Source: an uncultured Prevotellaceae bacterium (lineage in GTDB: Bacteria; Bacteroidota; Bacteroidia; Bacteroidales; Muribaculaceae). Taken from it: a stretch of 64,000 bases of DNA. The position numbers and the translations under genes were made by a program. Location: the NCBI GenBank assembly GCA_947169265.1, contig CAMVPC010000017.1, positions 1 through 64,000 on the forward strand, read 5' to 3'. The first letter of the stretch is position 1, and each line of letters opens with the position of its first letter. Shown here piece after piece: positions 1-64,000 of the stretch. The notes under the pieces were generated by a model that had not been told where the DNA came from, ran no database searches, and worked only from the letters and a program-made list of their open reading frames with translations.

Positions 1-200
1 TATAACTGATTATCAGGCTCTGTTTTTTTAAAATTCACAACGCGCGGAAAACAGGGGCAGATGCATAGAACTTTCCTATCGCAGTGATACCACTGCCAAT
101 ACTTATCTCCTTTGGCTTTAAATCGTATACGCTTTCACGTGGAACTACAAAGCGTTGTCTTTGCTGTTCAGTGGGGGTGATGAGAGGATGGTATTAAGCA
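1..200. other. Window edge, no supportable gene
   Basis: No reading frame is convincing here. Every frame has stops within a few dozen codons, and one frame that is open near 111-200 has an in-frame stop at 66-68. It may be the spacer or remnant 3' end of an upstream gene outside the window. Confidence 0.5.
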
Positions 201-235
201 AACAGGCCGACAATCATTTTGATTGTCGGCCTGTT
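201..235 (-). terminator. Perfect 15-bp hairpin downstream of tRNA-Leu
   Basis: The arms 201-215 and 221-235 are exact inverted complements around a 5-nt loop. The hairpin starts two bases past the encoded CCA of the tRNA and so is probably its transcription terminator. The run of T after the stem is short, so it may act in both directions or also as a 3' processing barrier. Confidence 0.75.
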
Positions 236-236
236 T

Positions 237-321
237 TGGTGCCCAAGAAAGGACTCGAACCTTCACGCCTCGCGGCACACGCACCTGAAACGTGCGCGTC
301 TACCAATTCCGCCACTTGGGC
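237..321 (-). tRNA. tRNA-Leu (anticodon CAG)
   Basis: Read on the minus strand, the sequence folds as a class II tRNA. The acceptor arm is GCCCAAG/CTTGGGC, the D-arm is GGCGGAATTGGTAGACGC, the anticodon stem CACGT/GCGTG closes the loop TTCAGGT, the variable arm is long, and the T-arm is GGTTCGAGTCC. The CCA end is encoded (237-239 on the plus strand). The CAG anticodon in a leucine-type loop gives tRNA-Leu. Confidence 0.95.
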
Positions 322-413
322 ATTGATGTTGCGCATTTCTTTCGATTTGCGACTGCAAAGGTACTGCTTTTTTTTAATTGTGCAAGCGAAAAAGTAAAAA
401 AATGTGCTTAAAG

Positions 414-447
414 TGTTGACAAACGCTTTGTGATGTTGTAATTTTGC
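414..447 (+). promoter_or_regulatory. Bacteroidales promoter for DUF3098-uppP-truB-queA
   Basis: TGTTG at 414-418, a 20-bp spacer and TAATTTTGC at 439-447 match the Bacteroidales -33/-7 consensus. Transcription should start near 453, giving a leader of about 35 nt before the ATG at 488. Confidence 0.65.
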
Positions 448-487
448 AGCGCAAAATCGAAAATTACTCCTTTAGATATCAAATAAA

Positions 488-1081
488 ATGGCTCAAACGA
501 CATTCCGCCCGGCCTCAAAAGCTGCCTCGAGCAAGTCGACGCCGGCTCCAGCAAGTTCACGCGAAAACAAAGAGAAAAAGACGATAAGCAACGACACCAC
601 GACGATGCCCCTGGGCACAATCAACTATGTGCTGATGGGCGTGAGCCTGCTGCTCATCGTGGTGGGCTTTGCCCTGATGAGCGGCAGTGGCAACACCGGC
701 AGCGAGTGGAATCCCGACATTTTCGCGTCGCGCCGCATCGTGGTGGCCCCGCTCGTCACCTTCCTGGGTTTTATCCTCATGGCCCCCGCTATCCTGTGGC
801 GCAAGAAAGCCGACCGCGTGCCGGTAGATGCCATATTAAACGAAAGTGAGGCTGCTGATATTGAATCAACCATGACTGGTCCCGCACCCACAAGCAAGCC
901 TTTGGGCTATGTGATGATTGTGATTGGCTTATTGGTTATGGCGGTGGGTTTGTTCTACCTGAAAGGTATTATACCTCATTGGATTCCAACTATATTGGGC
1001 CTTTTGCTCTTTTCTTATGGATTAAAGGAAGCGGGATTTAAAGGAACTAAAAAGCGCAATAACAACGAGAATAAATCGTAA
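488..1081 (+). CDS. DUF3098 membrane protein with an extra C-terminal two-helix tail
   Basis: A 197-residue membrane protein. Residues 1-40 form a Ser/Ala/Lys-rich cytoplasmic extension. Residues 41-107 match the small Bacteroidetes family DUF3098: two hydrophobic helices around the [16 protein letters not shown] motif. Family members are usually under 100 residues, so the C-terminal 137-197 part is additional. It begins [12 protein letters not shown], forms two more hydrophobic segments and ends in GFKG and a basic tail. Base composition falls from about 62% GC at 721-780 to about 35% at 961-1080 (hand count). The same tail type ends the YfhO protein at 15001. The function of DUF3098 is unknown; its conserved place is next to uppP. 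The stop overlaps the uppP start (TAATG), so translation is probably coupled. Confidence 0.85.
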
Positions 1082-1926
1082 TGGACTGGTTGCAATCAAT
1101 CATCATCGCCATTGTAGAGGGACTCACCGAGTTCCTGCCGGTGTCGTCGACGGGCCACATGATTATCACCGAGAACATGCTCGGTGTTGACCTCGAGTCG
1201 CCGTTTGTCAAAGCTTTCACCGTGATTATCCAGTTTGGCGCCATCCTTTCGGTGGTGTGGCTCTACTGGAAGCGGTTTTTCAGGCTTGGCAAGGTAGATG
1301 AGGGCGTGACCGGCTGGCGCGCTTTCCTTCAAAAATATGATTTCTACTGGAAACTGCTGGTGGCCTTCCTGCCGGCCGCTATCCTGGGTTTGCTGTTGGG
1401 CGATTTCATCGAGAGCTTGATGGAAAACGTGTGGGTGGTGGCCGCGATGCTGGTGGCCGTGGGCGTGTTGCTGCTGTTTGTCGACAAGTGGTTCAACCGC
1501 ACTGAGGACAAGCCGCTCACCGAGCGCCGCGCGTTCACCATAGGTCTGTTCCAGTGCATCTCAATGATACCGGGCACGTCGCGCTCGTTTGCCACCATCG
1601 CCGGCGGCATGCAACAGGGGTTGACGCGCAAGTCGGCCGCCGAGTTCTCGTTCTTCCTGGCTGTGCCCACGATGGCTGCCGCCACGGGCTACGAGTTGCT
1701 CAAGATGTTGCTCAAGCCCGAGTATCGCGAGGCGCTGTCGAGCAACGTGCTCATCTTGTTGCTGGGCTGCGTGGTGGCCTTTGTGGTGGCTGTGCTGGCC
1801 ATCAAGTTCTTCATTTCGTTCTTGACGAAGTACGGTTTCAAGGCCTTTGGCTGGTATCGTATTGTGGTGGGCGGCTTCATCCTGATTTGGCTGCTCACGG
1901 GCCACACATTGCAAATGGTCGATTAA
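1081..1926 (+). CDS. uppP: Undecaprenyl-diphosphatase UppP (BacA family)
   Basis: An integral membrane enzyme of 281 residues. It removes one phosphate from undecaprenyl pyrophosphate and so recycles the lipid carrier for peptidoglycan and polysaccharide synthesis. Both family signatures are visible: [14 protein letters not shown] at residues 13-26 and PGTSRS at 164-169, which together form the active site. The length is normal and hydrophobic segments fill the rest. The ATG overlaps the upstream stop by one base, and truB follows after 14 bp. Confidence 0.96.
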
Positions 1927-1940
1927 CCCTCCCGCGATTC

Positions 1941-2756
1941 ATGCTCAATCCCATCGAAGGCGAAATATTCACTGTGGACAAACCGCTCAAATGGACCTCG
2001 TTTGAAGTGGTGAAGAAGGTGCGTGCCCGCTTGCGCAAGCAATTGGGCATCAAGAGCCTGCGTGTGGGTCACGCCGGCACCCTCGACCCGCTGGCCACCG
2101 GCGTGCTCATCGTGTGCACCGGGCGCGCCACCAAGCGCATCGAGGAGTTGCAGGGCGGTGTGAAGGAATACCTTGCCGGCATTGAGCTGGGCGCCACCAC
2201 GCCCTCGTTCGATCTCGAGACCGAAGTCGACGCCACCTATCCGTGGCGACACGTCACGCGCGAGCTTATCGAGCGCGTGCTTCGCGAGCGTTTCACGGGC
2301 ACCATCGAGCAGGTGCCGCCCGCCTTCTCGGCGTGCAAAATCGACGGCAAGCCGGCCTATAAGCTGGCGCGCAAGGGCCAGGAGGTGGCCATCCGCCCGA
2401 AGACGCTTGTCATCGACAGCATCGAGGTCATCGACTGCGAGTTGCCGCGCTTCACCGTGCGCGTGACGTGCAGCAAGGGCACCTACATTCGCGCTCTGGC
2501 CCGCGACATCGGGGAGGCTCTGGGCAGCGGTGCCCACCTGTTCTCGCTGCGGCGCACCCGCGTGGGCGACGTGGCCGTGGAACAGTGCTTGAGCGTGCCC
2601 GCGCTGCTGGCAAAGCTCGACGATGAGCAGTATGTCATGCCCGATCGCGCCGAGCGTGAACGCATCGAGCGCGAGCGTGTCGCGAACCGCGCCCGCGCCG
2701 CGCAACAAAAAGCCGAGGCGCGTGCCCGCCGTGCCGCCACAAGCCAGATAGATTGA
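1941..2756 (+). CDS. truB: tRNA pseudouridine(55) synthase TruB
   Basis: This 271-residue enzyme isomerises U55 in the tRNA T-loop. The start was placed at the ATG at 1941 because homology begins at once with [14 protein letters not shown]; the longer open frame upstream only overlaps uppP. The catalytic Asp is D49 in [13 protein letters not shown]. The RNA-binding motif [13 protein letters not shown] follows, and LRRTRVGD lies near the end. The last 35 or so residues are a charged Arg/Glu/Ala-rich helix beyond the usual catalytic core. Confidence 0.95.
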
Positions 2757-2817
2757 GATAAAAGATCAGATAGGTTATAAAACACGAAATTCGATTCACG
2801 AAAAAATAGATCATTTT

Positions 2818-3870
2818 ATGAAACTTTCAGAATTTGCTTTCCAGCTCCCCGAGGCGCTCATCGCCTCGCATCCCACGCAACATCGCGACGAATCGCGCCT
2901 GCTTGTGCTTCACCGCAAGACGGGCGAGATTGAGCACCGCATCTTCAAGGAAATCATCGAGTATTTCGATGAGTTTGACCTCTTCGTGATGAACGACACC
3001 CAGGTGTTTCCCGCCAAGCTCAACGGCAACAAGGAAAAAACCGGTGCCAACATTGAGGTGTTCCTCTTGCGCGAGCTCAACGAGGAGCACAAGTTGTGGG
3101 ACGTGCTGGTGGAGCCGGCACGCAAGATTCGCATCGGTAACAAGCTCTATTTCGGCCTCGACGAGAGCATGGTGGCCGAAGTCATCGACAACACCACCTC
3201 GCGCGGCCGCACGCTGCGTTTCCTCTACGACGGCGACCACGACGAGTTCAAGCGCAACCTCTATGCGCTGGGCGCCACGCCGTTGCCTTATTACATCAAG
3301 CGTGAGGCCGAACCCGACGATGCGGAGCGTTACCAGACCATCTATGCCCGCAACGAGGGCGCCGTGGTGGCGCCGGCCGCCGGCCTGCACTTTAGCCGTG
3401 AGTTGCTCAAGCGCATGGAAATCAAGGGTATCGACTGCGATTTCCTCACGATTCACACGGGCTTGGGTTGCTTTAGGGCCATCGACGTGGAAGACCTCAC
3501 CAAGCATCGCATGGACAGCGAGCAGATGGAGGTGAGCGAGGAACTGTCGCAGCTGGTCAACAAGCGTCGCGACGAGGGTCGCCGCATCGTGGCTGTGGGC
3601 ACGTCCACGCTGCGCGCCATGGAGACCACGGTGAGCATGAACGGCCACATCAAGCCTTATAGCGGCTGGACCAACAAGTTCATTTTCCCGCCTTACGACT
3701 TCACCACTGCCGACGCTCTGGTTACCAATTTCCACCTGCCTTATTCCACGATGCTCATGATTACGGCGGCTTTTGGCGGCTACGACACGGTGATGAAGGC
3801 TTACAAGGCCGCCATCGACGAGAAGTACCGCTTTGGGGCTTATGGCGACGCCATGCTTGTGCTCGACTAA
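2818..3870 (+). CDS. queA: S-adenosylmethionine:tRNA ribosyltransferase-isomerase QueA
   Basis: A cytoplasmic enzyme of 350 residues, the normal family length. It transfers and rearranges the ribosyl moiety of SAM onto preQ1-modified tRNA to make epoxyqueuosine. Family segments include [46 protein letters not shown] and the C-terminal [12 protein letters not shown]. It follows truB by 61 bp as in many Bacteroidetes. No other queuosine genes are in the window. Confidence 0.95.
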
Positions 3871-3953
3871 CTGAAATATTCAGGCATTTGACTCAAATAA
3901 ACGATTAACTGATAAAAGGTGAGTGAGTTAACCGCTTGCGAAACCTAAACAAA

Positions 3954-3977
3954 GGGTCCACTTATTTAAGTGGACTC
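3954..3977. terminator. Hairpin between queA and the SGNH gene
   Basis: GTCCACTT at 3956-3963 pairs with AAGTGGAC at 3968-3975 around ATTT, with two further closing pairs. No U-run follows. It could terminate the queA operon or be a leader hairpin 10 nt before the ATG at 3988. Confidence 0.4.
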
Positions 3978-3987
3978 AATAAAAACA

Positions 3988-5358
3988 ATGAATAAAGGAT
4001 ACCTCCATTCGGTTTTGTGGATAGTACTCACGGCGCTTCTCGTGCTCACGGCGCTCTACTGGGTAGGGGCTCCGTCGCCGGGCGACTGGGAGCTGCGACC
4101 CGTCGACATGCTCGCCGACCTGCGTAACGACAGTCTTGCCGACCCATCGACGGCCCTGCGGGAACTCAAGGTGGAGCAAGCCGAGCGAATCGACTCGTGT
4201 CGCCCGGGTGTGACGTGCATCAACGACATGAGTCTGCCCACCGAGAACTCGGGCATGGAGCCGTTCTATCGCGCGCTCGACAGCCTGGCCTCGCTGGGAC
4301 GCCCCGTGCGCATCGCCGTGCTGGGCGACAGCTTCATCGAGGGAGATATCCTCACCGCCCACCTGCGTTCGGCGTTGCAGCAGCAATTTGGCGGCTGTGG
4401 CACCGGCTACCTGCCGCTCACAAGCATCGTGGCCGGTTTCCGCATCACCGTGCGCCAGAGCTTTGGCGGCTGGGGCGAGCACCACGCGGTGGGTGGCGAC
4501 GGCGGTTATAGCGCCACGTGGGCCAACCTCACCGGCCACTACTATACGGCCACGCAAGGCGCGTGGGTCGACATCAATTCGACCGACGTGTTGCCCGGCT
4601 TGGCCGCCTGCAGGCAGTCCTCGTTCTACTATGCCGGCACGGGCACGGGCGAGGTGACGGTCACCGCCGATGGCGCCACGCGGCGTTTTACACTCAATGG
4701 CGGTGGCGGTGTCGACAAGGTGAGCGTCGAGGGCGACAGCCTGCGCCACGTGCGCTGGACGGTGACACGCGGCGGCGGCCTCACTTTCCTGGGCGCCTCG
4801 ATGGACCCCATGAGCGGTATCGTTGTCGACAACTACGGCTTGCGTTCATCGAGCGGCTTGCACCTCAAGATGGTGGGCGACGCGATGTGGCAGGGTTTTG
4901 ACCGGGCGCGCCACTACGATCTGGTGTTGCTCATGTGGGGCCTGAACGTGGCCGGCAAGAACACTAAGGACTACACTAACTATGTGGCGTCGATGACCGA
5001 GGTTATCAACAACATGAAGCGCAACATGCCCGACACCGGCATACTGATTGTGAGCAGTAGCGACCGCGAGGGCCGCGCCAACGGCGCGTTCCGCACCTAT
5101 CCCGGTGTCATCAACCTCATTAACGCGCAGCAACAGCTGGCCTACGACACCCACACCGCCTTCTGGAACCTCTACGAGGCCATGGGCGGCCAAGGTGGCA
5201 TCGTGCGCATGGTGGAGAACCATGAGGCCGGCACCGACTATACCCACATCAACTTCAAGGGTGGTGAGCACATCGCCCGCCTGCTGGCCGACGCCCTGCT
5301 GTGGGGCTACGAGTGCCACAAAATGAGTGAGCAACGACTTAACGGAAAACAACAATGA
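3988..5358 (+). CDS. Membrane-anchored SGNH/GDSL hydrolase, partner of the MBOAT acyltransferase
   Basis: A 456-residue protein with one N-terminal membrane helix (about 8-27) and a periplasmic domain. The SGNH core shows block I as VLGDSFIEGD, with nucleophile candidate S115, and the C-terminal D417-x-x-H420 pair in DYTHINFKGG. The ATG at 3988 was chosen; an upstream GTG at 3970 lies inside a hairpin. It overlaps the MBOAT gene by 4 bp (ATGA). SGNH proteins encoded with AlgI-type MBOAT proteins usually complete transfer of acetyl groups to an extracellular polysaccharide or peptidoglycan. The polymer acted on here cannot be inferred. Confidence 0.85.
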   Translation: MNKGYLHSVLWIVLTALLVLTALYWVGAPSPGDWELRPVDMLADLRNDSLADPSTALRELKVEQAERIDSCRPGVTCINDMSLPTENSGMEPFYRALDSLASLGRPVRIAVLGDSFIEGDILTAHLRSALQQQFGGCGTGYLPLTSIVAGFRITVRQSFGGWGEHHAVGGDGGYSATWANLTGHYYTATQGAWVDINSTDVLPGLAACRQSSFYYAGTGTGEVTVTADGATRRFTLNGGGGVDKVSVEGDSLRHVRWTVTRGGGLTFLGASMDPMSGIVVDNYGLRSSSGLHLKMVGDAMWQGFDRARHYDLVLLMWGLNVAGKNTKDYTNYVASMTEVINNMKRNMPDTGILIVSSSDREGRANGAFRTYPGVINLINAQQQLAYDTHTAFWNLYEAMGGQGGIVRMVENHEAGTDYTHINFKGGEHIARLLADALLWGYECHKMSEQRLNGKQQ

Positions 5359-6866
5359 TGGCACAAGCGAATACCGGATTTTTCGACGCCCTGCTCCAAC
5401 AGCTGGCTTACGACGAGAAGACTCCCATGATTTTCTCGAGCGGACTCTTCTTTTGGCTCTTCGCCGCTTTTATGGTGGGATACGCGCTGTTGCAGCGAAA
5501 GAACACGTCGCGCCTGGTCTATGTGCTCGCTTTCAGCTACTACTTCTACTACAAGAGCAGCGGCACCTATTTCTTCTTGCTGGCGCTGGTCACGTGCAGT
5601 GACTTTGTCATCGCCAATTACATGGGGCGCATGAAAAACCGTGTGGGGCGCAAGCTCCTTGTGGCGCTGAGCCTGCTGGTTGACTTGGGCATATTGGGGT
5701 ATTTCAAATACACCAATTTCCTGCTCGAAATCTTGGGCGACCTGGGATGGGAGGGCCTGCACAGCATGGATATCTTCCTGCCGGTGGGTATCTCGTTCTT
5801 CACGTTCCAGTCGCTCAGTTACACGATAGACGTGTATAGGCGCAAGATACGTCCGCTCGACAGCCTGCTCGACTACGCCTTTTATGTGTCATTCTTCCCG
5901 CAGCTCGTGGCCGGCCCCATCGTGCGCGCCAGCGACTTCATCCCTCAAATCCGTCGTCCGCTCACCGTGACGCGCGAAATGGTGGGCATGGGATTCTGGT
6001 TCATCATCACGGGTCTGTTTAAGAAGGCCGTCATCAGCGACTATATCGCCGCCAACTTTGTGGACCGCATCTTTGCCGACCCCACGCTCTACAGCGGCCT
6101 CGAGAGCTTGCTGGGCGTCTATGGCTACGCCCTGCAAATCTACTGCGACTTCTCGGGCTACAGCGATATGGCCATAGGCATCGCGCTGCTCATGGGTTTC
6201 CATTTCAACATCAACTTTAACAGTCCTTACAAGGCGGTGAGCATCACCGACTTTTGGCGGCGGTGGCACATCTCGCTCTCGACATGGTTGCGCGACTACC
6301 TGTATATCTCGCTGGGCGGTAATCGTCACGGCAAGGTGCGGCAATACATCAACCTGTTCTTGACCATGTTCCTGGGCGGACTGTGGCACGGCGCTGCATG
6401 GAACTTTGTGTTGTGGGGCTCGATGCATGGCATCGCGCTGGCCGTTCACAAGCAGTGGATGTCGGTCACTAAGGGGCGCCGATGGGTGTCGACGCGGTGG
6501 TGGCGCGTGGCGAGCGTGTTGCTTACCTTCCATTTCGTACTTTTTGCGTGGATTTTATTCCGCGATTCGACGTTCTCGTTAAGCGCGTTCTCCACCACAA
6601 AGACATCAACCATCTTGAGCAACATCTTCACCAATTTCCACCCCGAATTGTTCATGGGTGTGGTGGAAGGCTACTGGAAGGTGCTCGCCTTTATCGTGGT
6701 GGGGTTCATCCTGCATTTCGTCCCCGACCGCACCGAGCAGCGTTGCAAGACGGCCTTCGTCAAGTGGCCCACGTGGACTTATTGCGTGGCCCTCGTGCTC
6801 ATCGTCATCTTCGTGATTCAAATCAAGAGCAGCGACGTGCAGCCCTTCATCTACTTCCAGTTCTAA
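5355..6866 (+). CDS. MBOAT family O-acyltransferase (AlgI/DltB type)
   Basis: A polytopic membrane protein of 503 residues. Recognisable blocks are FPQLVAGPIVRASDF, YCDFSGYSDMAIG, FWRRWHISLSTWLRDYLYISLGG and GGLWHGAAWNFVLWG. The last holds the His (about 344) essential in MBOAT enzymes. It should pass acetyl groups from the cytoplasmic donor across the membrane to the SGNH partner encoded immediately upstream. The two genes overlap at ATGATG, so either of the two ATGs could be used. Confidence 0.93.
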   Translation: MMAQANTGFFDALLQQLAYDEKTPMIFSSGLFFWLFAAFMVGYALLQRKNTSRLVYVLAFSYYFYYKSSGTYFFLLALVTCSDFVIANYMGRMKNRVGRKLLVALSLLVDLGILGYFKYTNFLLEILGDLGWEGLHSMDIFLPVGISFFTFQSLSYTIDVYRRKIRPLDSLLDYAFYVSFFPQLVAGPIVRASDFIPQIRRPLTVTREMVGMGFWFIITGLFKKAVISDYIAANFVDRIFADPTLYSGLESLLGVYGYALQIYCDFSGYSDMAIGIALLMGFHFNINFNSPYKAVSITDFWRRWHISLSTWLRDYLYISLGGNRHGKVRQYINLFLTMFLGGLWHGAAWNFVLWGSMHGIALAVHKQWMSVTKGRRWVSTRWWRVASVLLTFHFVLFAWILFRDSTFSLSAFSTTKTSTILSNIFTNFHPELFMGVVEGYWKVLAFIVVGFILHFVPDRTEQRCKTAFVKWPTWTYCVALVLIVIFVIQIKSSDVQPFIYFQF

Positions 6867-6897
6867 ACCGTATTATTGACCGAGATATAAAAAACGC

Positions 6898-6930
6898 GCC
6901 CCGCACCGTAGAGTGGTTTTTCTACGGGGC
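6898..6930. terminator. Hairpin between convergent MBOAT and cdd genes
   Basis: GCCCCG at 6898 pairs with CGGGGC ending at 6930, and an alternative inner stem CCGTAGA/TCTACGG is also possible. It lies between two convergent genes and has T-rich loop sequence, so it may terminate in either direction. Confidence 0.5.
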
Positions 6931-6958
6931 AGGGAGCTGATGAGGTGTTGACGCGCCT

Positions 6959-7429
6959 TTAGAATTCGGTGAAGGCCAGTGGCAGCAGCGAGCGCAGGCT
7001 GTCGAGCACATAGACGGTGTCACGGCCCGCCAGCAGCACTTCCACGGGTTTGCCGCTTTGTGCCTCATATTCGAGCAACGACTGGCGGCACACGCCGCAT
7101 GGCGCGCACGGCGACTCGACGAAGTCGCCCTCGTGGAATGCCGTGATGGCGATGGCGCTGAAGGCCACGCCGGGATATTGGGCACCGGCATAGAAGCATG
7201 CGCTGCGCTCGGCACAGGTGCCTGCGGGGAACGAGGCGTTCTCCTGATTGGCGCCGGTGACGATGATGCCGTTCTCGAGGCGAATGGCGGCCCCCACGTT
7301 GAAGTGGCTATAGGGGGTGTAGGACCCCTTGGTGGCCTCTTTAGCGCGGTCGACCAAAATTTTTTGCTCCTCGTTCAGCTCATTGTAAGCATAAACTCGT
7401 ATCTTTGCGGTGATATTTTTTTCGGTCAT
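6959..7429 (-). CDS. cdd: Cytidine deaminase
   Basis: A pyrimidine-salvage enzyme of 156 residues that hydrolyses cytidine or deoxycytidine to uridine or deoxyuridine. The zinc site is complete: C72 with the catalytic E74 in TCAERSACFYAG, and C108/C111 in PCAPCGVCRQ. NVGAAIRLENG is the substrate-binding strand. The gene is divergent from the glucosaminidase, and the two upstream regions overlap. Confidence 0.95.
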   Translation of the reverse strand: MTEKNITAKIRVYAYNELNEEQKILVDRAKEATKGSYTPYSHFNVGAAIRLENGIIVTGANQENASFPAGTCAERSACFYAGAQYPGVAFSAIAITAFHEGDFVESPCAPCGVCRQSLLEYEAQSGKPVEVLLAGRDTVYVLDSLRSLLPLAFTEF

Positions 7430-7444
7430 GTTTTATAAGGTTTG

Positions 7445-8425
7445 ATGATTATTCTTACGGATAAAGTGTGCAAATATAATAAAGTTTTTTCAATTTTCAA
7501 TAAAAAAAGTGCGATTGGCGCCGTTTTTGTGCTGTTTTTCTCGCTTTTAGGCCTCGCGCAGACGAGAACGCAGCGCGAATACATCGAGCGGTGGGCGCCG
7601 CTCGCCATCGAGCACCAGCGCCTTCACGGCATCCCCGCCAGCATCACGCTGGCCCAGGGATTGCTCGAAAGCGCGGCCGGCACCAGCTACCTGGCCACCG
7701 AGGGCAACAACCACTTCGGCATCAAGTGCCACCGCGCTTGGCGCCTCGACAGTATCTTCTCGGGGTCGAGCTGCTACCGTCGTTATGCCACGCCCGAAGA
7801 GTCGTTCAACGACCACTCGCTGTTTCTCAAGGGAAGTCGCTATGGTGCCTTGTTCGAGCTATCGGTCGACGACTACGCGGGCTGGGCGCGTGGCCTCAAG
7901 TCGTGTGGCTATGCCACCGACCCCACTTACGACACGAAACTCATCTCGATAATCGAGCAATGCGACCTTAACCGCTTTGTGGGTAAGGACGGCGACAAAC
8001 TGCTGGCCGAGCGCGACAAGCAGGCCGAAAAGGACAAAAAGACCAAGAAAGACAAGAAGAAACCGGCCCTGCCCGCCGTGATGCACCCTGTGAGCAGGCG
8101 TTGGGACCTCCACTGTGTCAAAATCGTCGCCGGCGACACTTACCAGGGCATTGCCGAAGAGTTTAACATGAAACTCGACAAACTGCTGTCGCTCAACGAC
8201 CTCGACAAGAAAAACGCCGGCGAGCCGCAGCCCGGCACCCTCGTCTACCTCGAGAAAAAGAACAAGCAGGCGCAGGAAGGACACGACCTGTACCGCGCGC
8301 GCAAGGGCGACACCCTGTGGAGCATTGCCCAGGCCTTCGGCATCCGCGTCAAGGACCTGCGCAAGCTCAACCACTTCGACTCCCACCACGAGCCCGCCGA
8401 GGGCGACCCCATCGCCCTGCGGTAG
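7445..8425 (+). CDS. LysM-containing glucosaminidase (GH73 type)
   Basis: A secreted peptidoglycan hydrolase of 326 residues. A long N-terminal segment ends in a hydrophobic signal helix (about 21-38). The glucosaminidase domain follows, with catalytic E75 in ITLAQGLLESAAGTS and the motif EGNNHFGIKCH. Then come a Lys-rich linker (KDKKTKKDKKK) and two LysM domains at about 215-262 (VAGDTYQGIAEEF) and 277-324 (RKGDTLWSIAQAFG). The architecture is the common Bacteroidales cell-separation type. The ATG at 7445 is used; a TTG three bases upstream is also in frame. Confidence 0.92.
   Translation: MIILTDKVCKYNKVFSIFNKKSAIGAVFVLFFSLLGLAQTRTQREYIERWAPLAIEHQRLHGIPASITLAQGLLESAAGTSYLATEGNNHFGIKCHRAWRLDSIFSGSSCYRRYATPEESFNDHSLFLKGSRYGALFELSVDDYAGWARGLKSCGYATDPTYDTKLISIIEQCDLNRFVGKDGDKLLAERDKQAEKDKKTKKDKKKPALPAVMHPVSRRWDLHCVKIVAGDTYQGIAEEFNMKLDKLLSLNDLDKKNAGEPQPGTLVYLEKKNKQAQEGHDLYRARKGDTLWSIAQAFGIRVKDLRKLNHFDSHHEPAEGDPIALR
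7470..7502 (-). promoter_or_regulatory. Promoter of cdd
   Basis: On the minus strand TATTG (7498-7502), 19 bp and TATATTTGC (7470-7478) fit the Bacteroidales consensus, about 41 bp upstream of the cdd ATG. The element lies inside the first codons of the divergent glucosaminidase gene. Confidence 0.6.
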
Positions 8426-8463
8426 TCACCCCGCAAAATAATTACCGCAAAAAGTCCCTTTCC

Positions 8464-8550
8464 CCGAGGCGGAGCTTCGGACTACACCGACCTGCGGCGC
8501 GAGTGAAGAATGTGAGCTACTGGTTGGTGTAGTTCAAAGCTTTGCTTTGA
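8464..8550. repeat. REPIN-like pair of inverted REP hairpins
   Basis: The left unit has stem CCGAGGC/GCTTCGG with loop GGA, followed by the tail ACTACACCGACC (8481-8492). The right unit, read on the minus strand, has stem TCAAAGC/GCTTTGA with loop AAA, followed by ACTACACCAACC (8522-8533). So the tail is conserved and the stem varies but stays paired. The two tails face each other across about 29 bp, as in REPIN elements. The pair abuts the stop codon of the RAYT transposase. Confidence 0.85.
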
Positions 8551-8554
8551 AAAA

Positions 8555-9577
8555 TCACTCGTTGCCCTGAGGTGATGAGGGGGCAGGGCGGGCGGAGATG
8601 GCTTCGGCCAAGGCATTGAGCGAGAGGCACTGCTGGCGGGTGATTCTTTTCGCATTGGTGACCTCGCCGCTGAGTGCCACGAGCAGGAGGCGTCCTTCCA
8701 TACAGGCATCAAACTGCCGTCCCTGAGGTTTATCCATAGGCGATAAACTTCCTGCCACCAGGACAATGGTACGGAATCCGGCCTCAAACACCTTTTTCAT
8801 GACGAACTTTTCGCCTCGACTGATGGAAGGCGAAACTACCACATAGCCTTTAGAGGCCATCATAAGGATTTTTCTTGCCAATGCTTCTACCTCGGCAGCA
8901 GTGGCGTGGCGCGAGCATTGCACCTGAACTTTTAGCGGGTAGTCCAGCAAGTGCCGGTTGCCCATTGTCATGACCGTCGTGCCGCCTATTTTCAAGTTGT
9001 GGCACAGGGTGAAGAACTGGGGGTTTTGACGTTTCTCCCACAAGCGACGTGGATTGTCGCGCACATAGCTTAACATGGCCTCAAGATGCCCCTTGTGCCG
9101 CAATATGGTGTCGTTGTAGCCGGCTTCCCAACGCAGATCGCTTGTTTCCGAGGCGGAGCCTCGGACTACGCCGACCAGCAGCTCGCGCAGTGCTTTCCTT
9201 ATGCCCGCCTTCACGCCGCTTATTACCGCTCCCAGATGTACCGGCATCGTTCGAGTTACAAACAGCACGGCATGCACATGGTCGGGCATCACCTGCAAAG
9301 CCAGCACATCAATCTCTGGCCGGTGGCTGCGAATGTCGAGCCATTCATGGTGCACTATCTCGCCCACGTCACTTAGCTCAACCCACGGCAGCGGGTGACT
9401 GTCATCGGCATTGCGGAGCGTACCCAGCACTGGTCTGCGATTAGCCACACATGTGGTGATGTGATAGATGCAACGGCCACGATAGTCGTGGTCGTCGTGA
9501 CGACGCTTCATTGAGCGACAAGCCTCGAGCGACGGATGGGCCTTCAGCCACGATTTCCTGTTTTCGGGCAATGCCAT
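8555..9577 (-). CDS. REP-associated tyrosine transposase (RAYT) fused to a DprA-like Rossmann domain
   Basis: A protein of 340 residues. Residues 35-185 form a Y1/HUH transposase: IYHITTCVANRRPVLG, the metal-binding MPDHVHAVL with H100 and H102, and a C-terminal helix GYNDTILRHKG...SYVRDNPRR whose Y171 is the candidate nucleophile. Single-domain RAYTs stop there. This one continues for about 155 residues with a segment resembling the DprA/SMF Rossmann fold: ARKILMMASKGYVVVSP, ISRGE, AGFRTIVLVAGSL, GRLLLVALS. Residues 134-144 are encoded by an internal REP hairpin. REP copies also lie just outside both ends. RAYTs act on single-stranded REP hairpins; DprA proteins bind ssDNA. The C-terminal assignment is by pattern only. 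Confidence 0.8.
   Translation of the reverse strand: MALPENRKSWLKAHPSLEACRSMKRRHDDHDYRGRCIYHITTCVANRRPVLGTLRNADDSHPLPWVELSDVGEIVHHEWLDIRSHRPEIDVLALQVMPDHVHAVLFVTRTMPVHLGAVISGVKAGIRKALRELLVGVVRGSASETSDLRWEAGYNDTILRHKGHLEAMLSYVRDNPRRLWEKRQNPQFFTLCHNLKIGGTTVMTMGNRHLLDYPLKVQVQCSRHATAAEVEALARKILMMASKGYVVVSPSISRGEKFVMKKVFEAGFRTIVLVAGSLSPMDKPQGRQFDACMEGRLLLVALSGEVTNAKRITRQQCLSLNALAEAISARPAPSSPQGNE
9148..9177. repeat. REP hairpin inside the RAYT coding sequence
   Basis: Stem CCGAGGC (9148-9154) and GCCTCGG (9158-9164) around GGA, followed by the REP tail ACTACGCCGACCA (9165-9177). It is read in frame on the minus strand as residues 134-144 (LVGVVRGSASE) of the transposase. Confidence 0.85.
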
Positions 9578-9593
9578 AAACCTGTGTTTTTCC

Positions 9594-9623
9594 CCGAGGC
9601 TGAGCTTCGGGTTACGCTAACCA
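9594..9623. repeat. REP hairpin upstream of the RAYT gene
   Basis: Stem CCGAGGC/GCTTCGG around TGA, followed by the diverged tail GTTACGCTAACCA. It has the same orientation as the internal copy and the left half of the 8464 pair, and lies 16 bp upstream of the RAYT start. Confidence 0.75.
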
Positions 9624-9633
9624 ATTTGTAACG

Positions 9634-10686
9634 TCACTTGATGCCGCGCTCGTTGAGGGCTTGGTGGTAGCGGCGGGCGTTGGCCTCGTGCTCGGCGTTG
9701 GTCGTGGCGAAGTTGTGGTAGCCGCTGAAGTCCTCGCGGGCACACATGAAGATGTAGTCGTGACGCGGCGCGTTAAGCACGGCTTCGAGTGTCGCCTTTT
9801 CGGGCAGGCGGATGGGACCGGGCGGCAAGCCCGTCACGCGGTAAGTGTTGTAAGGCGAATCAACTTCGAGCATGGCATGGGTGATGCGGCGTATGGCGAA
9901 ATCGCCCAGGGCGAATTTCACTGTGGGGTCGGCCTGTAACTTGATGCCGCGCTCGAGGCGATTGAGGTAGAGCCGTGCCACCTTGGGCTTCTCGTCGGCT
10001 TTGGCGGTTTCTTCGTCGACAATCGAGGCGAGCGTCGACACCTGCTCGGGAGTTAACCCCAGCGCGCGGGCCTTGTTGAGGTTGACGTCGGTCCAGAATT
10101 TCTTGTGGTAGGTGTGCATGGCGTCAAGCAGGTCCTCGGGCGAAATGTCCCATTCAAACATATAGGTGTCGGGCAGGAACATAGTCACGATGGTGGTGGT
10201 GTCGAGGCCATAGCGGCGGCACAGCGTGTCGTTGTCAAGGGCTTGACGCATCAGTGTGGAGTCGATCATCAGGCGCGTGGTGAGGCGGCGTGCCAGCTCG
10301 CCCTTGGTGCGCACGTTGTTGAACGTCACGCGCACCGGTGTCGTGGGGCCGCTGCGCAGGTGGCGCATCAGTGCCCACGCGCTCTCGCCTTCCTCAATCT
10401 TGAAGGCGCCGTGGCGCACGCTCAGGTCGGCCTTGGTGAGCCGCAGCAGGCTCATCACGCGGTCGGTGTATTCGTCGCCGAGCTTGGCGCGCAGCGAGTC
10501 GCCCACCTCGTCGAGCGGCGTGCCCAGTTTCATGTAGAGCATGGCCTCGTGGGGGGCGCGTGTGGTGAAATAGGGCAGGACCCAGGCTGCCGCGCCCAGC
10601 ACGAGCACGAGCAGCGCGACGAGTGCTATGAGCCGTCCCTTTTTCGATTTGGCCGGCTTTTTATCGGTCAGTTGCTTGTTATCCAT
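9634..10686 (-). CDS. mltG: Endolytic murein transglycosylase MltG (YceG family)
   Basis: An inner-membrane enzyme of 350 residues that cuts nascent glycan strands and helps set strand length. There is one membrane helix at about 18-36 after a basic cytoplasmic start, then a LysM-like region, then the YceG core. The signature LASIVDEETAKADEKPKVARLYLNRL (219 onwards; broken here only by naming it as the SIVDEET catalytic motif plus YLNRL) and LQADPTVKFAL are both present. Its stop lies 11 bp from a REP hairpin. No clear -33 box was found upstream, although TACATTTGC at 10708-10716 is a -7 candidate. Confidence 0.93.
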   Translation of the reverse strand: MDNKQLTDKKPAKSKKGRLIALVALLVLVLGAAAWVLPYFTTRAPHEAMLYMKLGTPLDEVGDSLRAKLGDEYTDRVMSLLRLTKADLSVRHGAFKIEEGESAWALMRHLRSGPTTPVRVTFNNVRTKGELARRLTTRLMIDSTLMRQALDNDTLCRRYGLDTTTIVTMFLPDTYMFEWDISPEDLLDAMHTYHKKFWTDVNLNKARALGLTPEQVSTLASIVDEETAKADEKPKVARLYLNRLERGIKLQADPTVKFALGDFAIRRITHAMLEVDSPYNTYRVTGLPPGPIRLPEKATLEAVLNAPRHDYIFMCAREDFSGYHNFATTNAEHEANARRYHQALNERGIK

Positions 10687-10816
10687 TTTGGTTCGTATAT
10701 ATTTGCTGCAAATGTAGGTAAAAATATTGACATTTTTCGCGCTCGCGCGATTTTAGTGGCGGCGTCGTGGCGCTTTTTCGTCAAGAATGACTATTTTTGC
10801 AGGCAAATTTTGAATT

Positions 10817-11551
10817 ATGGAACCGCTATTCAGTATTATCACCGTCACCTTCAACGCCGCCATGGTGATTGAGCCCACGCTCGAGAGTGTGGCGGCGCAG
10901 GACTGTCACGACTTTGAGTGGCTCGTTATCGATGGCGCCAGCACCGACGGCACCGTGGAGCGCGTCAATGCCGCGGCGGTTGACGGCACGCGCGTCTTGA
11001 GCGAGAAGGATCGCGGCCTCTACGACGCCATGAACAAGGGCATCGGGCTGGCCCGCGGCCGCTACCTCATCTTTTTGAATGCCGGCGACGCCTTTGCCGC
11101 CCCCGATGTGCTGTCGCGCCTCAAGCGGGCCTCGGCCGGCGACCCGGGCGTTATCTACGGGCAGACCGACCTCGTCGACGACACGCGCCGCGTGGTGGGC
11201 CCCCGTCACCTGACGGCCCCCGATGTGCTCACCGCCGCCAGCTTCAAGCGCGGCATGCTGGTGTGCCACCAGGCCTTTGTGGCGCGTCGCGACTTGGTGC
11301 CGGAATATGATTTGCGATACCGCTTCAGTGCCGACTATGACTGGTGTGTGAAGGTGCTGAGGAAATCGCCGGCCAACGTCTATGTGGGCCCCGAGCCCAT
11401 CATCCACTTTCTCACGGGTGGCACCACGACTGCCAACCACCGCGCGTCGCTGCTCGAGCGCTACCGCATCATGTGCCGCCACTACGGCCGCGTGAGCGCC
11501 ACGCTGCACCACCTGGCCTTTATTCCCCGCTACCTCAAGAGCAAGTTTTAA
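10817..11551 (+). CDS. Family 2 glycosyltransferase
   Basis: A GT-A fold sugar transferase of 244 residues. It begins SIITVTFNAAMVIEPTLESV and has the nucleotide-sugar motifs LVIDGASTDGTVE and SEKDRGLYDAMNKG. These match the subgroup of colanic acid and O-antigen GT2 enzymes such as WcaE. FLNAGDAF contains the metal-binding loop. There is no membrane segment. It stands alone, with no polysaccharide operon nearby, so donor and acceptor cannot be inferred. Confidence 0.88.
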   Translation: MEPLFSIITVTFNAAMVIEPTLESVAAQDCHDFEWLVIDGASTDGTVERVNAAAVDGTRVLSEKDRGLYDAMNKGIGLARGRYLIFLNAGDAFAAPDVLSRLKRASAGDPGVIYGQTDLVDDTRRVVGPRHLTAPDVLTAASFKRGMLVCHQAFVARRDLVPEYDLRYRFSADYDWCVKVLRKSPANVYVGPEPIIHFLTGGTTTANHRASLLERYRIMCRHYGRVSATLHHLAFIPRYLKSKF

Positions 11552-11600
11552 CGGGAACTTTTAGCGATTGCCTCGTTTTTTTGCAAAAAAATGACGAAAA

Positions 11601-11634
11601 TTGCTTGAAAGCGACGAGAATGTTGTAAATTTGT
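11601..11634 (+). promoter_or_regulatory. Promoter of the zinc metallopeptidase gene
   Basis: TTGC at 11601-11604, 21 bp, then TAAATTTGT at 11626-11634. The predicted leader before the ATG at 11698 is about 58 nt. Confidence 0.55.
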
Positions 11635-11697
11635 GAGTTGATTGGCTCGCGACAGGGAGCCACCTTTCAAGAAATATAAACTAAAAACGATAAAACA

Positions 11698-12582
11698 ATG
11701 GATTTAGAAGGACGTAGACAAAGTACGAACGTGGAAGACCGCCGCGGTATGAGTAGCGGGGCGAAACTGGGACTCGGTGGCGGCGCCACAGGTATCATCA
11801 TGATGCTGTTGCTGATGATGTGCCAGGGTGGCGGCGGCCTCGACCTGGGCAGCGTGATGGGACAACTGGGTGGCAACATGGTGCAAACCCAAAGCGGTGA
11901 AGGACGTGAACTCACCGAGCAAGAACAAGAACTGGCCACTTTCAGCGCCCAAATCCTGGCCGGCACCGAAGATGTGTGGACCGAGATTTTCAGGCAAAAA
12001 GGATGGGGACAGTACACCCCGCCCACGCTGGTGTTTTATGACACACAGACCCAAACGGGCTGCGGCACGGGACAATCGGCCATGGGCCCCTTCTATTGCA
12101 GCGCCGACCAAAAGCTCTACATCGACCTGTCGTTCTTCCAAACGATGAGGCAGCAGCTTGGTGCCGACGGCGACTTCGCCTACGCTTTTGTCATCGCCCA
12201 TGAGGTGGGACACCACGTCGAGTACCTCACCGGACGACTGGGCAAGGCCCACCAGCAAATGTCGCAGTACGGCCAAAACAGCCCGCGCGCCAACGAGGTG
12301 AGCGTGCGCCTCGAGCTGTTGGCCGACTTCTATGCCGGCGTGTGGGCCCACCACGATAACGCAAGATTCAAATCGCTGCAACCCGGCGACCTTGAGGAGG
12401 CCATTGACTGCGCGCAAAAAATCGGCGACGACTGGCTGCAACGCAAGGCGCAAGGCTCGGCCGTCCCCGAGACGTTCACCCACGGCACCAGCCAGCAACG
12501 CATGCGCTGGCTCAAGCTGGGCTACCAGACGGGCGACGTGAGCGAGGGCCGCACCTTCGACCTCCCTTACAACCAACTCTAA
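11698..12582 (+). CDS. Neutral zinc metallopeptidase (YpfJ family)
   Basis: A 294-residue protein with a short charged N-terminus, a Gly-rich membrane helix (about 20-40) and an extracytoplasmic zinc-protease-like domain. The HEXXH motif is intact at 168-172 (AHEVGHHVEYLTG), and the downstream E of VRLELLADFYAGVWAHH is the likely third ligand. CGTGQSAMGPFYC and the C-terminal SQQRMRWLKLGY are family segments. The substrate and physiological role are unknown for the family. Confidence 0.9.
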   Translation: MDLEGRRQSTNVEDRRGMSSGAKLGLGGGATGIIMMLLLMMCQGGGGLDLGSVMGQLGGNMVQTQSGEGRELTEQEQELATFSAQILAGTEDVWTEIFRQKGWGQYTPPTLVFYDTQTQTGCGTGQSAMGPFYCSADQKLYIDLSFFQTMRQQLGADGDFAYAFVIAHEVGHHVEYLTGRLGKAHQQMSQYGQNSPRANEVSVRLELLADFYAGVWAHHDNARFKSLQPGDLEEAIDCAQKIGDDWLQRKAQGSAVPETFTHGTSQQRMRWLKLGYQTGDVSEGRTFDLPYNQL

Positions 12583-12600
12583 AAATTTTTTAGAATGAAA

Positions 12601-12640
12601 CAGCAAGATTCCAGGGTGTGCGCACTTTGGAATCTTGCTG
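12601..12640. terminator. Strong 13-bp hairpin terminator
   Basis: CAGCAAGATTCCA at 12601-12613 pairs exactly with TGGAATCTTGCTG at 12628-12640. It lies between the convergent zinc peptidase and YVTN genes and probably serves both. Confidence 0.8.
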
Positions 12641-12705
12641 TTATGGAATAGCTAACTATGGCACGAGATTTTCACCCCCGTTGAGTGACGTGGTTCGCGA
12701 TAGGG

Positions 12706-14217
12706 TCACTTTCTTTTGCGGCGAAGCAGTAGCACCACTGCCAGCACTACAGCGGCAACGGCGAGTCCCGTGAGCCACGGGTGGGCCTTAACCCACGCCG
12801 GGAAACCGGCTTCGACTTGGGTGCCGGCAGCTGCCGCGGCGGCCTGCTGTGCTGTGGTGTCGGCGGCGGCCAGGCGCTTCTCTCGCTCGGCCATGAGGCG
12901 CGCTCCGGCCTCGGCCTCGGCCTTGTCGGCATACTCTATCTTGTATAGGTTCACGGCGTTGCCCCCGCTTCCCTTAATACCCTGCGAGGTGACGGCGACC
13001 ATCGAGCCGTCGACCGAGATGTCGAGACCCACGGGATAGGAATCGACGTTGATCGAGGCGGCTACTTTCATCGTGCGGGTGTCCACGACGTAGAGCTTGC
13101 TCACCGTGTTGCAGGCGGCGAATACCCAGCGTCCGCTGGGCGAGGCCTCGATGGTGCGGCAGCCGGTGCCCACCTGGCAGGTTTCCCACTGGCCCACGTT
13201 GATGTTTTTCCCGTCGCGGTGGGCGATGCCGTCGAGCACCTTGTCAATGAGGACGCGTCGCACGATACCCGCCGAGTTGTTGCTCGCGTAGAGGTACTTG
13301 TCCTTGATGATGAGGTGACGCACGTTGCCGGCGCTGTTGATGCGGCCCAGGTATTCGCCCTTGGCCACGTCGATGACAGCGATGGCGCCGCCGCTCATCA
13401 TGCCCACGAGCAGGTATTTGTCGTCGGGCGTGAACACGGTGCCGCGCAGAGTGAGGCCGCTGTTGGTGTCGCGGTTCACACTGCTCGAGAGACTGAAGTT
13501 GAGCTGGAGCTGGCGCTCGACGACGACGGGCGGCAGGTGGTGCCACTGCGCCATGTCGGGCGATGAGATGTCAATAATGCCCACCGTGTTGTCGCCCCAG
13601 TGGGTCACGGCGATGTACTTGCCGTTGTGGGAGCAGGCCACCATCTTGGGCAACGGGCCGGTCTCCATCATGCGCACGATGCTGTCGGTGCGCGTGTCGA
13701 TGATGGCGATGGCGCTCGGGTCTTGCGCGTTGATGTCGAACGAGCGGCGGTAGTAGGGCACCCACAGGTAACGTCCGTCGTGCGAGAACGTGCTCTCCAC
13801 AGGCTTGCCGTCGAAGGCACGGTTCTCGCCGCCCTCGTAGTGCGTGAACTTGTAGTAGCTGCTGGGGGCGCTCCACGTTACGCCTTTCTTGTTGGCCTCG
13901 AAGTGGTGCTCGATGACCTTGAGGCGCTCCAGGGTGCGCGCGTCGTAGACCACCGTTTTGCACCCCTCAAGCGAGTTGACATAGAATCGGGTGCCGTCGG
14001 GGTGGAAGTTTACGCTCTTGGGCGAGTTGATGGCCTCGTCGTGTGTCGCCTTGTCACCCCAGTTGAAATTCTGCTTTTTACCCATGCAGGTAATAGTTAT
14101 CGCGCCGTCGGGCGAGGTGACGGTTTCGCCGATGCGCGAGTGTAACGCGCCGGGTTGTGCATGTGCCGTGGCGAGCAGTGCCACAAGAATGGTCGAGAGA
14201 AAAATTTTCGGTTTCAT
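12706..14217 (-). CDS. Secreted YVTN-type beta-propeller with C-terminal membrane anchor
   Basis: A protein of 503 residues. A signal peptide (about 1-20, ending AHAQ) precedes repeated four-stranded blades such as SVNFHPDGTRFYVNSLEG, TFSHDGRYLWVPYY, KMVACSHNGKYIAVTHWGDN, VFTPDDKYLLVGMMSGG and IEASPSGRWVFAACN. After an Ala-rich linker there is one membrane helix and a basic RRKRK end, so the propeller is tail-anchored facing the periplasm. The segment YYKFTHYEGGENRAFDGKPVE is an unusual insertion. Propellers of this type usually bind other proteins or ligands; no enzymatic motif is visible. Confidence 0.8.
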   Translation of the reverse strand: MKPKIFLSTILVALLATAHAQPGALHSRIGETVTSPDGAITITCMGKKQNFNWGDKATHDEAINSPKSVNFHPDGTRFYVNSLEGCKTVVYDARTLERLKVIEHHFEANKKGVTWSAPSSYYKFTHYEGGENRAFDGKPVESTFSHDGRYLWVPYYRRSFDINAQDPSAIAIIDTRTDSIVRMMETGPLPKMVACSHNGKYIAVTHWGDNTVGIIDISSPDMAQWHHLPPVVVERQLQLNFSLSSSVNRDTNSGLTLRGTVFTPDDKYLLVGMMSGGAIAVIDVAKGEYLGRINSAGNVRHLIIKDKYLYASNNSAGIVRRVLIDKVLDGIAHRDGKNINVGQWETCQVGTGCRTIEASPSGRWVFAACNTVSKLYVVDTRTMKVAASINVDSYPVGLDISVDGSMVAVTSQGIKGSGGNAVNLYKIEYADKAEAEAGARLMAEREKRLAAADTTAQQAAAAAAGTQVEAGFPAWVKAHPWLTGLAVAAVVLAVVLLLRRKRK

Positions 14218-14240
14218 GCGCTATATTTTAGAAAGGATGT

Positions 14241-14960
14241 TCAAAACCACAGCGAAAAGTGCTGCAATGGTAGCTTGGGGTTGGACACGAGCAGAGCTAA
14301 GCGCTCGTTGGTGAACGTTTGGCCGTGGGTGGCCACGGCCAGGCAATGTTGCCACAGCCGACCTATGGCGGCACATCGCGACAGGTTGCGCAGCAGCACC
14401 ACACCGCGGCCCGCCATGACGGTGGTGAGCAAATCGCGCACGGCACGCTCCGTGGTGTCGTCGGCAATATCGGTCACGAGAACGAAGGGGACTTCGCCGG
14501 GGTCAAGTGCTTTTAGATATTCACCAATGGTTTTTTGAATATCGTCATGGCAGGCGATGCGGTCGAGGTAGGGCCGTAACACGTCGGCGGCCACGGGAAA
14601 CTTGTCGAGGCTCGGTTCGTAAAGCCACAAACGGCTCTTACTCGAAACCGACATCATGCTGGCGGCCGACAAGCCGTAGTGTGACCCCACTTGCAGCAGG
14701 TGGGAGGGATTGAAGTGGTTGACGATGCGAAAAAGCATCTTGGCGTTTTTCAACGACATGACACGCGGATGGGGCCATCGGCTGTGGGCCGACGACACAA
14801 TGGCGCGCCTGAGCGCCTCGAGGTCCTCGTAGGCGTAGTAGGGCAAACGCTCGCTGAGCACCGTGGTGACCAGTGCGTAGGCGTATGGCGAGTGGACGCC
14901 GAAGCCACGGCTCCGTCGGTGCCTCCGCCATGCGGTGCGATAGCGTTTCAGTCGCCCCAT
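14241..14960 (-). CDS. Class I SAM-dependent methyltransferase-like protein
   Basis: A protein of 239 residues. It begins with a basic segment and the motif GFGVHSPYAYALV that marks a Bacteroidales group annotated as class I methyltransferases. LLQVGSHYGLSAASMM corresponds to the SAM-binding glycine loop, although the consensus G-x-G-x-G is reduced to VGSHYG. VPFVLVTDIADD resembles motif II. The substrate is unknown, and loss of the full glycine loop leaves activity uncertain. It is 40 bp upstream of the YfhO gene on the same strand. Confidence 0.6.
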   Translation of the reverse strand: MGRLKRYRTAWRRHRRSRGFGVHSPYAYALVTTVLSERLPYYAYEDLEALRRAIVSSAHSRWPHPRVMSLKNAKMLFRIVNHFNPSHLLQVGSHYGLSAASMMSVSSKSRLWLYEPSLDKFPVAADVLRPYLDRIACHDDIQKTIGEYLKALDPGEVPFVLVTDIADDTTERAVRDLLTTVMAGRGVVLLRNLSRCAAIGRLWQHCLAVATHGQTFTNERLALLVSNPKLPLQHFSLWF

Positions 14961-15000
14961 TACTTCTTCAACAGTGTTTGCTTAGTGTTAGAAGGATTCG

Positions 15001-17835
15001 TTACGATTCCTTGTTGTCTTTCTTGCTCTTGTTAAAGCCCTTAAACCCTATTTTACTAAGTCCAAATGCGGCAACTAAACTCCCCGCAAATATAACGATG
15101 AGGGAATAGTTAGGCACTGAAACACCTACCCCAATAATAACAAGACCTATCACTATCAACACATAGCCCAGCGGTTTATTAACAGATACAGGAGTACTCT
15201 GAGGAGTGGAAGAAGCGACGGGAGTGGAAGATAGTCTGTCTGAGTCGAGGTATATATCATCGCTCTTGTCGTCATCGCCTTTCTTGCGCTTGAGAAGCGC
15301 CACCAGCAAGGCGGCGATGAGGGCCAGGAAGATGGCACCGATGGCGATGCGCGCCACGGTGATGGTGCTCTCGACCTGCGTAGGCTTGAAGGTGAGTTCG
15401 ATGTCGTGGTCGCCGGCGGGCACGCGCAATGCGCGCAGCACATAGTTGACGCGTCCTATCTCCAGTTCGTCCTTGCCATCGACCACAGCCTTCCATCCCC
15501 ACGGGAAATAAACCTCGCTGAGGACGGCCACACCGCCCTGTGCGCTATGACTATGGAAGACGAGACGGTTAGCCTCGTATGCAGTCAAATAAATCGTGTC
15601 GCCTGCGGCCTTGGGCGTAGCCTCGCCCAGGACGTTCTTGAACTTGGCGTCGGCGACGGCCGTGGTAGCGGGGTTGAAGTCGTTGAGGAAGGCCATCTCT
15701 TTGTCGGCATTGTCCACATAGGTGAGGGTATCGACAAACCAGGCATTGCCCAGCGCCTCGGGATTGCGTTGCGCCATCGGTTGTCCATCGGGACCCGACG
15801 ATATGAACCACTTGGCGTTGAGCATATTGAGGACATCCATGTTCATCTCGTCGCCCATGATTTGGCGCTCGATGAGGTCGTTGTAGCGACTCAGCTTGGC
15901 GGCATGGTAGCCGCCCACCGTCTTGTGGAAATAGCTCGAACGAGGGCTGGAGAAACCCGTGAGGTCCATCACACGGTAGTTAGGGTCGGGGTCCTGCAGA
16001 ATTTGCCGGTCGGCGGCTGTGGCCTGGAAAGGCTCGCCTTCGGCCTCGACGGCCTCCACGAAGTTATCGCTGTTGAGGTAGCGCTTGTTCACGGGATACA
16101 TGTCAGCCACCACAAGCAACGTGAGCAGGATACCGGCGCCGAGGGCTTTCGTCGAGGGCACTTTCTCGTCTTTTCGTGTCACAAAGAAGAAAATGGCCAG
16201 CACGCCACTGCCGGCAAGCACAAACAACAGGCTGCGCCAGGCGTCGCTGCTCACCAGATAGTGGCGCAGGGTGGTCACCGTGGTGTCGAACGACGGTGAA
16301 TTGGCGCGCACATCGTCGATTGATACCTGGCCTTGCGAGGCCGCCAGCAACTGGCGGGCGTCGCTATCGCTCACGCCGCCACCCATCACGCCGGGTGCCA
16401 CCGCGAGCAGGATGCAGAAGAACGTCACAACTCCCAGAGCCACAAAACATTCTTTCTTGTAGCTTGCCCAAAAGTGAGGCGTGGTCAATATCTTGTTCAG
16501 CGCGAGAGCCGCGAGCAACGGCATGGTGAATTCGGCCACCACAAGGATGCTCGATACCGTGCGGAACTTGTTATACATGGGCACATAGTCGATGAAAAAG
16601 TCGGTGAGCCACATCATGTTATGTCCCCACGACAGCGCAATCGACAGCAGTGTAGCCACCAGCAGCGCCCACTTGACAGGGCCGCGAACAACCATGATTC
16701 CCAGCACAAAAAGGAGGAAAATGAGGGCTCCCACATACACCGGACCACTCGTGAATGGCTGGTCGCCGAAATACTGCGAGAACACCGGCATCACCATGTC
16801 GGTGACTTGGTCCACCTCGCCGGCGTCGTTGAGTTCCTGATAGGCATCGGTCTCGGCCAGCGACGCCATGCTCGTACCACCCTTGGCGTTGGGCACGAGG
16901 AGGGTCATCGTTTCATCTACGCCGTAACTCCACTGTGTGATATACTCCTTGGTCAGTCCACTGCTCGTGGGCGTCTCACGGCTCTCGGGTGTGGTCTCTT
17001 TGCCGGCGGGCGCGGTGAGTTCGCTGTGACCGCCGCGCATCGTCTCCTTGGCATACTCGTAGGTGAAATACAGGTTGGGAAGGCTCGTTAGCGCGGCCAC
17101 GCCGGCCGCCACGGCCAGTACGCCGCTGGCGATAGCCCAGCGCGCCACCTTCTTATCGAGGATGGCCTTGACGAGGAAGGCGATGGCCAGCGCGATGATG
17201 ACGATGAGCGAGTAGTAGGTCATCTGCGTGTGATTATACAGCAGCTGCATCGACGCGAAAAGCGCCGTGAGCGCCCCGCCAAGCAGGTATTTGCCGCGAT
17301 AGGCGAGCACCATTCCGGCAATGGTGGGCGGAATGTAAGCGAGCACCACAAGTTTCCAAATGTGGCCCGCACCTATAATTATAAAGAAATAAGACGAGAA
17401 AGCGTACCCGATGGCACCCAGGATGGCCACATACCACTTTGTCTTGAACGACAGCAGCAGGATAAAGAAGCCCAGCATGAGCAGGAACACCCAATTCACC
17501 GGCTCGGGCAAGCCCAGCGTGAGCACTTTGTGTACCCACTTGAGCGGCGTGTTGCTCGCATAGGTGGGATTGATTTGGAACGTGGGCATGCCGCCAAAGA
17601 GCGAGTTGGTCCACCGCGTTATCTCGCCGTCGTGCTTCTCGCTGTAGAGCTGCCCCTCGTGGCCGTTGGCCAGGCCCTGGAGCACGTCGTTCTGTCGCAG
17701 TTCGTCGCCCTGAGCCACGTTAGGCGAGAAATATATCCACGCCAATACAAAAAACACCGCCACGGCACAAGCGAACGTGACAAGCGAACGCCATGTCACC
17801 GCGCCCGCAATCTTCTTATCCAAAAAATTACTCAT
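15001..17835 (-). CDS. YfhO-family membrane protein with an extra C-terminal two-helix tail
   Basis: A 944-residue polytopic membrane protein with about a dozen helices. It has the GT-C-like plan of the YfhO family: an early acidic periplasmic loop (NVAQGDELRQNDVLQG), a helix-rich core, and a periplasmic domain with YHAAKLSRYNDLIERQ and LRVPAGDHDIELTF. YfhO proteins in Firmicutes transfer sugars to lipoteichoic acid; the role in Bacteroidetes is not established. The normal family C-terminus is the membrane helix near 860-880. Here it is followed by an acidic linker and a tail (about 885-944) starting KPLGYVLIVIGL and ending GFKG plus Lys/Asn. The tail is homologous to that of the DUF3098 protein at 488 and is AT-rich (35-45% GC by hand count over 15001-15180). 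Confidence 0.88.
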   Translation of the reverse strand: MSNFLDKKIAGAVTWRSLVTFACAVAVFFVLAWIYFSPNVAQGDELRQNDVLQGLANGHEGQLYSEKHDGEITRWTNSLFGGMPTFQINPTYASNTPLKWVHKVLTLGLPEPVNWVFLLMLGFFILLLSFKTKWYVAILGAIGYAFSSYFFIIIGAGHIWKLVVLAYIPPTIAGMVLAYRGKYLLGGALTALFASMQLLYNHTQMTYYSLIVIIALAIAFLVKAILDKKVARWAIASGVLAVAAGVAALTSLPNLYFTYEYAKETMRGGHSELTAPAGKETTPESRETPTSSGLTKEYITQWSYGVDETMTLLVPNAKGGTSMASLAETDAYQELNDAGEVDQVTDMVMPVFSQYFGDQPFTSGPVYVGALIFLLFVLGIMVVRGPVKWALLVATLLSIALSWGHNMMWLTDFFIDYVPMYNKFRTVSSILVVAEFTMPLLAALALNKILTTPHFWASYKKECFVALGVVTFFCILLAVAPGVMGGGVSDSDARQLLAASQGQVSIDDVRANSPSFDTTVTTLRHYLVSSDAWRSLLFVLAGSGVLAIFFFVTRKDEKVPSTKALGAGILLTLLVVADMYPVNKRYLNSDNFVEAVEAEGEPFQATAADRQILQDPDPNYRVMDLTGFSSPRSSYFHKTVGGYHAAKLSRYNDLIERQIMGDEMNMDVLNMLNAKWFISSGPDGQPMAQRNPEALGNAWFVDTLTYVDNADKEMAFLNDFNPATTAVADAKFKNVLGEATPKAAGDTIYLTAYEANRLVFHSHSAQGGVAVLSEVYFPWGWKAVVDGKDELEIGRVNYVLRALRVPAGDHDIELTFKPTQVESTITVARIAIGAIFLALIAALLVALLKRKKGDDDKSDDIYLDSDRLSSTPVASSTPQSTPVSVNKPLGYVLIVIGLVIIGVGVSVPNYSLIVIFAGSLVAAFGLSKIGFKGFNKSKKDNKES

Positions 17836-17866
17836 CTTAATTATATGGTTTTTTTACATTCAACCT

Positions 17867-17899
17867 GCAAAATTAGTGCAAGTCAAGCGCAGAACAAAA
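17867..17899 (-). promoter_or_regulatory. Promoter of the YfhO gene
   Basis: On the minus strand TTTTG (17895-17899), 19 bp and TAATTTTGC (17867-17875) match the consensus. It lies about 32 bp upstream of the YfhO ATG. The -33 box and spacer belong to a sequence that is duplicated upstream. Confidence 0.7.
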
Positions 17900-18044
17900 T
17901 GAAAAAAACATTTTTTCATTTTTTATGCCTTGATGCCGCCTAATTTCGACCCCTTGGGTGGGTCAACATGAGTGCAAGTCAAGCGCAGAACAAAATGAAA
18001 AAAACTTTTTTTCATTTTTTATGTCTTGACGCCGCCCGATTTCG
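17875..18044. repeat. Tandem duplication of 74 bp covering the YfhO promoter spacer
   Basis: 17875-17948 and 17971-18044 align without gaps at a 96-bp offset, with 5 differences by hand count. Each copy contains the -33 box and a self-complementary AAATGAAAAAA/TTTTTTCATTT hairpin. A third fragment, 18051-18068, repeats the end of the unit. The upstream copy lacks a -7 element. Confidence 0.85.
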
Positions 18045-18069
18045 CCTCCATGACATCGCCTGATTTCGT

Positions 18070-18142
18070 CAAGAAAGAAAAAATGGTTGTCTCCCGACAA
18101 CCATTTTTTTAATTAACCTTAAATCTAATACCATGAAAAACA
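18070..18142 (-). ncRNA. Probable small RNA or terminated leader
   Basis: On the minus strand a -7 element TAAATTTGC (18147-18155) is followed about 40 nt later by a near-perfect intrinsic terminator: nine GC-containing pairs extended by A-T pairs (18077-18110), with a GGGA tetraloop and a long U-run. No gene lies between them. A short transcript of about 70 nt is the simplest reading. The plus-strand copy of the terminator could also end transcription from the other side. The stretch 18156-18300 shows nothing recognisable. Confidence 0.5.
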
Positions 18143-18300
18143 CAGTGCAAATTTAAGGCCTATTTTGGTTTATATCATAAAAATAGACTAAAAAAACGTC
18201 GCCTGTTAACATTTTTTATAAATCAAGACGCTTTTTTCACACTTTAACCCTGTGTAAGGCCTTGTAACCGCGGTCTATATATCCCGAAAGGAGGGAGTGG

Positions 18301-19074
18301 TTACAGGCCGAACAGGGTGCGGGCTGCCTTGTCGGCGGCAAGCGTGACGGCGGCGGTTGTTGTGCCGAGGGATTGAGCCACAAAGGCTGCTGTGGCCGGC
18401 AGGAAGGCGCTCTCGTTACGCTTGCCGCGGTGGGGCACGGGAGCGAGGTAGGGCGCATCGGTTTCGAGTAGCAAGCGGTCGAGTCCCACCACGGGCAGGA
18501 TGTCCTTCACGTCGCTTTTCTTGAACGTGACAATGCCGTTGACACCGAAATAGAAGTCGCCGCGCCGGCGCAACCGCTCCACGTCGGCAGGCGAGCCGGT
18601 GAAGCTGTGGAACACGCCACGCGGCAGTGGCTCGTCGAAGTTGTCGAGCACCCACAGAATTTCGTCAAGGGCCTCGCGGCAATGGATGATGAATGGCAAG
18701 TCGCGCTCGCGGCACCATCGCAGCTGTGTGTCGAGGGCCTCGAGTTGCTGTTCGCGCCACTGGCGTTCCCAGTATAGGTCTACGCCGATTTCTCCCACAG
18801 CGACGAAGGTGCCGGCGGGCATTTCGTCAAGTTGCCGTTTCATTTCGTCGAGTTGCCGGTGGAAGTCGTCGCGCACCTCTTCGGGGTGGAGGCCTATGGT
18901 GAGCGACACGAAATGGGGGTAGTCGCGTTTCATGTCGTGCAGGCGCTTGAGGCTGGCCAAGTTTTCGTTGGGCAGCACGACGTGGGTGATGCCGGCCTCG
19001 ATGGCGCGGGTTACTACTTCGTGACGGTCGGCGTCGAAGGCTTCGCAGTAGAGGTGTGAGTGGCTGTCGATCAT
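18301..19074 (-). CDS. TatD family metal-dependent hydrolase
   Basis: A TIM-barrel hydrolase of 257 residues, the usual length. Metal ligands are seen in the N-terminal DSHSHLY (H5, H7), in AVGEIGVDLY, in PFIIHCREA, in GVFHSFTGS and in LLLETDAPYLAP. TatD proteins have been described as 3'-5' DNA exonucleases or D-aminoacyl-tRNA deacylase-like enzymes; the true substrate is open. The ATG overlaps the stop of the polyprenyl synthase gene by 3 bp, so the two are co-translated. Confidence 0.93.
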   Translation of the reverse strand: MIDSHSHLYCEAFDADRHEVVTRAIEAGITHVVLPNENLASLKRLHDMKRDYPHFVSLTIGLHPEEVRDDFHRQLDEMKRQLDEMPAGTFVAVGEIGVDLYWERQWREQQLEALDTQLRWCRERDLPFIIHCREALDEILWVLDNFDEPLPRGVFHSFTGSPADVERLRRRGDFYFGVNGIVTFKKSDVKDILPVVGLDRLLLETDAPYLAPVPHRGKRNESAFLPATAAFVAQSLGTTTAAVTLAADKAARTLFGL

Positions 19075-20036
19075 CGGTCGCGGCGCGTGAGACGGTTGAT
19101 GAGCGCGGCAAAAGCTTCATGGGCGTCATTGCCCATTTTCACGCTGTCGAGCCACTGGAGCGCGCGCCGGCTGTAACGCGCTATTTCGTCTTGTGCGAGT
19201 TCTTTGAGGCCCAGTTGCTCGTAGATGGCGGTGACGGCCTTCACCTTGTCGTCATGGCGCTCGGAACTCGTGTCGAGCCATTGCCGCAGCAAGGTGGCTT
19301 GCTCGCCTGTGGCGCGATTGAGGGCGTTGATGAGCAGGAAGGTCTTCTTGTTGTTGGCTATATCGCCGCCTATTTCCTTGCCGAAGGTGACCGGATCGCC
19401 CCACACGTCGAGCCAGTCGTCCTGCAGCTGGAAGGCGAGCCCCAGGTCGACGCCCATCCGGTAGAGTGCCTGCGCGTCGTCATCGCCGGCGCCGGCGGCG
19501 AGAGCTCCCGTTTTGCAGGCGCATCCCAGCAACACCGAGGTCTTGAGGCGTATCATTTCGATGTATTCATCGAGTGCCACAGTGTCGCGGCTTTCGAAGT
19601 CCATGTCGAGCTGTTGTCCTTCGTAGATTTCGATGGCCGTGCGGTTAAACAGGTCCAGCAGGTCGAATCGGCGCGCGCGTGTCATCAGTTGCGTGGCAAG
19701 GGTGAGCATGGTGTCACCGCTCAGGATGGCCACGTTGTCGTTCCATTGGCAGTGCACGGTGGGCTTGCCGCGGCGTCGGTCGGCGCGGTCCATGACATCG
19801 TCGTGCAACAATGTGAAGTTGTGGAACATTTCGATGGCCAGTGCCGCGTCGAGGGCGTCGTCGGCCTTGCCTCCCATGGCTTCGCAGGCCATGAGGGTGA
19901 GCACGGGTCGCAGTCGTTTGCCGCCCAGGTCCATGGTGTAAGCGATGGGTTCGTAGAGTCGCGCGGGTTGTTCGGGATATTGGAGTCGTGCGATGGCTCC
20001 GTTCACCATGTCGAGATATTGGTTGAAGGTTAGCAT
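19071..20036 (-). CDS. Polyprenyl synthetase (trans-isoprenyl diphosphate synthase)
   Basis: A 321-residue enzyme that condenses isopentenyl diphosphate with an allylic diphosphate. Both aspartate-rich motifs are present: DDVMDRADRRRGKPT and QLQDDWLDVWGD. GGKRLRPVLTLMACEAMGG is the first conserved block. Bacteroidales homologues near tatD are annotated as short-chain (farnesyl or geranylgeranyl) synthases; the product chain length cannot be read with confidence. It overlaps tatD downstream. Confidence 0.92.
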   Translation of the reverse strand: MLTFNQYLDMVNGAIARLQYPEQPARLYEPIAYTMDLGGKRLRPVLTLMACEAMGGKADDALDAALAIEMFHNFTLLHDDVMDRADRRRGKPTVHCQWNDNVAILSGDTMLTLATQLMTRARRFDLLDLFNRTAIEIYEGQQLDMDFESRDTVALDEYIEMIRLKTSVLLGCACKTGALAAGAGDDDAQALYRMGVDLGLAFQLQDDWLDVWGDPVTFGKEIGGDIANNKKTFLLINALNRATGEQATLLRQWLDTSSERHDDKVKAVTAIYEQLGLKELAQDEIARYSRRALQWLDSVKMGNDAHEAFAALINRLTRRDR

Positions 20037-20072
20037 AATGGCGGGGTTAGGTTGTCGATGAGAAAGGGGGGG

Positions 20073-20696
20073 TTACAAGTTGTCGTTGTAACTGGTGATG
20101 AAAGTGTTAAAGTCTTCGGTGCTGTAGATGGCGCGCAGGGCTTCGATGCGCTTTTCGATGTCCTCTTTGTCGGCATCGGTCTCCCGGGCCAACGCGGCAC
20201 CCAGGTTGGCGGGTGTCGTGGCCGCCGAGTAGACCTTCATCTGGTCGTTGATGGGAAGCGAGGCCGCTTGCTCGTCGATGGCGGCGTCGAGGGTGGCGCC
20301 GGCTTGTGCGCGGCCCAGGCGCTCGGCGGCCTCATGGCCGGCATTGAGGCGTGCTGTGGCGGTCTGGCGGTCGCATTTTCCATTGAGGAGCGCTTCGACG
20401 ATGTGATGGGCTTGTCGCTCGGCAAAGTTTTCATCGCTCTCGGTGAGCAGGTGGGCGGCCATTTCGATGGTGACGTTGTCGCTTTTGGTGGCGGCTTCGA
20501 TGAGTGCTTCGTCAAACGACCCGGTGAACGTGAGGTCGTCGCGCGTCGTGGTGATGGCGTTGAGCACGCTGTCGAGCGCGGTGCTGTCGTTCCAGGCGGC
20601 TACCAGCGCGTTGCCCAGTCGCGTGCCGTCGTCGCTGCCGCTCGAGCACGAGGCGAGGGTTGCCAGAACGATGAGAAGTGATAATAGTTTTTTCAT
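20073..20696 (-). CDS. Putative lipoprotein of unknown function
   Basis: A protein of 207 residues with a lipoprotein signal (MKKLLSLLIVLATLASCSSG; lipid-bearing Cys at 17). The mature part is mostly helical, acidic and Ala-rich, with no recognised domain. It sits 36 bp upstream of the polyprenyl synthase gene on the same strand and follows another small lipoprotein gene. Confidence 0.75.
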   Translation of the reverse strand: MKKLLSLLIVLATLASCSSGSDDGTRLGNALVAAWNDSTALDSVLNAITTTRDDLTFTGSFDEALIEAATKSDNVTIEMAAHLLTESDENFAERQAHHIVEALLNGKCDRQTATARLNAGHEAAERLGRAQAGATLDAAIDEQAASLPINDQMKVYSAATTPANLGAALARETDADKEDIEKRIEALRAIYSTEDFNTFITSYNDNL

Positions 20697-20726
20697 TTTG
20701 ATAAGAGGATGGAATAGGGTGTAAAA

Positions 20727-21023
20727 TTAAAAAATTTCTTTGGCCAGTTGAGGGTCTTTTTCTTTGAGGTAGTTGTGAAACGCCTCGTCAAATTCTCTCA
20801 GGGCCACAGTGTCGTCGAGGATCATGTACTTGCTGGCTGTGGCGCGAGCCTCGAGAATGGCCTCTTGCATGGCCAGCGTGTCGCCATGGTCGGTGGCCAC
20901 CAGGCGTGTGGCGGCGGCTACACCTTCTTCGCGGGCTTGCTCACTGCGCGGCGATTGTCCTTCGCCCGAGCCGCAAGCGGCCAGTGCCAGGATGAGTGAA
21001 AGTGTGAGGAAAATCTTTTTCAT
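20727..21023 (-). CDS. Small putative lipoprotein
   Basis: A protein of 98 residues. The start was set at the ATG at 21023, giving a clean lipoprotein signal (MKKIFLTLSLILALAACGSG); a longer frame upstream overlaps xth. The mature part is helical and charged and ends AKEIF. Like its 207-residue neighbour it contains a Thr/Ala-rich helical segment followed by a region mentioning DFxxxxTxF-like spacing, but homology between them is not convincing. Function unknown. Confidence 0.7.
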   Translation of the reverse strand: MKKIFLTLSLILALAACGSGEGQSPRSEQAREEGVAAATRLVATDHGDTLAMQEAILEARATASKYMILDDTVALREFDEAFHNYLKEKDPQLAKEIF

Positions 21024-21034
21024 CAGAAGCCGGG

Positions 21035-21790
21035 TTAGTTGATGATGAGTTCTACGGGGCAATGGTCACTGCCCATGATGGAGGTAAGGATGGAGGCGTC
21101 GGCCAGGCGCGGCGCGAGGCGTTGCGAGACCAGAAAGTAGTCAATGCGCCAGCCGGCGTTCTTTTCGCGGGCCTTGAAGCGATAGCTCCACCACGAGTAA
21201 ATGTTTTCTTCGGTGGGATGGAAGTGGCGGAAGGTGTCGATGAAGCCGGCTTCGAGCAGCTGCGTCATCTTTTCGCGCTCCTCGTCGGTGAAACCGGCGT
21301 TACGACGGTTACTCTTGGGGTTCTTGAGATCTATCTCCTTGTGGGCCACGTTCATATCGCCGCAAATAATGACCGGCTTTGCGGCATCGAGGCGCGTGAC
21401 ATAGTCGCGGAAATCGTCTTCCCATGTCATGCGGTAGTCGAGGCGACGAAGGCCGTCCTGACTGTTGGGCACATACACGTTAACGAGATAGAAATCGTCC
21501 ATCTCGAGCGTCACCACGCGGCCTTCGTGGTCGTGGGCGTCGATTCCCAGGCCACGGCTCATGCTCAGTGGCTCGTGTCGTGTGAAGATGGCTGTGCCGC
21601 TGTAGCCTTTTTTGTCGGCGTAGTCCCAATAACTATGGTAGCCCTCAAATTCTAAATCGAGTTGTCCGTCCTGCATTTTGGTCTCTTGCAGGCATACAAA
21701 GTCGGCGTCGAGCTGCGTGAAGATGTCGGCGAAGCCTTTTGTGACTACGGCGCGCAACCCGTTCACGTTCCATGAGATGAGGCGTGTCAT
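21035..21790 (-). CDS. xth: Exodeoxyribonuclease III (AP endonuclease)
   Basis: A DNA-repair enzyme of 251 residues in the EEP family. It incises 5' of abasic sites and degrades 3' ends. Catalytic blocks are SWNVNGLRAV, LQETKMQ with metal-binding E36, GDMNVAHKEIDLKNPKSNRRNAGF, and the terminal SDHCPVEL. All expected residues are present. The ATG overlaps the stop of the small membrane protein gene by 4 bp. Confidence 0.96.
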   Translation of the reverse strand: MTRLISWNVNGLRAVVTKGFADIFTQLDADFVCLQETKMQDGQLDLEFEGYHSYWDYADKKGYSGTAIFTRHEPLSMSRGLGIDAHDHEGRVVTLEMDDFYLVNVYVPNSQDGLRRLDYRMTWEDDFRDYVTRLDAAKPVIICGDMNVAHKEIDLKNPKSNRRNAGFTDEEREKMTQLLEAGFIDTFRHFHPTEENIYSWWSYRFKAREKNAGWRIDYFLVSQRLAPRLADASILTSIMGSDHCPVELIIN

Positions 21791-22080
21791 GGTTCTTGCG
21801 TAGTAGTGGCCTCGGGGCCGGGTTCCACATCATTTTCCTTGCGTCGCTGTTGCCGCTCGAGCGCTATGTAGTCTTGCAGCATTTGGCGCTCGAGGCGTCG
21901 CACCCGCAGCAGGTAAATCACCGAAAACACGATGAGAACGAAAGCGACGATGAGGCCCGTGAGCTGTACCCACGAGGGAATCCACTCTTTTGCGCCCAAG
22001 AAAAGAAGCACAAGGCCTATGACCAGGGCGAGGCCGTCGAGTAATAGCGCGCGTCGCCGTAATTGAGAAATATTTGCCAT
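21787..22080 (-). CDS. Small membrane protein, unknown function
   Basis: A protein of 97 residues with two hydrophobic helices (about 12-28 and 38-57) separated by a short KEWIPSWVQ loop. A charged coiled segment RRLERQMLQDYIALERQQRRKE and an acidic tail follow. Both ends should face the cytoplasm. The pattern is found in Bacteroidales proteins of unknown role. It is translationally coupled to xth. Confidence 0.75.
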   Translation of the reverse strand: MANISQLRRRALLLDGLALVIGLVLLFLGAKEWIPSWVQLTGLIVAFVLIVFSVIYLLRVRRLERQMLQDYIALERQQRRKENDVEPGPEATTTQEP

Positions 22081-22111
22081 AAGAAATATATTATTGTGAA
22101 TTTAATGCAAT

Positions 22112-23689
22112 TTAATTAGTGGAGGAGTCGTGCACCGCTTTCCACTCCTTGATGGTGCGAGCCTCGGGATCGACGACGACGCCCACCTTGACTTTGCGGC
22201 GCGGGTCGCTCCAGTAGGGAATCAGGTAGTTCTTCTCGTCAATTTGGGCCAGGGCGTCGTCGACGGTGGCAGCGCCGTCGATTTTGAGCTCGAGCACATA
22301 GATGGTGGCGCGGTTGCGCATCACCACGTCGCAGCGGCCGCGCGCGTTGCGCACCTCCACGTCGGTCTCAATGCCCACACAGTCGAAGAGCACCTTGAGG
22401 ATGGCCTCGAAGTCGAGTTCGGTCTTCACGCCCAGATCGTAGGGCAGCGCCGAGAGGTAGCTTTGCACGGCGGTGAGTGCCGCGTCGATGTCGTCGTCGC
22501 GCATGGCGCGCTGCACGGCCATGAGCAACGAGGTGTTATCGTCGTCCGAGTCGTTCAGGTAAACCGGCATCAACGTGTTGTAGAGACCTGAGTACACCTC
22601 GCCGTTGGGGATGCCCACGGTGTAGAGGTCGAGGTCAAAATCATAGTCCTTGATGGTCAGGTAGCCGCTCTGATACAAAATGGGTATGGCGCTGGCCATG
22701 TTGTCGAACGGTTGGTCGAACGATGAGGCATAGACGTTTTTGCGCTCGATATCGGTGATTTTGAAGTTGTATTTGTTCAGTATCTTGATGAGTGCCGAGG
22801 GTGTCGCGCTCGAGAACCAGTAGTCGTCGAGTTTTATCCGCGAGAACGTGTTGACGATGCTGAACGGGTTGTACACATCGACCATCCCGGGGCCGAAGTG
22901 ATAACCGTCGTAACGCTCACGCAGACGCGCGAGCATTTCGTCGGGCGTGAGTTTATATTTCACCGCCAGCGTGGCGATATCGTCCTTGAAATCGCGCTCC
23001 AATTCGGTGGCGGTGATGCCGCACAGGCCTTCCCACGTCTCGTCCATCGAGATGTTCGAGAGGTTGTTGATGGTCGAGAAAATCGACATTTGCGAGAACT
23101 TGGTGATGCCCGTGAGGAACACGAAACGCAGGTGCTCGGCCATACTCTTGACCGGGCCGTAAAACGAGTTGTAGATGGAGCGGATGGCCTTGAGTTTTTC
23201 AGGCTCGTCAATGACGTTGAGCACCGGCGAGTCGTACTCGTCAAAAATCAGCACCGCGCGATGCCCCGTGCGCTCGTGCGCCGTGATGATGAGTTTCTCC
23301 AACCTGCCACCGAACGACAATCCTTCATTGTTCAATTCGTACTTCTTCTCGAAATCGGCCAGCAACGAATTGAGTGAAACATCCACATAATGGGGGTCAT
23401 CACTCTTGCAGCGCGACATGTCGAAGTGGAACACGGGGTATTCCACCCAGTCTTTCTCAAGGTTGGCGATAGCGAGACCCTCGAAGAGGTCCTTGCGTCC
23501 CTGAAAATAGTATTTCAGTGTGGAGCACAGCAGCGACTTACCGAAGCGGCGCGGGCGACTCAGGAACATCGCGTTGCCATAGTTGTTGGCAAGGTCAAAG
23601 ATATACCCGGTCTTGTCGACATAGACAAAACCATCCTTAATGATACTCTCAAAGTCCTGCACGCCCACAGGAAAACGACGTCGTGCCAT
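22112..23689 (-). CDS. AAA-ATPase-like protein with PD-(D/E)XK nuclease domain
   Basis: A 525-residue protein of the large Bacteroidetes family pairing an AAA-ATPase-like domain (PF09820 type) with a C-terminal DUF1703 nuclease. PVGVQDFESIIKDGFVYVDKTGY opens the domain. The Walker A-like loop is SRPRRFGKSLLCS, and Walker B is AVLIFDEYDSPV. The C-terminal nuclease motif is visible as RCDVVMRNRATIYVLELKID (D...ExK). Genomes of this order carry many copies, and their role is not known; they are often near mobile or variable regions. It is monocistronic with its own promoter. Confidence 0.92.
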   Translation of the reverse strand: MARRRFPVGVQDFESIIKDGFVYVDKTGYIFDLANNYGNAMFLSRPRRFGKSLLCSTLKYYFQGRKDLFEGLAIANLEKDWVEYPVFHFDMSRCKSDDPHYVDVSLNSLLADFEKKYELNNEGLSFGGRLEKLIITAHERTGHRAVLIFDEYDSPVLNVIDEPEKLKAIRSIYNSFYGPVKSMAEHLRFVFLTGITKFSQMSIFSTINNLSNISMDETWEGLCGITATELERDFKDDIATLAVKYKLTPDEMLARLRERYDGYHFGPGMVDVYNPFSIVNTFSRIKLDDYWFSSATPSALIKILNKYNFKITDIERKNVYASSFDQPFDNMASAIPILYQSGYLTIKDYDFDLDLYTVGIPNGEVYSGLYNTLMPVYLNDSDDDNTSLLMAVQRAMRDDDIDAALTAVQSYLSALPYDLGVKTELDFEAILKVLFDCVGIETDVEVRNARGRCDVVMRNRATIYVLELKIDGAATVDDALAQIDEKNYLIPYWSDPRRKVKVGVVVDPEARTIKEWKAVHDSSTN

Positions 23690-23715
23690 AAAAAAGATTG
23701 TTTGGAAATTTGTTT

Positions 23716-23748
23716 ACAAAATTAGAAAAAAACTAAGCAAAAACAAAA
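23716..23748 (-). promoter_or_regulatory. Promoter of the AAA-ATPase gene
   Basis: On the minus strand TTTTG (23744-23748), 19 bp and TAATTTTGT (23716-23724), 27 bp upstream of the ATG. Confidence 0.65.
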
Positions 23749-23838
23749 TTGAGGCAAAGAATTTGTTTTTTGTGTCTTATCGCTAAACTTTCGAGTCACC
23801 GTAAAGTCTAATTTTCAACACTAAAAATAGCGCTATTT

Positions 23839-25251
23839 ATGAAAAAATTGATTTTTTTGGTTGCAGTGATGGCCAGTGCTGTCGCTGCCCGTGCGGTTGA
23901 CTACACATTTGAGAGCGGGCATGCCGTCTATGACCTTGTCGACTATCTCAATGAAGGACAAGAGGCCCTTATCAAGGCTATAGAGCCTGAAGCTGTAGTG
24001 AACGGCGTGTTCACTTTGCCAGTCCATGTGAAAGGCGACTGGAAGGGCACTCCCGTTTACACGGTGGTAAAAGCCGAGTTTTGGCAAATAGCTCCCAATA
24101 TCCAGTCGTTTGCCGTTTCGCCCGACAATCCGTATTTCACTGTTGCCGATGGCGCGCTTTATTCCAAGGACATGACGTGCTTGGTGGCAGTGCCGCCCGC
24201 GCGGTCACATTCGTTCAAGATTCCGGCCACAGTCAAGGAGATAGGCCACGGCGCTTTTGTGGGGAGCGAACTCAGCGAGATTGTTATTCCAGAGGGTGTC
24301 ACAACCATTTCGCCCTATGCCTTTGCCCGTTGCGCCAATCTGCGGCGCGTGGTGTGTCCGTCGACGGTTACCCATGTCGCCGGCACCGCCTTTGAGGAGA
24401 CTCCCTTCGAGCGCGATTTGCCCGCCGGCATGAACTATTTGGGTCGTGTGGCCTTCCGCTTTGTGGGTACCCTGCCTGCCGGCAGTACGCTCGCTTTGCG
24501 TGAGGGTACGGTGGAGATTGCCTCGCAGGCCCTGCCTCGCCTCGACGGACTGGTGGAGGTAAATGTGCCGCTGAGTGTGCGCCGCATCGGTGCCCGTGCC
24601 TTTGCCGAATGTGAGCACATTCGTCGTGTGGGCACACTTTCGAGTGATTGTGTCATCGATGTGGAAGCGTTTCCACTGGAGCGTACCGACTGTGAGTATG
24701 TCTTCGCCGGCGACCGTTCGCGTTACCACAACCCCGGCGACCAGGTGGTTTTCACGGGCGGTTTCTCGATGGTTCGCGGCATTGACGCGTTGCCTCGTTT
24801 CAGCGCCATTGCCGAGGTCAACGACAATTTGCCCGGCGACGAATTCAAAGAAGAATTGGTACCTATTACTTTCTATGCGACCGGAATAACGCTAAACGAT
24901 TTCGAGAAGTCGGCACCGCAGGTGACGTTTGCCGCCTATTTCGGCCACGAGCTCAACACGACCTATAACTTGAACACCGCCTACTACAAGCGCGCCCGCA
25001 AGGCGGCCGGCAGCATCTACGGGGTGTATTATGTGCGTTTCCACATTGGCAAGGATGGTAAAGTTGACCATGTGGCGGTTACCATGTCATGCGATTATAA
25101 GACCGATAATAATGCCGTCAAGCGCCTCGTCGAGGCCCTGCCGCCATTCCTGCCGGCCACGGTGGACGGCAATGCGGTGGACGTGTGGGTCAATCTCTAT
25201 GTCATCGCCGAGCCCATTGCCGGCGGTTTCCTGTACACTTATCCGGTGTAA
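23839..25251 (+). CDS. Secreted BspA-like LRR protein with a TonB C-terminal-like domain
   Basis: A protein of 470 residues. The signal peptide is 1-19 (ending AARA). Residues from about 75 to 300 contain BspA-type LRR_5 repeats: HSFKIPATVKEIGHGAF, ELSEIVIPEGVTTISPYAF, GLVEVNVPLSVRRIGARAF. The last 90 residues resemble the TonB carboxy-terminal domain: GVYYVRFHIGKDGKVDHVAV, then AVKRLVEALPPFLPATVDGNAVDVWVN. No membrane anchor remains after signal cleavage, so it is unlikely to transduce energy. BspA-like repeats usually bind host or microbial surfaces. The combination is notable. Confidence 0.8.
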   Translation: MKKLIFLVAVMASAVAARAVDYTFESGHAVYDLVDYLNEGQEALIKAIEPEAVVNGVFTLPVHVKGDWKGTPVYTVVKAEFWQIAPNIQSFAVSPDNPYFTVADGALYSKDMTCLVAVPPARSHSFKIPATVKEIGHGAFVGSELSEIVIPEGVTTISPYAFARCANLRRVVCPSTVTHVAGTAFEETPFERDLPAGMNYLGRVAFRFVGTLPAGSTLALREGTVEIASQALPRLDGLVEVNVPLSVRRIGARAFAECEHIRRVGTLSSDCVIDVEAFPLERTDCEYVFAGDRSRYHNPGDQVVFTGGFSMVRGIDALPRFSAIAEVNDNLPGDEFKEELVPITFYATGITLNDFEKSAPQVTFAAYFGHELNTTYNLNTAYYKRARKAAGSIYGVYYVRFHIGKDGKVDHVAVTMSCDYKTDNNAVKRLVEALPPFLPATVDGNAVDVWVNLYVIAEPIAGGFLYTYPV

Positions 25252-25257
25252 CACGTT

Positions 25258-25306
25258 GGGGTTGCCGCGAGCGGTGCGCGCGTGTTTCCTTTGCCGCAAA
25301 AAACAC
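25258..25306 (+). promoter_or_regulatory. Promoter/leader of the portal-like gene (shared with 49898)
   Basis: GGGGTTG (25258-25264) supplies a -33 box. TTCCTTTG forms a variant -7 element 21 bp further on. GCCGCAAAAAACAC (25293-25306) is the leader, directly before ATGGAAAACA. The same two blocks with the same 28-bp separation occur at 49898-49946. Confidence 0.6.
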
Positions 25307-25307
25307 T

Positions 25308-26720
25308 ATGGAAAACAGCACACAACAACAAGGGGCCGCCATCCTGCAGGCGGCCTTCAAGGCGTGGAACGCGGCCACCGAGCTGCGCACCTCGCGCCGG
25401 CGCAACAAGCGTTTTACTTACGGCGACCAGTGGGCCGACGTGCTGGTAACGCCTTATGGCCGCGTGATGACCGAGAAGGAGCGTTACTACGATGATGGCA
25501 CTTACCCTATCACGAACAACCTCATTCGTCAGCTCGTGAAAACCATCGTGGGACGTTTCAGGTCGCAGTATGTCCACGATGAGAAGGTGGATAAGTCCCT
25601 TGCCGATGTTTACGATGCCAACCAGCTCGCTGAACTCGACAGTCGCGCGCTCGAGGAATTTCTCATCTCGGGGTGTTGCGTGCAACGCGTCGACAGCGTG
25701 GCCGGTCTCACGGCCACGACGGTAAGCGTCGAGAACGTGAACCTGAACCACTTTTTCGTGAACGCTTTCAGCGACCCGTTGGGGCGCGACTGCGAAATCG
25801 TGGGACAACTCCACGACTTGAGCGTCGCGCAACTCGTCAAACGCGTGGCGCAGGGTTCGCGTCGCAAGGCCGCCTGGGTGAGGCAGCTCTACAGCGAAAG
25901 TGCCGACGCGCGCGTCGACGAGCTGGCCGCCGCCTTGGGCGCCGACAGCCAGAGCGCGCTCGACTTTTGGCGCGCGGCCACACCGGGCAAATGCCGCGCC
26001 ATCGAGGTGTGGACACTCGAGAGCCAAGAGGTGATAGTGGCCCACGACCGCGACACGGCACAGCTCACCGTGCATCCGCTGGGCGCGTTGCGGCGCCTCA
26101 AGCGCGACAAGGACGCCACGCTGCGCTGGGACGTGGCCACGACGTGGCACTGCCGGTGGTTCTCGCCCATGGGCGACGAATTGGCGCACTATGAGTCGCC
26201 CTATGCCCACGCTCTTCACCCTTTCGCCATCAAGTTCTATCCGCTCACCGACGGCGAGGTGCACTCACTGGTCGAAGATGTCATCGATCAACAAAAATAT
26301 GTGAACCGCCTTATCTCGCTCATTGACCACATCATGCGTTCGAGTGCCAAGGGCGTGTTGCTGTTCCCGCAAAACGCCCTGCCCGACAATTTCACCTGGG
26401 CCGACATGAGGATGGTGTGGAGCCGCTGCAACGGCATCTTGCCCTATGTGCCCACGTTCAATGGCGAGAAACCCGAACAAATCTCGGTCAACGGCACCAA
26501 TATCGGCGCTTACGAAATGGTGCAGCTGCAAATGAAACTGCTCGAAGAGATTAGCGGAGTGAGCGGCGCGTTGCAGGGCAAGAGCGACGCGCGCGGCAAT
26601 TCAGCCTCCCTCTACCAGAGCGAGACCAAGAACTCGGTCATCGCGCTCACCGACATTTTCGACACGTTCAACGCCTTTCGCCGCACGCGCGACCGCCTCA
26701 TTCTCCACCTGGGTCAATAG
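25308..26720 (+). CDS. Phage portal-like protein, isolated, possibly C-terminally short
   Basis: A protein of 470 residues without signal peptide. The N-terminus (AFKAWNAATELRTSRRRNKRFTYGDQWAD...TEKERYYDDGTYPITNNLIRQLVKTIVG is the recognisable stretch) follows the pattern of portal proteins of Bacteroidales tailed phages. The middle has FYPLTDGEVHSLVEDVIDQQKYVNRLISLIDHI, and the end has GVSGALQGKSDARGNSASLYQSETKNSV. Portal proteins form the dodecameric ring through which DNA enters the capsid. No terminase, capsid or tail gene lies beside it. It ends soon after the last conserved block, so the usual C-terminal helices may be missing. The frame is intact and it has its own promoter and terminator. 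Assignment is by sequence pattern only. Confidence 0.65.
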   Translation: MENSTQQQGAAILQAAFKAWNAATELRTSRRRNKRFTYGDQWADVLVTPYGRVMTEKERYYDDGTYPITNNLIRQLVKTIVGRFRSQYVHDEKVDKSLADVYDANQLAELDSRALEEFLISGCCVQRVDSVAGLTATTVSVENVNLNHFFVNAFSDPLGRDCEIVGQLHDLSVAQLVKRVAQGSRRKAAWVRQLYSESADARVDELAAALGADSQSALDFWRAATPGKCRAIEVWTLESQEVIVAHDRDTAQLTVHPLGALRRLKRDKDATLRWDVATTWHCRWFSPMGDELAHYESPYAHALHPFAIKFYPLTDGEVHSLVEDVIDQQKYVNRLISLIDHIMRSSAKGVLLFPQNALPDNFTWADMRMVWSRCNGILPYVPTFNGEKPEQISVNGTNIGAYEMVQLQMKLLEEISGVSGALQGKSDARGNSASLYQSETKNSVIALTDIFDTFNAFRRTRDRLILHLGQ

Positions 26721-26764
26721 TGTCGGCCGATTTCGCAAGTGGAAAAGAAGCGAGACTTGAAATA

Positions 26765-26798
26765 GAAAGGAGCGTCCCGGCATTTGGGCGCTCCTTTC
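26765..26798. terminator. Terminator between portal-like and HemD-like genes
   Basis: GAAAGGAGCG (26765-26774) pairs exactly with CGCTCCTTTC (26789-26798), followed by T-rich sequence. It lies between convergent genes and is probably bidirectional. Confidence 0.8.
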
Positions 26799-26819
26799 TT
26801 GATTGTTATAGGCTTGCGG

Positions 26820-28046
26820 TTATTTCTTTTTAGTGGCTATCTTGGCGGCCGGCTTTTGGGCGGCTTCGGCGGCCTTGCGGGCTTCCTCGGCCTTGCGGCG
26901 ACGCGTGGCGGCAGCCTTGCGGGCGGCTTCGCTGCGCTTAGCGGCGGCGGCCTCCTCGGCGGCTTTGCGTGCGGCGGCTTCCTCGGCCTTGCGGCGACGC
27001 GTGGCGGCGGCCTTACGTGCGGCTTCGCTGCGCTTAGCGGCGGCGGCATCCTCGGCGGCTTTGTGTGCGGCCTCTTCGGCTTTGTGCTTGCGTGTGGCGG
27101 CGGCCTTGCGTGCGGCGGCTTTCTTCTTGGCCTCGGCGGCGATGCGCTTGGCCTCCTCGGCCATTTGCTTAGCTTCTTGCGCGATGCGTTCGGCTTTTTC
27201 TTGCGCCACGCGTTCGGCTTCCTCGCGAGCCTTGCGCTCTTCTTCCTCTTGTTGTGCCTTGCGGATGGCCGCGATGGGAAGCAGGGTGCGGCGCGGCTTC
27301 TCGGGGTCGTTGAGGTGAGCCTCAACATATTTACCTATGGCGGCGGCCATCGAGGGTGCGTCGGGCGACGTGGTGATGTCGAGCCTGAGGCCTTCGCGCT
27401 TAATCTCATCAATGGTTTTATTGCCCATGCCGCCAATGGCGATGTCGCCTTGCTCGAAGTTGGGGAAGTTGTCGAGCAGCGACTTGATACCGGCGGGCGT
27501 GAAGAAAGCGATTACATCGTAGTCAAATACCTCATCGGGCCCGAAGTCGTTGTTGACCGTGCGATACATTACGGCAGTCGTGCACTTGATGTTGAATTGC
27601 TCCACGCTGGCCTGCTTGCTGTCGTGCACGTCGCTGGTGGGGTAGAGGAAATTTTCCTTCGAGTGCTTGTTGATAAATGGTGCCAAGTCCTCGATGTGTC
27701 CCGTGGGCGAGAAGAATATCTTGCGCTTGCGGTAGATGATGTAGCGCTGAAGGTAGTTGGCGATGATTTCGCTCTGGCAAAAGTATTTCATTGTGTCGGG
27801 CACGTTGAATCGCAATTCCTTGCACAGGCGAAAGTAGTGGTCGACTGCGGTGCGCGCCGTGAAAATCACGGCCGTGTGCTCGGTAATGGGCACCTTAGTT
27901 TGACGAAATTCTTTTGAGCTGAGTCCCACCACTTTAATGAAAGGGCGAAACACGACTTGCACACCAAATTTCTCTTCCAAGTCAAAGTAGGGAGATTTTT
28001 CGGCCGTCGGCCTTGGCTGCGAAACCAAAATTTTTTTAATCTTCAC
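26820..28046 (-). CDS. Uroporphyrinogen-III synthase-like protein with histone-H1-like tail
   Basis: A protein of 408 residues. Residues 1-250 match the HemD fold as found in Bacteroidales: ILVSQPRPTAEKSPYFDL, VIFTARTAVDHYF, VIAFFTPAGIKSLLDNFP, GNKTIDEIKREGLRLDITT, PDAPSMAAAIGKYVE. HemD closes hydroxymethylbilane to uroporphyrinogen III, but this Bacteroidales group stands away from haem genes, so the enzymatic role is uncertain. From about 258 the chain becomes an Ala/Lys/Arg/Glu-rich repeat ending AKIATKKK. The motif KAAATRRRKAEEA recurs, as in AlgP or chlamydial histone-H1-like proteins. The DNA there is itself repetitive. A DUF4271 gene follows upstream on the same strand, as in relatives. 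Confidence 0.8.
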   Translation of the reverse strand: MKIKKILVSQPRPTAEKSPYFDLEEKFGVQVVFRPFIKVVGLSSKEFRQTKVPITEHTAVIFTARTAVDHYFRLCKELRFNVPDTMKYFCQSEIIANYLQRYIIYRKRKIFFSPTGHIEDLAPFINKHSKENFLYPTSDVHDSKQASVEQFNIKCTTAVMYRTVNNDFGPDEVFDYDVIAFFTPAGIKSLLDNFPNFEQGDIAIGGMGNKTIDEIKREGLRLDITTSPDAPSMAAAIGKYVEAHLNDPEKPRRTLLPIAAIRKAQQEEEERKAREEAERVAQEKAERIAQEAKQMAEEAKRIAAEAKKKAAARKAAATRKHKAEEAAHKAAEDAAAAKRSEAARKAAATRRRKAEEAAARKAAEEAAAAKRSEAARKAAATRRRKAEEARKAAEAAQKPAAKIATKKK

Positions 28047-28059
28047 TTCTTCTTAAAGG

Positions 28060-28899
28060 TTAAAACATGATAGTTTGACAAAAATAAAGCGTGCCGAAGT
28101 AGGTGAGGAGAGATGGTATGATTTCGACGCTGCAAAGGTACAAAATAAAATAGAGACTTAAGGACAAATTGTTGAAAAAAATCCTAATACCTTTTGAAAT
28201 GAACACGGCTCTAACCAAAATATATAGGACTAAGGCCACAATGAGCGTGGTCGATGTGGTGGACGGATAAACGAGCGTGATGATGGTCACCGGCAGCAAC
28301 AGCAATCCCAGCAAGGCCTGCGTGGCGTTGAAACCACCTATCCACAGGCGCGCGCTCGTGGGGTCGCCAAATACCCAAGCGAGCAACCGGTAGAGCAGCA
28401 ACTGGCCGCAGTAGAACACGATGGCGGCGAGCGTGGTGATGCCCACATAGATGGCCACTCGCGACCCTATGGCGGCCTGCATGGTATTGCTGAACGAGGC
28501 ATAGACGAGCAGTCCTTCCATGAAACACGTGTTGAGCAACAGGGCTATCAAGACGCGCGTCTCGCTCACGGTGTGGTCGTCGAAGAGGTTTTCGCGTCGT
28601 TTCACCGAGAACAAGTATCGCGGCAGGTTTTGCACATATTTGAAGCCCTTGTTGAAACTCGTGAGCACGAAGATGATAACGAGCAGCAGCATCGCCATCA
28701 CGCCGGTGTCGTGAAGCGGCGAGTGAGCCGGCGACTGCGGCGCGACGCCTTGCGGCTGTGTCATCACGGGCATACTGTCGAGCGGCGTGATGCTACTATC
28801 GTTAGAGGCCACGGGCGAGAAATGGTCGTGGAAAGCCGGCACATAGTAGGCCGGCGCTTGTGTGGTGACCGTATCGCTATCGTGGGGAACTGCTGGCAT
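28060..28899 (-). CDS. DUF4271 membrane protein
   Basis: A membrane protein of 279 residues. The N-terminal third is a low-complexity, Pro/Ser-rich cytoplasmic or periplasmic segment. Then come about seven hydrophobic helices typical of DUF4271, with motifs GFKYVQNLPRYLFSVKRRENLFDDHT and CSVEIIPSLLTYFGTLYF at the end. It is the usual neighbour of the HemD-like gene in Bacteroidales, 14 bp upstream of it. Function unknown. Confidence 0.85.
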   Translation of the reverse strand: MPAVPHDSDTVTTQAPAYYVPAFHDHFSPVASNDSSITPLDSMPVMTQPQGVAPQSPAHSPLHDTGVMAMLLLVIIFVLTSFNKGFKYVQNLPRYLFSVKRRENLFDDHTVSETRVLIALLLNTCFMEGLLVYASFSNTMQAAIGSRVAIYVGITTLAAIVFYCGQLLLYRLLAWVFGDPTSARLWIGGFNATQALLGLLLLPVTIITLVYPSTTSTTLIVALVLYILVRAVFISKGIRIFFNNLSLSLYFILYLCSVEIIPSLLTYFGTLYFCQTIMF

Positions 28900-28925
28900 T
28901 ATGGCAAATTAAGGGAATTAGAGAA

Positions 28926-29525
28926 TTAGTATTTGGGAGCTACGGTCTCCGGTGTGGGGCGCGACAAGGCGCGTTCCAGTTCGTCGATGGCCTGGGCCGC
29001 TGTCGCGGCCACATGCCACAAGCGCCGGTGGCTGGAGTGCATAAAACCTTCGTCCACGGCGTGCCCGAGCATGTCGAGCAGGTTGTCGTAGTAGTGGTTG
29101 GTATTGAGGATAACGATGGGCTTGTGGGTGAGGCCCAGTTGTCGCCACGTGATGAGTTCGAGCAGTTCCTCGAGGGTTCCGCAGCCTCCGGGCAGAGCCA
29201 CTGTGGCCATCGTCATGTCGTTCATCTTTTCTTTGCGCTCGTGCATGTCGGCGGTAACGACGATGCGCGAGAGGCGCTCGTAGTGCCATCCGTTGTCGAC
29301 CATGAACTGCGGGATAACACCCACGGCCTGTCCGCCGGCGTCGAGCACGCCGTCGCTCACGGCGCGCATGAGTCCGTCGCGTCCGGCACCGTTGACACAT
29401 CCCCACCGCGCGCGAGCCAAAAGCGTGCCCAGCTTGCGGGCGTCGTTGCGATATACTTCGTGCAATTCCCGTCCCGAGGCGCCGAAGACACACACATATC
29501 CCCTTAAAGCGTTTTCGTCCATCAT
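28926..29525 (-). CDS. LOG family protein (TIGR00730 type)
   Basis: A Rossmann-fold protein of 199 residues related to cytokinin riboside 5'-monophosphate phosphoribohydrolase (lonely guy). The signature PGGCGTLEE (112-120) is intact, with VCVFGASGRE near the start and HERKEKM before the core. GAGRDGLMRAVSDG replaces the more common GGGxxGLMG. The start was placed at the ATG at 29525, after the stop of the coiled-coil gene; a longer frame upstream reads through that gene. Bacterial members hydrolyse nucleoside 5'-monophosphates; the natural role here is unknown. Confidence 0.85.
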   Translation of the reverse strand: MMDENALRGYVCVFGASGRELHEVYRNDARKLGTLLARARWGCVNGAGRDGLMRAVSDGVLDAGGQAVGVIPQFMVDNGWHYERLSRIVVTADMHERKEKMNDMTMATVALPGGCGTLEELLELITWRQLGLTHKPIVILNTNHYYDNLLDMLGHAVDEGFMHSSHRRLWHVAATAAQAIDELERALSRPTPETVAPKY

Positions 29526-29535
29526 CGGCAATGGT

Positions 29536-31110
29536 TTAGAACAGCGACATTTGGCGCGACGAGGGCGGTTCGGGCGCGGGTTTCGGTTCGGGTTGCGGCT
29601 CGGGCTCGGGTTTTTTGGGCGGTTGTGGCGACAACCAGTCGATGTCGTCGATGTCATCGATCGGGATTGCCACCGCGGGCTCCGGCTCCGTTTCGGGCTC
29701 CGGTGTGGGTTCGGACTCCGGCTCCGGTGTGGGTTTGGGCTCGGGTTTTACCTCGGGTTGTAACGTTTCGTTGGTCGCCGGTTGTTCGGCGGGAGTGGAG
29801 TGGTTGGCGTTTTCGTCGCGAGTCGCTTTTTCTTCTTTTTCCTGAGTGAGCTGCTCAATTTTCTTGTTAAGGTTGTCGATGAGATGGTTGAGCTGGCGGG
29901 CCTCGTTGTGAAGTTGCTCGTTGATGCGGGCGGCTCCGGCGAGTTGCTCCTTGAGCGAGTCGATGTGGTTGGCTGTTTCCACGTCGCGGCGCTTGCGGGT
30001 TTTAGCTCGCTCTTGCTCGTCGCGTTGCGATTGTTCGAGTTTTGTCTCCAGCTCGTTTTTGTCGCGCTCAAGTTGCTGCACCATTTGCCGCAGAGCGTCG
30101 TCCTTATTGCTCTCCTGCAGCTGCTTGATGGTGGCTTGGAGTTGTGCGATTTCCTCGTTTTTGTGGGTGATGGTTTGCTCCACGCGCTCGATTTGCTCCT
30201 GTATTTCGTTGGCGATGGCCAGGTTGTCGTTAGCCTCGTCGAGTTGTACGGTGAGCGTATCCACTTGTTGTTGCAGGTCGTGGGCGCGTGCGGCCTGGTC
30301 GGCGGCCTCACTGCGCAGCCCGTTGATGAGCTCATTAGTGATAGCCATCTTGTTCTTGTATTCTTCCTCGAGCGCGGCGAGTTCGGCGGGTTGCGCGGTC
30401 TGCTTGTCGCGCAGGGCCTCGAGTTCGGCGGTGAGCACCACCACCTTTTGTGCCAGGGCGTCGTCATCGTCGATGGCTTCGCCGCGCACTTGCATGACCT
30501 TGATTTTGTTGAGCAGACTCTTGTTCTCGAGGTCAAACTGCTCGCGCTCGGCCTCAAGGGTCTCCACCTTGTTTTGCAGGTCGGTGAGGCGGGCGTTGGT
30601 GGCCTTGCGTTGTGCCTCGCAGGTGGCGAGTTTTTGTTTCACCTCGTCGATGCGTTGTGAGGCGCCGGTGGCGGCGGCGTCGGCCGCTTTGAGTTTCTCG
30701 ACAAGGTCGTCGCGCTGCCGGTCCCATCGTTGCCGGGCGTCGGCAATGGCATTGCGGCCTATGGCGTCGACAAACTGTGTGAATCGTTCGCCCAGCGCTT
30801 GCCGCAGCTCGGCTTTCTCGGCCTCCACATCGAGGTGCTTGGCTACCATGGGCGACAGGTTGCCGTTGACGATGTCGACGAGGGTGTCGAGCACCTCGGG
30901 TGGCACGGTCGTCGCGCTGTCGCCGGCCTTGTCGTCGCCGGTGATGTCCACGGGCCGGTAGTGCGGCTCGCTGTCATCGCTCGCCGCCTCGTTTTTGCGG
31001 AAGGGATTGACGATGGCTTGCCCGGCGTTGCCGTCGAGATAGTCGGCGTCGTCGTTTTCGTCGTTGAGGCCGAATGCGCGTTTGAGTCCTTTAAAGAAGT
31101 TCATGCTCAA
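29536..31110 (-). CDS. Coiled-coil protein ending in a sliding-clamp-binding motif
   Basis: A soluble protein of 524 residues. Residues 1-60 are acidic and open with MNFFKGLKRAFGL. About 70-110 forms a small globular region (PPEVLDTLVDIVNGNLSPMVAKHL). About 110-420 is almost continuous coiled coil with regular heptads. A Pro/Glu-rich linker with DIDDIDWLSPQPPKKP follows. The chain ends SSRQMSLF, and QMSLF fits the beta sliding clamp-binding pentapeptide consensus (QLSLF-like). No ATPase head is present, so it is not an SMC protein. It is not a family I can name. The gene lies 10 bp upstream of the LOG gene. Confidence 0.7.
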   Translation of the reverse strand: MSMNFFKGLKRAFGLNDENDDADYLDGNAGQAIVNPFRKNEAASDDSEPHYRPVDITGDDKAGDSATTVPPEVLDTLVDIVNGNLSPMVAKHLDVEAEKAELRQALGERFTQFVDAIGRNAIADARQRWDRQRDDLVEKLKAADAAATGASQRIDEVKQKLATCEAQRKATNARLTDLQNKVETLEAEREQFDLENKSLLNKIKVMQVRGEAIDDDDALAQKVVVLTAELEALRDKQTAQPAELAALEEEYKNKMAITNELINGLRSEAADQAARAHDLQQQVDTLTVQLDEANDNLAIANEIQEQIERVEQTITHKNEEIAQLQATIKQLQESNKDDALRQMVQQLERDKNELETKLEQSQRDEQERAKTRKRRDVETANHIDSLKEQLAGAARINEQLHNEARQLNHLIDNLNKKIEQLTQEKEEKATRDENANHSTPAEQPATNETLQPEVKPEPKPTPEPESEPTPEPETEPEPAVAIPIDDIDDIDWLSPQPPKKPEPEPQPEPKPAPEPPSSRQMSLF

Positions 31111-31175
31111 GATATAATTAACGCATAATTCTTAATGCATAATTCATAATGACTGCGCAAATATCCGTTGACCGG

Positions 31176-32924
31176 TTATTCCTTAGCCTGCCCCTTGGCC
31201 GCTGCCGCCTCAACCCAAGCGGTGACCTGGTCGACGGTGACCTTGAGTCCCAATTTGTATTTCTTGTTGATGTCGAGAAGGTCTTGGAACAGCTTGCCGG
31301 GACGCTCCACGGCCCCCAGCGCCTCGACGGTGAGTGCGCCGGCTTTTTGCAGGGGCGCTACCCATTCGGCGGGCACGCCTATTGCGGTGAAGGTCTCTTC
31401 CTTGTCGCGGCGTTCCACCTTTTCGGGCCTCATCTGCGGGAACAGGAGCACGTCTTGAATCGTGGTCTTGCCGGTCATGAGCATGGCGAGGCGGTCGATG
31501 CCTATTCCTATGCCGCTCGTGGGCGGCATGCCGTACTGGAGCGCGCGCAGGAAGTCGTGGTCGATGATCATGGCCTCGTCGTCGCCCTTGTCGGCGAGTC
31601 GCATTTGTTCCACAAAGCGCTCTTCCTGGTCGATGGGGTCGTTAAGCTCGCTGTAAGCGTTGGCCAGCTCCTTGCCGTTGACCATGAGCTCAAAGCGCTC
31701 GGTGAGTCCGGGTTTGGAGCGGTGCATCTTGGTGAGCGGCGACATTTCCACGGGATAGTCGATGATGAAGGTAGGTTGCACGAAGTCGCCCTCGCAGGTC
31801 TCGCCGAAGATTTCGTCGATGAGCTTGCCCTTGCCCATGCTCTCGTCCACCTCGATGCCCAGCCTGCGGGCGATGTCGCGCAGCTCGTCCTCGTTCTTGC
31901 CGTCGAGGTCGTAGCCCGTTTTCTCCTTGATGGCGTCGAGGATGGGCAGGCGGCGGTAGGGGGCCTTGAAGCTGATGGTCTTGCCGTCGATTTCCACCTC
32001 GGGCTTGCCGTTGACGGCGACGCAAATTTCCTCAAGCAGCTTCTCGGTGAACGACATCATCCAGTTGTAATCCTTATACTGCACATAAAGCTCCATGCAG
32101 GTGAACTCGGGATTGTGGTTGCGGTCCATGCCCTCGTTGCGGAAGTTCTTGCCTATCTCGTACACGCCCTCAAAACCGCCCACGATGAGGCGCTTGAGGT
32201 AGAGCTCGGTGGCGATGCGCATATACATGTCCACGTTCAGGGCGTTGAAATGGGTGATGAACGGACGCGCGCTCGCGCCGCCGGCGATGGCCTGCAGCGT
32301 GGGTGTCTCGACTTCGGTGTATCCGGCCTCGTTGAGCACGCGGCGCATGGTTTCGAGCACGCGGGCGCGCTTGATGAACACGTCCTTGACGCCATCGTTT
32401 ACCACCAGGTCCACATAGCGCTGGCGGAATCGCAGCTCGGGGTCGTCAAAGGCGTCGTAGGCCACGCCGTCTTTCATCTTCACCACGGGCAGCGGCTTGA
32501 GGCTCTTGCTGAGCACCGTGAGGCTGCGGGCGTGCACGCTGATTTCGCCGGTTTGGGTGCGGAATACGAAACCTTCCACGCCCACAAAGTCGCCAATGTC
32601 GAGCAACTTCTTGAACACCACGTTGTAGAGGTCCTTGTTCTCGTCGGGGCACAGGTCGTCGCGGGTGACGTACACCTGCATGCGGCCGCGTGAGTCCTGC
32701 AACTCCATGAACGAGGCCTTGCCCATGATGCGGCGGCTCATAATGCGGCCTGCCACGCTCACCTCGCGCACGGGGGCGTCGTCGTCGAAGCGGTCGCGGA
32801 TGTCGTCGCTCCAGGCGTCCACGCGGTATTCGGCGGCGGGGTAGGGGTCAATGCCCATGTCTCTCAACTGATTGAGGCTGTTGCGCCTCACAATCTCTTG
32901 TTCGCTTAATTCTAATATATTCAT
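31176..32924 (-). CDS. lysS: Lysyl-tRNA synthetase, class II
   Basis: A protein of 582 residues. It has an N-terminal OB-fold anticodon-binding domain (about 50-160: [23 protein letters not shown]) and a class II catalytic core. Motif 2 is visible around [22 protein letters not shown] and motif 3 as [15 protein letters not shown]. The last 70 or so residues after the core form a helical extension ([15 protein letters not shown]...) also found in Bacteroidetes LysS. It is transcribed alone from a strong promoter. Confidence 0.97.
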
Positions 32925-32952
32925 CTGGAAATCCCGTTTTTAGTTTCAAACC

Positions 32953-32985
32953 GCAAAGATAATCATTTTTCGCAACTTGACCAAA
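32953..32985 (-). promoter_or_regulatory. Promoter of lysS
   Basis: On the minus strand TTTG (32982-32985), exactly 20 bp and TATCTTTGC (32953-32961), 29 bp upstream of the ATG. Confidence 0.75.
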
Positions 32986-33070
32986 TCGACGCGCCCGCCG
33001 ATTGGCCCGCATCCCAAAAAATGACTTGTGTGTTTTTTGGTGCGGTTGCCGTGTTATCCTCGGCACTTGT

Positions 33071-33103
33071 TTTTGATGCTGTGAAAAAAATTGCTAACTT
33101 TGT
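33071..33103 (+). promoter_or_regulatory. Promoter of the DUF3667 gene
   Basis: TTTTG (33071-33075), 19 bp and TAACTTTGT (33095-33103). The expected start point is only a few bases before the ATG at 33112, so the mRNA would be nearly leaderless. Confidence 0.65.
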
Positions 33104-33111
33104 GGGCCGGA

Positions 33112-34062
33112 ATGGTGAAGATTGGCAAATATAGCGTGAAGGAGTGGTGGGCCCGTTTCCGCCACTGGCAGGTCACGCCCACCAAGCTCGAGACTCGTGA
33201 GGCCTTTGAGCAACACGAGTGCATCAACTGCGGCGAGAGTTTCGACGGCGCCTTTTGCCCCTATTGCGGGCAGAGCGCCAAGACGAGCCGCCTCACGTTG
33301 CGCAACGCGCTGAGCAACATCCTCGACGTGTGGGGGCTGGGCACGCGAAGCATGCCGCGCGCGCTGTGGCATCTGCTCTTCAGGCCCGGCCACATGATAG
33401 CCGACTACCTGTGTGGCCATCGCCGGCCTTATTTCCCGCCTTTCAAGATGCTGTTCGTGCTCACGGCCACCGCCCTCCTCCTCTCTCATCTCTTGCCCGA
33501 CGGCGAGGCACCGGCTCAACCCTCGCGGCCCGTGGAGCGGGCCGAGGTTGCCGCGCCCCCCACAACCGCCGGCGAGGAAGCGGTTCCCGTCACCCCCAAA
33601 GAATCAGCCGAACAGCCGTCTATGAACGAAACGCAGCGAGTGACGAGAATAATCTATGACATGTGGAACCTGGCGATGGAGAAAATACCCGCTTCTCCCG
33701 CCATGCTCCTGCTCGGGTGGCAGTTCTTGTTCGCCTTGAGCACCGGTGTCTTCTTTCGCCGCTCGCCGCGCATGGGGTGCGTCACGTTCACCGAGCAGTT
33801 CTATGCCCAGGTGCTCATCGCCTGCCAGATGCAGTTCCTCTCCATTCTTTACATGCTCATCACATTCAGTGGGACTGAAGGCTACCAGATGAACATTCCC
33901 TTCCGTTACATGGTCGCTTATGCCCTCATCGACTATAAGCAGCTCTACGGATACGGCTGGTGGGGCACCCTGTGGCGCTCGGCGCTCACCTACGCGCTCA
34001 CAGGTGTCCTTGTCATGCTCCTCGCCTTCATTGTCACCATCTTTGTCGTTCTCACCATGTAA
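33112..34062 (+). CDS. DUF3667 zinc-ribbon membrane protein
   Basis: A protein of 316 residues. A treble-clef-like zinc ribbon CINCGESFDGAFCPYCGQ lies near residues 38-55, followed by the conserved LTLRNALSNILDVWGLGTRSMPRALWHLLFRPG block and RRPYFPPFKMLFVLTA, which enters the first membrane helix. A Pro/Ala/Glu-rich loop and three or four further helices follow. This is the common DUF3667 architecture in Bacteroidetes, of unknown function. The ATG at 33112 was preferred over an upstream start that would precede the promoter. Confidence 0.85.
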   Translation: MVKIGKYSVKEWWARFRHWQVTPTKLETREAFEQHECINCGESFDGAFCPYCGQSAKTSRLTLRNALSNILDVWGLGTRSMPRALWHLLFRPGHMIADYLCGHRRPYFPPFKMLFVLTATALLLSHLLPDGEAPAQPSRPVERAEVAAPPTTAGEEAVPVTPKESAEQPSMNETQRVTRIIYDMWNLAMEKIPASPAMLLLGWQFLFALSTGVFFRRSPRMGCVTFTEQFYAQVLIACQMQFLSILYMLITFSGTEGYQMNIPFRYMVAYALIDYKQLYGYGWWGTLWRSALTYALTGVLVMLLAFIVTIFVVLTM

Positions 34063-34070
34063 GCCTCATT

Positions 34071-34114
34071 GGCCACCATGGGGGTACTCAAGGGGGTGCA
34101 CCCTTCGGGTGGCC
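34071..34114. repeat. Dispersed palindromic repeat, copy 1
   Basis: GGCCACC at 34071-34077 pairs with GGTGGCC at 34108-34114. The reverse complement matches 54291-54327 over GGCCACCCGAAGGGT and CTTGAGTA, and similarity extends into the flanking GACCATG. So it is an inverted second copy of a sequence at the edge of the 54.2-54.6 kb element. Confidence 0.65.
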
Positions 34115-34202
34115 ATCACTACATGGTCACCTGAAACTTCCCGACACGAAATCATCGTGCGGGAGCCTGTTGTGAGTTTGGCATGAAACGGCAGATTGTG
34201 TT

Positions 34203-34340
34203 TTTGCCGAAAATCTCACAATTTTTTTGCTCAAAAATGCCGAAAATCTCAAGTTTTTTGGTAAAAAAAGGTTGTTTTGCCGAAAATCTCACAATTTTTT
34301 TGCTTAAAAATGCCGAAAATCTCAAGTTTTTTGGAAGAAA
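34203..34340. repeat. Tandem repeat, two 70-bp units made of four sub-repeats
   Basis: Units at about 34203-34270 and 34273-34340 are nearly identical. Each contains two copies of GCCGAAAATCTCA followed by a T-run, so the short motif occurs four times. It occupies the spacer between DUF3667 and the thiamin receptor promoter. The apparent minus-strand peptide across it (repeating EIFG/RFSA) is a product of the repeat and is not annotated. Confidence 0.85.
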
Positions 34341-34360
34341 AGGGTTTGGTGGGGTGAGGG

Positions 34361-34393
34361 TTTGCGTAATTGCGACGGATGTTGTACCTTTGC
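34361..34393 (+). promoter_or_regulatory. Promoter of the thiamin receptor gene
   Basis: TTTG (34361-34364), exactly 20 bp and TACCTTTGC (34385-34393), with transcription expected near 34400, just before the riboswitch. Confidence 0.8.
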
Positions 34394-34417
34394 CGGCGAT
34401 TAGCAAACGGCTGATTA

Positions 34418-34498
34418 AGGGGTGCTGCTCGACCTTGACGGGCGGGCGGCTGAGATTAGACCCTCATGACCTGACGCGGATAATGCCGCCGTAGGGAT
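34418..34498 (+). promoter_or_regulatory. TPP (thiamin pyrophosphate) riboswitch
   Basis: The conserved THI-box pieces occur in order: AGGGGTGC, GGCTGAGATTAGACCC, then ACCTGACGCGGATAATGCCGCCGTAGGGAT (34469-34498, described in parts: ACCTGA, GGATAATGCC, CGTAGGGA). Stem pairing P2, P4 and P5 is evident by eye. About 100 nt follow before the receptor ATG, including an AAAAAG/CTTTTT hairpin near 34549-34564 that might form part of the expression platform. Confidence 0.95.
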
Positions 34499-34597
34499 TC
34501 GTGCCCACTTCCGGTGCAAGGATGGGCGCGCGATGAGAGCTAAAGCATAAAAAGTCCCCTTTTTGTGTGTTCTTATCTAAAAAAACAAAACAACGAA

Positions 34598-36880
34598 ATG
34601 AAAAAAATTCTTTTCCTCACCATGCTCGCGGCCACTATGGAGGCGAGTGGTAAAGAAGCTGTCGACACCCTCGTGGCACCCATGCTCGACGAGGTGACCG
34701 TCGAGGCCACGCGAGCCGGCGACAAGACGCCCATGGCCTTCAGTAACATCAACCGCGAGCAACTCGAGGCCGTGAACCACGGCAAGGACGTGCCAGCGAT
34801 GCTCAACATGTTGCCCGGCGTGACGACGAGCAGCGACGCCGGCATGGGCATTGGCTACACGGGGCTGCACGTGCGAGGCACCGACCCCACGCGCATCAAT
34901 GTCACCGCCAACGGCGTGCCCCTCAACGACGCCGAGAGCAGCCAGCTCTATTGGGTGAACCTGGGCGACTTCGCCTCCAGCCTCCAGTCGCTGCAGCTGC
35001 AACGCGGCGTGGGTACCAGCACTAACGGCGCCGGCAGCTTCGGCGCCTCGCTCAATCTGCTCACCGAGGGTATAGGGCAAGCCGGCGCGGGTGTCGCCGT
35101 GAGCGCCGGTTCCTACGGCACCCACAAGGAGACGGTGCGCTTCTCCACCGGCCGGCTGGGCGGCCACTGGGGCGTGCAGGGCCGCCTGTCGCACATCGCC
35201 AGCGACGGCTACATCGACCGCGCGTCGAGCCGCCTCAACTCCTATTTCCTGCAGGGCGCTTACTACGGCGCGCGCACCACGGTGAAGTTCATCACCTATA
35301 ACGGCACCGAGAAGACTTACATGGCCTGGGACTACGCCTCGCGGGCCGACATGGCGAAGTACGGGCGCACTTACAATCCCAGCGGCAAGTACCTCGACGC
35401 GGCGGGTAACGTGGCTTTCTACGACAACCAGACCGACAACTACCACCAGCAGCACTACCAATTGCTGTGGAACCAGCTGTTGGGCGCCAACTGGCGCTTC
35501 AACATGGCGCTGCACTACACGCGCGGCGACGGCTACTACGAGCAGTATAAGACCGACCAGAAGCTCTATAAATACCACCTCGAGGAGGGCTTGCGCGCCG
35601 ACCTGGTGCGTCAAAAGAAGATGCTTAACGACTTCTATGGCACGGTGGCCAACTTCAACTATGACAACCACCGCAACCTCACGCTCAACCTGGGCGGCGG
35701 CTGGAACAAATATGACGGCGACCACTTTGGCCTGGTGAAATGGGTGGGCGACAAGTACTATTATGACGATGACGACAATATTGTCTATGTCGCCGGCGAC
35801 GGCACCATGCGGCCGGCCGGGCGCTACTACGACAACAACGCCAAGAAATATGACGGCAACCTCTACGTCAAGGTCAACTACAGCCCCGTCAAGTGGCTCA
35901 ACGCGTTTGTCGACCTGCAATATCGCCGCATTTCCTACACGATGAGCGGTAGCTCGCAGGAGTACGACGGCGACCACAACCAGCGTCCACTCGACCTCAA
36001 GCGCAAGTGGAACTTCTTCAACCCCAAGGTGGGTGTGACCATCACGCCTGCCGCCGGACACACGGTGTACGCCTCGTGGGGTATCGCCCACAAGGAGCCC
36101 ACGCGCAACGACTTTGAGGACATGCTTGCCGAGAGCACGCCCGTCGACCCGCAAGCCGAGCGCCTCAACGACCTTGAGGTGGGCTATAAGTTCCATCGCG
36201 GCATCGTCAGCGCCTCGCTGGGCGGCTACTACATGGACTACGACAATCAGTTTGTGCTCACCGGCGCGCAGGACGCCAACGGCGAGATGGTGGCGCGCAA
36301 CATCAAGGATAGCTACCGCCTGGGCCTTGAGCTCGAAGTGGGCGTCAAGCCCTGCGACTGGTTCGACTGGCAGGCCAATGTGGCCCTGAGTCGCAACCGC
36401 GCGCGCCACATGCAGCTCACCGTCATCAATCCCGACTGGAGCGAATCGATGGTCGATGTGGGCTCGACGCAACTGTCTTATTCGCCCAACGTCGTGTTCA
36501 ACAACATGTTCACTTTCAGTTACAAAGGCTTCCGCGCCGCGCTCATGACGAAATATGTGGGCCGCCAGATGATGACCAACAGCGGCTTTGACCGCTACCT
36601 CGAGGACGACGGCAGCTACACCTCCGCCGTGCTCGATGCCGCCTTCCTCAACGACCTCGACCTGAGCTACACCTTCCACTTCAAGTGGCTCAAGAGCGCC
36701 ACCATCGGCGTCACCGTCTATAACCTCTTCAACGAGCGCTGGGACAGCAACGGTTCGTGCTCGATGAACTTCCGTCGCGACGGCGACCGCGTCGTGGCCT
36801 ATAACGGCGGATGGGCTTGGGCCACCTTCAGCGCGCAGGCCCCCACCCATGTGTTGGCCCACCTCACCCTCAACTTCTAA
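34598..36880 (+). CDS. TonB-dependent receptor under TPP control, probable thiamin transporter
   Basis: An outer-membrane receptor of 760 residues with a signal peptide (about 1-18). The plug domain is DEVTVEATRAGDKTPMAFSNI, MLNMLPGVTTSSDAG, LHVRGTDPTRINVTANGVPLND. A 22-strand-type barrel with alternating aromatic strands follows, and the chain ends in a C-terminal aromatic residue (HLTLNF). There is no N-terminal carboxypeptidase-like domain and no SusD partner, unlike glycan SusC proteins. The TPP riboswitch directly upstream argues for uptake of thiamin or a precursor, as proposed for TPP-controlled receptors in Bacteroidetes. The ATG at 34598 gives the best signal peptide. Confidence 0.9.
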   Translation: MKKILFLTMLAATMEASGKEAVDTLVAPMLDEVTVEATRAGDKTPMAFSNINREQLEAVNHGKDVPAMLNMLPGVTTSSDAGMGIGYTGLHVRGTDPTRINVTANGVPLNDAESSQLYWVNLGDFASSLQSLQLQRGVGTSTNGAGSFGASLNLLTEGIGQAGAGVAVSAGSYGTHKETVRFSTGRLGGHWGVQGRLSHIASDGYIDRASSRLNSYFLQGAYYGARTTVKFITYNGTEKTYMAWDYASRADMAKYGRTYNPSGKYLDAAGNVAFYDNQTDNYHQQHYQLLWNQLLGANWRFNMALHYTRGDGYYEQYKTDQKLYKYHLEEGLRADLVRQKKMLNDFYGTVANFNYDNHRNLTLNLGGGWNKYDGDHFGLVKWVGDKYYYDDDDNIVYVAGDGTMRPAGRYYDNNAKKYDGNLYVKVNYSPVKWLNAFVDLQYRRISYTMSGSSQEYDGDHNQRPLDLKRKWNFFNPKVGVTITPAAGHTVYASWGIAHKEPTRNDFEDMLAESTPVDPQAERLNDLEVGYKFHRGIVSASLGGYYMDYDNQFVLTGAQDANGEMVARNIKDSYRLGLELEVGVKPCDWFDWQANVALSRNRARHMQLTVINPDWSESMVDVGSTQLSYSPNVVFNNMFTFSYKGFRAALMTKYVGRQMMTNSGFDRYLEDDGSYTSAVLDAAFLNDLDLSYTFHFKWLKSATIGVTVYNLFNERWDSNGSCSMNFRRDGDRVVAYNGGWAWATFSAQAPTHVLAHLTLNF

Positions 36881-36887
36881 AAGTGTT

Positions 36888-36921
36888 CAAGTTTATAAGG
36901 TTCTAAAACTTTATAAACTTG
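36888..36921 (+). terminator. AT-rich hairpin after the TonB receptor
   Basis: CAAGTTTATAAG (36888-36899) pairs with the complement ending at 36921. The following 36922-36960 is a G/T/A-rich run of GGTTAAA-like units and not a clean U-run. Confidence 0.5.
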
Positions 36922-36968
36922 AAGGTTAGAGGTTAAAGGTTAAGGGTTATAGATTAAGGATTACAAGA

Positions 36969-37017
36969 AAGCCCCGCGGCGGTTTCCCTGTTGAGGGAAA
37001 TGCACGCCGCGGGGCTT
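36969..37017. terminator. Nested GC-rich terminator between convergent genes
   Basis: AAGCCCCGCGGCG (36969-36981) pairs with CGCCGCGGGGCTT (37005-37017), and an inner TTTCCC/GGGAAA stem folds the loop. It ends the 1353-residue gene on the minus strand and may back up the receptor gene. Confidence 0.8.
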
Positions 37018-37040
37018 GCTATTGATTGAACAATCAGTTG

Positions 37041-40000
37041 TTATCTCCTGACCACATAGTTCACTACCGGGAAGGTCTGGCCGTTCAACAGCATGTTGTA
37101 GCGGCACAAGTTCCAGCGGAAGGAGCTGATGTCGCTTGTGAACTTCTTGGGCGCGGGCACCTCACCGGCGATGGAGTGACCCACACCTGTGCTGTGCTTG
37201 CTGCTCCAGTTCTCGCTGTGTCCGTAGCCGAAGCCCACCTTGGCACCGGCGATGGTGTTCACGAGTTCGAAACTGATGTTCAGCTCGTGGTCTTGCGTGT
37301 AAGTGGTGCTGTTCTCCACGCTATGCGTCAAAGTTGTGGCTGTTCCACCCTGGCCCAGGCCCTGCAGTTCGCCCTTGGGCAGTGCCCAGTAGATGGTGCT
37401 GCCGCAGTTGCTCTTGATTTCGTCCTCATATTGCGGGTAACTCATCGGGTCGCCCGGCGTGTTGTGGAGCACGGCCGAGAGGTCGGGAATTTCGGCATTG
37501 TCGGCGCGCATGAGCATATAGTCGGTCATCGCCACGTTCTGCTCGCTGCTGTAGTAGGGGCAGCCCACGGTAAGCATCGTGCCCACAGCGTCCTCGTTGT
37601 CGCTGGCCACGCACTCGTAGTTATAGACGAAGTAGGGCGTGATGGTCATAATCACCGAGTTGTCGTCAAATGTGGTGTATTCCTTGCCGTAGGTAATCAC
37701 TTCTTCGCTCTCCTCGCCGAATGTATTGTTATATTCCACGCTGGCGGTGATGTCGATTTCGTATGCCTTGCTGATGAAGCCCACCTCGTTATTATAGCCG
37801 GCGATGAGCTTGGCGCTATTGCTGCTGGAGCGGCCGCTGCCACTGCCGCTCGAGCTGGTCTTGCCCCAGCTGGTTGCCGCCGTGGCGTTGCCGTAGTCGG
37901 CCCCGGCATAGTAGGGTGCCGCGGCGAGCACGGCATGGATTTGCGGGTTGGTGAACGTCACGTTCATGTCGCGGAAGCGATATACGGCGCGATGGGCAGT
38001 GGCTGCGGGAATCGGGCAGAATGCCGGGTGGGTGTAGCTGTCGGACACTTCTTGCCTCTCTTTTAACATGAAGACGTTGCCCACGCGTACACCCGCTCCA
38101 TGACCATCCTGACTCGTCTCGATGTTTCTCACCGAGAAGACGCCGTTTTGCGGGCTGTACATGCGGATGAGGCCGCGCAGTTGTGAGCCGACCCAATACA
38201 CGTTATTGGCCCATTCATACCAACCGGTATAGGCATCAATAACCGAGAGGACCGCAATGTCGTCGGCTCCGTTGGGCGACCCGTATTTGAACTTTCCAGC
38301 CACTACATTGTCGGCAGGGAAATAGATGAAGTTATTGCCCTGGTTGTGTCCCTGGAAGCCGCCGGGATTGGCTATCGAAGTGATGCCTGTGCCGTCCTTG
38401 CTGAACACATTGGTGCCGTCAAACCGGTACAGTCCGCCGGCGGCGAGGATATCGGCGGGGAAACCCATGCCACGCGAGTGGACGACGGTGATGCAGGTGT
38501 TCTGCAGATAGTCGGTCTGTTCCTCAATTGTTGCCCGTGAGATGGGCGGCACGAGCATCGGCGAGCCTTCCTGCCGCATCCATACCGATGTTTTCGCCAC
38601 ATAGTTGCGATTCTGGTTCACATCGCCCACCTGGCAGATGAGGTCGTTACGTGTGGCAACCACCACGTCACCAATCTTGATGTCGAGCCAGGGCTCACGG
38701 TTATTGTCGAGCCTGGGACCGAGGCCTACGTTGTAGGTGGCGGTGCCGTTGAGTTTGTCGTTATCGATGCCATCGCAGAACACCATTGCCTGCACCTGTC
38801 CGTTGTTCTCGGTGATGACGGCCAGGTCGGGTTTGCCGTCGCCGTCAAAGTCACCCGTGGCGGCACGTGTGGCGGCGCTGGGGAAGCTGCGCTCGGCGAT
38901 TACGGTGCTGTAGTCAGCGCCGTCGATGACCAAGAAGCGTCCGCCGATGCCCACCACAAGGTCGTCGCTCTGGTCGTCGTTGAAGTCGGCCGTAACGATT
39001 TGTATCCGTTTGGCATAATACTCATAGACATCGAAATAGTCGGTCCATGTCGACTCGTTGTTGCCCCAGAAGCGGAACGGGTAAGCCTCCAAGCCGTTAG
39101 GCATATAGAAGGTTCCCGGTAAGGCGACTGTTGTAGCGGTCGAGCCGTCGCGGTTGTAGATTTCGATACGAGCTGTGCCGTTGCCGGACCACGACGTCGT
39201 GTTTGAGGTTGGTGGGTTCTTGGGATTGGTTGTATCCGTGTTGTTGCGTTCAAACACCAGTTTGGCAATACGTTCTCCCTCAGGCACATATTGGAGAGCC
39301 ATTTTCTTGAGGTTTTTTGAGGCGTCGGTATTGGAGTTCAGGTTGGTGAAATTGCCGTTGAGATCCACTTTAAACATGCCTCGGGAAGCAAATACGTCCC
39401 CTTCCATCCAACCATAACCCATGCCCGCAGCTCCCATTTGCGTTGCATATCTATAGTTGTACCAGTCGAGAACCATCTCGATTGTGCCGGTCTGAATCGT
39501 GTAGAGCTCGCCGATGGGCTGGCCGCTGTAAGGGTTGACGGGGGCCTTGGCCATGGGGGCGCGCTGCCTGGCCTGCTGCATCTCATTAGAGAAGAACTCG
39601 TCCATCATGCCCTTGTAGGGGCTGAAGCCCACGCGCACGCCACGGATGTGGAAGCCATTATCGACCGGCGCACCCATTGAGGAGAGCGTCACGGCGTCGC
39701 TGCCGTCGCGCAGCTCGGCCCACATCGGTCGCTTCGAGAGCGTGGTGGAGGTGAGGATATATCCGCGCTGGTCATGCGAGGTGACGTTGCCGCCGGTGTT
39801 GACGTATCCATGGGCGTTCAGCCGCAGGTAGAGCGAATCGACCTTCTCGTCCCACGAACCCCAGTTGCTGTCGTCGCCATGTGCCTTGAGCAGCGCGCCG
39901 GCATGGTCGGCACCGCCCAGCTTGCGCAGCACGGTATTCACCTCGTCGCCGGTGGGCAGGCGCCATCCCTCGGGCAGGGCTTTGAGCGCGCCCTCGTAGT

Positions 40001-41102
40001 TGTAGTAGGCATCGGTGTTGTCGTTATTAATGACCATACACTTGGTGACAGTGGCTTCCTGCCAGTCGCTGGCGCTGCTCACTTTACTCACGCCGCTGCG
40101 GCGCACGTAGCGCAGGTCCTCGGCCATCCACAGCAAGCCGCCGGCCTCGATGATGGGGTAGTTGTACCCGTCGGCGTCCTTGCATTCAAAGAAGGAGAAC
40201 ACGTTGGTGTGGCTGTTGGCGGGTTGCTGCATCATGATGGTGGTCATGTCGCCGCTGCGGGCAACGAAGCGCAGCAGGTCGCCGCGGTTGAAGTCCATCG
40301 TCACCGTGGTGGCACTCGGGGCGGCTGCCAAGCGCTTGGGCCGGGCTGTGGCGTCGGCGGCCTCTTCGGAGGTGAGCATGGCGATGTCGCCGGCGGTTTC
40401 CACCTTCTTCGAGGCGCTGAACCAGCGTGTGGCGCGCACGTTGCCGCTCTCATCGGTCACGCGCACGATATAGGCACCGTAGGGGCAAGGCGCGATGGCG
40501 GCCGTGTTGTTGCCGGCCGTCACGTTCACCGTGTTGCCGCTCACTACATTGCCCTCACTGTCGATGACTTCCACGGTGGCGACACCGTCGGCGGCGGCGC
40601 TGAAGCTCAGGCGCGCGTCGGCAAAGGCCACTTCGGGGGTGATTGACAGTTTGCCGGCGGGATGTTCGGCGCTTTCTTTGAGCGAATGGATGTGGCGCGC
40701 GGTGTTTTGGCTGTCCTTCACCACGAGGCGCAGCACCGCGTTGCCGGCGAGCTCTTTCTCGGCTCCGGTGGTGACGTTGACAACCGTCACGCCATCAACC
40801 GTAGGTGTGGTTCCGTTCTCGCCCTGTCCGGCGAAAGCGATGTCGATGTACTCGTAGTCCTCCTCCTCGGGTCCGCCGTTGAGCAGGTAGTTGTAAAGGG
40901 CTGTCACGTCGGCGCCGCTCACGACGCCGTCGCCGTTGACATCGGCATTGCCCTGCACAGTCTTTCCGTCGAGCAACACACCGTAGAGGGCTGTCACGTC
41001 GGCGCCACTCACGACACCATCGCCGTTGACGTCCTTTGAGACGGCGCTCATGTCAACCGCAATTACGGTCAAGATTAGTAAAAATGTCCAAATTTTTTTC
41101 AT
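37041..41102 (-). CDS. Large secreted protein: N-terminal dockerin-like pair, FISUMP and FG-GAP domains
   Basis: A protein of 1353 residues. The signal peptide is followed at once by two dockerin-like calcium loops (DVNGDGVVSGADVTALYGVLL and DVNGDGVVSGADVTALYNYLL, about residues 24-80). A beta-rich region with a paired strand motif comes next. Then there is a FISUMP-like segment (YNYPIIEAGGLLWMAEDLRYV ... GWRLPTGDEVNTVLRKLGG), FG-GAP/VCBS-like repeats (TADFNDDQSDDLVVGIGG, TGDFDGDGKPDLAVI), and a C-terminal aggregation-like segment rich in Ser/Thr. No enzyme motif was recognised. ATG 41102 was chosen to give a signal peptide; an ATG two codons upstream is equally possible. It is divergent from the AraC regulator gene. 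Confidence 0.8.
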   Translation of the reverse strand: MKKIWTFLLILTVIAVDMSAVSKDVNGDGVVSGADVTALYGVLLDGKTVQGNADVNGDGVVSGADVTALYNYLLNGGPEEEDYEYIDIAFAGQGENGTTPTVDGVTVVNVTTGAEKELAGNAVLRLVVKDSQNTARHIHSLKESAEHPAGKLSITPEVAFADARLSFSAAADGVATVEVIDSEGNVVSGNTVNVTAGNNTAAIAPCPYGAYIVRVTDESGNVRATRWFSASKKVETAGDIAMLTSEEAADATARPKRLAAAPSATTVTMDFNRGDLLRFVARSGDMTTIMMQQPANSHTNVFSFFECKDADGYNYPIIEAGGLLWMAEDLRYVRRSGVSKVSSASDWQEATVTKCMVINNDNTDAYYNYEGALKALPEGWRLPTGDEVNTVLRKLGGADHAGALLKAHGDDSNWGSWDEKVDSLYLRLNAHGYVNTGGNVTSHDQRGYILTSTTLSKRPMWAELRDGSDAVTLSSMGAPVDNGFHIRGVRVGFSPYKGMMDEFFSNEMQQARQRAPMAKAPVNPYSGQPIGELYTIQTGTIEMVLDWYNYRYATQMGAAGMGYGWMEGDVFASRGMFKVDLNGNFTNLNSNTDASKNLKKMALQYVPEGERIAKLVFERNNTDTTNPKNPPTSNTTSWSGNGTARIEIYNRDGSTATTVALPGTFYMPNGLEAYPFRFWGNNESTWTDYFDVYEYYAKRIQIVTADFNDDQSDDLVVGIGGRFLVIDGADYSTVIAERSFPSAATRAATGDFDGDGKPDLAVITENNGQVQAMVFCDGIDNDKLNGTATYNVGLGPRLDNNREPWLDIKIGDVVVATRNDLICQVGDVNQNRNYVAKTSVWMRQEGSPMLVPPISRATIEEQTDYLQNTCITVVHSRGMGFPADILAAGGLYRFDGTNVFSKDGTGITSIANPGGFQGHNQGNNFIYFPADNVVAGKFKYGSPNGADDIAVLSVIDAYTGWYEWANNVYWVGSQLRGLIRMYSPQNGVFSVRNIETSQDGHGAGVRVGNVFMLKERQEVSDSYTHPAFCPIPAATAHRAVYRFRDMNVTFTNPQIHAVLAAAPYYAGADYGNATAATSWGKTSSSGSGSGRSSSNSAKLIAGYNNEVGFISKAYEIDITASVEYNNTFGEESEEVITYGKEYTTFDDNSVIMTITPYFVYNYECVASDNEDAVGTMLTVGCPYYSSEQNVAMTDYMLMRADNAEIPDLSAVLHNTPGDPMSYPQYEDEIKSNCGSTIYWALPKGELQGLGQGGTATTLTHSVENSTTYTQDHELNISFELVNTIAGAKVGFGYGHSENWSSKHSTGVGHSIAGEVPAPKKFTSDISSFRWNLCRYNMLLNGQTFPVVNYVVRR

Positions 41103-41166
41103 AAGCATACTATTTTTTAGAAATATATAATATCGAGCGTTTAACTGCCCGCGGGCAGTAATTGAC

Positions 41167-41175
41167 ACAAAATTA
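41167..41175 (-). promoter_or_regulatory. -7 element for the 1353-residue gene
   Basis: TAATTTTGT on the minus strand, 65 bp upstream of the ATG at 41102. No good -33 box is seen at the expected distance, so activation by a regulator is plausible. Confidence 0.5.
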
Positions 41176-41226
41176 GCTAAAGTGTCGAAACCGTGGGAAT
41201 AATATGGGCCCAAATTTGTTGCATTT

Positions 41227-41281
41227 GACAAAAATGTGACCATTTTGACAAAAGTGTAACGCCATACGACAAAAATGCAAC
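41227..41281. promoter_or_regulatory. Three direct repeats between divergent promoters
   Basis: GACAAAARTGYRAC occurs three times, starting at 41227, 41247 and 41268. The spacings of 20 and 21 bp place the copies on the same face of the helix. A partial inverted copy overlaps the first (41218-41229). AraC-type regulators bind direct repeats, and the adjacent gene encodes one. The operator role is inferred. Confidence 0.6.
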
Positions 41282-41323
41282 CTATTTTGTGGCTGGAATG
41301 GCTTTTATTTCATGCGGAATGAC

Positions 41324-41332
41324 TAATTTTGC
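41324..41332 (+). promoter_or_regulatory. -7 element for the AraC gene, nearly leaderless
   Basis: TAATTTTGC lies 4 bp before the ATG at 41336, so transcription should begin at or within a base or two of the start codon. No TTTG-type -33 box lies at 19-21 bp upstream. Confidence 0.55.
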
Positions 41333-41335
41333 AAC

Positions 41336-42424
41336 ATGCAACAAGTCTATCATTTTATTGATGCCTTTCTGGCTCCGGGTATCCTCGTGGGGATGGCTGT
41401 GTGTTTTATATTCCTGCACATTCCCCGCAAGGCGGCGCTACGTGGTTATCGTCTCGCGCGCAAGGTGATGGGCGCGGCCTATGTGTTCTATGCTTTGTGT
41501 ATCATACTGGAATACCACGCTTTCGCTCCGGGTGAGAGTGTGGCGCTGGCCCGTCCCATCATCCTGTTTGTGGCCTGTTTCCAGGCATTCCTGTTCACTT
41601 ACACGTTCATCACGCTCATCCGCCTGCACTATGTCACGGCGCGTATGGTGGCGCTGGAGTTGGCGGTTATCGTGTCGGTGTCGGCCGCGGTTTTCTCGTG
41701 CTATGTGACGCTCGACGAGGGGTTACGGCGGTGGGCCATCGTCGGTTTTGTGGTTTTCTATGCGGCGCAACTGGTGCGTTATGTGTGGATGTTCAGGCAT
41801 GAGTACAAGCAGTTTAAGGAACAGATGGACAATTTTTACTCCGACCCCCACTCGCAACACATGCAATGGGTGTGGCGCTCGTTTGCCGCCTCGCTGGCCG
41901 TGGGCGTGCTCGCCTTGGTCTACGCGCTCGTGCCTCGTCCTCCTGTCGACCTGGTGTTCATCGTTGTGGTGGTTGTGTTCTATGTGTCCTTCGGGGTGCG
42001 ATTCATTAACTACGCCCTTCAGTTCCGCCACATTGAAACGGCTATCACCATCACGACCGAACCCGATGACGGCGACACGCAACAGGCCGACCGCGAGTTG
42101 ATGCAGCGCATCGACCAACTTCTGGAGCAAGAGAAACTCTTCCGCCGTAGCGACCTGTCGGTGCTCGACATCGCCACGATGCTCAACGAGCGGCCCCGCC
42201 TTGTGTCGACGGTAATCGGCGCGTGCCGCAACATGAATTTCAAGACTTATATCAACGGTTTCCGCATCAACGAGGCCAAACGCCTGCTCGACGAGGATAA
42301 AAGCAATATGCGCACTATCGACGCCATCGCCTCGGAGGCCGGATTCTCCAACCGCAGCACTTTCTACCGCGTGTTCAAGCACACCCAGGGCGAATCGCCC
42401 AGCGACTACCGCCTGAACCATTGA
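41336..42424 (+). CDS. Membrane-embedded AraC-family transcriptional regulator
   Basis: A protein of 362 residues. The first 230 or so contain six or seven hydrophobic helices. The C-terminal 100 residues form an AraC-type double helix-turn-helix: LSVLDIATMLNERPRLVSTVIGA, the linking helix NFKTYINGFRINEAKRLL, and TIDAIASEAGFSNRSTFYRVFKHTQGESPSDYR. This membrane-HTH architecture is frequent in Bacteroidales. A ligand or signal sensed in the membrane is presumed. Divergent orientation and shared upstream repeats suggest that it controls itself and the 1353-residue secreted protein. Confidence 0.88.
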   Translation: MQQVYHFIDAFLAPGILVGMAVCFIFLHIPRKAALRGYRLARKVMGAAYVFYALCIILEYHAFAPGESVALARPIILFVACFQAFLFTYTFITLIRLHYVTARMVALELAVIVSVSAAVFSCYVTLDEGLRRWAIVGFVVFYAAQLVRYVWMFRHEYKQFKEQMDNFYSDPHSQHMQWVWRSFAASLAVGVLALVYALVPRPPVDLVFIVVVVVFYVSFGVRFINYALQFRHIETAITITTEPDDGDTQQADRELMQRIDQLLEQEKLFRRSDLSVLDIATMLNERPRLVSTVIGACRNMNFKTYINGFRINEAKRLLDEDKSNMRTIDAIASEAGFSNRSTFYRVFKHTQGESPSDYRLNH

Positions 42425-42452
42425 AGTCCTTGACGCGCTCGCGGCGCGTAGT

Positions 42453-42872
42453 TCAGGGCTGTGGCTCGTTATAGAGCATGATTAATTCGTCGTGGAGGGC
42501 CGCCGGCATGATGATGCCGCGCTTTTTGATGCTGCGTTCCCACGACAGGAGTTCGTCGTGGCGCAGCGTGTAGAGCACGTCGCGCCATTGTTCCTCTTCG
42601 TCGGGCGTGTAACTGTCGGGCGCGCGTCCCTTGAATTTGTCCAGTTCCTCGTCGTCGAAGTAGAGGGCCGGTTCCATGGCGTTTTGCAGCAGTTTCTCGC
42701 TGGGACACACGGCGTTGGTCGCGCAACAGTCATCGTTACACTCCTGCTGCGGCACGACAACCTCGCTCACGTCGTCGGGCACGCCGCGCCGGGTGCGACT
42801 GCGCCGGTCGAGCAGGTAGAGCGGCAGGCCCACCGCCACGAGAATACCGATAAGAATCAATGCGGGAAACAT
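42453..42872 (-). CDS. Conserved single-helix membrane protein with Cys cluster
   Basis: A protein of 139 residues with an N-terminal membrane helix (3-20) and a cytoplasmic domain. It has a cysteine cluster QECNDDCCATNAVC (five Cys). A conserved acidic block follows: YFDDEELDKFKGRAPDSYTPDEEEQWRDVLYTL is its longest recognisable part. Similar proteins occur next to aroA in Bacteroidales, sometimes named phospholipase without support. The cysteines could bind a metal. Function unknown. It is 31 bp downstream of aroA. Confidence 0.75.
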   Translation of the reverse strand: MFPALILIGILVAVGLPLYLLDRRSRTRRGVPDDVSEVVVPQQECNDDCCATNAVCPSEKLLQNAMEPALYFDDEELDKFKGRAPDSYTPDEEEQWRDVLYTLRHDELLSWERSIKKRGIIMPAALHDELIMLYNEPQP

Positions 42873-42903
42873 TTTGGGTTTCAGTCTTTTTTAGTGTTCA
42901 TTC

Positions 42904-44139
42904 CTAATTTCTCAAGGCGAAGCCGGCTTGCGCGAGGTGTCGCCAGTAGTCGGGGTAAGACTTGGTGACCACGTCGGCATCGTTGATGGCGACACCGGGG
43001 AAACGTGTGGCGGTCAGCGAAAGCGCCATGGCCATGCGATGGTCGTCGTAGGTGTCGAGGGAGGCGCAGTAGCACGTGATGGTGTGGTTGCCGTCCCACG
43101 CGAGATAGTCGTCACCGGCCTCGAGCCGATAGCCCAGTTTCGTCATTTCGGCCTGCAGGGCGGCTATGCGGTCGGTTTCCTTGACGCGCAGGGTGGCGAG
43201 TCCGTCGAGGCGGTAAGGTATGCCCTTGAGGCAAAGGAGGACGGCGAACGTCTGCGCCAAATCGGGGGTATCCTCAAAATCGGCCGAAAATCGGTCGATT
43301 TCGGGCATTTCTTTGCTCGAGAGTGCCACGGAATTTCCGTCGAAATCGGCCGTTACGCCCAGGCGTTCCATGAGGTCCACTACGCGTCTGTCGCCTTGCG
43401 GGCTGTGAGGGTGTAATCCCTCGAGGATGATAGCCGATTGTGGTAGCAGACATTGCAACGCGAACCAGTAAGCGGCGGCGCTCCAGTCGCCCTCGACGTG
43501 CCCGGGAGGTGTGCTGTAAAGCTTGTTCTCGACAATAATCAAGTCGGTGCCGTTCCAACGCGCGCGGGCACCGCAGTCGTTCATCATGGCGAGCGTCATG
43601 TCGATGTAAGGGCGCGACACGGGCGGCGCGGCCAGTTTTATCGTCATGCCGCCCAGGGCTGGTGCTATCAGGAGCAGGGCGCTCACGTGCTGGCTGCTCA
43701 CGCCGCCGTCGACGGCGATGGTGGCACCCTGGCGCAGTGGGCGGCCCTTGATGAGCAGCGGCGGGAAGCCGTCGGCGCCCTCGTAGGCGATGTCGGCGCC
43801 CAGCCGGCGCAGGGCATCGACGAGCGGCGCGATGGGGCGTTGCCGCATGCGCGCGCTGCCGTCGAGCGTGACCGTGTGGCCTTCGCGCGTGGCGTAGTAA
43901 GCGGTGAGAAAACGCATCGTGGTGCCGGCGGCCCCCACGTTGACACGTGTGGATTCCTCGTCGCGCAACGCGGCCCGCATGGCCGCCGTGTCGTCACATT
44001 CGGCCGGCTCCATCGCGTCGAGGTCGGCGCCCGGGCACAGTGCGGCAATGAGCAGGGCGCGGTTGCTCAAGCTCTTGGAGCGTGGCAGCCGCACCCTCTT
44101 ATGTATTGCCGCTGGGGCTGTGAGCCGCAATGGTTTCAC
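42904..44139 (-). CDS. aroA: 3-phosphoshikimate 1-carboxyvinyltransferase (EPSP synthase)
   Basis: A shikimate-pathway enzyme of 411 residues, slightly shorter than the E. coli enzyme. It transfers enolpyruvate from PEP to shikimate 3-phosphate. Key blocks are LPRSKSLSNRALLIAAL, AAGTTMRFLTAYYA (where AGT replaces NAGTAMR), LDGSARMRQRP, GGVSSQHVSALLLIAP, VKETDRIAALQAEM and TYDDHRMAMALS. All catalytic segments are present. Confidence 0.95.
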   Translation of the reverse strand: MKPLRLTAPAAIHKRVRLPRSKSLSNRALLIAALCPGADLDAMEPAECDDTAAMRAALRDEESTRVNVGAAGTTMRFLTAYYATREGHTVTLDGSARMRQRPIAPLVDALRRLGADIAYEGADGFPPLLIKGRPLRQGATIAVDGGVSSQHVSALLLIAPALGGMTIKLAAPPVSRPYIDMTLAMMNDCGARARWNGTDLIIVENKLYSTPPGHVEGDWSAAAYWFALQCLLPQSAIILEGLHPHSPQGDRRVVDLMERLGVTADFDGNSVALSSKEMPEIDRFSADFEDTPDLAQTFAVLLCLKGIPYRLDGLATLRVKETDRIAALQAEMTKLGYRLEAGDDYLAWDGNHTITCYCASLDTYDDHRMAMALSLTATRFPGVAINDADVVTKSYPDYWRHLAQAGFALRN

Positions 44140-44160
44140 CGGTGTGAGGTTAGCGGAGTC

Positions 44161-44232
44161 GAGCAGGTGCTCACTGTTGAGCAGGTGCTGCCTGTTGAGC
44201 AGGTGCTGCCTGTTGAGCAGGTGCTGCCTGCT
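44161..44232. repeat. Four tandem 18-bp units at the end of an FKBP_N-like gene
   Basis: Units start at 44161, 44179, 44197 and 44215. The inner three encode AAPAQQ on the minus strand. The outermost differs at two bases that create the TGA stop of the 44171 gene, so the repeat array continues past the stop codon. Confidence 0.85.
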
Positions 44233-44710
44233 TGGCTTGTGTGGCCTTCATCACGATATCGCGCAGTTCGGCTTGCGCTTTCATGAGCTGTTGCCCGCTC
44301 ACGCTGTCGCTGCTGTTGATGATGCGCATATATTCCCTCAGGAACACGTCCTTGTCAATGGTGATGCCGGCTTCAAGCTCCATTTGCATAATCATTTGGG
44401 CGATGCCTTGGCCTTCCTGCTTGCCGCGCGTGTAGCTCAGGCTCTCTTCAAAGCCTTCCTTCATGCCTTTCATAAACTGGTCTTTCTCAAAGTCTTTGCT
44501 GGCCACGCTGTCCTGCATCATGAGTTTGACCTGTCCGGCGTAGAAAAGTGCCATTTTGCTGGCGAGAGTGTCGACCTTGTCGGTGGCGACGGCGGTGCTG
44601 TCGTTGGCGGTGCTGTCGTTACTTTCTTTGCCGTTGGCCGTCTTGTCGCAGCTGACAAAGGCGGTGCTTGTCATTATCGCCACAATGGCGAGAATAAAAA
44701 ATTTCTTCAT
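44171..44710 (-). CDS. Lipoprotein with FKBP N-terminal-type helices only
   Basis: A protein of 179 residues with a lipoprotein signal (Cys at 21, TAFVSC). The helical region (KVDTLASKMALFYAGQVKLMM, FEKDQFMKGMKEGFEESLSY, GITIDKDVFLREYMRII) resembles the dimerisation domain found before the catalytic domain in Mip/FkpA-type FKBPs. No peptidyl-prolyl isomerase domain follows. Instead there is an AAPAQQ repeat. A chaperone or scaffold role is an inference. Confidence 0.7.
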   Translation of the reverse strand: MKKFFILAIVAIMTSTAFVSCDKTANGKESNDSTANDSTAVATDKVDTLASKMALFYAGQVKLMMQDSVASKDFEKDQFMKGMKEGFEESLSYTRGKQEGQGIAQMIMQMELEAGITIDKDVFLREYMRIINSSDSVSGQQLMKAQAELRDIVMKATQAKQAAPAQQAAPAQQAAPAQQ

Positions 44711-44744
44711 TGTTTAAAAATATCTGTTTAATTGTGGTTACTGA

Positions 44745-45668
44745 TTATTTCTTTCCTTTTCGTTTGGGAGCCACGGTCTTGGTGCCCGGGGCGAGCGTGG
44801 CGTGCTTGCTCTCGGGGGTGACGCTGACCTGCGCGTTATTCTTGGCGGCGGGCTCTTCGACGCCGTAGGTTTCGATGTCAAACACGAGGGTCTCGTTGGG
44901 CTTGATGGCACCGCCGGCGCCACGAGTGCCGTAGGCCAGGTCGCTGGGGATAATGACGGTCATCTTGCTGCCGGGGCTCATGAGCATGAGGGCTTCCTTG
45001 AAGCCGGGCACAACGCGGTTGACGCCCATCACGGTGGTGTCGTTGCTCTGGTCGAAGACAGTGCCGTCGATGTGTTGTCCCTTGTAGTTGAGGCGCACGC
45101 GGTCGGTCTCCTTGAAGGTGTTTCCGTTGCCTGCTTTGTGCATTTTGTAAGCCAGTCCGCTGGCCGTCATCTTGTAAGCTTTGTCGGCGGCCACGGTGTT
45201 ACGCAAGTATTCCTGTCCGGCCTTGAAAGTGGGGTCTTCGAGTTTTGCCATTTGGTTGAGGCGTTGCATGTCGGCCTGGAGCTTCTCGTTGAGTTTCCTC
45301 ACCTGCTCTTGGGGCATCTGCTGGTCGGCGCTGAAGCTTTTGACGAAAGCCTTGGTGAACTTGTCGTTGTTGATGGTGACGTGTTGCTTGTTTTGGATGT
45401 CCTTGGTCATTTTCTTGTAGTCCATGGCCAGCGCGATACCCTCGAGGTAAGCGGCTTGGGTGCTGTCGGCCTGCATGATGGCTTGGTAGCCGCGCAGGAA
45501 TTCAGTCTTTTCGGCAGCGGGCTTCGAGGCATAAACCGAGGCAATCGAGGCGCCGTAGACCGAGCCGAAGGTCTCGCTGAGCGAGTCTTGGAGTGCCACA
45601 AACTCAGGGCTTGAGGCTTGTGCCGTCAGTGCGGCGATAGTGGCGAAAAAAAAGAATATTTTTTTCAT
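44745..45668 (-). CDS. Periplasmic FKBP-type peptidyl-prolyl cis-trans isomerase
   Basis: A protein of 307 residues with a cleavable signal peptide (about 1-18). The FKBP N-terminal dimerisation helices are at about 22-150 and the FKBP domain at about 170-268: VRLNYKGQHIDGTVFDQSND, VVPGFKEALMLMSPGSKMTVIIP, LAYGTRGAGGAIKPNETLVFDIE. Phe replaces the Trp at the base of the usual VIPGWxEGL pocket. A 40-residue basic, Pro/Lys-rich C-terminal tail follows. It is the only member of the cluster with both domains and an export signal. Confidence 0.92.
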   Translation of the reverse strand: MKKIFFFFATIAALTAQASSPEFVALQDSLSETFGSVYGASIASVYASKPAAEKTEFLRGYQAIMQADSTQAAYLEGIALAMDYKKMTKDIQNKQHVTINNDKFTKAFVKSFSADQQMPQEQVRKLNEKLQADMQRLNQMAKLEDPTFKAGQEYLRNTVAADKAYKMTASGLAYKMHKAGNGNTFKETDRVRLNYKGQHIDGTVFDQSNDTTVMGVNRVVPGFKEALMLMSPGSKMTVIIPSDLAYGTRGAGGAIKPNETLVFDIETYGVEEPAAKNNAQVSVTPESKHATLAPGTKTVAPKRKGKK

Positions 45669-45705
45669 AGCTTTTTTAAATTAAGGAAATGTATTTATTT
45701 TTCAA

Positions 45706-45735
45706 AACCCCCACTCCTTGTGTCGAGTGGGGGTT
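45706..45735 (-). terminator. Terminator after the 45770 gene
   Basis: AACCCCCACTC (45706-45716) pairs with GAGTGGGGGTT (45725-45735), followed on the minus strand by TTGAAAAATAAAT. It separates the 45770 gene from the FKBP gene at 44745. Confidence 0.75.
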
Positions 45736-45769
45736 GTGAAGAGAAAAATATCTTTAGCTTGGCGCTATG

Positions 45770-46324
45770 TTATTTTTGTTGAGCCTGAGCTTGGTCCTGA
45801 GTTGGAGCTTGAGCTTGGGCCTCGGCTTCTTCGTCGGTTTGAGGTTCGGCGGCTTCGGGACCTTCGGGCATGGGTGCGCCACCCATCATGGCCTCCATCA
45901 TCATTTGCTGGAGTTGTCCGCCCAGAGCCTGCATCTTGGCCTCGTCGATACTCTTGTCCTTAACGGCCTTGATAAAGGCGTTGAGGAACTTGTCGCGGTC
46001 GATTTTAATCTTGAATTGTTGCTCAAACATTTCCATGTTTTGCGCCAAATCGGCACCCATCTTCTTGCCCTTGGCGTAGTTCACATTCTCCTTGTAGGCC
46101 TCGTTGAAGCCGCGCAGGAACTCGTCTACTTCAAAATCGTTGGCTGCGGCCGTGTCGTTAGCCTCAAGAGCCATTTGTCCGCCAAAGTAGGTGGCGAGCA
46201 TTTGGGCGATGCTGTCGTCGTGGGCCGTGGGAGCGTCCTTGCTCACCTTACCTTCTTGCTTGTTGCAACTCACAAAAGCGCCCACCATGAGGGCAATCAT
46301 CAGTACTGATAATAACTTTTTCAT
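45770..46324 (-). CDS. Lipoprotein with FKBP N-terminal-type helices only (second)
   Basis: A protein of 184 residues with lipoprotein signal (Cys at 20, AFVSC). Its helices (MLATYFGGQMALEAN, FEVDEFLRGFNEAYKENVNYAKGKKMGADLAQNME, FKIKIDRDKFLNAFIKAVKD) parallel those of the 44171 protein and the 44745 N-terminal domain. There is no isomerase domain, and the protein ends in a Gln/Ala-rich acidic tail. It is probably a paralogue of the 44171 lipoprotein. Confidence 0.7.
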   Translation of the reverse strand: MKKLLSVLMIALMVGAFVSCNKQEGKVSKDAPTAHDDSIAQMLATYFGGQMALEANDTAAANDFEVDEFLRGFNEAYKENVNYAKGKKMGADLAQNMEMFEQQFKIKIDRDKFLNAFIKAVKDKSIDEAKMQALGGQLQQMMMEAMMGGAPMPEGPEAAEPQTDEEAEAQAQAPTQDQAQAQQK

Positions 46325-46376
46325 TGTGATAAATGTAATATTGAAAATAGGTTGTTGAATAATTTGCGGTTAAGAA

Positions 46377-46913
46377 TTATTTGCCCACCTTAATGAGCTC
46401 CACATCGAAGATGAGTGCCGAGTAGGGCGGAATGTCGTTGCCGGCACCGCGCTCGCCGTAGGCCAGCTCTTGCGGGATAAAGAAGCGGTACTTGGCGCCT
46501 TCGCCCATGAGTTGCAGGCCCTCGGTCCACCCCTTGATTACGCCGTTAAGCGGGAAGGTGGCGGGTTCGCCGCGCTCTACCGAGCTGTCGAACACCTTGC
46601 CGTTGATGAGCTTGCCGGTGTAGTGCACGGTGACTTCGCTGGTGGCCGTTGGCTTCACGTCGTTGCCTTCCTGGAGCACGATGTATTGGAGTCCGCTCTC
46701 GGTGGTGATAACGCCCTCTTTTTTAGCGTTCTCGGCAAGGAATTTCTCGCCGTCGCGCTTGTTGGGGTCTTCGGGCACGGCCTCGCTGTCGTTGCTCGTT
46801 GTGGCGGTGGCTACCGTGTCTTCGCCTTGTTGTTGGGTGGCCTGCTGATTGTCGCAGGCGGCAAATGAGCCCGTCATGAGGGCGATTGCCAGTATGTAGA
46901 ATAACTTTTTCAT
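46377..46913 (-). CDS. FKBP-type peptidyl-prolyl isomerase lipoprotein
   Basis: A protein of 178 residues with lipoprotein signal (Cys at 20, SFAAC). A Thr/Ser/Asp-rich linker leads to one FKBP domain: [32 protein letters not shown] in part, [67 protein letters not shown]. All pocket residues appear intact, including W of IKGWTEGL. It lacks the N-terminal dimerisation helices that two neighbours carry alone. Confidence 0.92.
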
Positions 46914-46987
46914 AATTGCTGATTATTAAATATTAAGTGTTGAGTGTTAAGTGTAAAGTGACCTAAGCAATCTGCTCATTTACTCGT

Positions 46988-47572
46988 CTACTTGTTTACC
47001 TTAAGCAGCTGCACATCGAAGATGAGCGTGGAGTGGGGCAGGATGGGGCCTGTGCCGTGGGCTCCGTAGGCCAGTTCGCTCGGGATGAAGAAGCGGTAAG
47101 CGGCTCCCTCGCCCATGAGCTGGAGGCCCTCGGTCCATCCGGCGATCACTTGCTTGAGGGCGAAGGTGGCGGGCTCGCCGCGCTGCTCCGAGCTGTCGAA
47201 GACGGTGCCGTCGATGAGCCTTCCGGTGTAGTGCACGGTGACGACATCGTCGGCTGTGGGTTTCACGTTGTTACCCTCCTTGACCACCAGGTACTGGAGA
47301 CCGCTGGCGGTGACCTTCACACCTTCCTCCTTCGCGTTTTTCGCGAGGAACTCGGCACCGGCCTTCTTATTGGTTTCGCCGGCACGTTGCTCAAGGTCGG
47401 TGAAAAACTCTTCAACGACGCGCTTAGCCTCGTTGAACGACATCTTTTTCTCTTGTCCGTCGTACACGGCGCGCAGTGCGTCGGCCACATCGTCGGCATT
47501 AATCTTATCAATGCCGCTGCCCTTGAAGTTCTGGCCCATACTCAGGCCCAGAGCGTAACTTAATTTATCCAT
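46988..47572 (-). CDS. Cytoplasmic FKBP-type peptidyl-prolyl isomerase (FklB-like)
   Basis: A protein of 194 residues without signal peptide. A short FKBP N-terminal domain (KLSYALGLSMGQNFKGSGID, about 3-85) precedes the catalytic domain ([73 protein letters not shown]). It is first in the minus-strand array of five FKBP-related genes. Confidence 0.92.
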   Translation of the reverse strand: MDKLSYALGLSMGQNFKGSGIDKINADDVADALRAVYDGQEKKMSFNEAKRVVEEFFTDLEQRAGETNKKAGAEFLAKNAKEEGVKVTASGLQYLVVKEGNNVKPTADDVVTVHYTGRLIDGTVFDSSEQRGEPATFALKQVIAGWTEGLQLMGEGAAYRFFIPSELAYGAHGTGPILPHSTLIFDVQLLKVNK

Positions 47573-47687
47573 TGTTTGTACTAACTTTTTTCAATCGAGT
47601 TGCAAAGTTAGGTTTATTTCTTCATTTGATTGCTAAAAAACCGCGAAAAATTGCTAAATTTGTGGCAAAAATAGAAAGAACCGACCT

Positions 47688-48398
47688 ATGAAAAAGAAAA
47701 TTGTCATCTCCACCGGGGCGGGCGTGAGTGCTGAAAGCGGCATGCCCACCTATCGTGACGCCGGTGGCTTGTGGGAAAATTATCCTGTCATGGAAGTGGC
47801 CAGCGATGAGGGTTTCGCGCGCAATCCGGCGTTGATTCACGAGTTTTACAGCAACATGCGCACCAAGCTCGTTGAGCAAATCAGTCCCAATGAGGCCCAT
47901 CGTGGCCTGGCCCGGCTCGAGCAATGGTTTGACGTGGATGTGATCACGCAGAATGTCGATGACCTGCACGAGCGCGGCGGCAGTAATCGCGTGTTGCACC
48001 TGCACGGCGAGCTGATGAAAGTGCGGTCGATGCGTCACCCCGAACGTGTGTACCAGTTGCCGTGCGACAAGCTCACCGACAAGGGACTGGTGACGACGGT
48101 CGACACGCGCGACCCCTATGGTGACGCGGTGCGTCCCCACATCGTGTTCTTTGGCGAGAGCGTCCCCAACATGGAGCGTGCCGCCGCGTTGGCCAGCCAG
48201 GCCGACGTGTTTGTGGTCATCGGCACCTCGCTCGTGGTCTATCCGGCAGCCTCGTTGTTGCACTATGCGCCCGCCGGGATTCCCGTCTATTATATCGACC
48301 CCAACCCCGTGTCGGTGCCCTCGTGGGTGACAGTGATTGCCGAGAAGGCCACGGTGGGCGTGGCCCAATTGACCGAGATTCTCAAGCGTGACCTGTAA
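47688..48398 (+). CDS. cobB: NAD-dependent protein deacylase, sirtuin (CobB type)
   Basis: A protein of 236 residues. The NAD-binding motifs GAGVSAESGMPTYRD, ITQNVDDLHERGG and the catalytic His in VLHLHGELMKV are present, along with IVFFGESVP and FVVIGTSLVVYPAASL. The zinc-binding cysteine quartet of most sirtuins is absent; the small domain has only one Cys (LPCDKL). Zinc-less CobB is common in Bacteroidetes. A -7 element TAAATTTGT lies at 47655-47663. Confidence 0.92.
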   Translation: MKKKIVISTGAGVSAESGMPTYRDAGGLWENYPVMEVASDEGFARNPALIHEFYSNMRTKLVEQISPNEAHRGLARLEQWFDVDVITQNVDDLHERGGSNRVLHLHGELMKVRSMRHPERVYQLPCDKLTDKGLVTTVDTRDPYGDAVRPHIVFFGESVPNMERAAALASQADVFVVIGTSLVVYPAASLLHYAPAGIPVYYIDPNPVSVPSWVTVIAEKATVGVAQLTEILKRDL

Positions 48399-48449
48399 AA
48401 ACAATTCCACGAACAATTAATTTATAGACATTTCAATCGGTTAACAATC

Positions 48450-48470
48450 AGCTTGTCTACTCGTTTACTA
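48450..48470 (+). repeat. 8-bp tandem units before ruvB
   Basis: CTTGTCTA and CTCGTTTA stand in tandem and are followed by CTAAAAAA, ending 10 bp before the ruvB ATG. The same CTYGTYWA unit recurs three times before the 49577 gene (49543-49566) and again at 46977-47000. Confidence 0.6.
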
Positions 48471-48480
48471 AAAAACATCT

Positions 48481-49497
48481 ATGGACGAATTTGATATCCG
48501 CAACGAGCGCGCGATGGGCGATAAAGACTTTGAGCGCGCCTTGCGACCCGAGCGTTTCGAGGATTTTACCGGTCAGGACGGCATCATCGCCAACCTGCGC
48601 GTGTTTGTGCAGGCGGCGAAGATGCGCGGTGAGGCCCTCGACCACACGCTCTTCTACGGCCCTCCCGGTCTGGGAAAAACCACGCTGAGCAACATCATCG
48701 CCAACGAGCTGGGCGTGGGTTTCAAGGTTACCAGTGGCCCGGTGCTCGACAAGCCCGGCGACCTGGCGGGCTTGCTCACGTCACTCGACGAGAACGACGT
48801 GCTTTTCATCGACGAGATACACCGCCTGAGTCCCATCGTCGAGGAATACCTCTACAGCGCCATGGAGGACTACCGCATCGACATCATGATTGACAAAGGT
48901 CCCGGCGCGCGTAGCGTGCAGCTCACCCTGGCGCCTTTCACACTCATCGGGGCCACCACGCGCTCGGGCTTGCTCACGGCGCCGTTGCGTGCGCGCTTTG
49001 GCATCAACTGCCACTTGGAGTACTACAACCACGAGGTGCTCGAGCGAATCATCGGCCGCAGCGCGCGACTGTTGCGCGTGCCCATCGACGACGACGCGGC
49101 CCATGAGATAGCGTTGCGCAGCCGTGGCACGCCCCGCATCGCCAACGCTCTGCTGCGTCGCGTGCGCGACTTTGCCCAGGTGAAGGGAAGCGGCCGCATC
49201 GACACCGATATCGCGCGCTACGCCCTCACGGCGCTCAACATCGACACGCGCGGCCTCGACGAGGTGGACCACAAGATATTGCGCACCATCATCGACAAGT
49301 TTGGCGGCGGTCCAGTGGGCCTGAGCACCATCGCGGTGTCGCTCAACGAGGACGCCGGCACGGTCGAGGAGGTGTACGAGCCGTTCCTCATCAAGGAAGG
49401 ATTCATCAAGCGCACGCCGCGCGGACGTGTGGCCACCGAGCTGGCTTACCGGCACCTCAACGTGGACCGCCCCGGCGCGCAAGGGTCGCTGTTTTAA
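48481..49497 (+). CDS. ruvB: Holliday junction branch-migration helicase RuvB
   Basis: An AAA+ motor of 338 residues that drives branch migration with RuvA. It has Walker [12 protein letters not shown], Walker [24 protein letters not shown], the sensor/arginine-finger region [18 protein letters not shown], and a C-terminal winged helix ending [13 protein letters not shown]. All catalytic motifs are intact and the length is normal. RuvA is not in the window. Confidence 0.97.
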
Positions 49498-49542
49498 GGC
49501 GTAATGCCCCGAAACTCAAAGCAAATAGCAAACAGCAAATAG

Positions 49543-49566
49543 CTTGTCTACTCGTCAACTTGTTTA
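49543..49566 (+). repeat. 8-bp tandem units before the TIGR04076 gene
   Basis: CTTGTCTA, CTCGTCAA and CTTGTTTA are contiguous and followed by CTAAAAAA, then the ATG at 49577. The array before ruvB has two units, so copy number differs between sites. Confidence 0.65.
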
Positions 49567-49576
49567 CTAAAAAAAG

Positions 49577-49873
49577 ATGACCATCCTGATTACCGCCGTG
49601 AGGCAAACGGTTTATCGCGACTTGATAGCGCGCTATGAGAACCCCATCGAGCATGCCTGTGACATCGCTGTGGGGCAGCAGTGGACGTCGGTCGACGGAC
49701 AACGCCCCGACGGACTCTGCGACGAGGCGTGGAAAGCGATGCGACCCTTTGTCGAGGCGTTGGCGCGCGGCGAGGGCGATTTTTTCGACGGCTGGATGCG
49801 CAACCCGCTCAGCGCCATGGTAAGCTGCAACGACGGCTTCCGCCCCATGAGTTTTTATCTCGAGGTGATTTAA
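49577..49873 (+). CDS. TIGR04076 family small protein
   Basis: A protein of 98 residues. It shows the family pattern: an N-terminal ITAVRQTVYRDLIARY strand-helix, a conserved GLCDEAWKAMRPFVEALARGEG, W-x-x-NP, and SCNDGFRPMSFYLE. The paired Cys (CDEAW and SCNDG) are characteristic. Function unknown. The start lies 10 bp after three copies of an 8-bp repeat. Confidence 0.85.
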   Translation: MTILITAVRQTVYRDLIARYENPIEHACDIAVGQQWTSVDGQRPDGLCDEAWKAMRPFVEALARGEGDFFDGWMRNPLSAMVSCNDGFRPMSFYLEVI

Positions 49874-49897
49874 CCCGAATATCGCGGCTCACTCCGT

Positions 49898-49946
49898 GGG
49901 GTTGTGACCTGTGGCGGCGACAGGGTAATTTCGCCGCAAAAAACAC
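49898..49946 (+). promoter_or_regulatory. Promoter/leader shared with the portal-like gene
   Basis: GGGGTTG (49898-49904), 21 bp, TAATTTCG as -7 variant, then GCCGCAAAAAACAC (49933-49946). The two outer blocks are 28 bp apart, exactly as at 25258-25306. Both lead to ATGGAAAACA starts. Confidence 0.65.
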
Positions 49947-49957
49947 ACATCGTTACT

Positions 49958-50536
49958 ATGGAAAACACAAGCCAATTTTATGACCTCACGCCACTGCAAA
50001 TGGTGGCCCTCGCGCGCGAACTGCTTCTTTTGCAGCCGGCCATGAGCGACTGCACCATCACGCGTACCGACGGTATCGACCTCGATGCCCTGCTCACCAA
50101 GCACCTCGACAGCTGGTATGCCCGGTTGTTGCTCACCGCGCCCGCCGAATGGCTTCCCGTGGAGGACGTGGCGGCGCAGGTTACGCTCACCATCGACGCC
50201 GACGACGTGGTGACGGCTGTGCCGCCGCCTCACTGCGTGCGCCCCGTGGAATGGCGTCTCGAGGGATGGGAGCGCGGCGTCACCACGTTCTTGAGTCCCG
50301 ATGACCATGCGGCGCGCTTGCAACTCAACCCGTGGACGCGCGCCGGCGTCGCCTCGCCCGCTGCCATCGACATGGGCGACAGGTTGCTGCTCTTCGGGGC
50401 GCCCCACGGGCAGGAGAGCACATTGGTCACGGCACGTTGCGTGGTACGCCCCATCGACGGCAACTATCGTTTCCACCGCGCCGCCCTTGAGGACCTCACG
50501 TCCGTGCTTAGCGCCGCTAAATTGTTCAATTTTTAA
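49958..50536 (+). CDS. Unknown protein, first gene of a lysozyme-like pair
   Basis: A protein of 210 residues without signal peptide or membrane helix. It opens MENTSQFYDLTPLQMVALARELL. The middle is beta-rich and Trp-containing (RPVEWRLEGWERGVTTFLSPDDHAARLQLNPWTR), and the end is LTSVLSAAKLFNF. I do not recognise the family. Its position before a GH108 lysozyme gene and its promoter, shared with a portal-like gene, suggest a phage-derived structural protein. The ATG at 49958 was preferred because it follows the leader. Confidence 0.65.
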   Translation: MENTSQFYDLTPLQMVALARELLLLQPAMSDCTITRTDGIDLDALLTKHLDSWYARLLLTAPAEWLPVEDVAAQVTLTIDADDVVTAVPPPHCVRPVEWRLEGWERGVTTFLSPDDHAARLQLNPWTRAGVASPAAIDMGDRLLLFGAPHGQESTLVTARCVVRPIDGNYRFHRAALEDLTSVLSAAKLFNF

Positions 50537-50548
50537 CCCGTCGGGACT

Positions 50549-51139
50549 ATGGCAAATTTTGATGTAATCATTCCTTTTTTTCTCAAGTGGGAAGCCGGGC
50601 TGACCAAGGCGGCGCTCAACTTGCCGCTCGAGCAGATGTTCAGGCTGGCGCGCGAAACCGGCTACGGCAACGACCCGGCCGACACTGGTGGCGCCACCAT
50701 GTGCGGCGTGACAATCGCCACTTATCGTTCTTATTGCAAGCGAAAAGGGCTGCCTGTGCCGGGCATTGATGAGTTGAAAGCTATCCCTTACGCCCGGTGG
50801 CGCCAGCTGGCCAAGGAGATGTTTTGGGACCGGTGGCAGGCCGACCGCATCACTTCGCAACCCGTGGCCAACATTCTCGTCGACTGGGTGTGGGCGAGCG
50901 GTAAGTATGGCATCACCCTGCCGCAAAAGTTGCTCGGTGTCGAGGCCGACGGCATCGTGGGGCCGGTGACGCTGGCGGCCCTCAACGGCAGCGAGCCGCG
51001 CGCGCTGTTTGCCCGGCTGTGGCAGGCGCGTGCGGCTTACATCGAAGCGATTTGCGCCCGCCGCCCCGCTAACAGGAAGTTCCGTCGAGGGTGGCTCAAC
51101 CGCCTGCGCGGCATCACTTACGACCGCCTGGTGCTGTGA
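50549..51139 (+). CDS. GH108-type N-acetylmuramidase (phage-lysin-like) with PG-binding domain
   Basis: A protein of 196 residues without signal peptide. The N-terminal GH108 domain has catalytic glutamate candidate E15 in FFLKWEAG, then ETGYGNDPADTGGATMCGVTI; a 15-residue insertion separates the two blocks. The C-terminal PG_binding_3 region has LGVEADGIVGPVTLAALNG. The family includes phage endolysins and secretion-activating proteins. Lack of an export signal means another factor must deliver it. It is 12 bp downstream of the 210-residue gene. Confidence 0.85.
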   Translation: MANFDVIIPFFLKWEAGLTKAALNLPLEQMFRLARETGYGNDPADTGGATMCGVTIATYRSYCKRKGLPVPGIDELKAIPYARWRQLAKEMFWDRWQADRITSQPVANILVDWVWASGKYGITLPQKLLGVEADGIVGPVTLAALNGSEPRALFARLWQARAAYIEAICARRPANRKFRRGWLNRLRGITYDRLVL

Positions 51140-51189
51140 GGGTCTGTCGCAGGCTTTAGGGAGCGATTGGGGTGGTGGTGGCGCGAAAA

Positions 51190-51222
51190 TTTGCGGGAAA
51201 GCCGAAAAAAGCGTAACTTTGT
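51190..51222 (+). promoter_or_regulatory. Promoter of ettA
   Basis: TTTG (51190-51193), exactly 20 bp and TAACTTTGT (51214-51222), 25 bp upstream of the ATG. Confidence 0.8.
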
Positions 51223-51247
51223 CTATTCACTTCAAAAAACAACGAAT

Positions 51248-52942
<1,695 letters not shown>

Positions 52943-52961
52943 CGTCCGCTCACTTTTTTTC

Positions 52962-53029
52962 AATGCGAATTTCACGAATTGTTTTTCAGTCCATTGCCAT
53001 GGCTGATTTAAATTCGCGAAATTCGCATT
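52962..53029. repeat. Inverted repeat of 19 bp after ettA
   Basis: AATGCGAATTTCACGAATT (52962-52980) pairs with AATTCGCGAAATTCGCATT (53011-53029) with one mismatch, across 30 bp. It may be the ettA terminator or a dispersed palindrome. The rest of 52943-53085 shows CGCGAAAATCGCG-type runs and no gene. Confidence 0.7.
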
Positions 53030-53085
53030 AAATATATCGCGAAAATCGCGAAAATAGCCGGCGGTTGCCGTTTATGTGGCGATTG

Positions 53086-53119
53086 TTTTGGCCGGGTCGC
53101 GAAAAATCGCTAACTTTGC
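53086..53119 (+). promoter_or_regulatory. Promoter of the micro-ORF / 53447 operon
   Basis: TTTTG (53086-53090), exactly 20 bp and TAACTTTGC (53111-53119). Confidence 0.75.
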
Positions 53120-53124
53120 GGCGC

Positions 53125-53293
53125 AATTCCCGGTAGGCGGGAGCGCAATCGTTCTTTAGTTTTTAGAAGCATCAAGAGACGGCCGTCGAGCCGCCCCAAC
53201 CGAGCAGTCATAAACGCCACGGTGGGAAAATGATGCGAATTATTGATTGGGCGATATTCACCTTATTTATTAATCAAATAATTAAAATTGTTT
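53125..53293 (+). other. Long leader with possible structure
   Basis: About 165 nt separate the predicted start point from the micro-ORF. The self-complementary pieces are TCCCGGTAGGCGGGA, the palindrome GACGGCCGTC, and a GGCCG/CGGCT pairing. It does not match a riboswitch class I can name. The last 50 nt are AT-rich. Confidence 0.4.
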
Positions 53294-53434
53294 ATGAGAA
53301 ATCAACTTGACATTTTTGTGACTCTTCATGACGTGGTGGCCCGCGAGGTTGCCGCGAGTAGTGTTTTTGTGACGTGCCGCGCGCTGGCCGCGGCTGTCGC
53401 GAGTGTGTTAACCATCGGTTTATTAACCTTTTAA
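53294..53434 (+). CDS. 46-residue hydrophobic micro-ORF
   Basis: An ATG-to-TAA frame that lies between a consensus promoter and the 53447 gene. It begins MRNQLDIFVTLHDVVAREV and ends ALAAAVASVLTIGLLTF, so the C-terminal half could be one membrane helix. It lies 12 bp upstream of the next start. It is a candidate small membrane protein or a leader peptide. There is no homology evidence. Confidence 0.45.
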   Translation: MRNQLDIFVTLHDVVAREVAASSVFVTCRALAAAVASVLTIGLLTF

Positions 53435-53446
53435 ATTATTGAAGCC

Positions 53447-54169
53447 ATGATGAAGATTTCAACCCCCCGCCACTTCTTTTTCACTAACGAGGAAATCGCC
53501 CGCCACCCCAAGGGTAAAATCACCCTTGTTGACGGCACCGAACTCACCTGCCATGCCGTCGCTTCGCGTGAGGGTCTCACCGCCGAGGCCGGCGGCCTGC
53601 GTGTCGACACCGATGTGGCTCAGGGCGGCCGTGAGCGCTCGACCGATTGGGACGCCGTGGCGCGACTCTTTCGCGAGAACGCCTTCTTCCTCTTTGCCCA
53701 TCGCGAGCGCATCTTGAACGACAGCCGCATGTTCCTCGCTCCGGTGCGTTTCCCTAACAACCTGATGCTCACCGGAGCACAAAACATGGAGTTCCCCACG
53801 TTGGGCGTTTACATCGAGTGGTGGAAACATCACGCCGACACCCTCGTGGCCGATGACGAAGGCTACCCGGCACGCGTCTATTGCCTGTGCGGCTCCCCAC
53901 TGAGCGGACAAAACCACAGTGCCGCCGTGCGCGCCGACGGCACGCGTGTCACCGTTGAGCTCACCCCATTCATCGACCGCTGGAAGCCTTTCACGCAAAT
54001 CAACACCCGCTATCGCGCCGCGAAGTGGCTCTACGAGGCTTACACGCTTCGGCAAGTGGTCGACAGGCTGCGCCATGAGCCCGTCATTCCCCCGAAACCT
54101 GCCGCTCCCGTCGCCCCTGACGACTCCGTCGGCCCTATCGCCAGGATTGGCGACCACCTCTTCTTTTGA
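53447..54169 (+). CDS. Unknown soluble protein
   Basis: A protein of 240 residues with no signal peptide. It has an N-terminal segment RHFFFTNEEIARHPKGKITLVDGTELTCH, a helical middle FRENAFFLFAHRERILNDSRMFLAPVRFPNN, a conserved-looking core (VYCLCGSPLSGQNHSAAVRADGT, FIDRWKPFTQINTRYRAAKWLYEAYTLRQVVD), and a Pro-rich link before DHLFF. Bacteroidales proteins with a GSPLSG...F...W..F...N.RY pattern exist without assigned function. The second ATG (53450) could also be the start. Confidence 0.7.
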   Translation: MMKISTPRHFFFTNEEIARHPKGKITLVDGTELTCHAVASREGLTAEAGGLRVDTDVAQGGRERSTDWDAVARLFRENAFFLFAHRERILNDSRMFLAPVRFPNNLMLTGAQNMEFPTLGVYIEWWKHHADTLVADDEGYPARVYCLCGSPLSGQNHSAAVRADGTRVTVELTPFIDRWKPFTQINTRYRAAKWLYEAYTLRQVVDRLRHEPVIPPKPAAPVAPDDSVGPIARIGDHLFF

Positions 54170-54193
54170 GATGTCGCTGTCGTTGCTTTTTTC

Positions 54194-54598
54194 GGGTCAC
54201 CCGCAAAACCTTGTGTATTACAGATACCTATTGTGATGTGAAAAGCACGGGAATCAGGAGCGTCGAGTTCACGCTGACCATGAAAGAGAAGGCCACCCGA
54301 AGGGTCATTCCTTGAGTAACCCCGGTGAAACAGTAGCCCCGCCAGGGGCGGCAGATTGTAGGCAGGGGTGTAGCGCGCCAGCGCGAACCCCCTGTAATCA
54401 TCGCATCTCGTACACAATAGCCCCGTTAGGGGCGACAGAATCACTATCCAAAATGTGTCGCCCCGAATGGGGCTAATTTTAAGTGGGAAATGCCTATCAC
54501 AGGGGTTTCGCGCTGTCGCGCTGCACCCCTGCCTAAAAAGTGTCGCCCCTGCCGGGGCTAATACTAGTATAACGAACACAGGGTTTTGCGGGTGCCCC
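54194..54598. mobile_element. MITE-like palindromic element
   Basis: The terminal inverted repeats are GGGTCACCCGCAAAACCTTGTG (54194-54215; quoted as GGGTCACCCGC and AAAACCTTGTG) and its complement at 54577-54598, with 20 of 22 bases matching. Inside, hairpins with TAGCCCCG/GGGGCGACA-type stems at 54332-54352 and 54418-54437 are mirrored at 54456-54475 and 54541-54560. Two longer CAGGGGTG...ACCCCTG hairpins are at 54363-54394 and 54499-54534. It encodes no protein. Such palindromic units are dispersed in Bacteroidetes genomes. The stretch 54170-54193 is the tail of the preceding gene region. Confidence 0.75.
54291..54327. repeat. Dispersed palindromic repeat, copy 2
   Basis: This is the counterpart of 34071-34114 in inverted orientation, within the left part of the MITE-like element. 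The shared parts are GGCCACCCGAAGGGT, CTTGAGTA and the flanking GACCATG. Confidence 0.6.
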
Positions 54599-54916
54599 CT
54601 TTTTTCCCTATACCACAGGCACTTCCCCCGGTGCCTGTGGTATCTTTGCTCGGCACATCCCAGTGGTTGATGGGTGTTTAGATTGTCGCTTGATCATCGT
54701 GAAGGTATGCGAAATCGTGCGAAATTTCACCGCTTGGGCCGGTGTGCTTGAAAAATATTTTCAATTTCGAGAAAAATTCACTACCTTTGTATCGCATGGT
54801 TGGGCTCCTTTTGCCGTTTTCTTTTTTTAATCGCAAAGTTGCTGAAAACAGCGACTGTTCGAGGCCAACTAACCTTTTATACTTTATTTAGAAATTATTA
54901 ATTCAATAGAAAGAAT
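54599..54916 (+). promoter_or_regulatory. Upstream region of the LRR-dockerin gene
   Basis: No gene is visible. A -7 element TACCTTTGT lies at 54782-54790 without a good -33 box, giving a leader of about 120 nt that is AT-rich. A short CAGGCACTTCCCCCGGTGCCTG hairpin (54616 onwards) could be a terminator for the upstream element. Confidence 0.45.
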
Positions 54917-57553
54917 ATGAAGAACGTTTATCTACTTTTCATCGCACTGATAATGGCCTTCGCGGGCCGGGCCGCCACCAACTATGGTTTCAAGGTGGGA
55001 GGCGTGGACGTCAATAGCGACAATTACAGCAACGTGACCGGCGAAAATATCAAAGCCAATGACACAAGCAAACCGTTCTCGGTGGTGTATAACCCCAATA
55101 CTAATGTGCTCACCATCACCAACGTGTATATTAAACGCACCGGCACCGACAACCGCGCGCTCTTCAATCAGAGCTGCACGGGGCTCAAGGTGGTGTTTGT
55201 GGGCGATAACTATTTCAAGGCTGTTAATGCCTCGGCGCTGCGCGCCAATGTGAACACCACGCTTTCCAGTCCTAACGGCAAGTTGCAGGTAGCGGGCGAC
55301 AAAGAAAACGCCATTTATATCGCCAACGGCTGCACGCTCACCATTGATGATTGTGAAATCGAGGCCGACTGCTATTACGAAGGCTCAAGCTCTACCATCG
55401 AGGGGAACAAAGGCACCGAGAAAATCATCATCAAGAATTCGTATTTTTACGCGTTTAATCAAAACAACGATTACTACGCTATTCGCGACATTGGCTCTAT
55501 CAACGTCACCAGCTCTTATTTTGTCGCAATCAATGCCATTAGTCAGGCTTCAGCGTTCAAGAACGTGAAGGGTTTCACCATCTCGAGCGATATGCAGATG
55601 CTTGGTGGCACGCAATACAATGCATCGAGCTATTCCACTACACCTTCCACAGGGATTCGCGCCTCGGTGGCAGTGCCCATTGATGCCGCCCATTTCCCCG
55701 ACGCCACTTTCCGCGCCTATGTCGACAGCAAAGAAGTAACGGACGACAACATACTCGCCTTGCCGGTGAAGAGTGAGCTCGGAGAAATTTATGCCGACGG
55801 GTATGTCTCCGTTAGCCTTTATAATAAAGGCATCACCAGCCTCAAGGGCATCGAATACTTGACCGGGTTGACTTCCCTCGACTGCTCAAGCAACAGCTTG
55901 ACCACGCTCGACCTCACCAAAAACACGGAATTGACCACGCTTGATGTGGGCAATAACCGGCTAACATCACTCAACTTGAGCAAGAACACGGCACTCACAA
56001 CATTAGGGTGCTACAACAACCAACTCACCACACTGAACCTGAGCAACCACAAAGCGCTGAATACGTTAGATTGCGACTACAACCAACTGACGACTCTCAC
56101 CCTGCCCACCACTACCACATTGCTTTTTAATATAAGTTGTGTAAGCAATAAGCTCTCTTCGCTTTCCCTCTCGGGCTGCTTGGCGCTGCGAACGCTGAAT
56201 TGCAATAGCAACAACCTCACGTCGCTGGCCGGAATACCAAGCTCCATCATGGAAGTGGATGTCACGAACAATAAGTTCACCACACTCACTATCACCGGCA
56301 AGCCTAACTTGACGAAGCTCAATGTGAGCAGCAATCCCTCGCTCACCCAGCTGGATTGCCACGGTAACAGTCTTAGTTCGCTTAACATCTGGGGGTGCAC
56401 GGCCCTCTCGACGTTGAACTGCAGCCAGAATAAACTCACGTCGCTAACCAATGTCCCCGACAACATCACCGAAGTGCTCGCCGGCAACAACTACCTCTCC
56501 TCGCTCACCCTCGCCGGCTATTCAAAATTGACGAAGCTCGATGTGAGCAACAACACCCAGTTGCAAAAGCTCGATTGTAGTGTTAACGCACTCACCACAA
56601 TGAACATCTCGGGCTGCGCGGCGCTCAAAACGCTCATGTGTGGCGGCAACCAACTCACCACCCTGTCCACGCTGCCTCCCAGCCTGTCCATCCTGTCGTG
56701 TGACAACAACCTGCTCTCCTCGTTGCCCTCCACCTTGCCCTCCACCTTGACCAGCTTGTCGTGCAACAATAACACTATCTCCACATTGCCCACGTTACCC
56801 GCCGCTATTGTCGAACTGTATGCCGCCGGTAATGATTTTACCACGCTCTCCATCACTGGCAAGACGAACTTGAGGACACTCAATTTGAATGGCAACCCCT
56901 TGCTTACCAAACTCGAATGTTACGATAACGCGCTCACGAGCCTTAATGTGAGTGCTTGCTCGCATTTGAAGAATCTTTTCTGCGACGGCAACCAGCTCAC
57001 CTCGCTCAGCAACTTGCCTGCCGGCCTCGTCTACCTGAAGTGCAACAACAACCAGCTCACTACCCTTTCGGTTGATGGTTTGTCAAATCTCGAAACGCTC
57101 TCATGCGAGAGCAACAAGCTGTCGGAGCTCTCGGTGAGCGGATGCGACAAGTTGAGCACAATCAATTGCCACTTGAACAAAATCAAGGGCACCGGGATGA
57201 CCACACTGGTAAATAGCTTGCGCACCATTCCGGCGGGGGATCACGGCACGTTCAAGGTGGTAGCTGAGGACTATTCGGCCGAGGTCAACGAAATCACTAA
57301 TGAGCAGGTGAACGTGGCACGCGGCAAGAATTGGTTGCCTTACAAGCTGCTGAACGGCGCGTGGGTTGAAATCAAGGGCACCGGCCTGCAGGGCGACGTG
57401 AATGGCGACGGCTCGGTCAATGGTGCCGATGTGACGGCCCTCTATGGGTATCTGCTTGACAACAAAGCGGTTGTCGGCAATCCCGATGTGAGCGGTGACG
57501 GCTCGGTGAGCGGCGCCGACGTGACGGCCCTCTACAACCTGCTTCTCAAGTAA
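54917..57553 (+). CDS. Secreted leucine-rich-repeat protein with C-terminal dockerin-like pair
   Basis: A protein of 878 residues with signal peptide (about 1-20). The first 250 or so residues look like a beta-helix with Asn/Ser/Thr-rich turns. FPDATFRAYVDSKEV opens the LRR region: about 25 short repeats of the form LTSLDCSSNSLTTLDLTKN, with some internalin-like spacing of 20-21 residues. The C-terminus carries two calcium loops, DVNGDGSVNGADVTALYGYLL and DVSGDGSVSGADVTALYNLLL. These are nearly the same as the N-terminal pair of the 1353-residue protein. It is probably cell-surface or secreted and ligand-binding. No catalytic motif was found. Confidence 0.85.
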   Translation: MKNVYLLFIALIMAFAGRAATNYGFKVGGVDVNSDNYSNVTGENIKANDTSKPFSVVYNPNTNVLTITNVYIKRTGTDNRALFNQSCTGLKVVFVGDNYFKAVNASALRANVNTTLSSPNGKLQVAGDKENAIYIANGCTLTIDDCEIEADCYYEGSSSTIEGNKGTEKIIIKNSYFYAFNQNNDYYAIRDIGSINVTSSYFVAINAISQASAFKNVKGFTISSDMQMLGGTQYNASSYSTTPSTGIRASVAVPIDAAHFPDATFRAYVDSKEVTDDNILALPVKSELGEIYADGYVSVSLYNKGITSLKGIEYLTGLTSLDCSSNSLTTLDLTKNTELTTLDVGNNRLTSLNLSKNTALTTLGCYNNQLTTLNLSNHKALNTLDCDYNQLTTLTLPTTTTLLFNISCVSNKLSSLSLSGCLALRTLNCNSNNLTSLAGIPSSIMEVDVTNNKFTTLTITGKPNLTKLNVSSNPSLTQLDCHGNSLSSLNIWGCTALSTLNCSQNKLTSLTNVPDNITEVLAGNNYLSSLTLAGYSKLTKLDVSNNTQLQKLDCSVNALTTMNISGCAALKTLMCGGNQLTTLSTLPPSLSILSCDNNLLSSLPSTLPSTLTSLSCNNNTISTLPTLPAAIVELYAAGNDFTTLSITGKTNLRTLNLNGNPLLTKLECYDNALTSLNVSACSHLKNLFCDGNQLTSLSNLPAGLVYLKCNNNQLTTLSVDGLSNLETLSCESNKLSELSVSGCDKLSTINCHLNKIKGTGMTTLVNSLRTIPAGDHGTFKVVAEDYSAEVNEITNEQVNVARGKNWLPYKLLNGAWVEIKGTGLQGDVNGDGSVNGADVTALYGYLLDNKAVVGNPDVSGDGSVSGADVTALYNLLLK

Positions 57554-57586
57554 AACATCAGTGTAACGTGAAAAAAACTTTACACG

Positions 57587-58273
57587 ATGCGAGCTACAGT
57601 GGAATTTGTCGAACGAAAGTTTGACGAGTTTAACCGGTTGTGTTTCGGCGGACGGCTTGAGCCGTTGCCCGTTAAGTTGAGCGACGCCAAGACGTTCATG
57701 GGCAAGGTGGAATACAAGTGGCGCACTGTGGGCGGCAGGCGTGAGAAGTACGATTTCGTGATGCGCGTCAACACGCGCGTCGACCTGCCCGAGGACGAGC
57801 TCGAGGACATCATCCTGCACGAGATGATTCACTATTACCTGGGTGTGAACCGGCTCGAGGACACCGCGCCCCATGGCAAACTCTTCCTGTCGCTCATGAA
57901 CCAAATCAACGAGCGCTATGGCCGCCACATCACCGTGAGCCGCAAGTACTCGGTGGCGCAAACCGCGCAGACTGTCGGCGCCCGGCCACGCCTGCACATC
58001 GTCGCCGTGGTCGCCATGGCCGACGGCCGCGTGGGCGTCAAGGTCATTCCGCGCGTGGAGGAGCGCATCTTGAACTATTATAACGGCATGCTGTCGTGGG
58101 AACAGGTGAAAGCTATCGAGTTGTTCCTGACCAGCGACCCTTTCTTCAACAGTTTCCCCAACTCGGGCGCCCTCAAAGCGTATATCGTCGACAAGCGTGA
58201 CATCGACGCGCACCTGACCGACTCCATGCGCTTGGAGTGTGACGGCCGCACCGTGCGCGTGCCGCGAGATTAA
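57587..58273 (+). CDS. SprT-like domain protein
   Basis: A protein of 228 residues with a zinc-protease-like SprT domain. The HEXXH motif is present as HEMIHYYLGV (about residues 76-85), preceded by FDEFNRLCFGGRLEPLPVKL and RVNTRVDLPEDELEDIILHEM. The C-terminal half shows no zinc ribbon and is helical. SprT-like proteins include DNA-protein crosslink proteases; bacterial members are mostly uncharacterised. Confidence 0.85.
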   Translation: MRATVEFVERKFDEFNRLCFGGRLEPLPVKLSDAKTFMGKVEYKWRTVGGRREKYDFVMRVNTRVDLPEDELEDIILHEMIHYYLGVNRLEDTAPHGKLFLSLMNQINERYGRHITVSRKYSVAQTAQTVGARPRLHIVAVVAMADGRVGVKVIPRVEERILNYYNGMLSWEQVKAIELFLTSDPFFNSFPNSGALKAYIVDKRDIDAHLTDSMRLECDGRTVRVPRD

Positions 58274-58305
58274 GAACCATATACAAAACCAATAAAGAAC
58301 AAAAG

Positions 58306-58890
58306 ATGAAACGACTTATTCATACGATACTTGTGGCGCTTTGCGCGCTCGCTCCGGCTACCGCGACGGCGCAAACCGAACACGGCTTTAAGGCAATCAC
58401 CGTCGAGAGCGACTTTACCGACAATGGCTTCAATTGGTTCCGCCACGCCTTGCTGCTCGCCGCCGGCGACAGCCAGCGCAGCAACGCCATGACCATCGGG
58501 TGGGGCGGCATAGGCACGCTGTGGCGCAAAACGGCGGTCACGGTCTATGTGGCCGAACGGCGCTACACCAAGCGATTCATGGATAACGCGCGGTATTTCA
58601 CGGTGATGGCCTTCGACGACCGCAAGGATGAAATCCTCGAGTACATGGGCACTTACAGTGGCCGCGACGGCGACAAGGCGCGCGCGCTGAACCTGCACAC
58701 GGCCTTCACGGCCAACGGCACGCCTTACTATGTGGAGGCGGCCATGGTGCTGGAGTGCCGCACGATGTACGCCGCGCCTTTCGATCCGCGCTATTTCAAG
58801 GACGACGTGCCCAAGCAGATGTATTCCAACTTCCCCGCCGGCATCCACACCATGTATATCGGCGAGGTGGTGAACGCGTGGCGCAAATAA
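58306..58890 (+). CDS. Exported flavin-reductase-like protein
   Basis: A protein of 194 residues. A signal peptide (about 1-22, ATATAQ) precedes a flavin reductase-like split-barrel fold: NAMTIGWGGIGTLWRKTAVTVYVAERRYTKRFMDNARYFTVMAFDD, quoted here as the family core NAMTIGWGG and RRYTKRFMDN. SGRDGDKA and the terminal HTMYIGEVV also fit. Homologues in the order usually lack a signal peptide, so the export signal is unusual. Confidence 0.8.
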   Translation: MKRLIHTILVALCALAPATATAQTEHGFKAITVESDFTDNGFNWFRHALLLAAGDSQRSNAMTIGWGGIGTLWRKTAVTVYVAERRYTKRFMDNARYFTVMAFDDRKDEILEYMGTYSGRDGDKARALNLHTAFTANGTPYYVEAAMVLECRTMYAAPFDPRYFKDDVPKQMYSNFPAGIHTMYIGEVVNAWRK

Positions 58891-58918
58891 TCGGTTGAAT
58901 TGATAAAATCCATTAACT

Positions 58919-59563
58919 ATGACAACGAACAAAGATTTCACAATGCCCGTCAACGGCAAGTTTGAACTTATTGAATGGGCTAACCCCGCTGTGCTCGAAC
59001 CGGTTATCAGCCGCGACACAATGTTGCTGCACCACGGCAAGCACCTGGCCGCCTATGTCGACAACCTCAACGCCTTGTTGCGCGGCACGCCCTGGGAAGG
59101 GCTCTCGCTCGAAGAGATTGTGTGCCGTGCCCCCGAAGGACCTATCCTCAACAACGCCGGCCAAGTGCTGAACCACAACCTGTATTTCGAGCAGATGATG
59201 CTTCCCGAGTGGAACCGGGCGGGCCTGCCCGAGCCGCCTTGCGCCCTGATTGAAGCCATCAAGGAACAATTCAACTGCACGCTGGGCGACTTTATCAAGC
59301 AGTTCTCGCAAGCCGGCCTCTCGCTGTTCGGCTCGGGATGGGTGTGGCTGAGCGTCGATAGCGAGGGCAAACTCGTCATCACGCAGGAGCCCAACGCGTC
59401 GAACCCGCTGCGTCGAGGCCTCACGCCGTTGCTCACCATCGACGTGTGGGAGCACGCTTATTACCTCGACTACCAAAATCGCCGCGCCGAGTATCTCGAG
59501 AAAATTTGGCAAGCCATCTATTGGGACGCCCCCGACCGCCGCTACCGCGCCGCCCGGCGATAA
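58919..59563 (+). CDS. sodB: Iron/manganese superoxide dismutase
   Basis: A protein of 214 residues. Metal ligands fit the family: the first His in LLHHGKHLAAYVDN, the second in QVLNHNLYFEQM, and D-x-x-x-H in TIDVWEHAYYLDYQNRRAEYLEKIW. The usual HHxKHH has Leu at its last position here. GSGWVWLSVD is the second conserved block. Metal preference cannot be decided with confidence. There is no export signal. Confidence 0.92.
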   Translation: MTTNKDFTMPVNGKFELIEWANPAVLEPVISRDTMLLHHGKHLAAYVDNLNALLRGTPWEGLSLEEIVCRAPEGPILNNAGQVLNHNLYFEQMMLPEWNRAGLPEPPCALIEAIKEQFNCTLGDFIKQFSQAGLSLFGSGWVWLSVDSEGKLVITQEPNASNPLRRGLTPLLTIDVWEHAYYLDYQNRRAEYLEKIWQAIYWDAPDRRYRAARR

Positions 59564-59567
59564 AAAA

Positions 59568-59592
59568 GCCCCGACTCGTTTGAGGCGTGGGC
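59568..59592. terminator. Weak hairpin between sodB and the DUF1573 gene
   Basis: GCCC pairs with GGGC, and an inner CTC/GAG stem is interrupted by a bulge and a mismatch. It follows an A-run and lies between convergent genes. Confidence 0.4.
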
Positions 59593-59615
59593 GTTAAGGT
59601 TCTGCCGGCATCGGC

Positions 59616-60710
59616 TCACTTGCGGCGACCCACGGCGCGGAGTGTGAGCACAGAGTGCTCGGGGTCGTTGGTGATAAGGTCGAGGGTGGCGTTGAGCAAC
59701 GTGCCGTCGAGAGCGTCGGGCGAGAGTTCGATGATGATGTCGGCGCGCTCGCCCGGGTGGACGATGCGCGGTGCGCGAAGCACCGTGAGGGCCGGTTCGG
59801 CGGTGAAGACGCGGTGCAGTTGCAGGTTGCTTTTTCCCTTGTTGGTGAGGTGGAGCGTGCGTTTCAGCGGTTTGCCGGTGGTGAAACTGTCGTAGTCGAT
59901 GACCGCTTCGTCAACGACGGCGACGGGTGCCGCGGCAAGTTCATCGGGGGTCCATTGCGAGAAATCCTCGCGCACCACGGCCGTCACCGTCACGGCCGCC
60001 TCGTGGCTGCCGCCGCGGGCGTCGGCGCAGCGCAGTGTCACCGTGTCGCTGTTGAGTCCCAGCATAGGCGCCAGCCGTGTGTTATAGATAAAGGTGAGCG
60101 TGGCGGTGGCTCCCGGTGCCACGGTGTCGGGGACGGCGTGGGCCACGATGTGGACGTTGTCACCCGGGAGCGGCTCAAGGAAGAGGGTGTCGGGCGAGGG
60201 ATTATAGGCCGCGACGACCTTGTTACGCATCACGCCGCGCGGGTGCTCGCCCATGGGAAGCGTGAGCGTGTTCACGCGCAGGGGACCCACGCGCAGGGGA
60301 AACCGCCCGTCGATGGTTTCGTCGGTAGCGCGCACGTTGCCGGTGATGGTGAGTTGCGTGCGTTTTTCCTCGCCGTCGGTGTAGATGAAAACGCTTTTCT
60401 CGAAATGCCCTATCACGCCGCGGGGTGAGAACGTGACTTCGACCCATGCCGTGTCGCCGGGCGCAATGTCGCCTTGCGGGCACCGCGTGGCCGTGCAGCC
60501 ACACGTCGACTTGGCGCGCGTCACCACCAGGGGCGCGTCGCCGCTATTGACGAGCGCGAAACGCGTGGTCACGGCGCCGTCGGCCTCGTTGATGAGGCCC
60601 AGGCTGGCGGTTGTCGCCGGCCACGACGCTATGCCCTGTGCCGCCAGCGGCGACAGGGGCGCGAGCGCCGCTATGGCGCACATTGCTATAACCCTGAGCG
60701 CGTGCCTCAT
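59616..60710 (-). CDS. DUF1573 multi-domain exported protein
   Basis: A protein of 364 residues with a signal peptide (about 1-25). There are three immunoglobulin-like domains. The first is a DUF1573 unit with GDAPLVVTRAKSTCGCTAT, where the CGC motif resembles a metal or disulfide site. Later repeats (GKSNLQLHRVFTAEPALTVLRAPRIVHPGERADIII) have no CGC. The function of DUF1573 proteins is unknown. The start overlaps the stop of the TonB-like gene. Confidence 0.8.
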   Translation of the reverse strand: MRHALRVIAMCAIAALAPLSPLAAQGIASWPATTASLGLINEADGAVTTRFALVNSGDAPLVVTRAKSTCGCTATRCPQGDIAPGDTAWVEVTFSPRGVIGHFEKSVFIYTDGEEKRTQLTITGNVRATDETIDGRFPLRVGPLRVNTLTLPMGEHPRGVMRNKVVAAYNPSPDTLFLEPLPGDNVHIVAHAVPDTVAPGATATLTFIYNTRLAPMLGLNSDTVTLRCADARGGSHEAAVTVTAVVREDFSQWTPDELAAAPVAVVDEAVIDYDSFTTGKPLKRTLHLTNKGKSNLQLHRVFTAEPALTVLRAPRIVHPGERADIIIELSPDALDGTLLNATLDLITNDPEHSVLTLRAVGRRK

Positions 60711-61207
60711 TGTGTGGCGCCGGTGTCCTCGGGGTCGTCAAGCTTGAAGTTGATGGGCATCGAGTACCAGCAGGCGACGGGCTTGCCGTCGACAAGCGCC
60801 GGAATGAACGGCGGCAGGATGGCGGCCACGCGCATGGCCTCGTTGTCGAGCCAGCGGTGCACCGAGCGGCGCAATTTGATGCGTCCCACGCGTCCGTTTT
60901 TCTCGACGACAAAGTCGACAAGCACCTGGCCTTCGATGCCGGCGCGCTCGGCCTGCTCGGGGTAGACGAGGTTGTCACCGATGAATTTCACGAGTGCCTG
61001 GGTGCCGCCACGAAACTTGGGCAGTATGTCGGGCGAGAGGAACACGCCGGCGCTGTCGACGACAACGGCGTCGTCGCCGCGCGGCGCTCCCTCGACGGCC
61101 TCGTAGCGCGGTTGCCGGCGCTGCCGTTTCTTCTTGACCTTGGCGTCGGCGTCGATGCTTATCAGCGTCACGGCCAGCGCGAGGATGATGAGGATGGATT
61201 TTTTCAT
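60707..61207 (-). CDS. TonB C-terminal domain protein (energy-transducer-like)
   Basis: A protein of 166 residues with an N-terminal signal anchor (MKKSILIILALAVTLISI) and a basic segment KVKKKRQRRQPRYE. The TonB carboxy-terminal domain is PEQAERAGIEGQVLVDFVVEKNGRVGRIKL and ALVDGKPVACWYSMPINF. The usual Pro-rich spacer is very short, so spanning the periplasm to reach a receptor is doubtful. It may act as a periplasmic adaptor instead. Confidence 0.8.
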   Translation of the reverse strand: MKKSILIILALAVTLISIDADAKVKKKRQRRQPRYEAVEGAPRGDDAVVVDSAGVFLSPDILPKFRGGTQALVKFIGDNLVYPEQAERAGIEGQVLVDFVVEKNGRVGRIKLRRSVHRWLDNEAMRVAAILPPFIPALVDGKPVACWYSMPINFKLDDPEDTGATQ

Positions 61208-61220
61208 CTTCAGTCCGGTC

Positions 61221-61613
61221 TTATTTTTGGCCCTTGGGAATGACTACGCCGGTGATGACCAGCGTCTCGCGCTTGTCGGCGCTGTTGGTCTTGACCTTGA
61301 TGGTCTTGCGGAAGGCGCCCGGACGCCCGATGGGACTGTAAGTGACCTTGATTTTGCCCTTCTTGCCCGGCTTGATGGGCTTGCCCGAGTACTCCGGCTT
61401 GGTGCAGCCGCACGAGGCCACCACGTCGATGATGAGCAACGGCTTGTTGCCGGTGTTGGTGAACTCAAAAGTATGACTCACGGGGCCTTTTGCCTCCAGG
61501 ATGTTGCCAAAGTCGTGGCTCTTGTCGTTGAAGGTGATTTGCGGACCGTCTTGTGCCATTGCCGCGCATGCGGCCACGAGGCACGTTAGCAGGATGAATA
61601 AATACTTTTTCAT
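61221..61613 (-). CDS. Small exported DUF1573 protein
   Basis: A protein of 130 residues. The start was set at the ATG at 61613, giving a clear signal peptide (about 1-22, ending AMAQ). A single DUF1573 domain follows: FGNILEAKGPVSHTFEFTNTGNKPLLIIDVVASCGCTKPEY, of which ASCGC is the conserved centre. It is one of the common short DUF1573 proteins. It is 13 bp upstream of the TonB-like gene and probably in the same operon with it and the 364-residue protein. Confidence 0.85.
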   Translation of the reverse strand: MKKYLFILLTCLVAACAAMAQDGPQITFNDKSHDFGNILEAKGPVSHTFEFTNTGNKPLLIIDVVASCGCTKPEYSGKPIKPGKKGKIKVTYSPIGRPGAFRKTIKVKTNSADKRETLVITGVVIPKGQK

Positions 61614-61665
61614 AGTGATATATTTGACTTGTTTGTTACAACTTGGTTTAATCCATTCCCTACTC

Positions 61666-62184
61666 CTAATAATTAGTGATAATGTATCCGCCACTGCCCG
61701 TGGCGCGCACCTTGTAAGGGTTAAGCCCCTTGTTGTGGCTCGCGGCCGAGCCGCTCACGCCGCGTCCACCCTGGAAAAACACGTCGTACTGTGACTTGCA
61801 CTGCGGGCACACCGCCCGCATCAGTTCTTCGTCGATGCTCACCACGACGTCGGCGCGTCCCTCGACGGGACACGACAGGTCGTAGGCATGTGGCGCGATG
61901 GTTCCCGTCGAAGTGGAATAGATGTCCTGTTCCATGACCAGCAACACGCCGCCGTAGCCGGTGAATGTGTTCACATCGTAGGCAAAGTTTGACGGTAGCT
62001 TTTTGTCGCGATTGAAGATGCGGTAATCGCCCACTCCCACCACGCCGTAGGTGGTCCACAGGGCGTAGTTACCCAGGTTGATGCGTACCGGGTATTCGGG
62101 TAGCGACTTGTTGTTGAGGCGATCGCAGCCGGCGAGCGACATCATGGCCACGGCTGCCAGCAAGGAATATAGAATAGCTTTCAT
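61666..62184 (-). CDS. Rieske-like lipoprotein with Cys-only motif
   Basis: A protein of 172 residues with lipoprotein signal (Cys at 20, SLAGC). The C-terminal half has a Rieske-like beta fold: APHAYDLSCPVEGRADVVVSI and AVCPQCKSQYDVFFQGGRGVSGSA. True Rieske sites use C-x-H and C-x-x-H. Here the visible ligands are one Cys in LSCP and the CPQC pair, without the His. It may bind zinc or have lost its cluster. Homologues are conserved in Bacteroidales without known function. Confidence 0.75.
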   Translation of the reverse strand: MKAILYSLLAAVAMMSLAGCDRLNNKSLPEYPVRINLGNYALWTTYGVVGVGDYRIFNRDKKLPSNFAYDVNTFTGYGGVLLVMEQDIYSTSTGTIAPHAYDLSCPVEGRADVVVSIDEELMRAVCPQCKSQYDVFFQGGRGVSGSAASHNKGLNPYKVRATGSGGYIITNY

Positions 62185-62236
62185 TGTGGTTGTGAATTAA
62201 CGGATTGACGTGAAATTTATTTTGGTGAGGCGAATC

Positions 62237-62728
62237 TCAAGCGAGTTCGATGACCTGGCATGAGGCGATGGTGCCCGCGTCGAGACTGAGGCGGATGAGG
62301 GTGCGCACGCGTTGCCACCCCTGGCGGCCGGCGGCACCCGGATTGATGGTGAGCAGCGAGCGGGCGCGGTCGGGGATTACCTTGAGGATGTGGCTGTGGC
62401 CGCACACGAGCAGCTGTGGCCGCGACAAGTCGAGTCGCGCGGCGATGCCGGGCGCATAGCGTCCCGGGTAACCGCCTATGTGGGTGAGCACGACTTTCAC
62501 ACCCTCGGTGGTGAAAGTCTCCATGGCCTTGAAGCGTTGCCTGAGCGTGCCGCCGTCCACGTTGCCGTAGACGGCGCGCACCACGGGGGCCACCTGCTCG
62601 AGGCGGTCGATGATGTCCTCGCTACCAATGTCGCCGGCGTGCCAAATCTCGTCGCAATGGGCGAAGTGAATGGCGTAGCGGTCGTCCCAGTAAGCGTGGG
62701 TGTCGCTCAAGATGCCTATCGCTTTCAC
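62237..62728 (-). CDS. YfcE/MJ0936-type metallophosphoesterase
   Basis: A protein of 163 residues with a binuclear metal phosphoesterase fold: the motif GILSDTHAYWDD, HAGDIGSEDIID, VYGNVDG, LTHIGGYPG and CGHSHILKV. These are the five metal-binding blocks in order. Members hydrolyse phosphodiesters; the substrate is unknown. The ATG overlaps the stop of the riboflavin synthase gene. Confidence 0.92.
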   Translation of the reverse strand: MKAIGILSDTHAYWDDRYAIHFAHCDEIWHAGDIGSEDIIDRLEQVAPVVRAVYGNVDGGTLRQRFKAMETFTTEGVKVVLTHIGGYPGRYAPGIAARLDLSRPQLLVCGHSHILKVIPDRARSLLTINPGAAGRQGWQRVRTLIRLSLDAGTIASCQVIELA

Positions 62729-63336
62729 GCCTTGAACTCCATGAGCCGTGCCAGGTATTTGCCGATGATGTCAAACTCCAGGTTGACCACGGTGCCCGGC
62801 TTGATGCAGTGGAAGTTGGTGATTTCGTGCGTGTAAGGGATGATGGCCACTTCAAAGGTGTTGCGCTCGGAGTTGCACACCGTGAGGCTCGTGCCGTTCA
62901 CCGTGACACTGCCTTTCTCCACGGTGACATAGCCCTTGGCGGCCATCGCCGGGTCCACATCGTAGCTGAAGGTGTAGCGCCAGCTGCCGTCCTCCTCGAC
63001 GACGGCGGTGCACACGGCGGTTTGGTCGACGTGTCCCTGCACGATGTGTCCGTCGAGGCGTCCGTCCATGAGCATGCTGCGCTCCACGTTCACCTCGTCG
63101 CCCACATGGAGCAGGCCCAGGTTGGAGCGGTCGAGGGTCTCCTGGATAGCGGTCACGGTGTAAGTGCCTTCGTCCTTGTTCAGCGCCACGACGGTGAGGC
63201 ACACGCCGTTGTGTGCCACGCTCTGGTCGATGGTCAATTCGTTAGCAAACGAGCAACGCAGCGTGATGTGCAGGTTGCCTTCTTCTTTGTTCAGCGCCAC
63301 GACGCGCGCGGCTTCTTCAACGATTCCTGAAAACAT
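62725..63336 (-). CDS. ribE: Riboflavin synthase, alpha chain
   Basis: A protein of 203 residues, the usual length. There are two lumazine-binding repeats. The first starts MFSGIVEEAARVVAL with NGVCLTVVAL; the second starts LDGHIVQGHVDQTAV with VNGTSLTVCNS. It dismutates two 6,7-dimethyl-8-ribityllumazine molecules to riboflavin. It overlaps the phosphoesterase gene by 4 bp. Confidence 0.95.
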   Translation of the reverse strand: MFSGIVEEAARVVALNKEEGNLHITLRCSFANELTIDQSVAHNGVCLTVVALNKDEGTYTVTAIQETLDRSNLGLLHVGDEVNVERSMLMDGRLDGHIVQGHVDQTAVCTAVVEEDGSWRYTFSYDVDPAMAAKGYVTVEKGSVTVNGTSLTVCNSERNTFEVAIIPYTHEITNFHCIKPGTVVNLEFDIIGKYLARLMEFKA

Positions 63337-63374
63337 ATATTTGTAAGTGGTTAAGTGTTAAGTTTCTCTTTTCT

Positions 63375-63743
63375 TTACGCTTTTTTCTCTTCTTTTTTCT
63401 CGAGGCGGTCAATCATCAGGGTGGCATACACTTGCAGTACGGCGCCGGCAAGCAGCAGCGGCACCCAGCTTTGCTGCGTGGTGATGTCTTCAATCCACAG
63501 GCAGGCGGCACTCAGGCAGTACATGAGGGCCGCGATGAGGTTCATGCGGTAGAGCCGCCGTAGGCGCACGTCGTCGCTGTCGGTGCGCTGGCAGAGCCTC
63601 ACGACGAACATCACGCCGGCGGCCGCGCTGAAGATGACGCGCAGCGCGGGCACGTTGTAGCCAAACAGGGGCAAAGCCGCCGTGACGAGCAGGGCGAGCA
63701 TGGCCACGATGACGATGAGGTTGAGCGATGTTTTCTTGTCCAT
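63375..63743 (-). CDS. Small polytopic membrane protein
   Basis: A protein of 122 residues with about four hydrophobic helices (NLIVIVAMLALLVTAALPLFGY, VIFSAAAGVMFVVRLC, NLIAALMYCLSAACLW, PLLLAGAVLQVYATLMI) and a basic cytoplasmic RRLYRMN turn. Ends are charged. It lies between ribE and the divIC-like gene, on the same strand as both. Function unknown. Confidence 0.75.
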   Translation of the reverse strand: MDKKTSLNLIVIVAMLALLVTAALPLFGYNVPALRVIFSAAAGVMFVVRLCQRTDSDDVRLRRLYRMNLIAALMYCLSAACLWIEDITTQQSWVPLLLAGAVLQVYATLMIDRLEKKEEKKA

Positions 63744-63750
63744 GATGGGG

Positions 63751-64000
63751 TTACTGTATGTCGGTGATATATACTTCCTCGTTCTCTTGCTTCATGCCAT
63801 ATTGCTCGCGGGCGATGCGCTCGAGCGACTCGCGGTCGGTGTTGAGCTCATTAATCTTGCGCATAAACATGGCGGTGGAGTCTTTTTGCGCCTTGATGTG
63901 GGCGTTGAGCTGCGCCTTTTCCTTGTTGAGTTCCCAAATCTTGAGGTAGTTGTTGTCGCCAAAGAAAAGCAGCAGCAAAATGAAGGCGAGGAAAATGAAG
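63751..64000 (-). CDS. FtsB/DivIC-like septum protein, 5' end cut by window
   Basis: The visible part covers the C-terminal 82 or so residues. It has a hydrophobic helix (FIFLAFILLLLFF) followed by a coiled coil (KEKAQLNAHIKAQKDSTAMFMRKINELNTDRESLERIAREQYGM) and the terminal EEVYITDIQ. This matches DivIC/FtsB membrane coiled-coil proteins of the divisome. The reading frame continues beyond 64000, so the start is outside the window. Confidence 0.8.
   Translation of the reverse strand, partial: FIFLAFILLLLFFGDNNYLKIWELNKEKAQLNAHIKAQKDSTAMFMRKINELNTDRESLERIAREQYGMKQENEEVYITDIQ

Follow-up and report, generated by a model that had tools for sequence, protein, structure and literature searches.

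A dispersed set of phage-derived genes in a Muribaculaceae genome sharing a predicted promoter: a putative GTA-like regulon

Gene transfer agents (GTAs) are already a known kind of system. For RcGTA of Rhodobacter capsulatus, it has been described that the genes often lie at several loci and that the activator GafA binds near the -10/-35 region and switches their expression on (PMC9638019). The genes analysed here resemble that description in logic alone, with no homology claimed: they too occupy several loci and may answer to an activator near the core promoter, whereas most structural genes here are single or paired and the -33 element of their promoters is replaced lineage by lineage. Among the GTAs compared by description, FpGTA of Faecalibacterium prausnitzii (Bacillota) is the closest in gene content. 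In one strain its genes lie in two operons separated by about 125 kb, and its particles contain about 9 kb of DNA (PMC12946183). As in the present case, a short-tailed-phage-like set (TerL, portal, scaffold and capsid) is accompanied by a second locus with holin and endolysin; in contrast to those two operons, the genes reported here stand at six loci in a member of the Bacteroidales, share a promoter and are known from genes alone.

The Bacteroides phages BKO1-TP3, BS-TP4 and BF1-TP2 encode portals 30-36% identical over 95-97% of the query. However, these phages have contiguous genomes of 64-68 kb with very large ORFs, whereas the genes here are single and lie amid apparently non-phage genes. 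In BKO1-TP3, a DUF5309-type protein, a tail spike and an endolysin are encoded near the portal, and an integrase lies at the edge of the stretch read. In the Bacteroidetes, the -7 consensus of primary-sigma promoters is given as TAnnTTTG (PMC7366714). No GTA of the Bacteroidota was found described in the literature, which was covered mostly at title and abstract level and with few subscription papers; the present genes suggest a GTA-like particle in a bacterial group for which that search found none. Of the 186 contigs with mobilisation patterns in a study of particles from the mouse gut, 83 were assigned to Bacteroidetes; patterns of generalised transduction or of GTAs were seen in 46 of the 186, the Bacteroidetes share of which is not given in the account consulted (PMC7667829).

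Six loci with one predicted promoter architecture

The window, which is the whole stretch of 64,000 nucleotides analysed, belongs to contig C17 of the Muribaculaceae genome G000 (2.9 Mb, 74 contigs). The sequence-only reading had claimed an identical promoter architecture at two phage-like loci in it, and this was borne out: GGGGTTG-N28-GCCGCAAAAAACAC occurs in two exact copies, 25258-25306 and 49898-49946, which are the sole matches in the window even when up to three mismatches are allowed (0.01 expected from 100 shuffles). The motif is predicted to be a promoter consisting of a -33 element GRGGTDG, a gap of 20-21 bp and a Bacteroidetes-type -7 box. Of the 28 intervening bases said to differ, 21 are indeed variable, but the remaining seven belong to the -7 box. 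The features of the two window loci are as follows.

25258..25264, plus strand: -33 element GGGGTTG of the predicted portal promoter (motif match and promoter-model match)
25286..25293, plus strand: -7 box TTCCTTTG of the predicted portal promoter, 21 bp after the -33 element
25308..26720, plus strand: P22-type portal gene, 470 aa (PF16510 4.6e-15; phrog_156 9e-41)
49898..49904, plus strand: -33 element GGGGTTG of the predicted p210 promoter (motif match and promoter-model match)
49926..49933, plus strand: -7 box TAATTTCG of the predicted p210 promoter, 21 bp after the -33 element
49958..50536, plus strand: p210, a phage structural-type protein of 192 aa (homologs and gene neighbourhood)
50549..51139, plus strand: GH108 endolysin, 196 aa, second gene of the p210 operon (PF05838 1.2e-18; phrog_315)

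The 14-mer GCCGCAAAAAACAC is exact at both window loci, ending 1 bp before the ATG of the portal gene and 11 bp before that of p210. Because the four other loci of G000 read CGGCGTAATT, CGGATAAAAA, CACGAAAAAA and TGCCGTTAG downstream of the -7 box, conservation does not extend over the full 14-mer, and with just two copies in the whole genome, both in the window, the 14-mer was rejected as a regulon marker. In the proposed pair of a 210-residue protein and a GH108 enzyme, the endolysin stands, whereas the ORF of 210 codons is better read from the likelier start ATG at 49958, which gives 192 aa; by its gene neighbourhood, p210 may be connector-like. The gap from p210 to the endolysin gene is 12 bp. 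GH108 adjoins p210 at one of 16 p210 loci, the one in G000, and another of these loci (L141) ends with its contig. Elsewhere in the window, 54917-57553 encodes an 878 aa leucine-rich-repeat protein with a type I dockerin domain, and 22112-23689 on the minus strand, near the portal locus, encodes a 525 aa AAA-ATPase-like protein with a PDDEXK_9 nuclease domain.

The same promoter architecture is found at six separate loci on five contigs of G000.

Contig C17 (the window), two loci: portal; p210 with GH108 endolysin
Contig C32: TerL (phrog_2), promoter GAGGTTG-N21-TTATTTTGC
Contig C8: scaffold-like ORF and SU10-type major capsid (PF17236 2.7e-50), promoter GGGGTAG-N21-TATTTTTGC
Contig C18: structural-type protein of 790 aa, standing alone, promoter GGGGTAG-N20-TATTTTTGC
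Contig C2: holin-family gene, an 80 aa ORF, found through the promoter-model search

The -33 element is GGGGTTG at three of the six loci, GAGGTTG at one and GGGGTAG at two. The -7 box agrees exactly with TAnnTTTG at the capsid, C18 and holin loci and is one base off at the other three, and the primary-sigma -33 motif TTTG is absent from all six. TerL resembles T4 gp17 (4.7e-5), including the HDDLVM nuclease stretch. The scaffold-like ORF 5' of the capsid gene encodes 99 aa and has a weak scaffold-family match (0.037). Database matches of the portal to 8jov (2e-4) and of the capsid to 9in6 (7.7e-9) add little. Protein homology led to the C18 gene, whose promoter was read only afterwards; a family of about 665 aa to which it belongs stands directly before TerL in G025, G022 and G035. 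Since the family of the 80 aa ORF adjoins endolysin-like genes in several relatives, this ORF is considered holin-like, and its copies in G027, G004, G005 and G016 lie, as judged by eye, behind each genome's own promoter type. At four of the six loci (portal, p210, TerL and scaffold-like ORF) the first protein begins with MEN.

The flanks of the six loci were read as non-phage genes, mostly by eye and by Pfam for the window neighbours, apart from a transposase-like ORF of 100 aa (by eye; L065 8576-8878) just upstream of the TerL promoter on C32, which could bear on the dispersal of the loci. The TerL family search also returned two stretches that were set aside by eye, one as a PhoH-like ATPase (L053) and one as a prophage-like fragment (L052), the latter being a separate prophage-like contig (G000:C67) with a second terminase-like ORF. 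Another separate prophage-like contig (G000:C66, L222) carries a holin-family gene with an endolysin-like ORF.

The possibility that the motif is widespread before housekeeping genes was pursued in 125 kb of G000 and did not hold. Five of 85 -7 boxes there have the element 20-22 bp upstream, against about 0.16 chance co-occurrences expected, and these five are all of the particle-gene promoters in that DNA; the pattern came from these very sites, and the informative part is the 80 boxes without the element. Similarly, in 108 kb of clade E DNA, four of 39 -7 boxes carry that clade's own element, all of them before particle genes, in a scan that recovered four of the six promoters present in the six stretches and missed those of L131 and L133. 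A strict clade E pattern run over 61 genomes gave one match in each of 18, of which 11 could be placed beside the portal; it was too strict to show a regulon.

Three promoter models were then run genome-wide. Model R1, built by sequence only from 12 sites of G027, G034, G008 and G028, was applied to all of G000, where 150 of 1600 candidates were scored. Among 14 hits it ranked p210 (3.4e-5), portal (6.4e-4) and TerL (7.6e-4) first to third, followed by the holin-family site in fourth place (0.058) and the capsid promoter in sixth (0.116); the C18 site was missed, and several other hits match solely from inside the spacer onward. As the close relative G027 contributed four of the 12 sites, R1 is not fully independent of G000.

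Model R3, based on 17 sites of the G000 type and run over five genomes, gave 19 hits below 0.05, every one before particle or lysis genes. Besides the 17 training sites, the two new ones (G034:C48 and G008:C71) stand before an M15-peptidase-like ORF (by eye), which is followed by the portal. The 20-bp C18 site and the p210 site of G008 (an R1 training site whose register is off by one) did not enter model R3 and are not among its hits.

Model R2, trained on seven sites of G004 and G022 and run over both genomes, gave 14 hits with E below 0.01, half of which are the training sites. Two of the seven new hits lie directly before an operon of the C18 family and TerL (G004, 8.3e-6; G022, 0.0019). 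The regulon may be wider than the particle genes in G004 and G022, since the other five new hits precede no recognised particle gene. These are G004:C315 (1.6e-6), with no clear ORF behind the site, G022:C39 (0.0015), and three sites with a repeated leader (G022:C72, C43 and C55; L320, L322 and L324). The leader copies share a stretch around GAAACCC...TTA, with a GGCAATGGAAAACAC-like start in two, and the C55 copy precedes an AAA/RepA-like ATPase ORF of 379 aa, perhaps an element exploiting the regulon.

Concerted turnover of the -33 element

Across genomes, five types of -33 element were distinguished by eye.

TGGGGTTG: G000, G027, G008, G028 and G034
TTGACCTTG: G003, G005, G014 and G031
TTTTTTAATGTTG: G001, G010, G011 and G030
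TTGCTYGGTTGATGG: G004 and G022
TGCTTTTTGACATGG: G025 and kin

The -7 boxes of these predicted promoters are at or one base from the TAnnTTTG described for primary-sigma (sigma-ABfr) promoters, whereas the longer, lineage-specific -33 elements take the place of TTTG (PMC7366714; PMC9723704). In G004, at least 18 identical bases are found in the -33 region before portal and p210.

For a label permutation, 106 upstream regions were extracted (30 portal, 30 TerL, 31 capsid and 15 p210). The best-scoring -7 box was taken in each region, and some probably false boxes in coding DNA were kept in. The first test was limited to regions with a -7 score of 9 or more and all 24 upstream bases, which left 26 for portal, 16 for TerL, 15 for capsid and 15 for p210. 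Different genes of one genome agree in the -33 region at 8.68 of 15 bases, compared with 6.21 (sd 0.27) after shuffling (0/2000; 72 pairs), while the spacer control gave 4.44 vs 4.32 (582/2000). At a threshold of 12, the -33 region reached 10.24 vs 6.79 (0/2000; 49 pairs) and the spacer 5.06 vs 4.50 (26/2000). The C18-family class was extracted later, by the -7 box alone, and 21 of its 26 regions were used; it gave 9.77 vs 7.68 in the -33 region (0/5000; 31 pairs, 21 sites) and 6.00 vs 5.88 in the spacer (1736/5000). With all five classes together, the values were 10.31 vs 7.45 (0/2000; 86 pairs) and 6.15 vs 5.85 (76/2000), respectively. Next to the effect in the -33 region, that in the spacer is thus slight or lacking, though not always zero. 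That the -33 element varies between lineages and yet agrees across the loci of one genome points to one trans-acting factor; elements at separate sites would be expected to change in step if a single protein reads them all.

Conservation of the particle genes in the genus

The same-genus set comprised 37 genomes (G000-G036), and 24 others of the order were also searched for the portal. The portal is present in 36 of the 37 (missing in G020) and in two of the 24, TerL in 35 (missing in G023 and G031) and the capsid family in 35 (missing in G020 and G033). Of 25 same-genus genomes searched for the C18 family, 24 contain it, as does none of 16 others of the order. The particle genes are fixed in the genus rather than sporadic. 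p210 homologs were detected in 15 of the 37 as well as in G057, and not in G025 and kin. Portal and TerL matches are free of internal stops. The portal match falls into two pieces within one open frame in G012, G013, G016 and G029 and is partial in G031; in G007 and G015, separate open frames share the capsid match between them. A second, prophage-like portal copy occurs in G008, and a second, more distant TerL copy in G008, G024, G033 and G035. Between G000 and G027, dN/dS is 0.10 for portal, 0.17 for TerL, 0.09 for capsid, 0.13 for p210, 0.06 for holin and 0.17 for the scaffold-like ORF; in this one genome pair, all six genes are under purifying selection.

The arrangement of the genes differs between lineages. 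In G025, the portal, a 132 aa ORF and the capsid form one cassette. G057, which belongs to a different family within the order, has portal, TerL and capsid on separate contigs, with a p210 homolog adjoining the capsid in the capsid operon. On a 9.4 kb contig of a viral collection (IMGVR_UViG_3300043106_000192, L304), a TerL-like gene, a scaffold-like gene, the capsid, a p210 homolog and the portal stand in a row; the first two were named by eye, and the capsid is 53% identical to that of G000. It is possible that this cluster is an undispersed form. Its first ORF was also tried as a C18-family homolog, which was not supported (hhalign probability 9.5%). Portal relatives occur in Muribaculaceae bacterium RGIG10137 from yak rumen (JAGCUP010000033.1; 85% portal identity) and in Candidatus Sodaliphilus aphodohippi, and Sodaliphilus pleomorphus DSM 108610 is described as a cultured relative within the family (PMC7738495). 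A YidE/AspT-like transporter gene, named by eye, is found close to the portal in G025 (L061) and G057 (L054), which represent two families of the order; this hints at an old shared position. The lysis-type genes vary: GH108 follows p210 in G000, an amidase-like gene lies behind the holin in G004 (L214), and M15-like genes occur in G005 (L209) and before the portal in G034 (L343) and G008 (L352), the last four being named by eye.

A proposed GTA-like particle and its alternatives

The best explanation, to which we give a probability of about 0.7, is a regulon that is dispersed over the chromosome, fixed there, and dedicated to a phage-derived GTA-like particle. Co-regulation of the loci is highly probable: the common regulator of scattered phage-derived genes that the sequence-only reading predicted gains support from the six loci, the R1 ranking and the concerted -33 turnover, although as a protein it is putative. 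The -7 box is of the primary-sigma type and the -33 element is private, which would call for an activator, or a sigma variant, in place of the usual -33 contact. In the proposed mechanism, each locus would have its own promoter, with a nearly ordinary primary-sigma -7 box and, 20-21 bp upstream of it, a lineage-specific element in place of the usual -33 site. The dedicated activator or sigma variant would bind this element and turn the loci on together, capsids would assemble, the terminase would fill them with chromosomal DNA, and holin and endolysin would release the particles.

A GTA-like function is itself likely. Phage-derived head and packaging genes are present (portal PF16510, capsid PF17236 and TerL phrog_2) and have been conserved over the long term under purifying selection, with the split capsid of G007 and G015 as the exception; the dispersed loci are probably under coordinated control, as the shared promoter and the concerted -33 turnover indicate; and lysis genes are represented by GH108 in the p210 operon and by the holin-family gene behind the same promoter. 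Capsid, portal, T4-like terminase, holin-family and endolysin genes together would cover the needs of a DNA-filled particle released by lysis. Since the loci are spread over five contigs, no particle packaged from a single site could hold all of them, so that transfer of host DNA would be the likeliest selected function. With somewhat less assurance, we favour the fuller account of a GTA of the Bacteroidota that was independently domesticated and, in lineages including the present one, split into at least six loci of one or two genes, united by nothing but a promoter code in which the -33 element changes from lineage to lineage in step with a putative activator.

It is unlikely that the domesticated particle, under the same common control, serves something other than DNA transfer, as a killing particle, a protein compartment or the helper set of a satellite. 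The ATPase ORF behind one copy of the leader in G022 could belong to an element using the regulon and would suit such a use, but the conserved TerL with its nuclease-type residues, together with portal and capsid, points to DNA packaging, the holin and endolysin genes point to release by lysis, and neither TerL nor portal would be required for an empty shell. Considerably less probable is the view that the genes are decaying remnants of one or several prophages broken by rearrangement, whose promoters are alike by descent from one phage promoter. In its favour, the genes are phage-derived, the three Bacteroides phages encode related portals, the portal, scaffold-like ORF and capsid still form one cassette in some lineages, and the capsid match is split in two genomes. 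Nevertheless, the results on selection and permutation already strain it: dN/dS of 0.06-0.17, presence in 35-36 of 37 genomes, and portal and TerL matches without internal stops do not fit decay, while common descent leaves unexplained why -33 elements agree within a genome and differ between lineages when the spacers agree weakly or not at all.

The least probable alternative, and a very improbable one, is that these are ordinary primary-sigma promoters with an A-rich leader, the likeness of the two window sites being mostly due to chance and composition. The -7 box is indeed near the normal Bacteroidetes box as described (PMC7366714), and yet 80 of 85 such boxes lack the element, far fewer coincidences would be expected than the five observed, several other genome-wide hits match only from within the spacer onward, and the concerted change of the -33 element is specific to lineages.

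If the reading as a GTA-like regulon is true, it would have several consequences. The -33 element would serve as a handle for finding the remaining members by promoter alone, and its change in step at separate loci would represent a natural experiment in the coevolution of a regulator and its sites. The Bacteroidales are described as belonging to those gut bacteria in which genes are transferred at the highest rates, and the routes named are conjugative elements and, in Bacteroides, lateral transduction (PMC12946183). A genus-wide GTA-like system would be an additional route of gene transfer, one easily missed in cluster-based searches for phage genes because its genes need not be neighbours.
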